Of a stretch of DNA of 64,000 nt, positions 1 through 64,000 are shown piece by piece; the first letter of the stretch is position 1; each line of letters begins with the position of its first letter. The position numbers were made by a program, and so were the translations under genes. Where the stretch lies: contig KV748212.1 in assembly GCA_001692895.1 (NCBI GenBank), positions 806,001 to 870,000 on the forward strand. Direction: 5' to 3'. This stretch comes from Cenococcum geophilum 1.58 (taxonomy: Eukaryota; Ascomycota; Dothideomycetes; Gloniales; Gloniaceae). The notes beneath the pieces were generated by a model that worked only from the letters and a program-made list of their open reading frames with translations, made no database searches and had not been told where the DNA came from.

Positions 1-523
1 CTCTCTAAATGTCTAAAGAAGTTCCACGTCTACCTTCTTACTAAATTTAATAACTATATATTAGTATTCCGGTGCTGCTAGTATTAGAGTAACACTAGGT
101 AAGAGGCGGGACTATACAGACGGGGACGGGGGCGGTAGTGCGGCTGCAGTAACGTTTGCCTAGCTTTAAACGGCTAACTATAGGCTTCTGCTTTATGCGG
201 TAGGGGGTATAGCTATCTCTTAGTTATATTTAATGTAATCTACTATATTCTTTATAGCTTCTATTTAGCGTTTAAAACGCGTAAGGGTCTCTTCTAGTTT
301 CTTTCCTAAGGGCTATTTAAGGGCAGTTTTAATATATTTTAACACCAAATTAAAAAAGGGCTTATATACCCTATACGGGAGGGCCTTTCTATCCAATTTT
401 TTTATGCGGCGGAGCACTAAATTCGAGGATTTTAGCAATTTTAACCGTGATGTTTTAACCGTGCGCGTTATAGTTTAGGTTGACGCGTCCCACTTCAGGC
501 CAACAACCCTTCTTTTCGGCCAT
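1..523 (-). pseudogene. gag-like start of an LTR element, cut by window edge
   Basis: On the minus strand an ATG at 523 opens a reading with a charged N-terminus and a motif reading FSAPPHKKIG, then an amphipathic stretch that resembles a retroelement capsid start. It lies downstream of an 820-base leader and the LTR at 1345-1643, in the order expected for LTR, leader and gag. It is a broken fossil with several breaks in the visible part and runs off the left edge, so the family cannot be fixed. The assignment as gag is inferred from position and weak resemblance; it could be another element protein. Confidence 0.4.
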
Positions 524-1344
524 TTCTAGGTATCGTATGATAGCCAGAGGGCTTGCGAGAAGTATGCAGCTTGATTTAGGACGCTAGGCGTTATGGTTGT
601 GGAGTTATTTCAAAAATTTCGTTTTCGCAAAGATTGGTGTTTTTCTCAGGTAGTAGTACGGTACTAGCGGCGGTAACGATAGTGGTCGAGCACAGAGCTC
701 GTCTATCGGTTGTCTTGTGATAGTAGGTCAAACGTAGAGCTCGAGCTATCGAAAAGTCGTGGATCGCAGGCGTATCGGCACGATCGTACGGTCGGTGGGA
801 CTGTAGGCGTACCGGCACAGTTGTTGTTAGGTCGTAGTAGCAGGCGTATCGGCACTACTGTTGTCTAGTATATGGATTGTATGCATATCGGCACGATCGG
901 TAGTCAATAGCAGAGTGATGCCAGCGTCGGTAGTCCTAGTGATTTCGTTCCTCGAAGCTCGTATTACTCAGTATTAGTCGGGGTCGTTTATCGCAGCCAG
1001 TGCACTAGTCTCAGTATCAACCGATTTCGTTCCTCACAGTATACGTGGCTTAGTGTCTGTCAAAAAGGACTATTTAGGTAGCAGTACGGTGCAAGCGTCC
1101 GTAGACGTACAGTCAGTCGGTCGATCGATCGGTAGGTAGGTAGGTGTACGCGTTCAGTTGGCGGATATACGCGTCGCTCGGTCGGTCGTCGTTCGTACGG
1201 TCGGAAAGAGGTTACTGCCTAGCAGAGAGAAGAAGAGAATAAAAAGAATTGAAATAAAAAACAAAAAGAAACATGAGGGTGTCTGCGCGGTGTAGGGAGT
1301 AAGCTTCTCGCAACCCAGCCACCACAGGACTTTGGTCCTTGCTT
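524..1344 (-). other. Untranslated leader of the left-edge LTR element, with repeats
   Basis: This stretch has no convincing gene. It is richer in G+C and keeps many more CpA/TpG steps than most of the window, so it looks little touched by RIP. It holds recurring motifs: GGCGTATCGGCAC or close variants at about 768-890, the paired GATTTCGTTCCTC at about 940-955 and 1024-1036, and runs of GGTCGGTCG and GGTAGGTAGG near 1115-1145. A purine-rich run (1225-1275) lies between it and the LTR. I read it as a long, structured 5' leader of the element whose gag starts at 523 on the minus strand. Confidence 0.45.
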
Positions 1345-1643
1345 TGTTATAGAAGTATACATCTCCTTCCTTTACCTGCGTATAGGGCTCCGTCCACCCG
1401 TCTACTACAGGACTTAACCTAGATTATAACAGCCTACGTCTAACTAAGGGATCTTAATATAATATTATAGCGACTTAGTTAATTAAGATATAAGTGCCGT
1501 AGAATATATACAAGCCTATATAATTAGTAGTCTATAGACCCGGATATTAAGATAAGAAGTAAAAGGTAGAAAAGAATACGTCTATATATATATGCTAAGG
1601 CTTAAGCAAGCCCCCTACCTAGATCCGTTACGGTACTGTAATA
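1345..1643 (-). repeat. LTR shared by two element halves
   Basis: The segment begins TGTTATAG and ends ACTGTAATA, fitting TG...CA ends after RIP-type transitions, 299 bases. To its right on the minus strand is a pyrimidine/purine tract (TTACTCCCCC at 1644-1653) like the polypurine tract before a 3' LTR. To its left lies a leader and gag start as expected after a 5' LTR. It therefore looks like the middle LTR of a tandem pair. No second copy is in the window, so its limits rest on end motifs alone. Confidence 0.5.
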
Positions 1644-1860
1644 TTACTCCCCCTTTAAAAAAGCTTACCTTTAAGCTTTATCCTTAGGTGCTTGTCTTCT
1701 ACCTCTTATAAGTTATAGTTATTTACTATAGGTAGGGCAGTAGTAGTTAATAAGATACTATAGGCAGAGTAGTAAGGGTTAGTTATTATACTATAGGTAG
1801 GAGCAGTAGTGGTTAAATTAAGGTTTAGCTGTAGGTAGGTCTTCTTGTATAAACTATATT
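1644..1860 (-). mobile_element. 3' tip of a gypsy-like internal region
   Basis: Reading leftward on the minus strand, this stretch ends in a short peptide-like tail (DKHLRIKLKGKLF) followed by AAAGGGGGAGTAA, the polypurine tract that precedes a 3' LTR in many fungal gypsy elements. The rest is low-complexity sequence with a repeated CTATAGGTAGG motif. It is a small fossil fragment, and everything upstream of it in the element is missing. Confidence 0.4.
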
Positions 1861-1879
1861 TAGGTTTTCCTATAAATCT

Positions 1880-1985
1880 CGCCAAAGTCTCTTAGACTAA
1901 GAAAACAATTACCGTCCTAAATCAGCTTAGCGGACGGTGCGGATATTCCTATATCCGCAATCGATTTCTTAGTCTAAGCTTCCGA
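1880..1985. repeat. Nested inverted repeat (fold-back)
   Basis: Three arms nest around one centre. CTTAGACTAAGAAA at 1891-1904 pairs exactly with 1965-1978. ACCGTCC at 1911-1917 pairs with GGACGGT at 1932-1938, and GCGGATA at 1939-1945 pairs with TATCCGC at 1952-1958 around a six-base loop. The second pair closes beside rather than around the last one, giving a branched fold. It ends where a copia-type leader starts, so it may be the remains of an LTR or of a small fold-back element. Confidence 0.6.
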
Positions 1986-2258
1986 GGTAAATTATTAACA
2001 GCTCTAACCTTAACCAAATCTCGATTAATTTTCAACTAAAAGTCAAAATCTAACCTCGACTAAATATTAATTAATTATTAACTAATTTGTTAGTTAAATC
2101 TAAGAACTAGATCTTAAGTCAATTTTATCTCCATTTTACTTTAGTTAAATATTATTTAAATTTTAATTAAATCTTAATCAAATTTTAAGTATATTATTTA
2201 ATTTATCTATTTATTTAATTTAATTTATCTATTTAATCCTATTATTTAATTACAGCAC
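1986..2258 (+). mobile_element. C2-type copia leader fragment
   Basis: From the words GCTCTAACC at about 2000 onward the sequence matches, with transitions, the untranslated leaders at 31434-31624 and 45324-45540 of the C2 copia family, including the order of its runs of AATCTTAATCAAAT-type words. It lacks the C2 gag start and has no recognisable C2 LTR beside it. It is a short fossil scrap from an older copy of that family or a close relative. Confidence 0.65.
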
Positions 2259-2259
2259 C

Positions 2260-2295
2260 TAGTATATAAACGCGTATTTACGCATTTATATACTA
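2260..2295. repeat. 36-bp near-perfect palindrome
   Basis: TAGTATATAAACGCGTA at 2260-2276 pairs with TACGCATTTATATACTA at 2279-2295 with one mismatch and a two-base centre. Further partial repeats of its arms follow (TATATACTAACT twice at 2287-2312, GTTAGTATATAG at 2329-2340) together with TAGACTATATAGTCTA near 2338. The cluster can fold into several alternative hairpins. No gene is attached to it. Confidence 0.65.
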
Positions 2296-2900
2296 ACTAC
2301 CTATATACTAACTAATTAGGGGGGAGGCGCGTTAGTATATAGACTATATAGTCTACCTTAATAGAATTGACAGTTACCACCATCCTAAAGAGCATATAAT
2401 ACTATATATATTTTGTGCCCCGGGATACAACTTACTTATACTATTAAGTTAGTACAAATACTAATCAGTAAGTGTATATAGATTAGCAATTACTTAATAC
2501 CTCCCCCTAAGCAATATATACGACAGCAACTACCCGTTTAAACTCCTAGTACAACCTACTAAAAGGTTAGAAGTCAAGAATTACGGACCTATTACTAACT
2601 CTATATACTTATTTAAGTCTTAGTACGGTTTATTAGAAGTTTATAAACACAAATACAAACCTTTATAGACCCCCCCTATCCTTAAACCTTAAACCCCTAT
2701 TCCTACTACACCCTCTTTTAATACCTCCAATGTCTTTTTAGACCCTTATAGAGACCCCTTACCCTTCTACAAACCGTTACGGACTTATTAATTACCTTTA
2801 CAGACCGTTACGGAGACCTCCTACCCCTTTGCGAACTACTATAGACCTATTAAAACCCCTTACGGACACTTTTACCCTTTTATAAACCGCTATAGACCTA
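2296..2900. other. No gene seen; T/A-rich flank and a C-rich repetitive stretch
   Basis: After the palindrome cluster the sequence is A+T-rich without a coding frame. From about 2660 to 2940 it changes to a pattern of repeated CCGTTACGGA and TAGACCTATTA words with runs of C. Those words recall the repeats in C1 gag at 13550-13640, so this part may be the extreme 5' coding or leader region of C1. No LTR matching the 3' end of C1 was found here. Confidence 0.4.
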
Positions 2901-3149
2901 TTAACCGATTTTACGGACTACTATAAGACCTCTTCCACCTACTATATACTACACTATATATACAGTATAGTAGACATCAGCAAGTAAGTTAACCGATATT
3001 AATAACTATATTAAATTTAAAGTTCTTAAATACGAATATTTTAAGCTTATAAACGTTGGCCTATAGGAGTAATACTAGGAAGACTTCGCGGATTTTACAG
3101 AAGCTATCTTTAAAGTATGCAACCCTACTACTATCTATAACCTATGGAC
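2900..3149 (+). mobile_element. C1 copia, gag segment 1 (left of G0)
   Basis: The plus-strand reading contains a capsid-like stretch ending NPTTIYNLWT just before the G0 insertion, and the same reading resumes at 13296. C1 is a Ty1/copia element whose parts appear in order gag, protease, integrase, reverse transcriptase and RNase H across five segments. It is a broken fossil with many breaks. The TGGAC at 3145-3149 is the left copy of the G0 target duplication. Confidence 0.6.
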
Positions 3150-3575
3150 TGTAACGGAACCTTGTAGCAAGAACTACGGTGGGCTCGTTATTAGGCTAGG
3201 TGTATAGGAAATGCAAGTATAAAAGTTAACAACGTAATAACAACTGGTGGAGTGGTTGCCCAACAAATTAACTCTAATTATATTCTAAGAATCACTATAA
3301 GGAAGGAACTATCTAGGTAGGGACTAAGGGTCCTTAAATACACAACCGTACTCCTATAAAATCCTTCTTATATATAATATATATATACTCTATCTACTCT
3401 ATTATAGATTACCCAGATTACACAGATTATATAGATTACCTTACGTGACCTTAGTTACTATTCCTCGTTACATAGTTCTATCGGCTCCATTCTAGACCAT
3501 GCCTATATTAACCAACTAGCTTCTTCCAACTCTTCTCTAAGTAGTTATAATATTGTACTTAAAGCGTCCGTAACA
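3150..3575 (-). repeat. G0 3' LTR
   Basis: It begins TGTAACGG and ends GTAACA. It matches 12865-13290 over its full length, and the differences I see are transitions. TGGAC lies directly to its left and the G0 polypurine tract directly to its right. Confidence 0.85.
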
Positions 3576-5616
3576 CTATCTCCCTCCTTTTTATCTTTAT
3601 CCTTAAAGATTTAAAACATCTCTAAGTTATTTACTAGAGGTATAATGTCCGTCTAATTAATTTAGTTAATATTATTGCTTATTATACCTAAAGCAATTTC
3701 TTCTTCCTCAACTGCTCGTCGTGCTTGCACTATCGCTGCGATATTATCTCTTAGTGAGATCATACCGTCTCTATATTCTCGCTGTTTGAAAGAGGGGTTA
3801 GTTTATATTGCGTTGGCGAACCTATTTTCGCGATAACCGTCCTCTTGCTCAGAGTGCACTAAAGCAAATATTTATTTATCCTACGACGTTCGCTCCGTCT
3901 CTAATGCCGAATATACACAACCTATTACTCTTAATAGTCGTCTAGTTCCCTAATTAATTTATCTTAGGGTCTCGTGTTTAATCTGCTACTGCGCGGCTAA
4001 ATAATAAACTGTCTGTTACTTTAGCGGAGTTGCGCCATTCTTATAATGCTAAATAAGAGGCTGCCGATGCTCAGCAACGGGCCCTTAAATCTCGTCTTAT
4101 GGCATCCGCTTAATTAATCCGTCTTAAGAAGGTGCGTAAGAAGGTTTATTTTAAGGAGTGGAAACTTATAAAATAAGGTCTACAGGAACTTGGCGATAAA
4201 AGAATAGATTCTCTTCTAACAGAGAAGGAAATAGATCTAAGTAGTTCGGCAACTGCTCTTCTTAGGTCCCCCTTAGGTAACTTATTCTTTAGTGATCCTT
4301 CTTTATTAATACTACCTAACCTAATCTCTTCTGATACTCCTATACCTTTCCTATAGCATTCTTTAAATTTTCTAATAGCTCCTAGGTAGTCTTAGTATAG
4401 CCTATCCACTTAACCTTATACTATATTTTATCGTTAACATCCTTATAACTAATAATCTTTAAAACTTGCCATTTATCTTCCTCTTATCCTCTATATATAT
4501 CTACTTCGTAAACCAGTGGCTTAACATTCCTATATACTAGCTCTAGTATTATAATATGTTATATAGGGTAGATCTTCATTTTAGCTAGTAGGTTTAACTT
4601 AAACGTAACCAGTAAAATCCTCTATATAATTTTAAAAGGTCCTAGTCTAACATAATCCAACTTCTTGCTTAGTCATCAACTCTTAAAATTTTTGTATAGT
4701 AGCTATACTTTATCTCCCTCCTTAAGATCTAGTCCCTTAGATCTTTTAGCATTATAGTACCTTTTTATTTTCTCTTATACTTTCTTTACTAATTCTATAA
4801 GGTCTATATAAAGATTTATTAACATCTTTATCCTTTCTTTAGCTATGTTACTCATCTTCTTTACTTGCCGTAGTAACAACAATATCCTTAGCTTATATCT
4901 ATAATTTGCCTTAAATAGTAATATACCTATTCCTTCTTAAGGTATTACATTATATGCAAACTATATAACTAGTAATAGCGATACCTAATTATTCTGTGCA
5001 TAATTAATATAATGCCTTAGATACTGCTCTAGCGTCTAATTTAATCTTTCCGTTTAACCGTCTATCTGCGGATAATATATAGTGGAAGTTACTACTTAAA
5101 CTCCTTACTCCGCTAAGAATACCTCCTAGAATGCTGCTATAAATCTTAAATCTCTATCCGATATAATCTTGCTTAGTGCTCCATGTCTTATAAACACTTC
5201 TTTAACATAAATTCTAGCGACATCTTCCGCTGAGATTTCTTCTGTATATGCTATAAAGTATCCCCACTTTATAAGCTTATCTACTATTACTAAGATCGCG
5301 TTATAATCTTATCCGGTAATAGGGTCTCTTAACTTTAGCAACTTAATAATAAAGTCCTATAATATAACCTCCTATAGTCTCTTTAGTATTTTAACAGGTT
5401 ATAGCCCTCCGTATAGCTTATGCCTTATTAGTTTATTCCTTTAGTAATCTAAACACTCCTTTATAACCTTTCTAGCTATCCTTTAGATTCCGTCAATAAT
5501 ATACTCCTCTTAGAGTCTTAACACTAAGCCTATAGCTCCGTTGTGTCCTTAAGTTAGTCCCTTATAGAAGTCCTCCACAAACTACTCTACTATGCTTCTT
5601 AGGATATACTTTACTT
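3576..5616 (-). pseudogene. G0 integrase, chromodomain and 3' noncoding part
   Basis: The minus strand here reads the integrase region (about 5600 down to 4550) and then a chromodomain-like segment near 4350-4450 with the pattern of charged strand, VKW and a final NLKNA helix. Chromodomains mark the chromovirus branch of gypsy, where they steer integration to heterochromatin. About 770 bases of noncoding sequence follow down to the polypurine tract, with less RIP wear than the coding part. It is a fossil with many breaks. Confidence 0.65.
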
Positions 5617-7767
5617 AACCATTTACCACACATGCAACCTTACCAAAAGGTAGCGCCACACTTTAAAACTTACGCATACCTATCTTACCATCAAAAACAA
5701 TCGATTTTCCAACTTTTAAGACCCAATTCTTACTACCTAGCGAGCTAGAGGTGGATTTATTTATCGTTTTACCCCCTTTCCCCTAACAGAAAATTCTTCT
5801 TAGGGGTGGTCCTAGCTTATAAGCGAGGCACGGACAGGAATACTAAAACTAAATACCAAAACCACGGAATATAGAGGCTAGATTTTCTACTACCTTTTAG
5901 CCTAATCTCCCCAGAAATCTTCTAGTAGGATTAGTAAGGAGAAAGGGTATAAGGGTAGTAAAAACTAGGAAACCCCCCTATAAGATACAAAATGCTAAAG
6001 CCTAATAGGTCTAAAAAAAAACCTCCTATAGAAATAAGTGATGAGGATTCTACATCTACTTTTTCTCCCCCTTCTCCTTCCCCTGGCCCGTTTAGGACAG
6101 GAGAAAAAAGAGGATATCCTTAGTCTTCTCCTAAAAAAGAAAACCAAAAACCTACAAAAAAGACAATAAAACCAACGACTACTACGGATAGTACGGCTAA
6201 TATGCCTTCCTATTCCCCTTCCTATTCCCCTTCTCCAGAACAACATCTAAGCTTCGCCCTAAAAAGCCTAACCTAGGCCTATAAAGGGCTAAAAGAAGAA
6301 GAAGAAGAAAGAGAAAAAATAAAAGAATAAGTTAAATAGCTAGTGTACTATACACAAAGTATCCTATTAGGAGAAAAACCCTTTACACAAGAAGAAGAAG
6401 AAGAAGAAGAAAAAGAAAAGAAAAAGGCAAATAAGGTCCTAAAAGGACTAGTAGAAGAAGTAAGAGCTCTCCATAAGGAGGTAGCCTCTACTAAAAAAAC
6501 CTACGCAGAGAGACTAAAGAAGGACCTCCCTACTTCGTCCTCTCTACCCTCCCCACCACTACTATCTCCTACCCCTTCTCCTTCTAGTAGGAGTACTACT
6601 TTTACTAAAAGTAAGAAAAAGCAGCTATAAGAAAGGAAGCTAGTCCTAATTATAGACAAAAAGGACTAACCTTTAGATACCTTCTCTATACGAAACAAAG
6701 TTAATTAACTATTCGTATTAAAACTACAGGTAGAAAAGCTAGTGCTAGCGTCTATAGCTAGAACTAAAGGGAAACAAAATATTCTCCTTATAACTACAGA
6801 AGAGTATAATACAGATTTCCTAGTCAAGTATAAGGATATTTGGCATAACTGCTTTACCTTTTAAAGAGAACAAAAACTAGAACCCTAGGTTCAAATTATA
6901 GCCTATAGGGTTCCTACCCTACCTTTTCTAGGAGAGGAAGGCTCTAAGCTTCTAAAAGAAGAAATTGAGACCTTTAATCCTATAAGGATACAAGGACTAC
7001 CTAGATAGATCTTATCTAGTAAAAAAAGACACAATCCACAGACCAGATTTGGCTCTATAGTTTTTACTATAGAGAACAAAGAAAAAAGACAAGAAATCCT
7101 NAAGNAAAAAGAGATATTAATTNCAGGTACAGCTACTAAGGTAGTAAAATACCTTAAAGTCTCTCCTACTACGCAGTGTATAAGCTGCCAAAAATTTGGC
7201 CATATAGGAGACAGGTGCTCTACTAGAGCCTGCAGATACTATGCAGCTACACATTTATCTAAAGACCATTCCTATTCTACCTGTATAATAACAGGCAAGC
7301 CTTACTAGCATACCATCCCTCTTTGCATTAATTGTAAAAAAAAAACACTTTGCTAATAGTAAAGACTGTAAGACTCTTAAAGCAGCTAAACTAGTACATA
7401 AAGAAGATTCTATGGAAGAATAAAATAGATAGGATTCTAGAAGGAGGCAACTCCTACTAGGCTCTTAAAAAGATATTAGAGAGCAAAAGGACAGAATAAA
7501 TTGCAAAAGGACAGGGACAGGTGTTAGGATTTTATAGTTTTTCCTACTATTTTCTTATTCCCTAGTAGTTGTAGGAACTTAGGGATTACTAAGGAACTAT
7601 AAACTCCTAGTTTAGGAGTTTATAAACTACTAGGACATAGCTACTAGTACATATTAAGCTATCTAGAAAGGATTTATGTATATAGAACTATAGCGCCATA
7701 GCCTAGAGGCTGCATGCACAGTATTGTACGTAGTATAATACAATTGGATATAATAATAAAAAAAAAA
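5617..7767 (+). mobile_element. ORF1-only LINE, copy 1 (inside G0)
   Basis: This non-LTR element has a poly-A end at 7756-7767 and a 13-bp target duplication, ATATACTTTACTT, at 5604-5616 and 7768-7780. The unit is 2151 bases: about 375 bases of 5' leader, one ORF1-type reading frame (about 5992-7423) and about 340 bases of 3' tail ending GTACGTAGTATAATAC...poly-A. Matching full units lie at 31625-33785 and 42473-44635, with the same ends. None holds an endonuclease or reverse transcriptase, so the family depends on another element for movement. It sits between the reverse transcriptase/RNase H and integrase parts of G0, so it is younger than G0. Confidence 0.88.
5992..7423 (+). pseudogene. 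LINE ORF1 protein with zinc knuckles (about 475 codons)
   Basis: The frame opens at ATG 5992. The N-terminal third is Ser/Pro/Lys-rich (SDEDSTSTFSPPSPSPGP). Around 6250-6530 comes a Glu/Lys-rich probable coiled coil (EEEEEEEKEKKKANKVLKGL), followed by a Ser/Pro linker. From about 6640 to 7120 is a globular region of the kind found in LINE ORF1, possibly RRM-like. The C-terminus has CCHC knuckles: CISCQKFGHIGDRC at 7177-7218, a probable second, and CINCKKKHFANSKDC at about 7324-7369. Such proteins bind element RNA to form the transposition particle. Several in-frame TAG/TAA stops of RIP type and an extra A near 7340 break it. The ambiguous bases at 7101-7123 come from the assembly. Confidence 0.75.
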
Positions 7768-7780
7768 ATATACTTTACTT

Positions 7781-9700
7781 CTCAATTCTCATATATTTCC
7801 GTTTATAGATCTTCTAGCTATACTTCTAGAATTCTTTGTGCCTAAAAGCTCTTTAGTATCTCGTAGACTTTCTCTAGTTCCTTATCATCTTAAGTTACTG
7901 TAATCTTTAGATAATTATACCTAATTAATCCGTCTGTATCTTTTTGCAGTAAAGCCCCTAATAGCTTCTTATCATTTTATAGTTCAGCTTTGCGGCTTAG
8001 AGCGTCTGCCCGCGTGTTATCTATACCCTTAGTATACTAAATTTCAAAATGGTATTCTATAAGCATCTCTACCTATCTAACCTGTCTTTAGTTAAGTTCC
8101 TTTATTATTAAGAATCCTATTAGGTTCTTATAATCCGTCTTAACTATAAATAGTTTCTCTATACCTTATAAGAATACTCTCTATTCCTTTAGTACTATAA
8201 CTATACCTAATAACTCCTTATTGTAGATGTTATAGTTTAACTCTAGTAGTGTCATCTTCCGACTATAGTATGCCACTAGGTGCCATCCATCTTAATATTT
8301 CTGCATAAAGTACGCCCCTAGTGCATAGTCTAATGTATCTATCTCTACAACCGTCTCTAGTCCTAGTTAATAGATCTTAAGAACTGGCTCCTAGGTAAAC
8401 AACTCTTTAACTTTCTTAAAGAGTTCTCTTTACTCCTCTCCCTATGCCTATAGTTCTTCTTTCTTCGTTAATCGCGTAAATAGCTTAATGTTCTTTAACT
8501 ACTATACTATAAACCTTCTACAGTAATTACAAAACCCTAGGAATAATCTTAACTGTATAACGTTCTCTAGTTCTTGCCAATTTACTATAGCCTCGATCTT
8601 TTTTAGATCTATGCTAAGTTGGCCTAGTTTAATAATAAATCTAACGAAATCAGTCTTCCTAGTGAAGAACTCGTATTTCTCGATTGCTACTAGCATCTGT
8701 TCTTCCTGTAGTCTCTTTAAGACCTATTTAACGTGTTCTCCGTATTCTTCCTTAGTTATTAAGTAGATAATGATGTCGTCGAGGTATACTATAACAAATT
8801 CATCTAAGTATTCTCTTAATATATTGTTAATACGCTTCTGGAACGTTGCTGGTGCGTTTATAAGCCTAAATTACATAACTAATGGTTTATATAGTCCTTC
8901 CTTTAACCTAAAGGCTGCCTTTTATTTATCGCCTTCCTTAATCCTAATCTAATGGTACGCCTATCTTAGATCTATCTTTGTAAAGATTTACGCGTTACCT
9001 ATCCTATCTTAGATTTCGCTAATTAAGGGTAAAGGATACCTATCTTTTCTAGTGATACTGTTTAACTATCTATAGTCGATACACAGCCTTAGTTTACTAT
9101 TCTTCTTTAATACAAATAGTACTGGATAACCCGCTGATAACTGCGATAGTCTAATGTATTCTTTTTGTAGATTTTTCTAGATAAACTCTTTTAATGCTCT
9201 ACCTTTTTCTTCGGTAAGCTTGTAGATTAAAAAGAACTTTAGACTTATTCCTAGTTCTAACTCTATCTTATAGTCCTATGCTATATGCTCTAACAGCTTT
9301 TCACTTTCTAGTGACCATAGTTTCTTACTATACTTATGGTATCTCTTTAGTACGTAACTTAAGCCTCGCTCAGTCTCTTTGTATATTGCTCTGACTTAGT
9401 ACTATACTAACTTAGCTTATTATTATATCTTGTGGCGTTAAGTATCTCTAATATTAACCTAACCTGTAATCCAATCGATTCTTGGATTATATTCTTATAA
9501 CTAAGGTATTCCTAATACTACCTTATCCTGTCCTAATGGTAGGATATTAAAAGACATCTCAATTCGTTTCCCTTTAATGGTTAGCTAAATAGGTCCTATT
9601 TTAAGATTAATAATCCCTCCTCCGTAGGCTATTAGATCTCCTAAAATTGTAACTAATAGGTAAGGTTGCTCCTTCTGTCTGTAAGGTAGTCCTATCCTTT
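7781..9700 (-). pseudogene. G0 reverse transcriptase and RNase H region
   Basis: Read on the minus strand, the active-site motif YLDDIII lies near 8770-8800. Next comes the thumb/connection pattern with LGFCNYCRRFI near 8510-8550, and then RNase H down to about 7880. It is the catalytic core of the G0 polyprotein. It is a fossil carrying many breaks and should not be read as an expressed gene. Confidence 0.75.
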
Positions 9701-12700
9701 TAACTGCTATTAGCGAGATGTAGTTCCTTATTGCTCCACTATCTATTAATACCTCGAACTGTTAATCTTGCTATTTAACTTATAAATTTAGGTGTCGTCC
9801 TTAAATTCCTTTAAGGGTCTAAGGCTTTACTACTAGCTCCCTCTAGTCCCGTAGGCCTCTACTTTTCCTAACTATTAGCTGCTTAATCCTATTGTACTTA
9901 GCTTACTCTTTAGCTAATGCCTAGTTTGCTTTTTGTCTTTAATATGCCATAGATATATATTCTTTAGGCATTCCTACCACTGTTGTCCTTTTAAGCATTC
10001 TTCTGTAAGGAATCTTCCTGGTTAAAGTGCTAAGCTTCCTTTCTTTTGGACCTCTGCTGGATGCCATCTATATATATATTTGGCATTCCTATACTATCGC
10101 TTATCTATTATCTAGTATATCCTTATAGGGTATTTCTAATTCTTTTCTTTTAGATTCTTGTGTATCTCGTATATGTTGTCCACGTACGCAATCTATAATA
10201 ACGTGTGGTGTGCTAGGTGCTTTGGGTCAACTCGTGGCTTATCTTTATCCTTAAGTTTAAACCTCTATCGTGCTAATCTGAACGTTACGACTTTATTTAT
10301 AGGTACTAAGATACGTCTCTCGCTTTTTTAGTCCTCTAAACGCTCCTTTAGATCCTTTAACGTTATAATTAAGGCTCCCTTAATGTAAGTTATAGCCTTC
10401 TCTATAATTAGGTGGTCCTAGATAACTTTTTTATTTAACTATATATAGAAATCTTCCTACTTATCGTTGTGCCTTTGCCTATACCACTTTTAATACAGCT
10501 GCTGGAGTATATACGGCTTATCCGTAAGGAAGTATCTTCTTATTACTGCATTGTAATAGCCCTTAGTATGTCGTTCTTTAAACCTAGTTGGAATCCCTAG
10601 ATCCTCCTTATCTTCCAGTTCGGTAAGCTACTTAGCTCTTAGTATACCTGCTTTAGGCCTATTAGTAATTCTTTATACTAGCGCTCTATCCTTTATACGT
10701 CTTAATATACTAGATCTCTTATCTAGTTTCTGTTCTTGCTATGCGATAATTCTTTACCTAAACTCTTCTATAGTTTCTTTTAGTTTACGTCTTACGCTCT
10801 AATCCTTAAAGTCTTCGTACTTCTTAATCTTAGTATTAACTTTTTAATCTTTAGTCCAAACACTGTGTTCTACTAATAAGTCTTCTAGGTCTATGTGTTC
10901 GTCTCCCAGTCTAATTACTGTTTATGCCGCAGATTCTCTAATCTATAAAGAAGCTCCTTACCTCTTGCTTATAGGTGTCTTAATTCGTACCCCAAATTCC
11001 TAACCCCTTAGATTCTTTAATCCTAAGCTTACTTCTAACTTAAGCTTAGCTCTAGCCTTAGTCCAACTAGGCTTACTTAGTATTCTTATCTTATCTTAAG
11101 AGTCTTAAATCTTACTTATCTCGTCTTAAGAATCTTATGCCTATAGGAAACTTTGTTCTAAGCTTATTTATTTATTTTTAAACTAAGCTACTGCTCTGCT
11201 CCATTAGTTTTCATCTATTATAGGTCCTTAAGCTTACCTTATCTCGTCTTAAGAATCTTGGTTGTCTTTTATCTCATTATAAGAATCTTAAGCCTTTGGC
11301 CTTTTGCCTTTATTAAGTGCCGAAGTAGTTCGCTATCCTACTTCTCTTATGTCTCGCGAAGCGATAGACATTGTGTCTAGTAGGGTTTTGATCCCTACTA
11401 ATATTCCCTATTTTATAGTGAAATTATCCTCTACCTCTAGTATAACATCTCTAAGGTTTACTCGCTCCTAGTAAGCGGCCCTTATTGCCTTATCGTTACG
11501 GAATGTTTCGCCTACATTAAATTCATCGTCCTTAATGTCCGATTTGCGAACTAGTTTATTGGTTCCTCTGTATTCTATAGGTAATAGCTCCTATAGCCAA
11601 TAGCTTGCGCCGTACTTAGAGTCCTTATAAATTTGGTATACGTTATTATAACAAAACGCAAAACTTTTAATTAAACATTCTTTTGTTTCTTATAGCACAT
11701 TGTCGTCCCTTTATACGTGTATGTCGTCTACTAGTCTTATACCTTTTACTGCGTAGTGACTCTGCCCACTTCTACAGTCTCTGATATAATAACCCTATTT
11801 TCTGCAATTTATGTAAGCTCCTTCTTTAAACCATTTTTCTTATTATGGAGTCCGCCTAAACGTCTTCTGCTACTAAGATCCCTAATTCGGCCTCTGCTCC
11901 TTAGACCTTTAATTACTTAATCCTTATCCTCTAGGTTTCNACGGTTACTTACTCTATCTCTTATAGGCTTCTTTGGTACTACTTAGGTCCATTAGCTCTG
12001 CGCTATACCATAGTTTTTAACTTGGCTTTTATCGTTGCGTACTCTACGCCTTATACAACTGTGGAACTCTGTCCTAACCTCTCTTAGCCTATTCCCTTTA
12101 GTAAATCCAATTATTAATCTTAATCGCTTAATCTATTAGTTCCCTTAGGGTATCCGCATCTTCTATTAGGATGATTACGTCCTAGACTTTAGCCTTAAGT
12201 CCCTATTTATACTGTGCTATAAGCGCCCTATTATTCCACTTAACTTATATTGCTAACGTTTAGAACTACGTTATATACTTAATTGCTAAGGTTCGTTGTA
12301 TAATGTCTTAGAGTTTTCTTTCCGCCATAGTTACTGCCTTTAGGTCTCTAAATATTTATATAAGTCGCTCTACAAATCCGTTCCAGCTTAAGAATATAAA
12401 CCGTACCTCTTAGTTCGTAGTCATTATTCCATTTACCTAGATTTCTATAAGGTAAGGCTCAAACCATTTAAGTGCTCTTCCTATTAAGAACAATCCTGCG
12501 TATGCTATTTGATCTATAGGTGTTACCAGCTTAGCTCCCTCTTATGCTACCTTAAAGTGCATTTACGTAAGGAATCCTTTAAGCTTCGATCTCTCTCCTA
12601 AGTATCTTTTAATTGATAGTAACTTAACCTTTACTACGCCTATTCCGTTAATCCTATTTTCTAACGTTGCATTATTTTCTGTTAACTGGTTAACTATCTC

Positions 12701-12864
12701 TTGTAGCTGTCCGACCGTTATAGGTTGCTGTGAGTTAGTGTCTACTATACTGGTGTCGTTACCTAACCTTAATGTAGTTGCTACCGTCGATGGCGTTATA
12801 GTGGCTGCTTTTGGTGGCATGTTGTTCAACTTCTTATATTAATACTGTAATTAGGTAGTGATTA
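9701..12864 (-). pseudogene. G0 gag and protease region
   Basis: The minus strand begins a gag-like frame at 12829 with a short Thr/Ser-rich start and a heptad-type stretch (QLQEIVNQLTENNATLENRI) that suggests a coiled coil. A capsid region follows to about 12000, a CCHC knuckle lies near 11765-11815, and a protease with DSGA near 9725-9765. The long span between knuckle and protease (11700-9800) is low in recognisable domains and may include a spacer. It is a fossil with many breaks. Confidence 0.6.
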
Positions 12865-13290
12865 TATAACGGAACCTTGTAGCAAGAACTACGGTGGGCT
12901 CATTATTGGGCTAGGTGTATAGGAAATGCAAGTATAAAAGTCAACAATGTAATAATAACTGGTAGAGTGGTTGCCTAATAGATTAACTCCAATTATATTC
13001 TAAGAATTATTATAAGGAAGGAACTATCTAGGTAGGGACTGAGGGTCCTTAAATACACAACCGTACTCCTATGAAATCCTTCTTATACGTAATATACGTG
13101 TGCTCTATCTACTCTATCGCAGATTACCTAGATTACACAGATTATATAGATCACCTCACGTGACCTTAGTTACTATTCCTCATTATATAGTTCTATCGGC
13201 TCCATTCTGGACCGTGCCTGTATTAACTAACTAGCTTCTTCCGACTCTTCTCTAAGTAGTTATAACATTGTACTTAAAGCGTCCGTAATA
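12865..13290 (-). repeat. G0 5' LTR
   Basis: It starts TATAACGG and ends CCGTAATA, the RIP-altered form of the TGTAACGG...GTAACA ends seen in its partner at 3150-3575. TGGAC follows at 13291-13295. Confidence 0.85.
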
Positions 13291-13295
13291 TGGAC

Positions 13296-13835
13296 CCTCT
13301 TACGTAACTAAGGTATATAGGTTAAAAGGAATAAATAAGTCACTATTATATAGTCCTTATATAATATAATATATAAGAAGGACCAAACGGAATAGACTAA
13401 AGAGGAAATCTTAAACTAGTTCTAAGAAACTAAGGAACTCTTTACTTCTTCTAAACTTAATATAATTACTAGTCTTATACCTAACCCACTTAACTAAATT
13501 TGTCCTATAAACCTAAGCAGTTTCGGAATTAATCTTATGGGCTAAAATATACCTAGTACTTAAGTTACGGACCGCAATACCCCTATAACCCAAATTACGG
13601 ACCACAATACCCCTGTAAACCAAATTACGGACAAAATTACCCCTATTATTTAAGTTATAGATCTACAAGCTATATATTCGCAAGCTATATATCTACAAGC
13701 CACAGATCTATAAGTTAAAGATCCGTAACCTACCTAACTAAAGACCTACGGCAAGGAGCTAGCTAACTTAGCTAAGCTCTATACTAACGAATCTAAGTAT
13801 AGCGGCGAAAATAATAACTTTAACTTTAAACTAAC
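13296..13835 (+). mobile_element. C1 copia, gag segment 2 (between G0 and G1)
   Basis: This continues the C1 capsid reading from 3149. It holds three imperfect tandem units of about 30 bases built on ATTACGGACCACAATACCCC (13550-13640), which translate to repeated ITDxNTP words. It then enters a conserved capsid motif (ELANLAKLYTNESKYSG) running into NNFNFKL at the G1 junction. It is a fossil. CTAAC at 13831-13835 is the left copy of the G1 target duplication. Confidence 0.7.
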
Positions 13836-14045
13836 TATAATGGCGCTATCGCACGTTACCTGCCAAATTCTGCCATATTCTACCGACTTGTAATTGGCCC
13901 GCCCAAAGCTAGCGCCTTAGCGGCTTACCCTATATATTTGTTTATATCGGTCCTAGCAACCCCTTTTCCTTCTCTTTAGCTTAGTATCTTTATAAGATAG
14001 CATTCTACAAGCTTCGGTTTAGAAGCATTTATACAAGCTGTTATA
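13836..14045 (+). repeat. G1 5' LTR
   Basis: It begins TATAATGG and ends CTGTTATA, the RIP-altered equivalents of TGTAATAG...CCGTTACA in the 3' copy. It contains the word CTGCCAAATTCTGCCATATT near 13861, which recurs at 19511 and in the 3' region of C1. Confidence 0.88.
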
Positions 14046-15470
14046 TTATACTAAGCTCTCCCTATATTGCCTAGGAAGGCCTTAATAATATCCCACCCCA
14101 AAAGAAAAGAAACTTCGTCTACAACAACGCGTTAACGCGCTATACTTAAACACTAAAACAACTCTATATTACCTGGGAAGGCCTAAATAATATCCCACCT
14201 TATAAGCTAGATAGGACTGGACCTGCACCCCTAGAATTAAAACTAAAGCATACGATACTAACGAACCCTAGAAAGCTAATAATAGCACCCAAAGCAAGCT
14301 TATCTAAGAGAGCTACCTCTACCTAAGAGGAACCTAAGATCCAATTGGGATTAGAAATTAAAGACAATAATAATATTATAGACGTACACGAGCAGATTCG
14401 CGCCCTTACAGCCAGCCAGGAAGCCGATTATCTTAAGGTAAGGAATATATAAGAGACCCTACAAGAGATCCTAGAAAGCCTCGCGGCCCTATAAAATAGC
14501 CTAGCTTCCCCTTCTTAAAGCCCTAGCCGATATACTTACTCTACTAAATATAATACACCAGGGAGTACGGATATAATAACAAAGCAAGCAAAGTCCGTTA
14601 AGCTCCCTAACCCCCAACCACTGTCTAATAGAATAGACCCTACCTTTAAGAATTAGAAAATTTAAGTATAAGGAAAACTCCGCGTTAACTATAACCATTT
14701 CCTTTCCAAGGAAGCTAAAATGCTCTACCTTTTTGGTTGAACCACTGGGACGCCTAACGGCACCTTTAAGCCAAGTTTGAGGACAATTCCCCTGTCTAAT
14801 TTATATCTGTTAATAAGATAATACGGCACCTAGCGGCTATTTACGTTAACCTAAATAAAGTACGGGACGCCTAATACAACTATAATCGCCTAATAATAAA
14901 ACCGAACTAACCCTTTACCAAATTCTAGACTTAATTCCTACACCTTATAGGAGAAGGCTAGGTTCCCCTTAAGAACTACCGATTAGACTTATACGATAAG
15001 CTAATAATTCAGCTATAAAAGAAGATTACTGTAACCTTAAACGACCTTCTAATATATAACAGACTCGCAACTTGTTACCTATTACTAGATTTAGAACTAA
15101 AGCAAATTAACGCCCGCCTTAATTAGTAGAAGCGACCCCAGAACGATTAAAACTCATTAGCTGTACCTATAGGAGCTAGAGTAGGAAGACAAGCCACGAC
15201 CGCCCTTATACCAAAAACGGTCATATCTACGCACCGGCGGGCCTCGCCCAACTAGCTATATACTACACCCCCAACTAGTATTCATCGTAATACCCTAATC
15301 AACCCTGCCTTGGCTACTTGCTACAACTATAATAAGGAGGGTTACTTTGCCTTATCTTGCCCAAAGATAAAGGATATAGGCGATATTAAGGAAATAAAGG
15401 AAGGAGAAACGTCTAACAAGTTAGGAAAAGAAGAGCCCTAGGGAAAGACTCCCCCCTAGGGTACCCTATT
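14046..15470 (+). pseudogene. G1 gag region with CCHC knuckle
   Basis: After a leader with two similar words (CTATATTGCCTAGGAAGGCC near 14072 and CTATATTACCTGGGAAGGCC near 14162), a gag reading runs from about 14200. Capsid-like helices lie around 14650-15100 and one CCHC knuckle near 15312-15355. It is the structural protein of the particle in a working gypsy. Here it is a fossil with many breaks. Confidence 0.65.
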
Positions 15471-17830
15471 AATCTTAAAAAGATTAATCTTAGTTAGTTA
15501 ATAGGTGGAAAGCATTTTACCGTTCTATATATAGTATCTTAAAATGGATATAGAGTAAATACAACTGCCCTTATTAACACTGGAGCAAATAGCTTTGCCT
15601 TTATAAATACTGCCTATATAAATAATATTGCTAAATTTCTAAATACAGAAGCCATCCGACTAGAGAAGCCTATTTAGGTAAAAGGCTATAACGGCCAAGC
15701 CGGTCGGCCGGTTACCCACATTTTAAAGTTGTATATTACCCTTAACGGACGACGCTAATATAGTATCCCTTTTTGTATCCTAGACCTAGGGTCCTACGAT
15801 ATAATCCTTAGACAAAAATAGATATCCTATTTTAATATTTAACTAAACGTGCAATAAAGACAGTTTATCTAGCCGGAGGATAGACCGAAGTTGCCCTCTT
15901 TTGTTAGGGAAATCCGAACCGACCGTAAGACACTAGCCGTAAGGGCTGACCCTACCTACTAGTAGGATGTCCGGGCCCGTGACCTAGCCTTTACTTAAGA
16001 AGATGCCCGCTATGAAGCTGGAAAGAACTTTATACTAATAAAGATACTCTCCCAAAGCGCTATATTTAAAGAAGACTCTATATATAGAAGCGGGATAGAT
16101 AGTAATATAGACAACGTCCGAATTACGCAGATTTAACTAGTATAGAAAAGAACGCATTAATAGGATATAAGGGATAGCCTCTAAAAGATACAATAGGAGC
16201 TAAAAGGAGTAATAATAACGCTAATACCCCGGAAGTACACAAAGTTACATACGCCCCTATTATTATATAACCCCCCCACTATAGATATTACCGTAATTAG
16301 CGCGGTAGCGTTCTACTTTAATATATACCAGAAGGATAATAAGGTCTTTATAACGAGCCTATATAAGATTAACCAAATTATTAATAATAGGGAGGAAGAG
16401 CTAGCTAAGGAGACTGACGAGGAACTAGTTAAACACCTTTTTCCTACTATTTATACAAATTACAAGGATACATTCTTAAAGGCGGCTTTAGATAAGTTAC
16501 CCCCTTACCAGATATACAATTATAAGATTTAATTAGAAGCCAATAACTCGCTAGGTTATAGCCCCCTTTACTAATAATTAATAGATAAGCTAAAAGTAAC
16601 AAAGTAGTATTTAATTAATAACCTAGATAAAGGGTTCATTAAGCTAAGTTAAGCCCCTTTTACTTCTCCTATACTATTTATAAAAAAGCCTAATAGAGGC
16701 CTTTACTTTTATATTAACTATCAAAAGCTAAACACTATTACTTAAAAGGATTAATATCCTATTCCTTTAATTAATAAGACCCTTACACGTCTAAGCTAGG
16801 CAAAGATCTTTACCAAACTTAATATCCGCTAGGCTTTCTACCAAATTAGGATAAACCCCGCATCTAAAGATTTAATAACGTTCTGTACCTATTATAGTTC
16901 CTATAAATATAAAGTTCTTCCTTTTAGACTAATAAACAAACCGGCTATATACTAAAGGTATATAAATGACGTTCTTTTTAATTACCTTAACGAGTTCTGC
17001 ACGGTATACCTAGACAACATTCTTATATACTTAGATAACGAACTTAAGCATTAAGTTCATATTAAGAAGGTCCTAGAGAGACTACAAAACACAGGCTTAT
17101 AAGTTAATATTAAGAAATGCGAGTTTAGGGTAAAGCGTACAAAATACCTTAGGTTTATCGTAACTATAGAAGGAATTAAGGTTAACCCTAAGAAGGTAGA
17201 GGTAATCCGTAACTAGAAGCCCCCCTATATAGTAAAAGGAATCCAATCCTTCCTTGGTTTTTATAACTTCTACCGCTAGTTTATCCGCGACTACGGAATT
17301 ATGGCAAAACCTCTTATATAACTAATTAGGAAGGATACGCTCTTTATCTTTAATAATAGCTATATAGAGGCCTTCGAAGAGATAAAGGATCGGCTTATCT
17401 CTTCCCTAATCCTTTATTACTATAACCCGGACCTTAAATTAATATTAGAAACGGACGCCTCTAATAGGGTCGTAGCGGGAATCCTATTATAGTTACATCT
17501 AGACGGCGAATAGTACCCTATTACTTTCTTCTTAAAAATAATAGACCTAGCTAAGTATAACTATAAAGTACATAATAAAGAAATGCTAGCTATTATTTAA
17601 TTACTCTCCTAATAGCGCGCAGAGCTTAAAGGTATAAACTTTTAGATTAGGATATATACAGATTATAAAGCCCTAGAGTACTTTATAACTATAAAGCAGC
17701 TTACTAAACAATAAGCCTAGTGGGCTAAAATACTCTCCTAGTTCTTCTTTACGATTATATATCGTTCTGGCAAGTAAAACTCTAAGGCTAATACCCTAAC
17801 CTAAAGAGAATAAGATATAGGACCCTAGGA
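15471..17830 (+). pseudogene. G1 protease, reverse transcriptase and RNase H region
   Basis: A protease motif (TGANSFAF) lies near 15570-15600. Reverse transcriptase is well recognisable from about 16550: FTKLNIRQAFYQIRI near 16810, the YLDN position near 17010, then NIKKCEFRVKRTKYL near 17110-17160 and SFLGFYNFYR near 17250. RNase H starts with ETDAS near 17450 and includes YTDYKALEYF near 17655. The order is the Ty3/gypsy order. It is a fossil with many breaks. Confidence 0.8.
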
Positions 17831-19440
17831 TAAGCTAAAGACCTAATATTAGACGCGCGCCCTCCTCTATTTAGAATAGCTCAACCTATAAATCCTTAAG
17901 GAGCTAGACTCCTAGCAAAACAAGCTAGCACTAATAGAGGAGTCCTTAGATAAGCTAATAGGGCTAATTAACCGCCTCCTAACGGCAAACCGCACGGTTA
18001 ACGCCCTAAGGGCCCTCTGCGAACAAGCCGTAAAGAAAAACCCCAATTTTAAGATAGAGGAAGGATTACTCCTATACCAAGAGCGGCTTATAGTCCCTAA
18101 CATTAACAATCTACGGACTAAACTAATCCGCGAAGCTTATTACTAAATCTTTACGGCATACCCTAGCAAGAACAAGACCCGTAAAATCATTAACTACCAC
18201 TACTACTAGCTAAAAATAGTTACAAATATTAATTAATATATACGGAACTACAAAGACTACTAGAGAGCTATAATCCCACGGGATAAGACCCTAGGACTAC
18301 TTAAGCCACTCCTAATACTAGAGCGCCCTTAGCAGTATATCTTTATAGACTTTTATAAACTACCTAGGGACCGTAACAGATACGATATAGTTATAGTTAT
18401 AGTTAACCACTTTAGTAAACGCCTATTCTTAATTCCCTATTATAAGAACATTAATACCAAAGAGGCAGCCCAGCTATATATCTATTACGTCTACCAAATC
18501 TACAGACCACTAGATACTATTATATCTAATTATAGGCCATAGTTTATATCGGCCTTCTAGAATAAGTTTACCTAAATCCTAGGCATTAAGCTAAAGCTTT
18601 CTACGGCTTATTACCCCTAGATAGACGGCCAGACGGAGATTATAAATTAGTACCTAGACTAAAGGCTTAGGCCCTTTATTAACTATTTCCAGGACAACTA
18701 GTCTAAACTACTACCCTTAATAAACTACGCGCAAGTAACCCTACCCTATAACTCTACAGGGTTTACCCCAATTTAGCTAGAAATAGGATACTTACCCCAC
18801 ATAAGCTTTAACTGGAAAAGGCTAGAAAAACCCCAGACTATATAAGAGAAGCTATCCTATATTAAGGCCTAACAGTACACTAAATAATTAGAGGAAGCCT
18901 AGATAGTAGCCCACAAGAACCTAAAAAAAGCTTAGAGGTTAATAAAACAGTAGGCAAATAAACACCATTAAGAGCCTGAATTTACCCCTAGTAATATAGT
19001 TTAGGTTATAATAAGGAATTAGAAAACCAAATAACCCAGCTATAAGCTGGACTACTAGATAGCAGGACCATATAAGGTTCTTAAAAAGATAGGCAACTTA
19101 TACAAGATAAAGCTCCCAGATTTAATTAGGGTTTACCCTATCTTCTTACTAGATAAGTTACGAAAAGCTGCAAATAACCTATTACCTAAACAAAAGAATA
19201 AGCCCCCCTTACTAGTTTAAGTAAACAGTAATAATTAATAGGAGGTTAATAAAATACTAGCCTATAAGTTAGTACGGGGAACGCTAAAATACTATATTAA
19301 ATAGAAGGGCTATAATCCTAACCCAACCTAGTACCTTGCGTGGAACTTTATAGGCTATCCCTAAAAGCTTAAAGAGTTTTATAACTAATACCCTAATACG
19401 CCTAGACCCCTAAAGTACCTAGACGAATAGATAGAATGCT
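17831..19440 (+). pseudogene. G1 integrase and chromodomain
   Basis: The catalytic core of integrase runs from about 18320 (FIDFYKLP) past 18590-18650 (STAYYP, DGQTEIIN). The C-terminal part ends in a chromodomain at 19240-19440 (LKYYIK, GYNPNPT, KLKEFYN). In chromoviruses this tail binds methylated histone H3 and biases insertion toward heterochromatin, which suits a stack of nested insertions like this one. It is a fossil with many breaks. Confidence 0.78.
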
Positions 19441-19818
19441 AATATAATAAAGACGATAAGTTACCGGAAGAACATAGGGATAAAAACGCCCTAAAGCCCT
19501 AATACAGCTGCCTGCCAAATTCTGCCATATTCGGCCGTTTTCTGCAAGTACTGTAAAATTTTAGATGTTAAGGAACTTTAACCGGCGGTTAAAGTTATCT
19601 AATTAGTCAGATCTATGCTAAGACTTTTAGCGGCTACTCTTTCTAGCCTAGTGCTTCTACTTAGCCCATAATCGCCTTTTATACTTAGAACGATCGAAAC
19701 TTATATTCTTTTTTTTTGTCTCCTTATCTTATATTTTATAATCCTACGTTTATAAGCCTAGTGCTACCCTATTTCTAACTAAGCCTAAGGGCAGGCTTTC
19801 TTTTAAAGAGTGGGGTAA
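19441..19818 (+). promoter_or_regulatory. G1 3' noncoding region with a palindromic block
   Basis: No gene is present. The stretch repeats the LTR word CTGCCAAATTCTGCCATATT at 19511. It then carries a 42-bp block at 19571-19612 centred on AACTTTAACCGGCGGTTAAA, which is almost a perfect palindrome. The same block stands in the equivalent 3' region of G2 (23301-23342, other strand). The region ends in the polypurine tract at 19805-19818. Confidence 0.7.
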
Positions 19819-20028
19819 TGTAATAGCGCTATCGCACGTTACCTGCCAAATTCTGCCAAATTCTGCCGACCTATAATTGGCCCGCCTAAAGCTAGCGCCT
19901 TGGCGGCTCACCCTATATATTTATTTACATCGGTCCTAGCGACCCCTTTTCCTTCTCTTTAGCTTAGTATCTTTGTAAGATAGCATTCTACAAGCTTTAG
20001 TTTAAAAGCATTTATACAAGCCGTTACA
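19819..20028 (+). repeat. G1 3' LTR
   Basis: It begins TGTAATAG and ends CCGTTACA, with standard TG...CA ends. CTAAC follows at 20029-20033. It shows fewer RIP-type changes than the 5' copy. Confidence 0.9.
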
Positions 20029-20033
20029 CTAAC

Positions 20034-22960
20034 TATCTTTACGGACCTTTACTAGAAGGCTAATATTCCTAAATAAAAGTTTAGCCAAGCGTACTCTACT
20101 ATACTGCGCGGCCTAGCACTTAACCACTACTACACTAACCTTAAAAGTAACCCCCTTAGTGTTCCTTTTAATAAGCTATATAAAGCTATATATAACTACT
20201 TTAAAGGACCGGAATATAAGCGTAATATTCTTACCTAATAGAATGCGACTAAGCTACGGACTATAATTGACAAGAATACCAAAAAATTAATTATAGAGTA
20301 TCTGTAAATCCTTATCAAAGACCTCCGCCACCTATAGCACGGTCTTAATATTAAGCTTTAAATGGACGACTTTCTATATAATAAACTTATTACGGCTTAC
20401 TAGGAAATAGAACCCTATAAATACGCCTATTATAAGCCTGTAGACACCCTAGCTAGCCTTATTAATAATTTACGGTCCTTTATTATAACGTATAAAGTTT
20501 TAAACCTACTAGGTAGTACTTAAGCCTTTATTACGGACCTATAAAACCCGCAAACTGACTTAGATGCCTACTTTACAGACCGCCGCTACCGCTAGCAGTA
20601 CCTATACCGACCAAGTCCTACCCGTAACCCCTATAGCAACCCCTATACGAAAACATACCCCTATAGATAAACCAGCCAGAAGTGCTTCGTGTGCGGTAAG
20701 GAAGAATATTAGTCTATAAGGTATACCTAGGAAGAACGTAACAAGTCTAGGAAGAGACTTAATAGCTATATTAACTAGTTTATTTTGGAATACAAAGGAG
20801 AGGAAGTAAAAGAGCCCCCTGATAAGTTAATAGAAGCCCTTATAATTAACTTTAACTTAGATGCTTAGAAATAAGAGACCTTAAAAATATTCCTAACTAC
20901 TTTTAGACCTTTTACAGACAGCTAAGCCTTTAATATTACGACTATATTAGCTAACCGTTCCTTTATACACTTAGTTACGCCTAAAAACTATTCTATAAGT
21001 ACCCCTGTTACGGACGTTATAGATTATAAGTAGGACCTATTTGTATATATTACTACAGAACGCTATACCCCCAAGGAATTCTATGGTTTTATAATCGACA
21101 TAGATGCCTCTAAGAAGTCTATTATAGGCTATAGACAATACCTTATATATAGGACCACTATAAATAATAATACGGATATTAATATTACGCAAACTAGGGC
21201 CGTAAACGTCTAATTCGGCATTAGCTTAACCGCATTAATTAGATTAGTTAAAGTTAAGACTCTAATTAGCCTAGTTAACTTCCACGTAGTAAAAGCGGAC
21301 ACCCCCTTCCTACTCTATTTTACAGATATAGATAGGTTATAGGTATACTATAATAATGTTATGGACACCCTAATTGGCCCCGCAACTGCCCTAGGAAGTA
21401 AGTATATTACCCTACCAATTATACGACAATTTAGACACCCGTTCCTTATATAGGGAGAGACTCTACGGACCTATATTTAGGAATCTTTTAACTATAACCC
21501 GTGCTACCTTACCAGTACTAAAATCCACCGCTTATACCACCGTTTTGGCTACCTATTAGCCGAAAAACTATATAGAGTCCTTAAACGCTCTAGACACAAC
21601 GACGTTAATAGGAAGGCAATTAACCACCTAACTAAATACTGCTCCTTTTACTAGAAATACAGACGTTCCCTAGGCCGATTTAAGTTTACCCTTTATAAAG
21701 ACCTTAATTTTAACCACTTAGTATACGTAGATATTATATATATTAACGGCAGCCTAGTATTATATATAATTGACAAGGTAACCCGCTATTAAGCCGCCTG
21801 TTAGTTGTAAAATATATCTATAAAATATACTTGGGACATTTTATAGACCTACTGGATTAATATATACGTTAGACCCCCTAAGTATATTACCTACAACGCC
21901 AGTAGGAACTTTATTAGTAAAGAATTCTAATAGTATACTACGGCCATAGCTATTTTAATAAAAGCCGTTCTAGTTAAGGCGTATTAGTTTATTAGGCTTA
22001 TTAAGCGAGCTTACCTAGCTCTACGGAGAGCTTATTAGATTATTACGGACGAGTATAAGGATATCTAAAAGGAACTGGCTTTATAGATAGCCGTAAAAGC
22101 TATTAATAATACCGCTAGCCCTAACGGACTAGTACCTACCCTCTTAGTTTACGGAGCCTACTTAAGGATAAGTAACCTAGGCCCTCCTACCCCGTCTATT
22201 ATAGAATGAGCAGCTATAATATAGAAGGTAATGGCCGAAATAGTTAAATTACAGGCTAAATAAACTGTTAATAACGCCCTATATTACCATAATAGACCTA
22301 ATATAACCCGTTTACGGACTTATAACGTAAAGAGATTAACGGACTATTTAAAAAGGGTATCTTTACGGTTATAACGGAGAGAGACGTTCCGTAAGGCGTC
22401 CGTATATTTAACTTACGCTTTATTAATAAGATTAAGCACCCTAGTACTAATAAAGCCTTTAAGAAATTAAGGCTTATTATATAAGCTTATAACGACCAGG
22501 GAAAGAACCTAGTCCTTATACAATTGCCTATAATTTAACGAGTTAGTTAATGGATTATATTTACGCTTACACCTAGACTATAGCAAACTAAGCCCGTAGC
22601 CCTATACTTATGGGATATCTTATAAGCTTATATATAGTCTAATACCTACCTAAGTAGGGATATCTTTATACGACTACCTTATAAGCTTAACCTATAACTA
22701 GGAATAATTTTATAGGTTATAAAACCTCTTTATAGAGTACCAAAAGCCAAAAACTATTGGTTTAAAATATACTACTAGCACTACGTTAGTAAACTTAAAA
22801 TGGAACAGTTAACCTATAACCCCTCCCTCTTATATACCCCATTAAACGGCTTTAGTATTATTAGACTCTAAACTAATAATACCCTCTTCCTAGTAGACTA
22901 AACCTTTATAGACGTTAAAGAAACTAAAATATAAAAGGTAAAGTTCTTAGCAAAGCTATA
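20034..22960 (+). mobile_element. C1 copia, gag to reverse transcriptase segment
   Basis: This is the longest C1 piece. In order it holds the rest of gag (20034-20620), a CCHC knuckle starting CFVCGKEE near 20678, an aspartic protease region near 21090-21130 (IIDIDASKKSI), a pre-integrase domain near 21500-21660, integrase near 21730-22200, and the start of reverse transcriptase near 22390-22950. This is the Ty1/copia order (integrase before reverse transcriptase), unlike the gypsy elements inserted in it. It is a fossil with many breaks. CTATA at 22956-22960 is the left copy of the G2 target duplication. Confidence 0.8.
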
Positions 22961-23152
22961 TGTCACGGGACGGGGTAGTGGCTATAAGATGTATGTATTT
23001 AAGGAGTCTACAAGACGTTACGCGATCGATCGTAAGGGTCGAGGGCGTAAGGAGGTGATATACCTACGCGTAGCTGACATAAGCTGTACGCGAGGTGTAC
23101 GCGAGAGCACGGGGCTCTCCTATGGAGGCCCCTGCGGTGGGGTTCCATAACA
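22961..23152 (-). repeat. G2 3' LTR
   Basis: It starts TGTCACGGGACGGGG and ends TTCCATAACA. It contains CGATCGATCG and is clearly richer in G+C than its surroundings, as is its partner. Confidence 0.9.
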
Positions 23153-23480
23153 CTACCCCCCCTCCTATAGAGGCGGAGCTCTGGCGACGCTGTGGTTACT
23201 ATATATATATAGAAGGGACACTTAGGGTATAGAAAAGAAGAAAGGGGGGTATTGCTAAAGGCTTAAAACAACGTTATGTAATAAGGCTTGGCATCTAAGA
23301 ATCCGACCAATTAGATAACTTTAACCGCCGGTTAAAGTTCCTGGATATCTCAACAATATTCCAGTCACGTGATCGCACTTTACCGCAATCTAACGGCAAT
23401 CTAACGGCAATTTGCCCCTACGTAGTAATATATAACGGTTTAACTCTATAAGGGCTCCTATAGAGGATTAGGTATAAAAT
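23153..23480 (-). promoter_or_regulatory. G2 3' noncoding region with the palindromic block
   Basis: This noncoding stretch lies between the chromodomain and the 3' LTR of G2. It carries the polypurine tract (complement of 23153-23170), the 42-bp block shared with G1 (23301-23342), CACGTG at 23366-23371 and a short direct repeat, CAATCTAACGG, near 23386-23408. No gene is seen. Confidence 0.65.
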
Positions 23481-25300
23481 CTCTGCTTAGGCCTAGTTTC
23501 TATAGGTTCGCGTGGTAAAAGTCGCTAATTAGATCCTTTGTATTTTCAAAGTCTTCCTATAGTTGCCATTCTAGCTGATCTATATCGAATCCTATATATA
23601 TAGCTTTGTAGTAAAGCCGTTGTCCTCTGCCTTTGCCAAAGTATTTAGAGTCAATAATTCGTTTAACGGTCCACTCCTTATAGTTCTCATCTTCGTTCTC
23701 ATCTCAGATTAGTACTAGTAGGGGTTTAAGCTATATCTGCCCCGGTAAGGGGTTAGGCTGGTGAAGGTATAGTAGCTATAGGTGAAATACAGGCTATATC
23801 CCGCAGGTGGCTAGGGTAGGCGGGAGCTCTAGCTTATATATGGCTCCCCTGTTAATAACTTATTTAATTAGGTAGGGGCCGAGGTTCTTATAATTAAGTG
23901 ACTTTATAGGCCTCTGCGTAGAGATATTACGTACATCTAGCCATACCCAGTCGCCAACACGCATCTCCGGTGGTAGCATTCTATAACGGTCGGCGAAGTA
24001 GGCCTGCTTTGCTTAAGCCCAGGCCATTTCTCCCTTATAGTAGTTAAGTAGATTTTTTATACGGTCTGTATACTGGTCGGCAAGTAGTATCTTAAGGCGT
24101 TTTCTATATAGCAGTTTCTTATTAATAGGTTCTGGTGGTTCTATGCCGGATTAGGGGTAATATCCCTTGTTCGCGAAGAACGGGGTAAGTCCTGTAGTAG
24201 TTAAGACATAGTTATTCGCTGCGAATTTACCTAGTGGGAGGTAATCCACCCAGTTATCTTGACTATAGGCAACTACCTATCATAGGTACGCTTTCATGCT
24301 AGCATTAGCGTTTTCCGGTTGCCTAGCAGTTTTGTAGTAAAAGGATATAAATATCTTAATAAAGATGCCAAGGCGTTGGCAGATTCGTCTCTATATATTA
24401 GAGCCGAACTATATGCCTTAGTCGGACGTAATTGAGTTAGGTAACCCATATAATCGGTAGATTTCGCGAAGAAAGGCGTTAGTAACGTCGCTAACGGCTA
24501 CGCCTTCGGTTAGGACGTAGTGGCGCTCTTTTATAAGTTAGTATATTATTATAAGGATGTTCTTATAGGTACGGCCATGTCGCTTATAGGGTGGTAGGTT
24601 AATAATAAAATCTATAGCGATATCTGCCCATCGTTATATGGGTACTGGTAGAGGGTATAGTAGTCCTTAGTACTTTATATTAAAGGCCTTAGCGCGCTTA
24701 TAACTATAGTAGGCGCCTATAAAGCGTTTAACTAAGTCTATTATTTTAGGCCAGAAGTAGTATTGGCTAAGAAGCTTATAGGTTCCTCTTTTACCTGGGT
24801 GGCCGCTTAATCGGAGGTCGTAGGCCATTTAGATTAGTTGCCGTTATAGATTTTCTAAGTTAGGGATAAATAGACGGCCTCTATAATAAAGCCTGTTCTC
24901 TTTTACTTCTAAGGCTGCTATATTAATCTAGCCTAAGCTTCGGAGTTTAGTCGGTAGTATACGGGCGCTAGCGGTCTTTGCGGCAATAAGTTAATACAGT
25001 AATGGGTTAACAGAGGTGTTATATGCCATGGTAATAAGCTTATTAATTTCGGGAGGTAATTCTAGTTCTATAGTGTGGAGCTAAGGTACAGTTAGCTCTA
25101 TTATAGGTAGCATACCTAGGGCCAAATTCCGTACTTTTAGGATCGTTTATTATTGGAACTGGTTATAGGGGTTATCTTTAGACTAAGGAAGGTCTTATAA
25201 GCGGCGTGTTAGGCTATTAGGCTTAGTACCTTATACTCCTAGCCTATATGCGATTTTAAAGTTAAAACTAGAGAGGAACTCGTTCCAGCGTACTTAGCGT
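23481..25300 (-). pseudogene. G2 integrase and chromodomain-like tail
   Basis: On the minus strand, integrase runs from about 25100 to 23950. The end of a chromodomain-type fold lies near 23500-23600 (DIDQLEWQL, then LISDFYHAN), matching the closing helix of fungal chromovirus integrases. It is a fossil with many breaks. Confidence 0.65.
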
Positions 25301-27300
25301 TAGTTTAGCTATTTCGTAGTTATAAAGTACTTAAGGTTGCGATAATCCGTAAGGACTTTAGTTGGCTAGTTAGGTTCTGCTAAGGAGAGTTCTAGTCGGA
25401 ATTCCTTAAACGCTTATACAATCGCGAGAAGTTCCTTATTATAGATCTTATAGTTATATTCTTATAGTATAAGCTTAGATAAATAGAATACGACTAGGTA
25501 GAGGAGACCGTTATTACCCATCTAGGAAAGGACGCCTGCGTTAATGTGGTCTAAGGAGTTAGTCTTAAGATAGAGTTGTTGTCCTAGTATAAAGTAAGCT
25601 AGAATAGGTGCTTTGGTAAAAGTATCTTTAAGGTCTTAAAACGCCTTCTCGCATTTAGGCGTCTAGATAAAACGTAAATATGTTTTTCTTCCTTTTACGG
25701 AAAGGCCCTTCATTCGCATTATTACTATAAGTGGTGCTATAACACCCGAGAAGTTATATATGAATTTTTAATAGAAGTTGGCAAAACCAAGGAAAGCTTA
25801 TACATCTTTAATGCAGTTAGGGGTTTGCCATTCGGTAATTATGCGTACCTTCTTAGGGTCCATACGGACACCCTTAATAGTGACGATTAGTCTAAGGTAT
25901 TTTACTTCTGTAACTAAGAATTCGCACTTCTTTAAATTAATATAAAGTCCTGCGTCCCTAAGGCGCTATAGGACCTTTCGAACGTGCTCGGTATGCTTAA
26001 AAGGGTTATTGCTATAAATAAGTATATCATCTAGGTACGCAGAGTAGAAGTCGTTAAGGTAGTCCTATAAGGCGTTATTAATATAGCTTTGGAAGCTGCC
26101 TGGGCCGTTGCATATGCTAAAGGGCATAACGGTATATTTAAATTGGCTAAAGCGTAATACGAATGCGGTTTTCTATTTGTCACCTTCTTATATTTAGAGG
26201 CGGTTAAAGGCGGCGATAATATTAAGCTTGGTATAGATTTTAGCTTAGCTAAGCTGCTTAAGAGTCTCATATATAAGCGGTATGGGGTATTAGTTCTTAA
26301 TCGTGATAGCGTTAAGTCCTCTATAGTTAACGTAGAATTAAATACCTCCTCCTAGCTTCTTAGTAAGGAGGATAGGGGCGGCTGCTAGGGATATACTAGG
26401 GCGAATAAACCCTTTGTTGAGGTGTTCGTCGATATACTTTTTAACAACTAAAAGTTTATCTTTTAATATTAGGTAGGGTCTCTTATAAAGTGGCGTTTTT
26501 CCTTATTTAATATTAATGGCATAGTTATTAGGTTAATATAGGGGGAGTATATCTACGCTCTTTTATAAGCACACGTTAATAAAGTCATAGTACCTCTTAG
26601 GGAGGAGCTTACGGAGTTCCTTATTGGTAAGTCCTTTTTTAAGCTTTATAAACTTCTTAAAGTCTAAAGGTAAAAGTCCATAGAGTTCTACGGGGGCATC
26701 GTTTTCTAAGAGGTCGACTATATCTATCCTATTACTATAGAGGACGTAGTCCTATTCTTTATTAAGCTTATATAGTCGTAATCGGGAGGCTGCGGTAACG
26801 GTCTAGCCTTTCCTATATACTATGCGGTAGAAGGCCGCGGCACTTACATAGTGGCAGTTAGTCATAGGTAAGGTAATAAGGGGTTCCTTAGGTTGGTATC
26901 CTGGGGAGTAGATAGAGGCGGCTAGGCCATGTCCTAGGCAGGTCTCTCTACAGTATTTAGAGTTAAAGGTTACTTCTCTCTTTTTCCAGTTAATGGTGGG
27001 GTTGTGTTGTTTGAGCCAGTTTATTCTAAGGATAATAGGGTAGTTAGCAAGTGGTGTAATATAGGCCTAGAGTTCTTTCTGGTGCCCATTTATATCTAGG
27101 TAGAGTTATACTATATGGGTAATCTTCTGTGCGGTATAACTACCGTTAGTAAGTTATAGGGCGCGGGCTTTAATAAGGGGTAAGGTAGGTAGGTTATAAG
27201 TACACACAAATTAGATATCTATAAATTTATTAGTAGCTCCGCAATTAATTATAGAACGGCTTTTATATTATTTTTTGGCAGTAGTTCCTATTACGGGTAA
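25301..27300 (-). pseudogene. G2 protease, reverse transcriptase and RNase H
   Basis: Protease is indicated by CGATNKFID near 27225-27260, reverse transcriptase by YLDDILI near 26018-26045, and RNase H by the region 25550-25300. These are the Ty3/gypsy catalytic parts in the usual order. They are fossils with many breaks. Confidence 0.72.
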
Positions 27301-29133
27301 AACTATCTATTTCCGTCCATTTATCTTTACTAAGTTATCTATTAAATAGGCCGATATATAGATCCCCTTATTATTAGGGCGTCCTAACCTACGACTTAGG
27401 GCTAGGACTTAGCGTTTTCCGTTTCCATATCCGACTTTACCGCTATTACTGCGTCTTCGTCTTATATAGTAGTAGCATATAGCGATATATTTAGTGTTTA
27501 AGGTACTAGGTTAGGTATTAGGCGGCAGCTGCTAAACCTAGCTATTAGGTAGTTTAGGCTATAGCTATAACAGCCTTCTTAACAATATTTATAGCAACGC
27601 TTTAGCTTCTAGAGTAGCTTATATTCTCCGTCTAGTAGCTTATATTCTCCGTCTAGTAGCTTCTGCAGGAAGGTTAGTATAAAAAGGTTAATATTAGGAC
27701 CAGTAGTATTGCTTAGGGTAGTAGGCGTTAGTGGTTTAGTAGGTCTAGAGGGCTTTTATAGGGAGGTTTTTGGGTAGGGGTTTGCAGTAGCAATCTGATT
27801 TAGTTATTATTTAATCTTCTATATAGCTGCTACCATATTATAAATATTATTATAGTTATGGCTAGCAGCTACGTGACTAAGGCGATAAGTAACTTTTTTA
27901 AGGAGATCTTTCTGGTCTTTAGTATCGTCTTAGGTAAGGGCTCCGGTATATTCCTGGAATTTAATATAAAACTTATTAAATAATTTGGTAGGGCTTATCT
28001 TTAGGGCACATAGTTTAGCTTAGTTGGTGGCTAGTAGGTTATAGTTGCGGTATATTAGGTTAAGATCATTAAGGACTTCTTAGTGGGACTGCCACTTCTA
28101 GGGGCTATTAGTCTCCTATTGGGTAAAGAGTCTGTTAAATAGTGTACCCTTTATTCGCCTAATAATGTAGCCAATCTTAGTGTCTTCTATAGGAAAAAGG
28201 CAGGCGCTCTAAGTTAGTTTCTCGCGGATTTACATCTTCTAGTGGCTGTATTCTTTGCGGTCTCTCTAGAAAACTAGGGGATTAGGGTAATATGCATTAG
28301 ACCCTATAGTAGCAGCTTAGGTTTAGTCGTTATAGCTTTCGTCGTCGCTTTAGTAGGGGTTCCCGTTAGGTAAGGCTGCTTAGCGCTAACCCTCCGTTAA
28401 GCGTCGAGTAGGTAAAGTTGCCGGGGGCGTAGAGACTTAAGTAGCGTTATATGCAGTAGAGAGGTATCTAGCGTTATTATAAATGTGCTTATTAAGCTAA
28501 GATTATAGGTATTTAATTATGCCTTCTCTTTTAGTAACCGTAGCAATAAGTATAATCTTAGCCTTCTTTAACTATTAAACGTCGCGTTTAGACACGCGGA
28601 GGTTATCTTTAGTTTCTTAATACGTGTTATTAGCGAGCGCCTCGCGAGCTTATAGGTCTTGGATAATATTGCGATCTTAGGTAGTACGCATCTCGGCTTA
28701 TATAAGCTTTAGGTAGTAGTTCTATAGAAGGCGGTAGTATTTGTTAGGTTCTTATACTACCATTTTTACGAACGTCTTGGCGTCTCGTATTTCGATTTTA
28801 ATAGGTAGTAGCCCTTCCGCTTACTTATCCGTAGTTATATAGTTAATAAAAGATAAAACATTATTGGTGTCCATCTCCTTAGGGGTTAAGGCTAGGGCTA
28901 ATAAATCAAATTCTCCTAGGATTAATTGGCGTCATAGGTTAAATATAGGTATTAAATTGTTCTTTAGGTTTAACATAGTAGCTAGTAAGGAATATCGTCT
29001 TACTATTATGGGTTCCTTGGAAGTATAAAGTGAGGTAACTTATAGGCACGCTACTTTTGGCAGCGCCTATAGTATTACAGAGACGTAGAATTGGTCATAG
29101 GCTAGGTGTCAGTGGTAAAAAGGCGCAACGTAA
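27301..29133 (-). pseudogene. G2 gag region and leader
   Basis: The minus strand from about 28900 to 27500 reads a capsid-like protein followed by a worn CCHC knuckle near 27560-27600. An 18-base word is tandemly repeated at about 27614-27650 (TAGCTTATATTCTCCGTC). The leader (29133-28900) shows no match of the common TGG-type primer site next to the LTR. It is a fossil with many breaks. Confidence 0.6.
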
Positions 29134-29325
29134 TGTCACGGGACGGGGCAGTGGCTACAAGACGTATGTATTCGAGGAGTCTATAAGACGTTGCGCGATC
29201 GATCGTAAGGGTCGAGGGCGTAAGGAGGTGATATACCTACGCGTAGCTGACATAAGCTATACGCGAGGTGTACGCGAGAGCACGGGGCTCTCCTATAGAG
29301 GCCCCTGCGGTGGGGTTCCGTAACA
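29134..29325 (-). repeat. G2 5' LTR
   Basis: It starts TGTCACGGGACGGGG and ends TTCCGTAACA. It is less changed by transitions than its partner. CTATA follows at 29326-29330. Confidence 0.9.
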
Positions 29326-29330
29326 CTATA

Positions 29331-29812
29331 AGAGCAGTTAACTAAGTAAACTCTAATTAAGTTTAATAGAGGCTTAATTATATAAAAGGGCAACCTAATT
29401 AAGCTAACTTAGGAATGCTAAACTTAAAACCTAAAGCCTATTATAGTAAAGCCTACGGACCTTACTAGTTCCTATAAAGAGACCCGTAAGACCGTAAATA
29501 TAAAGGACTAATACACTATATAGCGTGCAAGAGGCGCCTATATTGCCATAGTCTGTTAACCTAAATCTGCCTATAATTTATCCTTTACGGCCTAGGTAAC
29601 AGACCTATAAGAGAAAAATATTAAATAGCTTAATAAGCGTATTTAGTGGCAAATTAACAATGCAGTAAGGGGACTTACTTTTATACTACTAGACCTGAAT
29701 TTCCTTAGCCTACTAGTATTTACGGATACCTTCTTTACTAATAATAAAGACCTATTATTATAAATCGGCTTTATAATTGTACTTATAGACCGCAATTAGA
29801 ATATAAATATAC
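29331..29812 (+). mobile_element. C1 copia, reverse transcriptase to RNase H segment
   Basis: This resumes the C1 reading after G2 with the end of reverse transcriptase and the start of RNase H (FTDTFFTNN near 29713-29740, then IGFIIVLIDRN). The RNase H reading is interrupted by the MITE and continues at 30244. It is a fossil. Confidence 0.7.
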
Positions 29813-29814
29813 TA

Positions 29815-30241
29815 ACGTGATCTACAAGCTAGTGGCCCAGTACAAACGAGTGGCCCACTTTAAAACCCCACCAAAAAAACCAAAGATCGTTCTTTAATAT
29901 CTTAACAACCGCTTAATAATAAATTATGAAAATTTAAAATTAGACTCTTTTACCTATTTTAAGACCCCTATTAAAGTTTTAAAGTAATTTAATAAGTGGT
30001 TTTTAAGATATAATAATTAGGCTTAAATTTAAAAGCTAAATCTTAATATAGTAATAATAGCTTAACTAATTACCCTAAAACTTTAATAGAGGTCTTTAAA
30101 TAAGTATAAAAGTCTAATTATAAATTTTTATAATTTATTATTAAGCCGTTGTTAAGATATTAAAGAACGATTTTTGGGTTTTTTGGTGAGTTTTTGGGGT
30201 GGGCCACTCGCTTATGTGGGCCACTAGCTTGTAGATCACGT
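29815..30241. mobile_element. Fold-back MITE, Tc1/mariner type
   Basis: The element is 427 bp, flanked by TA at 29813-29814 and 30242-30243. It starts ACGTGATCTACAAGCTAGTG and ends with the exact inverse for at least the first 20 bases or so. The arms match, with some differences, for about 170 bases each (29815 to about 29985 and about 30075 to 30241), around a short unrelated centre. The terminal repeat holds the word AGTGGCCCA twice, near 29833 and 29851. It has no coding sequence. TA target duplication and terminal repeats point to the Tc1/mariner superfamily (Fot1/pogo-like), whose transposase would have to come from elsewhere. It splits C1 RNase H and keeps more CpA/TpG than its host sequence, so it may be a late arrival. 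Confidence 0.85.
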
Positions 30242-30243
30242 TA

Positions 30244-30640
30244 TACTAGTCTTTAATTAAGTGCAAATAAGTAACCTGTAGTATACTAGCTTCTAAACTA
30301 TATATACTAGCTTATAGATTTAATATAGCAGCCGTAATTAAATTAACGGTTTAGAAGATTCTATAACTAGAGCAGTTACCCCTAGTTTTATATACTAATT
30401 TAAAGTCCCTTTATAACTGCCTAGTTAAACTAGGTATAATATAAGAGAAGAGGCTTATAGTCGACCTAATATGCTTATATCAGGCCTATAAACAACGTAA
30501 GATTACGGAGGTTAAATAGATTAGCAGTGGAGATAACCTAGTAGACGCCATAACTAAGGCAAAGCCGTATTAAGCCCTTAAAACCCTAATTAACACGAAT
30601 AAACTTAACCTAAAAGTTATAGAATGGGTATAATGGGACT
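30244..30640 (+). mobile_element. C1 copia, end of RNase H and polyprotein
   Basis: The RNase H reading resumes after the MITE and ends with a well-marked C-terminus (LYNCLVKLGII near 30410, then DLICLYQAYKQRKITEVK near 30460, GDNLVDAITKAKPY near 30530). This is the typical ADxxTK-type closing segment of fungal copia polyproteins. The frame ends close to 30632. It is a fossil. Confidence 0.75.
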
Positions 30641-30966
30641 AACGAAGTACCTACGGTACGCCTACGGCCAGTTAGAAGGCCGTACGGCTCATTATACGGC
30701 CTATTCTACGGACTATAAGCTGTTAGGTGGAAAACGGTGGAAAGCTGCAATGGAACTTAGTGGACTTATATAACCTGCCGAATTCTGCTATATTCTGCCA
30801 GGGTAGTTAAATTAATTAATTACGATTTTCCATCCCCGGGATAGAAAATCGCCATTAGCTCGCTTAGCACTAGCGCCTTAGTAGCCCTTAAGATCTGATT
30901 TACGGCTCGTCTACTACCTGTCAAAAGGCCGTATGGTTTATTTTACGGACCGTAAGTAGAACTTAC
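30641..30966 (+). repeat. C1 3' noncoding region / probable LTR remnant
   Basis: This is the stretch after the C1 polyprotein up to the C2 insertion. It has inverted and repeated GGCCGTACGG/CCGTA words, a near-perfect palindrome at 30833-30861, and two words also found in the G1 LTR: CTGCCGAATTCTGC near 30777 and CTAGCGCCTTAG near 30875. It is probably C1's 3' LTR cut short by C2, but no matching 5' copy is in the window, so that is inference. Confidence 0.45.
30833..30861. repeat. 29-bp palindrome
   Basis: CGATTTTCCATCCC at 30833-30846 faces GGGATAGAAAATCG at 30848-30861, pairing over 14 positions with one mismatch (G-T type) around a single central base. As RNA it would form a strong hairpin. 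Confidence 0.75.
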
Positions 30967-31416
30967 TGTTAATAATAAACTAATATTGCTTATATAAGCG
31001 TTCTATAAGAACCCTAGAAGAACCCTACGGCTTTACGCGGTATATTAAATGGTATTAGCTAGTGTATTAGGTAACGTATTACCTAGTATATTAGGTAACG
31101 TATTACCTAGTATATTAGGTAACGTATTACCTAGTATATCAGGTAACGTATTACCTAGTATATTAGGTAACGTATTACCTAGTATATTAGGTAACGTATT
31201 ACCTAGTATATTAGGTAATATATCACCTAGTATATTAGGTAACGTATTAGAATATAAGCCGGAACGTAGACATTCCGGAACTATAGTCTTCCAGGTATAT
31301 AGAGACTCGATCCCCCGCAGATAGACATTATCAATTGCATTAAGTTCATCCACTTCACTTACTTCACTATAACGTTCACCCTGTTGTCCTCCGACCTCCG
31401 CTTACCTAAATTAACA
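30967..31416 (+). repeat. C2a 5' LTR
   Basis: It begins TGTTAATAATAAAC and ends AAATTAACA, 450 bases. It matches C2b (44951-45306) and the solo LTRs at 47999-48474 and 50328-50623. Length differences come mostly from a tandem repeat in the first half. A hairpin word, CCGGAACGTAGACATTCCGG, lies near 31260-31280. Confidence 0.9.
31049..31250. repeat. 24-bp minisatellite inside the C2 LTR
   Basis: About eight units of a 24-bp repeat stand in a row. Each unit contains ACCTAGTATATTAGGT, itself a near-palindrome, followed by AACGTATT. Because 24 is a multiple of three and the unit lacks stops, both strands give meaningless repetitive open frames. The other C2 LTRs carry fewer or more degenerate units. 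Confidence 0.9.
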
Positions 31417-31441
31417 GGTTATAAGCCCGGCTGCTCTAACC
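31417..31441 (+). promoter_or_regulatory. C2 primer site, probable half-tRNA type
   Basis: Directly after the LTR stands GGTTATAAGCCCGGCTGC followed by TCTAACC. Its complement reads GGTTAGAGC (a tRNA D-arm), then a stem and the loop CTTATAA, which has anticodon UAU. The site is therefore complementary to the D-arm and anticodon stem-loop of an isoleucine tRNA rather than to a 3' CCA end, as in Drosophila copia and yeast Ty5, which use a cleaved half-tRNA. The same site occurs in C2b at 45307-45331. Confidence 0.7.
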
Positions 31442-31624
31442 TCAACCAAATCTCGATCAATTTTCGACTAAAACGCCAAAATCTGACCTCGACCAAATAT
31501 CAATCAATTGTTGACCAATTTTTTAATTAAATCTGAACTAGATCTTAAGTCAATTTCATCTCTATTTCACTTTCACTTGAATTTCATTTTAGTTAAATCT
31601 TAATTAAATCTTATCTAAATCTTG
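31442..31624 (+). other. C2a leader, first part
   Basis: This is untranslated leader without a gene, rich in AAATCT and CAAAT words and continuing at 33796 to the gag ATG at 34001. CTAAATCTTG at 31615-31624 is the left target duplication of the inserted LINE. Confidence 0.7.
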
Positions 31625-33785
31625 TTTTTTTTTTTTTTATTTTTTTTTATATATATCCGATTGTATTATACTACGTATAATACTGCGTATACAGCCTCTA
31701 GGCTATGGCGCTATAGTTCTATATACATAAATCCTTTCTAGGCAGCTTAATATGTACTAGTAGCTATATCCTAGTAGTTTATAAACTCCTAAACTAGGAG
31801 TTTATAGTTCCTTAGTAATCCCTAAGTTCCTATAACTACTAGGGAATAAGAAAACAGTAGGAAAAACTATGAAATCCTAATACCTGTCCCTGTCCTTTTG
31901 CAATTTATTCTGTCCTTTTACTCTCTAATATCTTTTTAAGAGCCTAGTAGGAGTTGCCTCCTTCTANAATCCTATCTGTTTTATTCTTCCATAGAATCTT
32001 CTTTACGTACTAGTTTAGCTGCTTTAAGAGTCTTACAGTCTTTACTATTAGCAAAGTGTTTTTCTTTATAATTAATATAAAGAGGGGTGGTATGCTGGCA
32101 AGGCTTGCCTATTATTATACAGGTAGAACAGGAATAGTCTTTAGATAAATATGCAGCTGTACAGTATCTATAGGCTCTAGTAGAGCACCTGTCTCCTATA
32201 TGGCCAAATTTTTAGCAGCTTATACACTGCGTAGTAGGAGAGACTTTAAGGTATTTTACTACCTTAGTAGCTGTACCTGCAATTAATATCTCTTTTTGCT
32301 TAAGGATTTCTTGTCTTTTTTCTTTGTTCTCTATAGTAAAAACTATAAAGCTAAATCTAGTCTGTAGATTGTGTCTTTTTTTACTAGATAAGATCCATCT
32401 AGGTAGTTCTTATATCCTTATAGGATTAAAGGTCTTGATTTCTTCTTTTAGAAGCTTAGAGCCTCCCTCTCCTAGAAAAGGTAGGGTGGGAACCCCATAG
32501 GCTATAATTTGAACCCAGGGTTCTAGTTTTTGTTCTCTTTAAAAGGTAAAGCAGTTATACCAAATATCCTTATACTTAACTAGGAAATCTGCATTATACT
32601 CTTCTATAGTTATAAGGAGAATATTTTNTTTCCCTTTAGTTCTAGCTATAGACGCTAGCACTGGCTTTTCNACCTNCAGTTTTNATATNAATAGTTNATT
32701 GACTTTNTTTCGTATAGAGAAGGTATCTANAGGTTNGTCCTTTTNGTCTATAATTAGGACTAGCTTCCTTTCTTATAGCTGCTTTTTCTTACTTCTAGTA
32801 GAAGTAGTACTCCTACTAGAAGNAGAAGGGGTAGGAGATGGTAGTGGTGGGGANGGTAGAGAGGACGAAGTAGGGAGGTCCTTCTTNAGTCTCTCTGNGT
32901 AGGTTTCTTTAGTAGAGGCTACCTCCTTACGGAGAGCTCTTACTTCTTCTACTAGTCCTTTTAGGACCTTATTTGCCTTTTCTTTTCTTTTTTTTCTTCT
33001 TCTTCTTCTTTTTATGTAAAGGGTTTTTCTCCTAATAGGATACTTCGTGTATAGTACACTAGCTATTTAACTTATTCTTTTATTTTTTTTTTTCTTCTTC
33101 TTCTTCTTCCAGCCCTTTATAGGCCTGGGTTAGGCTTTCTAGGGCGAAGCTTAGATGTTGTTCTAGAGAAGGGGAATAGGAAGGGGAATAGGAAGGCATA
33201 TTAGCCGTACTATCCGTAGTAGTTATTGGTTTTATTGTCTTTTTTGCAGGTTTTTGGTTTTCTTTTTTAGGAGAAGACTAAGGATGTCCTCTTTTTTCTC
33301 CTATCCTAAACGGGCTAGGGGAAGGAGAAGGGGGAGAAAAAGTAGATGTAGAATCCTCATTACTTATTTCTATAGGAGGTTTTTTTTTAGACCTATTAGG
33401 CCTTGGCATTTTGTATCTTATAGGGGGGTTTCCTAGTTTTTACTACCCTTATACCCTTTCTCCTTACTAATCCTACTAGAAGATTTCTGGGGAGATTAGG
33501 CTAAAAGGTAGTAGAAAATCTAGCCTCTATATTCCGTGGTTTTGGTATTTAGTTTTGGTGTTCCTGTCCGTGCCTCGCTTATAAGCTAGGACCACCCCTA
33601 AGAAGAATTTTCTGTTAGGGGAAAGGGGGTAAAACGACAAATAAATCCACCTCTAGCTCGCTAGGCAGTAAGAATTGGGTCTTAAAAGTTGGAAAATCGA
33701 TTGTTTTTGATGGTAAGATGGGTATGCGTAAGTTTTGAAGTGTGGCGCTACCTTTTGGTAAGGTTGCATGTGTGGTGAAAGGTGC
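31625..33785 (-). mobile_element. ORF1-only LINE, copy 2 (inside C2a leader)
   Basis: This is a full unit of 2161 bases on the minus strand. Its poly-A end appears as the T run at 31625-31646. The flanks CTAAATCTTG (31615-31624) and CTGAATCTCG (33786-33795) are a 10-bp target duplication that has since diverged by two transitions. Its ends and content match copy 1 at 5617-7767 and copy 3 at 42473-44635. It has only ORF1. Scattered ambiguous bases at 31967 and 32629-32898 mark places where the assembly could not choose between copies. Confidence 0.88.
31985..33409 (-). pseudogene. LINE ORF1 protein with zinc knuckles (copy 2)
   Basis: The frame opens at ATG 33409 on the minus strand (MPRPNRSKKKPP) and parallels copy 1: a Ser/Pro/Lys-rich head, a Glu/Lys-rich coiled coil near 33100-32960, a globular middle and CCHC knuckles near 32220-32040. 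Stop codons are fewer than in most elements here but still break it. It would be an RNA-binding particle protein. Its partner reverse transcriptase is not encoded in the unit. Confidence 0.72.
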
Positions 33786-33795
33786 CTGAATCTCG

Positions 33796-36564
33796 TTTAA
33801 ATCTTAATCGAATCTTGATCGAATCTAAAGTATATCATTTTGATCTATCTGTTCACTTAATTTTATCTATCTATCCAAATCATATCATTCGATTTTACTT
33901 GTCCAAATCCTATCATTCGATTCTACTTGTCCAAATCCTATTATTCAATTTTATCTGTTCAATCCTATCGTTCAATTATATTTATCTATTCGCAGATAAA
34001 ATGTTAGACAAAATCTCAATCGAAAAGCTTATTGGGCAATCCAACTACGAAGTCTGGAGCCTTCGGGTCCAATTACTTCTCGTAAAAGGATTGCTTAGTA
34101 ATACTATAGAAGAAGGAGTCACCCTAAAAGGGGAAATTGACTAAAAAGCCTTAGCTAATATAAGGCTAATAATTGAGGATGGACCTCTCTTGCAAATACA
34201 GTACTCCAAAACAGCTCTGAAAGCATAGAAACTGTTAAAAAATCTCTACAGCCCAAAAGGGTTTAGCTCGGAATTCTTAATCTGCAAAAAGCTTTTTAAG
34301 ACCACCTTATCTAAATACTCTTCTATGGAGGAGTATTTAAATAAAGTAAAGCAACTTACCAACCAATTAAAAGCCAAAGGCATAGAATTGCTAAGTTAGG
34401 TAATTGTTGCTTGGGTTTTAAATAACCTAACTAGTCCTTACGAGGGATTCGTTATAATAGTTACCTAATCTTATAGAACCAATTCTAGTACTATCAACTT
34501 AGAAAACCTGTTTTCTAACTTATTGGACGAATCTAGAAGATAGGTATCTAAAGATTAGGAAATAGCCTTGGTTATAGGGTCTAGATAATGTAAGAAGTGT
34601 AGAACAACTACGCATTTTATAAAGGACTGTTTTTATCTATTTTTCCTAAAAAGGCCCTAAAAGGCTTCAAAACTAAGCACCAATATGAGCCAAAACCTCA
34701 AGAAGCTCTCGTGTCTATAAATACTAGTAATAGCTATCCTAGTAATGTAGAAGATGATTTCGAAATCGATCTTGATCTAATGGATACCAAAGAGGTACTT
34801 ATTACTAATTAAACCCCTAATTAAAATGGAGCTAATTTTGTATTAGACTTAGGAGCTACTAAGCATCTAATAACCAAAAAGGAATACTTTACAAGCTATA
34901 AAGATTCCTATAGGAAAATTGGTTGGGGAACTGATGCATTAATTAATTATATTGGAATTGAAAATGTTAAATTAGGAAATAAAGGAAACAAAATTGTATT
35001 AGAAAACTGCAGATATACACCCAATTTTCAATACAATCTTATCTCTGTTAGTAAGCTAGATCAGCTTAGCTATAAAATTGTAGTTAAGGGTGGTTAAGCC
35101 TATATATACAAAAATAAACAACTACTTATCTTAGCTATGGGAAGAAACTCCCTGTACTATATAAATATAGCACAAAACAATCTGCCTAGTGAAAAGACTA
35201 AGAAGGTTAAAAGCAAGTAAATAAATAAAATTGAGCCAACAAACAAAATTAATTTGCTTAAATAAACAGATAAAATTAAACTTTGGCACCAAAGAATGGG
35301 CTATATAAATCCTATTTTACTACAAAAGACTCTAGGTCTTTAATTAAATATTATATTTAACAAATACGAAATTTGTATAAAATTAAAGCTAACAAGTTAG
35401 CAAAATAAAGAAATTATACTAAAAGCAAAAGTTTACCTAAAAAAGGTAGTAACTAACTTATATAGACCAATATCCCCTAAAACTATAAATGGTGAAAGAT
35501 ATATCATTTTCTTCCTAGACTTAGCTACTAGATATTTAGAATTCAAATTACTGAAATCTAAATCAGAAGCCTATAAAGCTTTTATAGAATTTAAAAATCG
35601 GGCTAAAAATCCATTAAAAAGGAATATATAATACCTGAAATTAGATTAGGGGGGTGAATTTATAAACAAAAGGTTTAAAGGAGCCTGCTTTACATACGGT
35701 ATTGTTTAGTAATATTCGGCTGCTTATACCCACAAATAAAATAGGTTAATAGAACGAATAAATCGAACAATACTAGAAAAGGTATACTGTATTTTATTCA
35801 CTGCAAAACTACTAAAGAACCTTTAGGGGAAAGCAGTAAGCACAGTAGTTTACCTATACAATAGGACTCCACATAGTTAATTGCAATTTAAAACGCCTTA
35901 TAAAGCACTTTATAATACAAAACCAGATATTACAAATATTAAAGTATTTAGATTAATTGCGTATTATAAAAATTAAGCTAAAGGACTTAAAAAAACTAGA
36001 GCCTAGAGCTAAAAAGGCGATATTACTTAGTTTTAGAAATAATCTTTACAGATTATATGATATAGATTTAAAAAGGCTTACTTGGGCTAGAGATATCAAA
36101 ATACTGGAAAACCAGTTTTATAATTTTAATACTAGCAAAGAAGCCGACCTAGAAGTCAACAAAGAAAGTCTATTTAATTTAAACCAAAGTAAACAGATAA
36201 ATAAACAAAATTAAGCTATCAAATAAAATCGAGCTATTAAACAAAATTAATCTATTAAACAAAATCAATCTACCAGACAAAATCAATCTGTTAGACAAAA
36301 TTAAACCAGATAAAATTAAATATTAAGGATAAATTAATCTATTGAATTAGAGGATAATGATATAGACGAACTAGCTCTTCTAGGAACCAATCAAAATAAA
36401 CTAAAGTCCTATAGAGAAGCTATAAAATCGCCTAATTGGCCAAATTGGTAAATAGCGATGGGTGTAAAAATTGATTAACTTAAAAAACAAAAGACCTAAA
36501 ATATCGTTAATCTACCACCCAATAGAAATGCTCTAAAAACTTAATAAGTGTATAAGATTAAAAC
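33796..36564 (+). pseudogene. C2a leader end, gag, protease, integrase
   Basis: After the rest of the leader, gag begins at ATG 34001 (DKISIEKLIGQSNYEVWSLR) and includes a CCHC knuckle near 34589-34631. Protease is marked by LGATKHLITK near 34850-34880, a pre-integrase domain by LWHQRMGYINP near 35280-35315, and integrase by FLDLATRYLEFKLL near 35510-35550 and following. Reverse transcriptase starts near 36400 (SYREAIKSPNW). This is standard Ty1/copia order. It is a fossil with many breaks. Confidence 0.8.
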
Positions 36565-36849
36565 AGATTAAAATAATAATAAATTCAATTTACCGCCCGT
36601 CCCGGTCCCCCTAGTGGGTCTACGCAGGCTAATACCTTCTATAGGAAAAACTCTATCTTAGAGAAAACCCGATCGCGGGCCGCGCTGGAGAGACGACGGC
36701 GTTCCGATATCGGGGCGCCGGCGACTCGCCTTCTACCTGGCTTAAAGTCTGCATATTAAGCCAACTAACCGCGCTTCGCGGACGATCTCACACTGCCCCT
36801 TCTTCCCTTATCCTTTTACCCATATCCTTTTACCTATATTCTTTTACCA

Positions 36850-39800
36850 GTCCTCTAAGCTTTAAAAGGGCTAGTATCCCCTTATATCCTCTACATCTAT
36901 TGCCTTTATAGCCCGGAACTAGGCTAAAGTACCTAACTGTATTAGCCACTTTACAGCTACTTAAGCACTTCTTTTATTGTTTAAGACGTCTTAGAGGTAT
37001 TTAGAGGCACATTATACTATAAGGTCCGCCCTTTGGTATTATAGACATTGGAATAGTATATAGTGTACTATCTGCCTTATCCAACCACATTCGCACCGTG
37101 GGAGAATTTCTGGTACACCAATAGATGCAAGCTATACGTTAAGCCCTATTACCTCTATACGAAGGAGAAATAGTACTATAGCCTCTGCTTTTATTAGATC
37201 TTTATATAATGGGATTATAAGTTTCCCCCATAGGGTCTTCCACGTAGTTTCTGTGCGGTTTTTGGCCTTTGCCTGCCACCGTCGGCGCCATTCTAGGTCT
37301 ACCCATTTCACGATAAGGGTAATTTCCCGCCAGCGGTGCTGGTGGCCTCCTATGCGGTAGCGGCGTTCCGTCTACGCTCTACCGGCGCTCCGCTAGCTAT
37401 GCCTATAGGGGTTCATTACAGCTTCCTACTCTACACAGTCCTTCTAGTGTGCAAGAAACCCCTATATTTTATTCTTATAGTCCTTTACGCGGTCCCTAAG
37501 CACTTCTAGTAGTACTAGTGGCCGTCTTATTTTCCGCCGGCGCTTTATTAGTGTTTTCTAGATACCCTTAAGTACCTCTACTAATTCCTTTTCTACCCTA
37601 TCAAAAGCTGTCTTAGCAGCTCTTTAGAGGGCTATCATTTTAATATAGAGTTGGATTGGGGGAATGGCCGCTTCCTTCTCGATTGCAGCTATTAGTATTC
37701 GCCGGTATACTCCTATAACCCTACGGAGGCATTAATTCTAGACTTTCTATAGCAGTTTAAGCAAGCTTTTCGCTAGCATTCCGCCGTCGTCCTATACTCC
37801 CCACACTTGGGCGCTATACAGCATCGCTGGTCGGACGGTGGCTGTGTATAGGAGGCGCGAGCGGCGCATTGATAGGCCCCATGTAGACGTAGTGATTCTT
37901 AACATCGCTTCAAAGGCTGCTAATCCTTTAGTTACTGCCTTCTTAATCTATTCTTTCCACTAAAGCTTAGGGTCCACCCAAATCCCTAGGATTCGCATGC
38001 TGGTTTTCTAGGGAGCTATCTCGCAGCCGGCGATACGCACGGTGGACGCAAGGTCTGCAGTGGCGTGGCGCCGTCGCCTTGTAAAGTGCATAAGCTAGTA
38101 CCTTTTAGGGGCGAACGCCGCGCCGTGTCGGTTTGCCTATACAGTATAGTAGTTATAGGCGGCTTCTAATCGTTGATAGTTCTCTACCGCGGAGTCCCCC
38201 CAGATAATAAGATTTATGTCGTCTATAAAGCCAAACCCCAGCGTGCCGCTATTAGGACTCTAGAATTTCTCTAAAAGTTCTAATATAAAAAATAGAAACA
38301 GAATTAGCAATAAGGGAGACCTCTAGGGGATGCCTGTCTATATCTAAATCCAATTGCTCTTATATTCTATAAACTTAATGCAGGTCTTATATACTATTAG
38401 GAAGCTTTATATAAAGTCTATAAGCCACTTTAAAAAGCCCTTTCTTTTTAGAATATAGAGGAGCCTTTTATAGGACACGTTATTAAATACTCCTGCTAGG
38501 TCTAGGCTTAGCATTAACACCACACACCTACGGCGCGTTCGCCACGCTATCTGTATATAAGAGCTAAATAGTCCTACTACTAATAGTATAGATCGCTTGC
38601 GCCTTACTCCCATCTAGTTCCAAGGGAGTAGACTATGCTCTTCCGCTGCTTCTAATATAATATTAGCTACGTACTTTTCTAAGACTTTTACTAGCGTATT
38701 TTTAAGGGCAATTAGTCTATAGCTACTTAGGAGAGAGTAGTCTTTCTTTCCTTTTTTGCGTAATACTATAGTTATAGATTCTTTAAGACTTTCTGGTATT
38801 GTTCCATTAGTAAAGCAGTAGCTAGCTACTTCTACTAAGTCTTTTATAATAACTAGGGCAACTACTTTAAGAACTTCATTTAGTATACCATCTAGCCCTA
38901 AGGCTTTTCTATTTAGAAGGCTCCTAATTAGCTTGCCGATTTCTTCTATTAAGATAATAGGGCTAATATTAAGTGCTCTTTATTCCATTATTGCCTCTAT
39001 CTTAATATCACTAAGGTCCACTATTCCAGTCTTAGGAAAGAATTTAGCTGTAAGGATGTCTGCTTTTATAGTATTATTATCTATTAAGGGGTCCTCGATA
39101 GACCTCCTAAGGTCTAGTAAATAGGGGTCCGCCTTTATTATACTTACTTTTTTACTCCATTTTAATAGGATCTAAAGTCCTTTATTATAGGGTTTTAATT
39201 AATCCTTAGTAAGTTTATAAATAAAGCGCCTCTAGTTATTATAACTAACTCTCCTAGTTTCTTTCTAGAGTTAATTACTTAGTATTAGGTATCTTTACAA
39301 GTCTTAGGGGTCGTTATAGTCCTAGTACTATCGCCGCGCCTAGTAGGCGCTAGCGTGGAGCTATATAGCATTTAATAACCATTCTTAGCGGGCCTACTAG
39401 CTAGGTTATACTTACGGGCAGTATTCTTTAAGTGCTTATTTAATCCCTTCCTAAAGGGCTTAAAGGGGGTCTTTAGATGTAGCCTAGTTAAGCCCCTAGA
39501 TGCTTTAGAGGAGGCCCTATATAAGTCTAGTTTTTTAATAGTAAGGCGCCGGCGTTTCGCTGGCGAACAGCCGGCGTTATTAATTTAGATATAGATGGGT
39601 ATATAGTCTCTTATAAGGGCCTATTCCTTAACTATACTACAGAAGTTAACTCTTCTATATAGATTTGGAGATATAAATATAAGGTTAATTATACTCTCCT
39701 ATTGCCCTCTTTTCCATATAGGCTCTCCTTTTAGTATAGCGAGTATAAGACCTTTGGCTTCGGTTTCGGCCAGCAGGCATTCCGCCTATTCTTCGCTAGC

Positions 39801-40240
39801 TATATACTTTCCGCCCTACCTTAGGTAGTAGGCATTAAAGTCGCCTATAAGTACGATTTCTCCCTTAGCTTCCTTAATAGCCGTTTTAACCTCCGGCCAT
39901 GTCCTAATCTAAGGGCCATCTTCGCGCAGGTTATAGACGTTAATAATTATAATCTCTAGCCCCTCTAGGCGCACCCAGAGGGCTATAATAAAGGGGCCGT
40001 ACTGTCTACGCTTCTAGTACGCGGCATTAATATTCCAGCTAATTATAAAGCAGACTTTTATTATAGGGAGGGCGTTATATATAAGTATGAATCCCCTAGG
40101 GCAGTATATTAATTTAGTATACCTATTAAATACCGGCTCCTAGACTGCAAGGACCTAATAGTCCACCAGTATAACGCTGTTAAAGAAGGGGCGACACACC
40201 CCTTAATTTGCATTTCCGCAGTTATACTAAATAATTATAC
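36850..40240 (-). pseudogene. LINE-B ORF2: endonuclease and reverse transcriptase
   Basis: Minus-strand ORF2 is an APE-type endonuclease followed by reverse transcriptase, the enzyme of target-primed insertion. The endonuclease shows IGDFNAYYL near 39835-39865. In the reverse transcriptase, motif A reads LSLDLAGVFNNVSYKRLLYILKRKG near 38510-38440 and the catalytic motif reads FIDDINLI near 38205-38230, with both aspartates kept. Near 37115-37040 the C-terminal knuckle CECGWIRQIVHYILFQC is intact. An open stretch without stops covers 38407-38613. Elsewhere TAG/TAA stops, many in contexts that fit CAG, CAA or TGG before RIP, break the frame, so it is not functional. Limits are approximate. Confidence 0.8.
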
Positions 40241-40259
40241 ACTTATTTATTTAGGGTGG

Positions 40260-41680
40260 GTATAGGCTCATCCATGTCTATATCCTGCTCCTCTTTATTT
40301 TCACTAGTTACTATTATTACTCTATTAGCACGCAGCCGGAGCCTTAATTGCGATCTATCTCTACTTACTTTATTAATAAAAGATAGTTTACCTGGTCCCC
40401 GTTTAAGTGGTTATTCTTAAATCCCTAATAGTTCTCATCCTTTTTTTTTATTAGTAATGATTATAAAGTTTCCTAGTATTAGGGGTGGGTGTAATATTAT
40501 TTCTATGGCTTCTTATATACAGAGCAACTGCGTTAAAAGGGCCATTCTTTTTATTTAGATACCCTTAAGGTAGCTTTAGAAAGTCCTACACTCCTTTCTT
40601 TGCCATACTTTATAGGCTTTACCGCGATTAACGCAGGATACCCTTTCTTTAGGGCAATCTGTAGTGCTATATAGCCCTATACATTATCCGCATTTTATTT
40701 ATTTTCTACATACGCTTTATATATATCCCTATTAATTATATCTATAGCATTGCTTTATAATTAGGCTATTCTTAAATAGCCTAGTCTTAAAAAGCTAAGA
40801 TTTAACAACTATCCCGCTTTTTATAATTTTATACTAAATTGCTTAGGTTAGGACGCCAATTATAAGTATTCCTCTAGTCTTCTTAGGTTCTCTTTAGGTA
40901 CTACTAGGGCTTTCTTAGCGTTTCGCCTACGCTTTAGGGTCGTATAGCTATTAGATCCAGCTAATAGCTACTCTAGGCATAAGGCGCTTTATAGCTTCGC
41001 AGATAGATTAGGTTAATTCTAAGTTATCTACATTCCTTCCGCTATTAATTAGGGTCTTAAGTAGGACCCTAGGTACTTCTAAAAGGTAGTCTTTTCTTAG
41101 TATTTTAAGTCCTAGCGTATCTAGTCCGTTTAAGATTTAATCCTTTATTATTTAGGAGGGGACATAAACGTCTATATCCCCGCTATTAAGGGTACGTACG
41201 GCATATGCGCTTAGTATTATTCTCTAAATATTCTTAAGAAGCTCCCCTAGTTCGTGGCCCTGGGGCTCCTTAAGCCGGACGCGTACGGTCGCTCTCTGTG
41301 GTGCCGCAACTACGTTTACTATGCGGGCCGCTTACGCAGCGACGGCTGCCTAGGTCTGGCCCTATACCAAAGGAACTCCTAGACCTAGGGGTCCTCCTTT
41401 ACACATTTCCTTTTAGATTTTTGTAATGCTAGCTTTAATCTAGTTAAGCTAGGCCTTAATCTTCTTCTCTTAGGTTATCTGACGCGTTAAGAGGGTTTTA
41501 ACGCGTTGTATTACCTCTTAAACAGCAACAAGTATCTAGTATTATAGGGTTTCTTCCTCCTCTTTTATAAGATCGTCTTTAATTTATCCAAGTGTTTCCT
41601 TTAGTTTTTACCATTACTGGTTAAGCTGGCAGCTGTCCTTTCCGTATTATTGCCCGCCTGGTTTATAGTTTAGCTCCCTC
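40260..41680 (-). pseudogene. LINE-B ORF1: zinc-knuckle RNA-binding protein
   Basis: The likely start is the ATG near 41680 on the minus strand. The C-terminal part has a knuckle array near 40680-40560 (GLYSTTDCPKERVSC, then KVWQRKEC), as in Tad1-clade ORF1, which coats element RNA. The N-terminal half (41600-41000) reads a charged, low-complexity region. It lies upstream of ORF2 on the same strand with little space between. Several stops interrupt it. The exact frame borders are uncertain. Confidence 0.6.
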
Positions 41681-41931
41681 GCATCGCGATTTTCGTGGCT
41701 CCAGCGGGAAGCTTACGCCCCTCCGTCGTCCCCTATGCTACAGATGGAGGCGACGTGGTTTTATGGGGTCTCTCGGTGCGGGGAATGGGATTCCGATATC
41801 GGATTGCTTTATTAAGTAGTTTTTAGGCTGGTTTCGCTGCTGTTACGGCTTTAAGCAGGAAGAATAAACTAAAAGATAATACTATAATAAGTTATAGTAA
41901 AAGTAGAAATATAACTAATTTAAAAAGGAAT
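41681..41931 (-). other. LINE-B 5' leader
   Basis: This noncoding stretch upstream of ORF1 is richer in G+C near 41690-41800 than most of the window. It holds TTCCGATATCGG at 41791-41802, matching 36702-36713 near the 3' end. An internal promoter is usual for such elements, but no specific motif was recognised. Confidence 0.5.
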
Positions 41932-41943
41932 AGATTAAAATAA

Positions 41944-42472
41944 CTAAATAATTAAATATAAAGCTAGATGGGTAGTAAAAGGCTTTAGTTAGCAATATGG
42001 CATAGATTATAAAGAAACCTTCGCAAATACTTGCCGCCCAGAAGTGTATAAAATGCTACTATATTTAGCAGCTTACCATAATTAGGAAATAGTATAATGG
42101 GACTTTAAAAATGCGTTTACGCATGCTAATATAGACAAAGAGCTATATGTAGAATAACCAGAAGGTGTTACTGTAATACNNAATAAGGTATATAAATTNA
42201 ATAAAGCTNTATATNGCCTAAAACAATNACNAANAATATGGTATAACCACCTAGCAAATAACCTTAAAAAAGAAGGATTTTATCCTATCTTTGCAGATCA
42301 GGCAGTATTTAAAAATAATACACTAGGCATTATAATAATCTACTATATAGACGATCTATTAGTATTTGGCCGAAATATTAAATAAATAAATAAAATCCAA
42401 ACAAAACTAGGTAAAGACCTAGAATTGATAAATTTAGGACCAGTTTCCTATTTCCTAAATATAGAAATTACT
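41944..42472 (+). pseudogene. C2a reverse transcriptase, middle part
   Basis: The copia reverse transcriptase resumes after LINE-B with YKETFANTCRPEVYKMLLYLAA near 42020-42075. It then runs through DFKNAFTHANIDKELYVE near 42105-42150 and the catalytic IIYYIDDLLVFG near 42335-42370. It is a fossil with breaks. The ambiguous bases at 42180-42235 are assembly gaps. ATAGAAATTACT at 42461-42472 is the target duplication of the next LINE. Confidence 0.78.
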
Positions 42473-44635
42473 TTTTTTTTTTTTTTTTTTTTTTAATATC
42501 CGTTGTATTATACTACGTACAATACTGCGCAATGCAAGCCTCTGGGCTATGGCGCTATAGTTCTATATACATGAATCCTTTTCTAGGCAGCTTAACATGT
42601 ACTAGTAGCTATGTCCTAATAGTTTATAAACCCCTAAGGGTTTATAGCTCCTTAGTAAGATACTAAGTTGCTACAACTACTAGGGAATGAGAAAACTGTA
42701 GGGAAAAAACTATAGGAAATCCTAACGCCTGTCCCTGTCCTTTTGTAATTTAATTTCTTTTCTTTTGCTCTCTATTATCTTTTCCAAGAGCCTAGTAGGG
42801 GTTACCCCCTTCTAGAATCCTATCTGTTTTATTCATTGTACTAGTTTAGCGCTCTAAGATTCTCGCAGTCTTTACTATTAGCAAAGTGTTCTTCCTTACA
42901 ATTAATGCAAAGAGGGGTAGTGTGCTTGCAAGGCCTGCCTGATTATTAAAACAGATAGGACAGCAGTGGGTCTTTAGATAAATGTGGCAGCCGCACAGAA
43001 TCTACAGGCTCTAGTAGAGCATCTGTCTCCTATATGGCCAAATTTTTGGCAAGCTAGTGGCAACTGCGTAGTAGAGAGACTTCGAGGTATTTTTTACTAC
43101 CTTAGTTAGCTGTACCTGCAATTGAGATCTCTTTTTGGCTTTAAGGATTTCTTGTCTTTTTTTCCTCGTTCTCTATAAGTAAAAAACTATAGAGCCAAAT
43201 CTAGTCTGCGGATCATGTCTTTTGTACACTAGATGCAGAATCCATCTAGGTAGCCCTTGTATCTTTATAAGGATTAAAGGTCTCAATTTCTTCTTTTAGA
43301 AGCTTAGGAGCCTCCCTCTCCTAGGAAAAGGTAGGGTGGGAACCCCATGGGCTATAATTTGAACCCAGGGGCTCCAGTTTTTGTTCTCTTTGAAAGGTAA
43401 AGCAGTTACGCCAGATATCCTTATATTTGACTAGGGAAATCCGCAATTATACTCTTCTGTAGTTGTAAGGAGAATATTTTGTTTTCCTTTGGTTCTAGCT
43501 ATAGACGCTAGTACTGGCTTTTCTACTTGCAGTTTTGATGCAAATAGTTTGATTGACTTTGTTTCGTATAGGAGAAGGTATTTAGCGGTTGGTCCTTTTC
43601 GTCTGTTAATTAGGACTAGCTTCCTTTCTTGTAGCTGCTTTTTCTTACTTCTAGTAGAAGTAGAACTCCTACTAGAAGAAGAGAAGGGGGTAGAAGGTTG
43701 GTGGTGGGTGGAATGATAATGAGGGAGGGTAGGGAGGACGAAGAAGGGAGGTCCTTCTTTAGCCTCTCTGCGTAAGTTTCCTTAGTTAGGAGCTACCTCC
43801 TTACGGAGAGCCTGTACCTTCTTCTACTAGTCCCCTTAGGACATCTTTTGCTTTTCTTTTCCTTGTATAAAGGGGTTCTCCTGCTAGGATACTCCGTGTG
43901 TAGTCCTCTAGCTGTTAACTTGTTCTTTTTCTTCTTTTTCTTCTTCTTCTAGCCCTTTATAGGCCTGAGTTAGGCTTTCTAGAGCTTTTTGTAGGTGTTG
44001 TTTTGGAGAAAGGGAGGGAAAAGGTAATGCTAGGTATACTATCCGTAGTTAATCATTGGGTTTTGTTATCTTTTTGCAGGTTTTGGTTTTGGTTTTCATT
44101 TTCAGGAGAAGACTGAGGATGTCCTCTTTTTTCTCCTGCCTTAAATAGGCCAGAAGAAGAAGAAGAGGGAGGAGAAAAAGTAAACGGGTATATCAGACTG
44201 ATGATCACTTATTTCTAAAGGAGGCTTTTTTTTTTGCCTATTTGACTTTGGCATTTTATAGGGGGGTTTCCTAGTTTATACTATCCTTGTACCCTTTCTC
44301 CTTACTAATCTTACTAGAAGATTTCTGGGGAAAATTAGGCTAAAAGGTAGTAGAAAANCTAGCCCCTATTTTGTAGTTTTGGTATTNGTGGTAGTAGTAG
44401 TAGTTTTGGTGTTCCTGTCTGTGCCTCGCTTACAAGCTAGGGCCACCCTTAGGAAAATTTTCTGTTGAGGGAAAGGGGGTAAGACGACGACTAAATCCAC
44501 CTCTAGCTCGCTAGGCGGTAGGAATTAGGTCTTGAAAGTTAGAAAATTGATTGTTCTTAATAGTAAGATGGGTATGCGTAAGTTTTGGAGTGTGGCGCTA
44601 CCTTTTAGTAAGGTTGCATGTGCGGTGAAGGGTTG
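42473..44635 (-). mobile_element. ORF1-only LINE, copy 3 (inside C2a)
   Basis: This is a full unit of 2163 bases on the minus strand with a T run (poly-A) at 42473-42494. The 12-bp target duplication ATAGAAATTACT, at 42461-42472 and 44636-44647, is still perfect. Compared with copies 1 and 2 it keeps far more TpG/CpA, so it is little touched by RIP. It does carry a number of one- or two-base insertions and deletions instead. It has only an ORF1-type region, with a zinc-knuckle area near 43060-42880. Confidence 0.88.
42840..44253 (-). pseudogene. LINE ORF1 protein (copy 3), many small indels
   Basis: The ORF1 start lies near ATG 44253 (the word TTTGGCAT on the plus strand), and the domains follow in the same order as in copies 1 and 2: Ser/Pro/Lys head, Glu/Lys coiled coil near 43990-43920, globular middle and knuckles. 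Breaks here are mostly small insertions and deletions rather than TAG/TAA stops, which is unlike the other copies. The cause could be real mutation or poor base calling in a collapsed repeat; ambiguous bases stand at 44358 and 44387, just upstream. Confidence 0.65.
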
Positions 44636-44647
44636 ATAGAAATTACT

Positions 44648-44950
44648 AGAGATTATAAAAATAAGGTTATAAAATTAAACTAAAAGAAATACACCTAAAA
44701 TATCTTATAAAGGTTTAATAAATAAAATCTAAATCTAGTATCTACCCCTGGAATTATTGGCTTAAAAATGGAAAAGAATATAGAATAGGCCTCTCCTAAA
44801 GATATAAAACAGTATTAATAAGAAGTAGGAAGCCTAATATACTTGTCTACAAAGACTAGGCCTAATATAGCCTACAACGTAAATACCTGCGCAAGATTTA
44901 TGTTAAATCCAAATAAAATATATTACCAGGCACTAAATCAAATTTAGAAA
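44648..44950 (+). pseudogene. C2a reverse transcriptase end and RNase H start
   Basis: After copy 3 the copia reading continues with the end of reverse transcriptase and the linker into RNase H (GSLIYLSTKTRPNI-like region near 44830-44870, then a YYQALNQI stretch). It stops at 44950, at the first base of the next C2 LTR. It is a fossil. Confidence 0.65.
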
Positions 44951-45306
44951 TGTTAATAATAATCTCTAATATTACTTATGTAAGCATTACATAAGAACAC
45001 CCTAGAAGAACCCTACGGCTTTACGCGGTATATTAAATAGTATCAGCTAGTATATTAACTAGTGTATTAGCTAGTGTATTAACTAGTATATTAGATAGTA
45101 TCAGCTAGTATATCAGCCAGTATATTAGGTAACGTATTAGAATATAAAACGGAACGTAGACGTTCCGGAACTAGGGTCTTCCAGGTATATAGAGACTCGA
45201 TCCCCCGCAGATAGACATTATTAATTGCATTAAGTTCATCCACTTCACTTACTTCACTACATCGTTTACCCTATCGTCCTCCGACCTCCGCTTACCCAAA
45301 TTAATA
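44951..45306 (+). repeat. C2b 5' LTR
   Basis: It begins TGTTAATAATAATCTC and ends AAATTAATA, 356 bases. Its tandem part is shorter and more degenerate than in C2a, with AGCTAGTATATTAACT-type units. Confidence 0.88.
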
Positions 45307-45842
45307 GGTTATAAGCCCGGCTGCTCTAACCTCAACCAAATCTCAATCAATTTTCGACTAAAACGCCAAAATCTGACCTCAAACAAATATCAATTAATTA
45401 TTAACCAATTTTTTGATTAAATCTGAACCAAATCTTGAGTCAATTTCATCTCCGTTTCACTTTCACTTGAATTTCATTTTAAGTCAAATCTTGTTTAAAT
45501 TCTATTTAAATCTTGATCGAATCTTGATCGAATCTGAAATTTTACTTGTCCAAATCCTATCATTCAATTTTATCTGTTCAATCCTATCGTTCAATTCTAT
45601 TTATCTATTCGCAGATAAAATGTCAGACAAAATCTCAATCGAAAAGCTCATTGGGCAATCCAACTACGAAGTCTGGAGCCTTCGGGTCCAATCACTTCTC
45701 GTAAAAGGATCGCTTAGTGATGCTATAGAAGAAGGAGTTACCCCAAAAGGGGAAATTAACTAAAAAGCCTTAGCCAATATAAGGCTGACAATTAACGATG
45801 GACCTCTCTTGCAAATACAGTATTCCAAAACAGCTCTAAAAG
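44951..45842 (+). mobile_element. C2b: 5' end of a second C2 copia copy
   Basis: An LTR (44951-45306) is followed by the primer site (45307-45331), the leader and a gag start at ATG 45620 that matches C2a at 34001 with transitions only over the first 140 bases or so. It ends abruptly at 45842, where a minus-strand LINE-A fragment begins. It probably inserted into C2a RNase H and was later cut by rearrangement. It is a fossil remnant. Confidence 0.8.
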
Positions 45843-47470
45843 TATTCCTTAGCCGTGTCTACTATGCAGTCCGCTATTACCTTTTTTAAGATCTTACTAA
45901 GGGTGTTTTCTAAGGCAATAGGGCGGTAGCTTCCTAGGATTAAGTAATCTACTTTACCTTCTTTTTATAGGACAACCGTCGTTATAGATTTTCCGAGTTA
46001 TAGGTAGTAGCCTATAGTAAAGTATACTCTAGCTATATCTGCAAGCTAAGGTGCTATAAGTAGTCTATAGGTCTTTAAGGCCTTATTTAGAATCCTATCT
46101 AGTCCTAGTACTATATTATTTAAAAGGCGGCTAATAGTTCTAGCCATTTCCTCTATTGTTATATCGCTGTTAACCTATAGGCGAGTTACTAGTGCTTTAC
46201 CTGTAATATCACTAAGGTCTGCTAGAGCCGGTTAGGGGAAGAACCTTTTTATAAGAATCTTTACCTTCTTATCGTTATTATTAGTGGCCTATAATTACCC
46301 TACTCTTTATAGGGGTAGTAGGTATAGATCTTCTACTAGTCGCCCTACCTTTTTCTTTACCTATTTTGCTATAACCTACAAGCCCTTATTATAGGGGAGG
46401 CTTAGGTTAAAGGTATACTTATTTATAAATTATTTCCAATTATTCCTTACTTCTTTTTTAGGGTATTCTTTAACTAGTTTCTTATGTCTTTATATCGTCT
46501 CTTATCTTTAGGGTTATAGCTACTTAAGTATTTCCTTCTTGCTCGTTATTAGCTAGCTATAAAAACCGCGCATTATGCGGGCTATATATATCGCGTATAG
46601 GGGCCCAGTCTTAAGACCAGGCAGTGCTCTTCTAGCCTATTTTTAATTGCTACTTAAATCCTTTCTAGTCTTTAGTTAATTTCCTTAGGGGTAGTTAATA
46701 AGCCTCGCTTATTTAGTATTAGGTGGATTTCTACTAGGTCTTAGAGTTATTATTTAACTATATTAAGAAAACTGTCTGCCTTAAGCATCCTTATTACATA
46801 TCTTTTGCTATTTAGTTACGCCTTAATGCCTAAATCTAGCTATATTTAGATGGGGATATAGTTTAAGGTAAGTGCCTATTCTTTTTTAGGGTTATACCTT
46901 TTAAGTCTCTAGTATAGGCCTTCGTCTATAAATATAAGGTTAATTATACTTATAGCGGATCCTTATTACTATATAATTGCTCTAGGGGGGGTAGCTAGCT
47001 TAAGGCCCTAGGTATCTATAGCTTTTAATAGGCACTTTACCTATCGTTTAGCAGTAATATAGATACCCCCCCATTGTAGGTAGTAGAGGTTTATATCTCC
47101 TAATAGGATAAACTCTATGCCTTTGGTTTTAAGTAAGCTTATTATTAATATAATATTCTCTGTTTATAGGACCCCTTTAACCCTAGGGTTATATATATTA
47201 ATAATTTATACCAGTCCTCTATATATCTAGATTAACTGCCTACTATAACTATAAGCATAGGCTAATAGTCTTACTAATTATAAAGCATACGCGTATAGCT
47301 GCTTTTGGTTTATATAGAAGCTAAAATCCTTAGAGGCAGTATATTAATTATATATAGGTATTATAGTACGGCTCTTATATAGTAAGGATATAGTATTTCT
47401 CTAGGTCTAGACTATCTAGTAAGGGCCTTATAAGACGGTGGTTTGTATTACTATAGTTATACTATATAAT
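45843..47470 (-). pseudogene. LINE-A ORF2 fragment (endonuclease and start of RT)
   Basis: On the minus strand the endonuclease N-terminus lies near 47440-47400 and its GDINLYY-type motif near 47115-47080. The reading then runs into the EN-RT linker and the YRPIAL-type start of reverse transcriptase near 45940-45870. The rest of reverse transcriptase, including the catalytic motif, is missing. Many TAG/TAA stops of RIP type are present. Confidence 0.7.
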
Positions 47471-47499
47471 GGATAGGTGGCGGACCCCTAGCGAGGGTC

Positions 47500-49750
47500 C
47501 TTCACCTCTCCGTTATTCCTTACTTCTTCTATTTCTACTTTCTCTAAAATATTTAAAACTTTTATCTCTTATATCTACACCCTAGTTACTACTTATTTTA
47601 TATAGAACTTTTCATTCCCGTATTTTGTATTCTTACTAGCGCTTCTATATCTAAATCTGTTATTATCTCCAGTTCTTCCCCTATTCTTACTAGTTAGCTA
47701 TATACCCTTTAAAAGTCGGCTATAAATATTATATTTGCCGCGTTAAGTCTAATTCTTAATTATCCTGGTCTTAAGCTTGCTATAGCTATCTATAAGGGTC
47801 TTCCTATAGGGCGTCCTCTCCTTTATATCCCCTGTAACCCTTATATCCCTATATAGTCTAGTAATATCGCATAGCGTCGCTTCTAGCCCGTTAAAGCTTA
47901 GGATAGCTAGCCTAGCCCCCTAGTATTAAAGGTAGGAAACGCTAGAAAGGTACCTACGCCCCCCTAGCTTATCGCCTATTATTTCCATTTATATAACCTG
48001 TCAATGATAATCTCTAATATTGCTTATGTAAGCGTTATATAAGAACACCCTAGAAGAACCCTACGGCTTTACGCGGTGTATTAGATGGTATTAGCTAGTA
48101 TATCAACTAGTATATTAGCTAGTATATCAACTAGTATATCAGCTAGTATATCAACTAGTATATTAGATGGTATCAGCTAGTATATTAGCTAGTATATCAG
48201 GTAACGTATTACCTAGTATATTAGGTAACGTATCACCTAGTGTATCAGGTAATGTATTACCTAGTGTGTTAGGTAACGTATTACCTAGTATATTAGGTAA
48301 CGTATTAGAATATAAGTCGGAATGTAGACGTTCCGGAACTAGGGTCTTCTAGGTATATAGAGACTCGATCCCCCGCAGATAGACATTATCAATTGCATTA
48401 AGTTCATCCACTTCACTTACTTCACTACATCGTTTACCCTGTCGTCCTCCGACCTCCGCTTACGCAAATTAATATAACCTAGCGTACAGTTATTCCTATA
48501 GCTATTAAGCCCTTACCTTCCGTCTCCTATATTTAATATAGTCTTCTCTCTCCTACGCCTTATATATGCTTTAGTGGCAGTTTACGCATTTTATTTAGTC
48601 TTAATTTAAGTAGTGTCTTATATTATAGGGGCCTGCGCAGTGGCCGTAGTATACCTATACTGCGTATATGGATTGGGTGTGCCCCTATTATATATAGTAA
48701 TAGCATTATTCTAGACGGAGTCTGTAGTTATAGAGCCTTACGTTATATATAAGGCTATTTATAATAATACCTTTTTAGATAAGGAGTTTTTATATTCCTA
48801 GTATATATATACTAATAATAAGGGAGCTATACGTTTAACCGGCGTTTCCCTAGCAAGTCTCTAGCGACCCTTATATTCTTTTATTATTTTTATTATATAC
48901 TTAATTTACATTCCCCTATTAAAGCTATTAGATTTAGGTAATCTTAAATTCTAGTATAAGGCGTTCCGTTTATTTTACTATCTTATATATAGTTACTATA
49001 TTATCCACCTAGCGTCCCTTTTTTACCCTAAGGCTTAGGGGAACCGCTAGGACTTTAACTAGGTAATCTTTATAGAGCACTTTTATGCCAATACGTTCTC
49101 CTAGCCTATCCTCTACCCTAACGGCTTATTCCTTTACCTATTAGTCCCTTAAGGTAACTCTAATATCTCCACTCCTAAGGTATTAGACTATAATAGCGTT
49201 ATAGACCTCTTTACGAATCTCTATAAGGACTTCTATTTCTAATTATCCCTTAAGCCCCTCTACTTTTTTATATTCGGTTATATTATAATTATATACCCAG
49301 ATATTATCTTTAGGGGGGTAGGTTCCCTATACTATAAACGTATAGCTACAGCGGCCTAGGTGCGGTTTACCGGTAAGGAGGGGTTTTATTTATTTTTAAT
49401 TTTGCTTAGCTATTAGAGGATTTAATTAAGGGTTTGCTAAAGGGGCGCCTAAGGTTCGCTAGACTAGCAGAGCCATTTTACTAGCTGCATTAGTTCGTTA
49501 TAGCTAACAGTTACTTCCCTATAACTGCGGATACCAGACACATTTAATAGGCTTTATATTTTATTAAATGCTTTCTTAATAGAGGTCTTTCCGCTTTATA
49601 GTGTGGTATTTACCCGTTCTTATTATAGAGGGCTATTGCTAGGCGTGGTTTTAGTAGACGCGCGCAAGTATAAGCCACTATCATTTAACGTATGCCTCCC
49701 CTACGATGTATATATCTTAGGAGGATTCTCTAAGTGTTTTTCAGAATTCT
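47500..49750 (-). pseudogene. LINE-A ORF1, split by a solo LTR
   Basis: ORF1 is read on the minus strand at 49750-48480 and, after the LTR, 47993-47500. It is homologous to 53700-55490 and 55760-57540. The C-terminal half contains the worn zinc-knuckle region (near 48690-48560), including a stretch complementary to CATATACGCAGTATAGGTGT. Many stops interrupt it. Confidence 0.65.
47999..48474 (+). repeat. Solo C2 LTR inside LINE-A copy 1
   Basis: This is a 476-base C2 LTR, TGTCAATGATAATC to AAATTAATA, with TAACC on both sides (47994-47998 and 48475-48479). No internal region is present, so it arose by LTR-LTR recombination after insertion. It is the longest C2 LTR here, mixing AGCTAGTATATCAACT-type and AACGTATTACCTAG-type tandem units. 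Confidence 0.92.
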
Positions 49751-49796
49751 TTTAGTTGGTTTTAGTCTTTTTAGGCCGGATGTAGTAAGAGCTCTA

Positions 49797-50660
49797 AGTT
49801 TTTAGTAGTAGTATAAAGGTGGAATATAGAGCTATATAAACCCCTAAGCACCTACTATTAAACTGCGACCTATATAGAGGAGAGAGAAAAGAGATACAAA
49901 GGCAACTAGGATCTTCTTTCTCTTTAAAGAAACTATTTTATATAAGGAAAGGAAGAGAGGCGCTTTTTCTATTTCTAGATAGAATAGAAATAGCTAAGAA
50001 AGTAGCTAATAATAGCAGAATCCTTAAGAGGAAGTAATTCCTACTAGGCTTCTAGTAGATAGATATTAAAGAGTAAAAGAATAGAAATAAGGTATAAATA
50101 GGATAGGGGTAGGTATTAGGGTTTCGTAATTTTATAATTTCTTATAGTCTCCTCCACCGTTTTTAAACCACCTACTACTTTACTAGGGAGTGGTAAACCC
50201 CTAATTTAGAGGTTTATAAACTATTAGGATATAGCTACTAGTATATATTAAGCTGCCTAAAGGGATATATATATATATATATAGAACTATAGCGTTATAG
50301 CCTAGAGGCTGTATGTGTAGTATTATATATTAATTATAAACTCTAATATTGCTTATATAAGCGTTATATAAGAACCCTAAAAGAACCCTATAGCTTTACG
50401 TGGTATATTAGATAGTATTAGCTAGTATATTAACTAGTATATTAGGTAACGTATTAGAATACGAGCCGGAATATAGACTTTCCGGAACTAGGGTCTTCCA
50501 GGTATATAGAGACTCGATCCCCTGTAGATAGACATTATTAATTATATTAAGTTTATCCACTTTACTTACTTCACTACATTGTTTACCCTATCGTCCTCCA
50601 ACCTCCGCTTACCTAAATTAATATTATACGTAGTATAATATAATGGATATTTAAAAAAAA
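49797..50660 (+). mobile_element. 5'-truncated relative of the ORF1-only LINE, holding a solo LTR
   Basis: From about 50030 the sequence parallels the last 500 bases of the ORF1-only family (the AAGAGGAAGTAATTCCTACT region against 7440-7460, then the 3' tail) but with many differences, so it is a divergent subfamily. The tail is split at 50323-50628 by a C2 solo LTR and resumes CGTAGTATAATATAATGG with a short A run at 50652-50661. The part 49797-50030 is unrecognised A+T-rich sequence with a 9-codon Glu/Arg/Lys-rich reading and may or may not belong to it. Confidence 0.65.
50328..50623 (+). repeat. Solo C2 LTR in the LINE tail
   Basis: This 296-base C2 LTR has few tandem units. It starts TATTAATTATAAAC (TG end changed) and ends AAATTAATA. 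The five flanking bases TTATA match at 50323-50327 and 50624-50628. Confidence 0.9.
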
Positions 50661-50674
50661 ATATATAAAATCTT

Positions 50675-53493
50675 CTCAAAAGCGGGCCCCTACGCGCGAC
50701 ACGCATAGTCCGCACAATGCGCGGTTCTCGTCGCCAGCCAACGACGAGCAAGAAGAAAATACATAAGCAGCCACGATCCTAAAGACGAGAGACATTATAA
50801 AGACACAAGAAACCAGCTAAAGAATACCCTAAAAAAAGAAGTAAGGAATAGCTGGAGACGGTTCATAAATAAGCATACTACTAACCTAAGCCTCCCCCAT
50901 AACAAAGGTCTTTAGAGGATAGCAAAATAGGCAAAGAGAAAGGCAGGACGTCTAGTAGAAGACCTATATCTTCCGCCCCTGCGAAGACCAGGTGAATTAC
51001 TGGCCACAAGTAATAATAATAAGAAGGCAAAAATCCTTATAGAAAGATTTTCCCCCTAACTAGCTTTAGTAGACCTTAGTAATATTACGGGTAAAGCACC
51101 GGTGACTTACCTAAGGGTTAACAGTGATATAATAACCGAAGAAATGGCCAAAACTATTAGCCTTCTTTTAAATAATATAGTACTAGGACCAGATAGGATC
51201 CTAAATAAAGCCCTAAAGACCTACGGACCACTAATAGCACCTTAGCTTGCGGATGTAGCTAGAGTATACTTTATAATAGGCTACTACCTAAGACTTAGAA
51301 AAGCTATAATAACATTTATCCTATATAAAGAAGGTAAAGCAAACTACTTATTTCTAGGGAGCTACCGCCCTATTGCCTTAGAGAATACCCTTAGCAAGAT
51401 CTTANAAAGGGTAATAGCGGACNATATAGTAGATANGGNNNAGGAANANNCCCTACTACTATAAAGCTAAATAGGGGTAAGAAAGAACCGCTTAACACTA
51501 TTAGCACTTACGCTACTCGCTACTACTATTAAATCAGCATAGGCGATGCGAAGGGACTTTATAGTATTAATGCTTAGCCTAGATATTAATGGCGCCTATA
51601 ATAACATACCCTATAAGTGTCTCCTATATATCCTTAGAGCAAAAGGCTTCCTAGAATAGATTATATAATTTATTTAAGGGTTTATAGGCCAAAAAGAAAT
51701 ATTGCTGGTCTTTAGCGGATACCAAAGCCCCCCTATTGTAGTTGCAATAGGAATACTATAAGAATTACCCCTCTCGCCTATACTTTTCCTTTTCTTTATA
51801 AGCAACCTACTTAACTCCTTTAAGGAAGGGGCGACCTAGGGGATAGGCTTCGTTAACGATATAAACCTAATTATATATAGGCCAACAGCCGCAAAGAATT
51901 GCAGAACGCTAGAGAAAGCTTATAATACCTATATAGAATAGGTAAGACGATATAGAGTCTAATTCTCACTAGAGAAGTACTAGCTAATCCATTTTATAAG
52001 AAAACGTAACTAATCTATGGATCTCTAGCATATAATTCGCATCTAAGGCTTTAAGGGTTAGCCGGTTTAGGGCCTAAGAGTATTAGGAGTATAGGTAGAT
52101 AGTAAGCTCTAGTGGAGCGTATATACGGCCTAAGCGGCCTATAAGGGCTAAGTATAGTACATCGCATTATCTAGGATTGTTAATTCTATATAGGGCCCAT
52201 GCTTTTAGAGGTTACGCCTACTATATATAGCAGTTATCCGGCCAACTATAACGTATAGGTCCAGTATTTGGGCCATTAGAGAATCTAAAAAAGGCCCCCC
52301 TAAATTGCTCCTTAAACTACTCTAAAAGGTCTAAACAGCCTACCTCTAGAGTATAATAGGCGGATATAAGCGAACGGCTACAGCACTGCTTAAGAAGGAA
52401 GCTAATATTCCCCCCCTATAACTATATATTAAAGCCGCTGCAATATAAAGGGCGTAAAAGGAACGTAACTCTAATATTATAAAGTATATTAAGACACGCC
52501 TAAATAAACTATAGAGGGATCCTAGGGCGCCTTATAGGAGAACAAACTAATAACCCTAAAGTAGGGAAGATATATTAGAGAAACAGGTAAAGAAAGCAAA
52601 AGAAGAATAGTGCTGCTTTAGGGCCCAGGCCTATATAGAGGAGAAAGGGAGACGCGTAAGAGGCTAGTAAGGACAATAATAAGAGAGAGAAAAGAGCTAA
52701 AGTAAAGTATAAAAGAACGCTAGGAAACTAACTACTGTAATATAATACTAGCTAGACCAATGCTAGAGAAGTATATGGGAGTTAAAGGTACAGAGGTTAA
52801 CTAAGGTAAGAAGAACCTAAGCCGTAGTATAGTTAACGCTATAGGGGGTAAACACTTTAGGGCTCTAAGAAGGCCTAATAAAGGCAGAAAATATAATAGT
52901 AATACTCTTAAGAATAGGAGTAATAGGACTAAAAGACTGGCTCTACTGGGTAGGTGTCCTAGTAGGTAGCCTAAGATATAAATATAGCTGGCTAAGATAG
53001 ACACTAAAGTATGTAATACTGCTATGCCCCTTACATACTAACTAAGAAGTAATACTCTTAGTAGCTAGTATAAAGAACTATAAGACACTGCTCTTAATAT
53101 AAAAAGGCCTTAAGGCGGTTACCTAGTGGCTTATTAGCTAAAATGTACTAAACTAGTTCCGGGTTGCAAAGGAAATAATAATAGAAGGCAGGGGGGCGAG
53201 CAACGGGTGCCCCCTAATGACTCTATAGCAGTAAAGTAAAGTTTATAATACTAGCGCGTCCGTAGGCTTATTACGGCAGCAGTGGTTCCTAAGGAGGTTA
53301 AAAAGTAAGGTAGTAGGAGCACTATAGGTAACTTGTAGGCGCCTCGCAGGCGCCCTATAGGCGAGTCCTAAAAGGCAAAGAGATAAATTACAGGGTTTTC
53401 TTAAATAGAGTTTTCTCCCCATATATATATAAGGAGTAGTCCGCGTGGGCCCAATAGGGATCTAAATCGGACGTTAAGCAATGAATTATTATT
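50675..53493 (+). mobile_element. LINE-A copy 2, 5' truncated
   Basis: The copy starts in the linker between endonuclease and reverse transcriptase and runs to the family 3' end (GGACGTTAAGCAATGAATTATTAT). A 14-bp duplication, ATATATAAAATCTT, stands at 50661-50674 and 53494-53507, so this is a true 5'-truncated insertion, typical of LINEs. It landed next to the A-rich end of the LINE tail at 50660. Confidence 0.9.
50690..53350 (+). pseudogene. LINE-A ORF2, reverse transcriptase to C-terminus
   Basis: Reverse transcriptase runs from about 51180 to 52050: LGSYRPIAL near 51355, motif A LMLSLDINGAYNNIPYK near 51570-51620, and the catalytic motif as FVNDINLI near 51849-51872, one aspartate having become asparagine. 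Downstream comes the connection with a GGYKRTATALL stretch near 52360-52400. The C-terminal region (KAENIIVILLRIGVIGLKD near 52880-52940) belongs to the C-terminal knuckle domain of Tad1-clade ORF2. The endonuclease is absent by truncation. Numerous TAG/TAA stops are present. N bases at 51405-51450 come from the assembly. Confidence 0.78.
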
Positions 53494-53507
53494 ATATATA
53501 AAATCTT

Positions 53508-53584
53508 AAAGGTCCTATAGTCGTCACTCCTAGTTTACTCTATTACCCTAAGTCCGATTATTTAGCACCTAATATAACCGCGAC
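53508..53584. other. Short flank, no gene seen
   Basis: These 77 bases belong to neither LINE-A nor the LINE tail. They continue the sequence that was split by LINE-A copy 2. Confidence 0.4.
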
Positions 53585-53676
53585 TATTTTATATATCTAT
53601 TGTATTATACTATGTATAATACTATATATACAGCCTCTATACTATAGCGCTATGGTTCTATATATATAAATACTTA
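53585..53676 (-). mobile_element. 3' tail scrap of the ORF1-only LINE family
   Basis: The stretch TTGTATTATACTATGTATAA...CTATAGCGCTATGGTTCTAT is the reverse complement of the family 3' tail (compare 31662-31730). Only about 90 bases are kept, a strongly 5'-truncated insertion. Its edges are uncertain. Confidence 0.6.
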
Positions 53677-53849
53677 GATAGACTTATTGGAGCTCTTGCT
53701 ATACCTGGCCTAAAAAGACTAAAACCAACTAAAAGAACCCTGAAAAACACTTAGAGAATCCCCCTAAGATATATACATCGTAGGGGAGGCATACGTTAAA
53801 CGACGGTGGTTTGTACTTACGCGCGTCTACCAGAACTATGCCTAGTAAT

Positions 53850-55490
53850 AGCCCTTTATAACAAGAATAGGCGAATACTACACTATAAAGCGGAAAGACC
53901 TCTATTAAAAAGGCATCTAATAAAATATAAAGCCTATTAGACGTGTCTAGTATCTATAGTTATGGGGGAGTAACCGTTAGCTATAATAAACTAATATAGC
54001 TAGCAGAATGGCTCCGCTAGTCTAGTAAACCCTAGGCGCCTCTCTAGTAAACCCTTAACTAAATCCTTTAATAGTTAAGTAAAATTAAAAATAAACAAAA
54101 TCCCTCCTTACTAGCGAACTATACCTGGGCCGCCGTAGCTATATATCTATAGTATAGGGAACCTACCCCCCTAAAGATAATATTTAGGTATATAATTATA
54201 ATATAACTAAATATAGAAAAAGTAGAGGGGCTTAGGGGATAATTAGAAACAGAAGTCCTTACGGAGATTTATAAAGAGGTTTATAACGCTGTTATAGTCT
54301 AATACCTTAGGAGTAGAGATATTAGAGTTACCCTAAGGACTAATAGGTAAAGGAATAAGCCGTTAGGGTAGGGGATAGGCTAAGAGAATGTATTAGTATA
54401 AAAGTGCTCTATAAAGATTACTTAGTTAAAGTTCTAATGGTTCCCCTAAGCCTTAGGGTAAAAAAGGGACGCTAGGCGGATAATATAGTAATTATATATA
54501 AGATAGTAAAATAAATAGAACGCCTTATACTAGGACTTGAGATCACCTAAATCTAATAGCTTTAATAGGAAAATGTAAACTAAGTATATAATAAGAATAA
54601 TAAAAGAATATAAGGGTTACTAAAGACTTACTAGGGAAACGCCAGTTAAACGTATAGCTCCCTTATTCTTAGCATATATATACTAGGAATGCAAAAACTC
54701 CTTATTTAAAAAGGTATTATTATAAATGGCCTTATATATAACGTAAGGCTCTATAACTATANACTCCGCCTANAATAATNCTANCGCTATNTATAATAGN
54801 GACANACCTAATCCATATACGCAGTATAGGTGTGCTGCGGCCACTGTATAGGCCCCCATAATATAAGATAATGCTTAAATTAAGACTAAATAAAATACGT
54901 AAACTGCCACTAAAGTATATATAAGGCGTGGGAGAGAGTAGACTATATTAAATATAGGAGACGGAAGGTAAGGGCTTAATAGCTACAGGAATAACTGTAT
55001 ACTAGGTTATATAAATAAAAATAATAGGCGATAAGCTAGGGGGGTATAGGTGCCTTTCTAGCGTTTCATACCTTTAATACTAGGGGGCTAGGCTAGCTAT
55101 CCCAAGCCTTAATAGGCTAGAAGTAACGCTATATAATATTACTAAACTATATAGGGATATAAGGGTTATAGGGGATATAAGGGAGAGGATGCCCTGTAGG
55201 AAGACCCTTATAGACAGCTATAGTAAGCTTAAGACTAGGATAATTAAAAATTAGACTTAACGCGGTAAATATAACATTTATAGCCGACTCTTAAAGGGTA
55301 TATAGCTAACTAGTAAGAATAGGGGAAGAACCGGAGATAATAATAGATTTAGATATAGAAGCGCTAGTAGGAATATAAGATATGGGAATAGAAAGCTCTA
55401 TATAAAATAAGTAGCAACTAGGGTATAGATATAAGAGATAGAAGTTCTAAATGTCCTAGAGAAAGTAAAAATAGAAGAAGTAAGGAATAA
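53850..55490 (+). pseudogene. LINE-A ORF1 (copy 3)
   Basis: It reads the same ORF1 as copy 4, with an N-terminal region, a conserved middle (YLRSRDIRVTLR-like near 54300-54340, then VKVLMVPLSLRVKKGR near 54425-54475) and a knuckle region near 54800-54900. It has numerous RIP-type stops, more than copy 4. It would have been a zinc-knuckle RNA-binding protein. The start is uncertain. Confidence 0.65.
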
Positions 55491-55502
55491 AGGAGAGGCA
55501 AA

Positions 55503-55525
55503 GGACCCTCGCTAGGGGTCCGCCA
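55503..55525 (+). promoter_or_regulatory. Hairpin between LINE-A ORF1 and ORF2 (copy 3)
   Basis: GGACCCTCGCTAGGGGTCC near 55504-55522 can pair its first six or seven bases with its last. It stands just before the ORF2 endonuclease reading (IQYNCG-like, near 55545). The equivalent sites are at 57549 and, reversed, near 47480. Confidence 0.6.
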
Positions 55526-55663
55526 CCTATCTATTATATAGTATAACTGCGGTAATATAAACTACCGTCTTATAAGGCCCTTACTAGACAGCCTAAACCT
55601 AAAGAAACACTATATCCTTACTATATAAGAGCTATATTATAATGCCTATATATAATTAATATA

Positions 55664-55855
55664 TGAGAAATATTAAGGCTAAGTAATAAGGCTACTAGGT
55701 TTAGGTTACTCCTCTATACCATATATACCTATTAGGAGCTCTTGCTGCACCCGGCCTAAAAAGACCAAAAACAACTAAAAGAACCCTAAAAAACACCTAG
55801 AGAATCCCCCTGAGATACATGCATCGCAGGGGAGACACACGTTAAACGACGGTGG
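55664..55855 (+). other. LINE-A 5' leader
   Basis: No gene is present. It includes the word GGAGCTCTTGCTGCACCCGG near 55726-55745, at which the other LINE-A copies also begin to match. The first 60 bases are seen only in this copy. Confidence 0.6.
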
Positions 55856-55859
55856 TTTA

Positions 55860-57540
55860 CACTCGCGCGCGCCCACCAGAACCACGCCCAGCAATAGCCC
55901 TCCATAATAAGAACGGGCGAATACTACACTATAAAACGGAAAGACCTCTATTAAGAAGGCATTTAATAAAATATAAAGCCTATTAAACGCGTCTAGTATC
56001 CGTAGTTATAGGGGAGCGACCGTTAGCTATAATGAACTAATATAGCTAGTAGAATGGCTCCGCCAATTTAGTGTACCTTAGGCACCCCTCCAGTAAACCC
56101 TTAACTAAATCCTCTAACGGCTAAGCAAAATCGAAAATAAATAAAACCTCTCCCTACCAGCGAACCGCACCTAGGCCGCCGTAGCTATACCTCTATAGTA
56201 CAGGGAGCCTACCCCCTTAAAGATAATATCCGGATATATAATTATAATATAACCAAATATAGAGAAAGTAGAGGGGCTTAGGGGATAATTAGAAATAGAA
56301 GTTCTTATAGAAATTTATAAAGAGGTCTATAACGCTGTTATAGTCTAATACCTTAGGAGCGGAGATATTAGAGTCACCCTAAGGGACTAATAGGTAAAGG
56401 AACGAGCTATAAGGGTAGGGGATAGGCTAGGAGAACGTATTAGCATAAAAGTGCTCTATAAAGATTACCCAGTTAAAGTCCTAGCGGTTCCCCTAAGCCT
56501 TAGGGTAGAAAAGGGACGCCAGGTGGATAATACGGCAACTATATATAAGATAGTAAAACAAACGGAACGCCTTATATTAGGACTTAAGATTACCTAAATC
56601 TAATGGCTTTAATAGGAAAATGTAAACTAAGTATATAATAAGAACAACGAAAGAATATAAGGGTTATTAGAGACTTACTAGGGAGACGCCAGTCAAATAT
56701 ATAGCTCCCTTATTATTAGTATATATATACTAGGAATGCAAAAACTCCTTATCTAAAAAGGTATTATTATAAATGGCCTTATATATAACGCAAGGCTCTA
56801 TAACTATAAACTCCGCCTAAAATAATACTACCGCTATATATAATAGGGATATACCTAATCCATATACGCAGTATAGGTGTGCTACGGCCACTATATAGGC
56901 CCCCACGATATAAGAAACTGCTTAAATTAAGACTAAATAAAATATATAAACTGCTACTAAAGCATATATAAGGCGTAGGAGAGAGAAAACTGCATTAAAT
57001 ATAGGAGACGGAAGGTAAGGGCTTAACAGCTACGGGAATAACTGCACGCTAGGTTATATAAATGAAAATAATAGGCGATAAGCTAGGGGGGCGTAGGTGC
57101 CTTTCTAGCATTTCCTACCTTTAATATTAGGGGGCTAGGCCAGCTATCCCAAGCCTTAATAGGCCAGAAGCGTTGCTGCGTGATATTACTAGACCGTATA
57201 GGGATATAAGGGTTATAGGGGACATAAGGGAGAGGACGCCCTGTAGGAAGACTATTATAGATAGCTATAGTAAGCTTAAGACTAGGATAATTAAGAATTA
57301 GACTTAACGCGGCAAATATAATATTTATAGCCGACTTTTAAAGGGTATATAGCTAACTAGTAAGAATAGGGGAGAAACCGGAGATAATAACAGATTTAGA
57401 TATAGAAGCGCTACTAGGAATACAAGACACGGGAATAAAAAGCTCTATATAAAATAAGTAGTAACCAAGATGCAGATATAAGAGATAGATGCTTTAAATA
57501 TCCTAGAGAAAGTGAAAACAGAGGAAGCGAGGAATAAAGG
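55860..57540 (+). pseudogene. LINE-A ORF1: zinc-knuckle RNA-binding protein
   Basis: About 550 codons. The N-terminal part reads GKTSIKKAFNKI and SSIRSYRGATVSYNELI near 55935-56045. The conserved middle reads YLRSGDIRVTLRD near 56350-56390, then DRLGERISIKVLYKDYPVKVLAVPLSLRVEKGRQ near 56415-56520, TIYKIVKQTERLILGLKIT near 56540-56600. The knuckle region is near 56870-56930 (CYGHYIGPHDIRN), with some cysteines lost to RIP. This is the layout of Tad1-clade ORF1. It lies upstream of ORF2 on the same strand, with a hairpin between. Many TAA/TAG stops break it. The start is not fixed. Confidence 0.7.
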
Positions 57541-57548
57541 AGAGGCGA

Positions 57549-57567
57549 AGGACCCCTGCCGGGGGTC
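57549..57567 (+). promoter_or_regulatory. Hairpin between LINE-A ORF1 and ORF2 (copy 4)
   Basis: GGACCCC pairs perfectly with GGGGTCC around a five-base loop (TGCCG). It is followed within about 20 bases by the start of the endonuclease reading. The site is conserved in three copies, which suggests a role in translating ORF2 after ORF1; that role is inference. Confidence 0.65.
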
Positions 57568-57579
57568 CGCCACCTATCT

Positions 57580-60500
57580 ATTATATAGTATAACTGCGGT
57601 AATATAAACCACTGTCTTGCAAGGCCCTTGCTAGACAGCTTAGACCTAAAGAAATACCACATCCTTGCTATATAAGAGCCGTATTATAATGCCTATATAT
57701 AATTAATATACTGCCCCCAAGGATTCCAGCTCCTATATAAACTAAAAGCAGCTATACGCGTGTGCTTTATAATTAGTAAGGCTATTAGCCTATCCTTATA
57801 GTTATGGCAGGCAGTTAACCTAGATATTATAGTTATAATAATCTAGATATATAGGGGACCGGTTTAGATTATTAATATATATAACTCTAGGGTTAAAGGG
57901 GTCCTATAAATAGAGAATATTATATTAGTAATAAGCTTACTAGAAACCGAAGATATAGAGTTTATCCTATTAGGAGATATAAACCTCTACTACCCGTAGT
58001 AGGGGGGTATCTATATTGCTGCCAAACAATAGGCAGAGTGCCTACTAAAAGCTATAAACACCTAGGGCCTTAAGCTAGCCACCCCCCTAGGAGTAATTAT
58101 ATAGTAATGAGGCACTGCTAGAAATATAATTAACCTTATATTTATAGACAAAGGCCTATACTAGAGACTTAAAAGGTGTAACCCTAAAGAAGAATAGGCA
58201 CTTACTTTAGACTATATCCCCATCTAAATATAGCTAGATCTAGATATTAAGGCATAATTAAATAGTAAAAGATACGCAATAAGAAAGCTTAAGATAGATA
58301 GCTTCCTTAATATAGTCAAATAATAACTTTAAGACCTAGAAGAAATCCACCCAATACTAAATAAGTAAGGCTTAGTAGCTACCCCTAAGGAAATTAACTA
58401 AAGACTAGAAAGGATCTAGGTAGTAATTAAAAATAGGTTAGAAGAGCACTGCCCGGTTTTAAAAGCGGGCCCCTACGCGTGATATATATAGTCCGCATAA
58501 TACGCGGTTCTTATTACTAGCCAACGATGAGTAAGAAGAAAATATATAAGTAGCTATAATTCTAAAAACGAGAGACATTATAAAGATAAAAAAAAACCAG
58601 CTAAAGAATACCCTAAAAAAAGAAGTAAGGAATAGCTGGAGACGGTTTATAAATAAGTATACTACTAACCTAAGCCTCCCCTATAATAAAGGTCTTTAGA
58701 GGATAGCAAAATAGGTAAAAAGAAAGGTAGGACGTCTAGTAGAAAACCTATACCTTCCGCCCCTGCGAAGACTAGGTAAATTACTAGCTATAAGCGACAA
58801 TAATAAGAAGGCAAAAATCCTTATAGAAAGATTTTTCCCCTAACTAGCTTTAGCAGACCTTAGCGATATTATGGGCGAAGCACCGGTAACTTACCTAAGG
58901 GTTAATAGTAATATAACAACCGAAGAAATGGCTAGAACTATTAGCCGCCTTTTAAATAATATAGTACTAGGACTAAATAGGATCCTAAATAAAGCCCTAA
59001 AGACCTACGGACCACTAATAGCACCTTAGCTTGCGGATATAGCTAGAGTATACTTTATAATAGGCTACTACCTAAGACTCGGAAGAGCTATAATAATATT
59101 TATCCTACGTAAAGAAGGTAAAGCAGACTACTTATTTCTAGGGAGCTACCGCCCTATTACCTTAGAGAATACCCTTAGTAAGATCTTAGAAAGGGTAATA
59201 GTGGACTATATAGTAGATATAGCAGAGGAACACGCCCTACTACTATAAAGCTAAATAGGGGCAAGAAAGAACCGCTTAACACTATTAGCACTTACGCTAC
59301 TCGCTGCCACTATTAAATCAGTATGGGTGATGCGAAGGGACTTTATAGTATTAATGCTCAGCCTAGATATTAGTAGCGCCTACGATAACATACCCTATAA
59401 GCGTCTCCTATATATCCTCAGAGCAAAAGGCTTCCTAGAATGGATTATACAATTTATTTAAGGGTTTATAGGCCAAAAAGAAATATTGCTGGTCTTTAGC
59501 GGATACCAAAGCCCCCCTATTATAGTTGCAATAGGAATACTATAAGAATTACCCCTCTCGCCTATACTTTTCCTTTTCTTTATAAGCAACCTACTTAACT
59601 CCTTTAAGGAAGGGGCGACCTAGGGGATAGGCTTCGTTAACGATATAAACCTAATTATATATAGGCCAACAGCCGCAGAGAATTGCAGAACGCTAGAGAA
59701 AGCTTATAATACCTATATAGAATAGGTAAGACGATATAGAGTCTAATTCTCACTAAAGAAGTACTAGCTAATCCATTTTATAAGAAAACGTAACTAATCT
59801 ATAGATCTCTAGCATATAATTCGCATCTAAGGCTTTAGGGGTTAGCTAGTTTAGGGCCTAAGAGTATTAGGAGTATAGATAGACAGTAAGCTCTGGTAGA
59901 GCGCATATACGGCCTAAGCGGCCTATAAGGGCTAAGTATAGTACATTATATTATCTAGGATCATTAATTCTATATAGGGCCCATGCTTCTAGAGGTCACG
60001 CCTACTATATATAGCAGTTGTCCGGCTAACCATAACGTATAGGTCTAGTATTTGGGCTATTAGAGAATCTAAGAAAGGCCCCCCTAAATCGCTCCTTAAA
60101 CTACTCTAAAAGGTCTAAATAGCCTACCTTTAGAGTATAACAGGCGGATATAAGCGAACGGCTACAGCACTACTTAAGAAGGAAGCTAATATTCCCCCCC
60201 TATAACTATATATTAAAGCCACTGCAATATAAAGGGCGTAAAAGGAACATAACTCTAATATTATAAAGTATATTAAAACACGCCTAAATAAACTATAAAG
60301 GGACCCTAGGGCGCCTTATAGGAGAACAAACTAATAACCCTAAAGTAGGGAAGATATATTAGAGAAATAGGTAAAGAAAGTAGAAGAAGAATAGTGCTGC
60401 TTTAGGGCCCAGGCCTATATAGAGGAGGAAGGGAGACGCGTAAGAGGCTAGTAAGGATAATAGTAAGAGAGAGAAAAGAGCTAAAGTAAAGTATAAAAGA

Positions 60501-61120
60501 ACGCTAGGAAACCAACTACCGTAATATAATACTGGCTGGACTAACGCTAGAGAGGTGTATAGAAGTTAAAGGTATAGAGGTTAACTAAGGCAAGAAGAAC
60601 CTAAGCCGTAGTATAGTTAACGCTATAGGGGGTAAATACTCTAGGGCTCCGAGAAGGCCTAATAAAGGCAGAAAATATAATAGTAATACTCTTAAGAATA
60701 GGAGTAATAGGACTAAAAGACTAGCTCTACTAGGTAGGTGTCCTAGTAGGTAGCCTAAGATATAAATATAGCTAGCCAAGACAGACACCAAAGCACGTAA
60801 TACTGCTATGCCCCTTACGTACCAACTAAGAAGCAATACTCTTAGCAGCTAGCACAAAGAACTATAAGACACTACTCTTAATATAAAAAGGCCTTAAGGC
60901 GGTTACCCAGTGGCTTATTAGCTAAAATATACTAAACTAGTTCCGGGTTGTAAAGGAAATAGCAATAGAAGGTAGGGGGGCGAGCAATAGGTGCCCCCTA
61001 ATGACTCTATAGCAGTAGAGTAAAGTTTATAATACTAGCGCGTCCGTAGGCTTGTTACGGCAGTAGTAGTTCCTAAAGAGGTTAAAAAGTAAGGTAGTAA
61101 GAGCACCATAGGTGACTTAT
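57580..61120 (+). pseudogene. LINE-A ORF2: endonuclease and reverse transcriptase
   Basis: About 1180 codons. The APE-type endonuclease starts IQYNCGNINHCLARPLLDSL near 57588-57650, followed by ILAIQE and then the GDINLYYP motif near 57975-58000. Reverse transcriptase: LGSYRPITLENTLSKILERV near 59140-59200, motif A LMLSLDISSAYDNIPYKRLL near 59350-59410, and catalytic FVNDINLI near 59633-59656, where the usual FxDD aspartate reads asparagine, fitting a G-to-A change. C-terminal domain: YKRTATALLKKEANIPPLQLY near 60150-60215 and KAESIIVILLRIGVIGLKD near 60670-60725, ending HVILLCP near 60800-60820. No RNase H was recognised. Many stops, mostly from CAA, CAG and TGG, break it. Confidence 0.82.
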
Positions 61121-61273
61121 AGGCGCCTCATAGGCGCCCTGTAGGCGAGTCTTAAAAGGCAGGGAAATAGATTATAGGGTTTTCTTAAATAGAGTTTTCT
61201 CCCTATATGTATATAAGGAGTAGTCCGCGTGGGCCTAATAGGGATCCGAATTGGACGTTAAGCAATGAATTAT
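61121..61273 (+). other. LINE-A 3' tail
   Basis: This noncoding tail is shared with 53350-53493. It ends GGGATCCGAATTGGACGTT then AAGCAATGAATTAT. Insertions of this family need no long poly-A, as seen at both complete ends in the window. Confidence 0.75.
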
Positions 61274-61286
61274 TATAATTAATATA

Positions 61287-64000
61287 CTGCCCCTAAGGAT
61301 TCTAGCTCTTATATAAACTAAAAGCAGCTATATGTATATGCTTTATAATTAGTAAGGCTATTAGTTTATCCTTATAGTTATAGCAGGTAGTTAACCTAGA
61401 TATTACAGTTATAACAATCCAGATATATAGGGGACTAGTATAGATTATTAATATATATAACCCTAGGGTTAAAGGGGTCCTATAAATAGAGTATATTAGT
61501 AATAAGCTTACTAGAAACTAAAGGTATAGATTCTATTCTATTAGGAGATATAAACCTCTACTACCTATAATAGGGGGGTATTTATATTACTGCTAAATAA
61601 TAAGTAGAGTGCCTACTAAGAGCTATAGACACCTAGGGCCTTAAGCTAGCCACCCCCCTAGGAGTAATTATATAGCAATAAGGCACCACTAAAAGTATAA
61701 TTGACCTTATATTTATAGATAAAGGCCTATACTAGAGACTTAAAAGGTGCAACCTTAAAAAAAATAGGTACTCGCTTTAGACTATATCCCTATTTAGATA
61801 TAGCTAGATCTAGATATTAAGGCGTAACCTAATAGTAAAAGATATATAATAAGAAAGCTTAAGACAGATAGCTTTCTTAGTATAGTTAAATAATAACTTT
61901 AAGACCTAGAAGAAATCCACCCGATACTAAATAAGCGAGGTTTATTAGCTATCCCTAAGGAAATCAACTAAAGACTAGAAAGAATTTAGGTAGCAATTAA
62001 AAACGGGCTAGAATAGCACTGCCCGGTCTTAAAACTAGGCCCCTATATATAATACGCATAGTCCGTATAATACGCAGTTCTTATCACCTGCTAATAATAA
62101 GTAAGAAGAAAATATATAAGTAGCTATAATCCTAAAGATAAGAGATAATATAAAGATATAAGAAACCAGCTAAAGAATACCCTAAAAAAAGAAGTAAGAA
62201 ATAGCTGGAGATGGTTTATAAATAAGTATACTACTAATCTAAGCCTCCCCCACAATAAAGGTCTCTAAAGGATAGTAAAATAGGTAAAGAAAAAGGCGGG
62301 ACGCCTAGTAGAAGACCCACACCTTCCGCCCCTATAAAGACTAGGTAAATTACTGGCTATAAGCGACAATAATAAGAAGGCAAAGATCCTTATAGAAAGA
62401 TTTTTCCCTTAACTAGCTTTAGTAGACCTTAGNANTATTANNGGNNAAGNACNNGTNACNCGCCTAAGGGTTAANAGNGANATAATAACTAAAGAAATNN
62501 CNAGAACTATTAGCCGCCTTTTAAATAATATAGTACTAGGACTAGATAGGATCCTAAATATAGCCCTAAAGACCTACGGACTACTAATAGCACCTTAGCT
62601 TATGGATATAGCTAGAGTATACTATATAATAGGCTATTACCCAAGACTCAGAAGAGCTATAATAACGTTTATCCTATATAAAGAAGGTAAAGCAGACTAC
62701 TTATTTCTAGGGAGCTACCGCCCTATTACCTTAGAGAATACCCTTAGTAAGATCTTAAAAAGGGTAATAGCGGATTATATAGCAGATATGGCTAAGAAAC
62801 ACGCCCTACTACTATAAAGCTAAATAGGGGCAAGAAAGAACCGCTTAACACTATTAGCACTTATGCTACTCGCTACCACTATTAAATCTACATAGGCGAT
62901 GCGAAAGGACTTTATAGTATTAATGCTTAGCCTAGATATTAGTGGCGCCTATAATAACGTACCCTATAAGCGTCTCTTATATATCCTTAGGGTAAAAGGC
63001 TTCTTAGAATATATTATATAATTTATTTAAGGGTTTATAGGTTAAAAAGAAATATTATTAGTCTTTAGCGGATACTAAAGCCCCCCTATTATAGTTGTAA
63101 CAGAAATACTATAAGGATTACCTCTTTTGTTTATACTCTTCCTTTTCTTTATAAGTAACCTGCTTAACTCCTTTAAAGAAGGGGTAACCTAGGGGATAGG
63201 CTTCGTTAATAATATAAACCTAATTATATACGGGCCAATAGCCGTAAAGAATTATAGAATACTAGAGAAAGCTTATAATACCTATATAGAATAGGCAAGA
63301 CGATATAAAGTCTAATTCTTACTAGAGAAATACTAGCTAATCTATTTTATAAGAAAATGTAACTAATCTACAGATCTTTAGTATATAATTCGCATTTAAG
63401 GCTTTAGGGGTTAACTAGTTTAGAGCCTAAGAGTATTAGAAGTATAGGTAGACAGTAAGCTTTAGTGGAGCGTATATACGGCGCAAGCGGCCCGTAAGGG
63501 CTAAGTATAGTATATTATATTATCTAGGATCGTTAACTCTATATAGGGTCTATGCTTCTAAAGGTTACGCCTACTATATATAGCAGTTATCCGGCCAACC
63601 ATGACGGTATTTAGGCTATTAGAGAATTTAAGAAAGGCCCCCCTAAATCGCTCCTTAAACCACTCTAAAAGGTCTAAATAGCTTACCTTTAGAGNATAAT
63701 AGGCGGATATAAGCGAACGGCCACAGGACTGCTTAAGAAGGAAGCTAATATTCCCCCCCTATAACTATATATTAAAGCTACTGCAATATAAAGGGCATAA
63801 AAGGAACGCAACTCTAATATTATAAAGTATATTAAGATACGCCTAAATAAACTATAGAGGGACCCTAGGGCGCCTTATAAGAGAATAAACCAATAACCCT
63901 AAAGTAGGGAAGATATATTAGAGAAATAGGTAAAGAAAATAGAAGAAAAATGGCGCTGCTTTAGGGCTTAGGCCTATATAGAGGAGAAAGGGAGACGCGT
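61287..64000 (+). mobile_element. LINE-A copy 3, right half (endonuclease onward), cut by window edge
   Basis: This resumes copy 3 exactly where it left off at 55663 and continues through endonuclease, reverse transcriptase and into the connection/C-terminal region. It runs off the right edge. Ambiguous bases cluster at 62433-62504 and 63695. Confidence 0.85.
61287..64000 (+). pseudogene. LINE-A ORF2 (copy 3), 3' part outside window
   Basis: The endonuclease motif (GDINLYYL-like) lies near 61545-61570. Reverse transcriptase shows an open stretch, YLFLGSYRPITLENTLSKIL, near 62697-62756. Motif A reads LMLSLDISGAYNNVPYKRLL near 62922-62980, and the catalytic motif has become FVNNINLI near 63205-63230, both aspartates altered. 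It also has many stops, so it is more worn than copy 4. Confidence 0.75.

Follow-up and report, generated by a model that had tools for sequence, protein, structure and literature searches.

The window that we analysed (C37:806001-870000, 64 kb of a genome of 177 Mb in 162 contigs) contains three full-length members of a real family of ORF1-only, non-autonomous LINEs with fixed ends, as the original prediction had held, and further full-length copies were found genome-wide. Our reading of this family, to which we give a probability of about 85%, is that it is an internally deleted LINE derivative that would have spread by target-primed reverse transcription on a borrowed ORF2 protein, using an ORF1 of its own, before being broken by repeat-induced point mutation (RIP). 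Comparison with three partner LINEs shows that ~4.0 kb were deleted inside the ORF2 of a LINE of the endonuclease type belonging to this genome; what remained was the 5' leader, an ORF1 that now reads into the first ~12 codons of ORF2, and the last ~345 nt. The ORF2 protein of an intact LINE would have been borrowed through the common 3' tail, that is, in trans. The ORF1 protein, in turn, would be a product of the unit acting on the RNA that encoded it, as suggested by an ORF1 frame that was maintained during diversification of the family. A RIP-like process would later have broken all the copies checked.

The first copy, unit A (5617-7767, forward strand), has ends and a poly-A that can be read directly from the sequence. 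Unit B (31625-33785, reverse strand) carries its ORF1 from about 33409 down to 31981, and unit C (42473-44635, reverse strand) is more diverged, with 81% identity to A. A self-comparison of the window matched each of the three to the others, in direct or inverted orientation, with both ends in common and with poly-A tails. Unit A is flanked by an exact 13-bp target duplication, ATATACTTTACTT (5604-5616 and 7768-7780, forward strand), and unit C by an exact one of 12 bp, ATAGAAATTACT (42461-42472 and 44636-44647). The 10-bp duplication of unit B contains two mismatches (CTAAATCTTG / CTGAATCTCG, 31615-31624 and 33786-33795), so that the common ends, the tails and the duplications of 13, 10 and 12 bp were borne out with this qualification. 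In a set of 33 copies, an exact duplication of at least 8 bp was present in 18, versus 3.0% of the flank pairs re-dealt between copies, and thus the duplications are not due to chance. This set comprises 31 full-length copies (with unit B counted as 0 by the strict rule) and the loci L059 and L060, whose 5' end differs from that of the unit. In addition, the 5'-truncated copies L050 and L057 have target duplications of at least 10 bp. The family shows what target-primed reverse transcription of a LINE leaves behind: copies ending in poly-A or an A-rich stretch, duplications of the target, and 5' truncations.

When the genome was searched with the whole unit and the best 40 of 1654 candidates were scored, 39 of the 51 matches listed extended over >2.0 kb of the query (2151 nt). 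Three more copies, fetched in 8-kb stretches, measured ~2.16 kb each and had no flanks in common, and the zinc-knuckle protein gave at least 150 matches with 77-99% identity (the best 150 of 707 candidates). Junctions of the unit type were counted 282 times genome-wide and those of the partner (ORF2) type 263 times by patterns allowing up to 3 mismatches (1 and 0 in the reversed controls), although the sensitivity of the two patterns is not necessarily equal. The 5'-end pattern occurred 518 times (reversed control, 1) and the tail-stem pattern, with up to 2 mismatches, 1287 times (reversed control, 0). Compared with the 545 junctions, this leaves ~740 tails outside both junction classes, many of which may be accounted for by short truncations and decayed junctions. 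On contigs C1-C3, 16 of the 22 listed 5' ends were paired by eye with a tail at 2.0-2.2 kb, two at 6.4-6.6 kb and one at 3.5 kb, and three were unpaired; this census is biased towards units, since it rests on exact pattern matches and the 5' ends of the C50 and C107 LINEs deviate from the pattern, and we place no weight on it.

The pair at C1:560898-564372 (reverse strand), with 5' end and tail 3.47 kb apart, has neither the unit nor the partner size, and may be due to an insertion or mark a third class of size. A stretch of ~280 kb (C37:811617-1094043) holds at least nine units, most of which are 94-96% identical to unit A. Two near-identical units are placed head to tail at C37:1011115-1015341 (L010/L011, reverse strand), where the upstream match lacks the last 47 nt; this arrangement may be a tandem duplication or a template switch. 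In L049 and L045 the unit matches start at positions 1759 and 1097, directly after the same end of one unrelated repeat (80% over ~720 nt), as if the unit pieces had been joined to, or aimed at, the end of this repeat.

The partner of the family was recognized by eye, by comparing the positions of the endonuclease matches (the best 150 of 396) with those of the zinc knuckle (the best 150 of 707). Among the matches listed, only C107 presented both in order and on one strand. Three LINEs of ~6.5 kb, in C107, C50 and C46 (L064-L066), share with the unit the 5' leader, the ORF1 and the last ~345 nt, and have ~4.0 kb of ORF2 between ORF1 and the common 3' end. In the C107 LINE (~6.45 kb), positions 1-239 of the unit match the 5' end (82%), 262-355 (85%) and 342-1790 (71%) match leader and ORF1, and, after ~4.0 kb absent from the unit, 1815-2145 correspond to the 3' end (82%). 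The layout is the same in C50 and C46, and the C50 LINE has its own 13-bp target duplication, CTACCCCTAGACA, and ~9-12 extra bases ahead of the 5' end. The leader of unit A (5617-5991, forward strand) is 78-87% identical to those of the partners over about the first 235 nt, and is common to them except for two partner-only stretches; in C107 and C50 the leader is longer, by ~215-230 and 70-115 nt. In the ORF2 of L066, Pfam recognized an endonuclease (PF14529, E 9e-16) and a reverse transcriptase (RVT_1, E 1.4e-30), and the partner reverse transcriptase matches the solved structures of LINE-1 ORF2p and R2. A stretch resembling the RNase H motif was seen by eye, and Pfam gave no match in L066:5231-5602. 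The partner is a putative member of the Tad1 clade.

With the end of ORF2 and the 3' UTR as query, 39 of the 41 matches listed covered at least 750 of 781 nt. The tails of unit and partner are 77-84% identical, with none of the three partners close, and transversions in the ORF1 block amount to 4.7% between the unit and two partners, 2.1% between those two partners, and a mean of 1.0% between units. The direct parent of the unit was thus not found among C107, C50 and C46. Having the same ends, these full-length LINEs could nonetheless provide the enzyme that copies the units. The original prediction had set a family that spreads by borrowing against derivatives of an ordinary LINE, and the outcome is mixed: the units do form a family of a size similar to that of the partner (282 junctions), and ORF2-bearing LINEs with the same tail not only exist but are numerous (263 junctions), from which it follows that the units derive from an ordinary LINE.

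A partner was also looked for behind the 3'-tail matches, 30 of the 41 listed having been cut out as loci in a set ranked by likeness to the unit. Of these 30 loci, 22 extended back to unit positions 287-403, most of them reaching the locus edge, and eight started at 597-1759; a unit tail running intact out of an ORF2 was found in none of the 30, with L055, whose upstream sequence is N, set aside. Likewise, three places with the 5' leader that were missing from the unit list were fetched as candidates, and all three were ordinary units. A search of all 66 loci for the partner ORF2 located it, besides the three partners, in one of these 30 (L053), as an inverted piece beside the tail, and at a single place covered by both L008 and L037, where it flanks a unit on the opposite strand; in L016, L034 and L039 there was a distant reverse transcriptase only (31-39%).

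Within the window itself, the original prediction had held that neither a LINE sharing this tail nor the driving ORF2 was present. This stands in that the RT-bearing LINEs of the window are not the partner but only distant relatives (28-35% over 162-441 aa, and 44% over one 55-aa match); it does not stand for the tail. A 3' fragment of an ORF2-bearing partner lies at 49821-50650 (forward strand), the match being interrupted at ~50327-50622 and the tail stem being at 50620-50643. Positions 49821-50327 are 76% identical to the partner, including ~200 nt absent from the unit, and 50029-50327 are 71% identical to the unit tail (E 1e-36). Another short piece of the tail lies at 53592-53686 (reverse strand; 82%, E 2e-20), and it too has the terminal stem, at 53600-53623. 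Both fragments adjoin, at 49821-49834 and 53686-53687, what appear to be the 5' ends of another repeat, head to head; its blocks at 45842-49834 (reverse strand) and 53687-55663 (forward strand) are perhaps a second LINE.

The deletion junction of unit A was placed at 7424-7440 (forward strand) by comparison with the partner LINEs, with respect to which ~4.0 kb of ORF2 are missing. The unit corresponds to a partner-type LINE without the ORF2 portion from about codon 12 to ~15 codons ahead of the stop. In C50 the end of ORF1 (KLVHE followed by a stop) overlaps the ORF2 start, MSTSLEGSIQEEEE. In the unit L024 the ORF1 stop has been lost and the frame continues through ~12 codons of ORF2 to a new stop, so that ORF1 ends in KLVHSTSVEDSMEE and a stop, finishing with STSVEDSMEE. 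Homology resumes ~15 codons ahead of the parental ORF2 stop, which in C46 follows WLRAAGSLEGGNSY. The variants of this junction are a damaged one in L013 and an ending in NSIEE and a stop in L028, and there is a 9-nt in-frame difference between unit subfamilies; unit C is shortened at this point.

How many deletions stand behind the units, and by which route, has to be weighed at this point. One possibility is that ordinary copies of the LINE lost ORF2 repeatedly and independently, and that the units are no family of their own; this would agree with a leader, ORF1 and tail that are common to units and partners and with the one odd-sized pair of 3.47 kb. However, 30 of 31 aligned full-length units have one junction and one new end of ORF1 in common, allowing for close variants, transversions between units average 1.0% as opposed to 4.7% between unit and partner, and the units form one clade versus two partners in the ORF1-block tree, albeit with a weak support of 0.45. 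We consequently regard repeated deletion as improbable, and the units apparently trace to one common deletion. This event could also have been the retrocopying of a partner transcript with ORF2 spliced out, instead of a deletion in DNA or cDNA, as the loss is confined neatly to ORF2, with nothing missing from ORF1 or the 3' UTR. Nevertheless, by eye, no GT..AG could be placed confidently at the diverged junction, and 4.0 kb is very long for a fungal intron; a spliced origin seems to us slightly more improbable still.

The ORF1 of unit A (5992-7423, forward strand) contains stops and one frameshift, and its end, EDSMEE and a stop, derives from the parental ORF2 start. The ORF1 of about 475 codons that had been proposed is traceable, since its frame can be followed over 467 codons in L024, but it was intact in none of the 40 copies checked, the longest open stretch having 252 codons. 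TAG or TAA stops occur in all three units of the window, the frameshift of unit A lies near 7345, and no open reading frame of at least 200 aa exists anywhere in the 64 kb. The predicted zinc knuckle was confirmed as a CX2CX4HX4C motif in unit A and, with one stop, in unit B; the CCHC region of unit A (7177-7360, forward strand) was aligned in 15 sequences, 13 units and two partners. A Glu/Lys-rich stretch is visible as well. Searches with ORF1 gave no Pfam family above the cut-off and no match in PDB.

The copies are A+T-rich and poor in CpA and TpG, which we take to be the pattern of RIP. In the 40 copies TpA/ApT is 1.64-2.01 and (CpA+TpG)/(ApC+GpT) 0.38-0.82, the values of the window being 1.67 and 0.53. 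For Cenococcum geophilum, the relevant excerpt of one paper gives RIP as 'Probably' (PMC5445492), and the sections of the genome paper at hand (PMC5023957) yielded no passage on LINEs or RIP.

Since RIP changes are transitions, transversions are a cleaner measure of selection, and these and indels were counted. Shared indels (those in 3 to 39 of 42 aligned copies), which are not independent events, have a length divisible by three in 22 of 37 cases in ORF1 and in 2 of 19 in leader plus 3' UTR (Fisher P 5e-4). Of 44 loci searched, 32 keep a block of 254-255 codons between two anchors in one frame (33 rows, of which a single one has 254 codons), and the other 12 yielded no such block owing to a frameshift or diverged anchors. 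On the tree of the gap-free 255-codon block (31 sequences, 29 of them units), transversions are distributed over the three codon positions as 4/5/20 on internal branches (P 2.5e-4) and 5/4/6 on terminal ones (P 0.82), the comparison of third positions between both giving a one-sided P of 0.06. For the whole ORF1 the figures are 34/24/50 (P 0.008) and 80/65/100 (P 0.02), respectively. Of 113 transversion events on internal branches, 3 made a stop, where 7.4% would be expected (P 0.03); on terminal branches the figure is 18 of 241 (P 0.90).

These data bear directly on whether the units were passive, spreading through the 3' tail alone in the manner of a SINE, with an ORF1 that would be a relic, its protein supplied by the intact LINE if needed. 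Some of our measurements lean that way: within the 3' region conservation is highest in the stretch ahead of the poly-A, the transversion dN/dS of the whole ORF1 is near 0.8 internally (0.79, P 0.18; terminal 0.69, P 0.01), and the codon-position counts made in the block without a tree are borderline. The latter are 2/5/8 for columns with the minor state in at least four units (P 0.17), 3/0/5 for two or three units (P 0.09) and 3/1/7 for private columns (P 0.08), which have the same lean as the shared ones; pooled, the shared columns give 5/5/13 (P 0.06) and all columns 8/6/20 (P 0.006). On the other hand, a relic would hardly account for a frame kept across subfamilies in its shared indels (22/37 versus 2/19 outside), for the anchored block in 32 of 44 loci, or for the internal 4/5/20. 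We thus consider passive spread doubtful, though it is the rival to be taken most seriously, and on these counts ORF1 was likely maintained by selection after the loss of ORF2.

The 3' region common with the partner (7431-7761, forward strand) contains the last ~15 codons of ORF2 and the 3' UTR. Hardly any transversions separate unit and partner in the ~120 nt ahead of the poly-A: in 12 units versus three partners, transversions per site were 0-1.1% at 30-150 nt from the 3' end, 2-15% at 150-240 nt and 2-8% at 240-330 nt, the last 30 nt being mostly poly-A and variable. This stretch includes a predicted terminal stem-loop (7720-7743, forward strand), GTATTGTAC-GTA-GTATAATAC, the stem counted genome-wide above. 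LINE/SINE pairs are the basis for reading such a common tail as an ORF2p recognition site, and the conserved stretch with its predicted stem-loop is a probable candidate for that role.

In L053 (868-1760), an inverted piece of the partner ORF2 (92% to C107 over 504 nt) lies head to head with a unit-type tail that begins at unit position 1753. An inversion beside a 3' tail is a trace of twin priming, so this one case could reflect twin priming with a switch from helper to unit RNA during copying. It may also be two neighbouring insertions, since no target duplication was found at this locus.

Beyond our main reading, we advance only tentatively that the lineage is old and semi-independent. It would have split off before the two compared ORF2 LINEs parted, used its own ORF1 in cis through several subfamilies, become about as numerous as its helper and formed at least one unit-helper hybrid (L053), with a stem-loop module that recruits more non-autonomous families.

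The likeness to mammalian HAL1 that had been proposed holds for the general build, since ORF1 is kept, ORF2 is absent, and the family has fixed ends and an ORF2-bearing relative with the same ends in the genome. However, the unit derives from another LINE, has a zinc-knuckle ORF1 that runs into the ORF2 start, has retained ~345 nt from the 3' end of the partner, where a predicted stem-loop is conserved, and presents RIP-like decay. L1 ORF1p is not known to have a zinc knuckle, and the partner does have one in its ORF1; for this reason the unit is not filed as HAL1 proper. HAL1 (half-L1), as described in the part of the source consulted, kept ORF1, lost ORF2 and depends on the reverse transcriptase and endonuclease of full-length LINEs (PMC5322556), and the units resemble it in having ORF1 without ORF2, poly-A, target duplications and, presumably, the same reliance.

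Among the open-licence PMC papers listed, as far as their titles and abstracts go, no fungal ORF1-only LINE was recognized, which is weak evidence of absence; a non-autonomous retrotransposon of powdery mildew is the subject of PMC6022598. Two other systems are close in kind. TRE5-A.2 of Dictyostelium is a derivative of TRE5-A.1 without ORF2 which, in the sections available, is described as helped in trans with an activity similar to that of the intact element, and the marked model derived from it contains ORF1 and undergoes mobilisation in trans (PMC5391098). The likeness is that of a LINE derivative without ORF2; TRE5-A.2 differs in that its activity was assayed and it targets tRNA genes, whereas the activity of our units is deduced from sequence. 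HeT-A of Drosophila, in turn, is reported in the passage at hand to encode only a Gag-like protein while its relatives encode a reverse transcriptase (PMC11698117). It is similar as a Gag-like-only LINE beside RT-encoding relatives, but it forms head-to-tail arrays at telomeres, whereas the units are dispersed and have target duplications. With a helper in the same genome, a mapped tail and hundreds of copies of each, the pair makes it possible to ask which parts a parasite LINE has to retain and whether ORF1 works in cis. On the sequence evidence, the unit family is of the same kind as HAL1, TRE5-A.2 and HeT-A, with its putative helper identified in the same genome.
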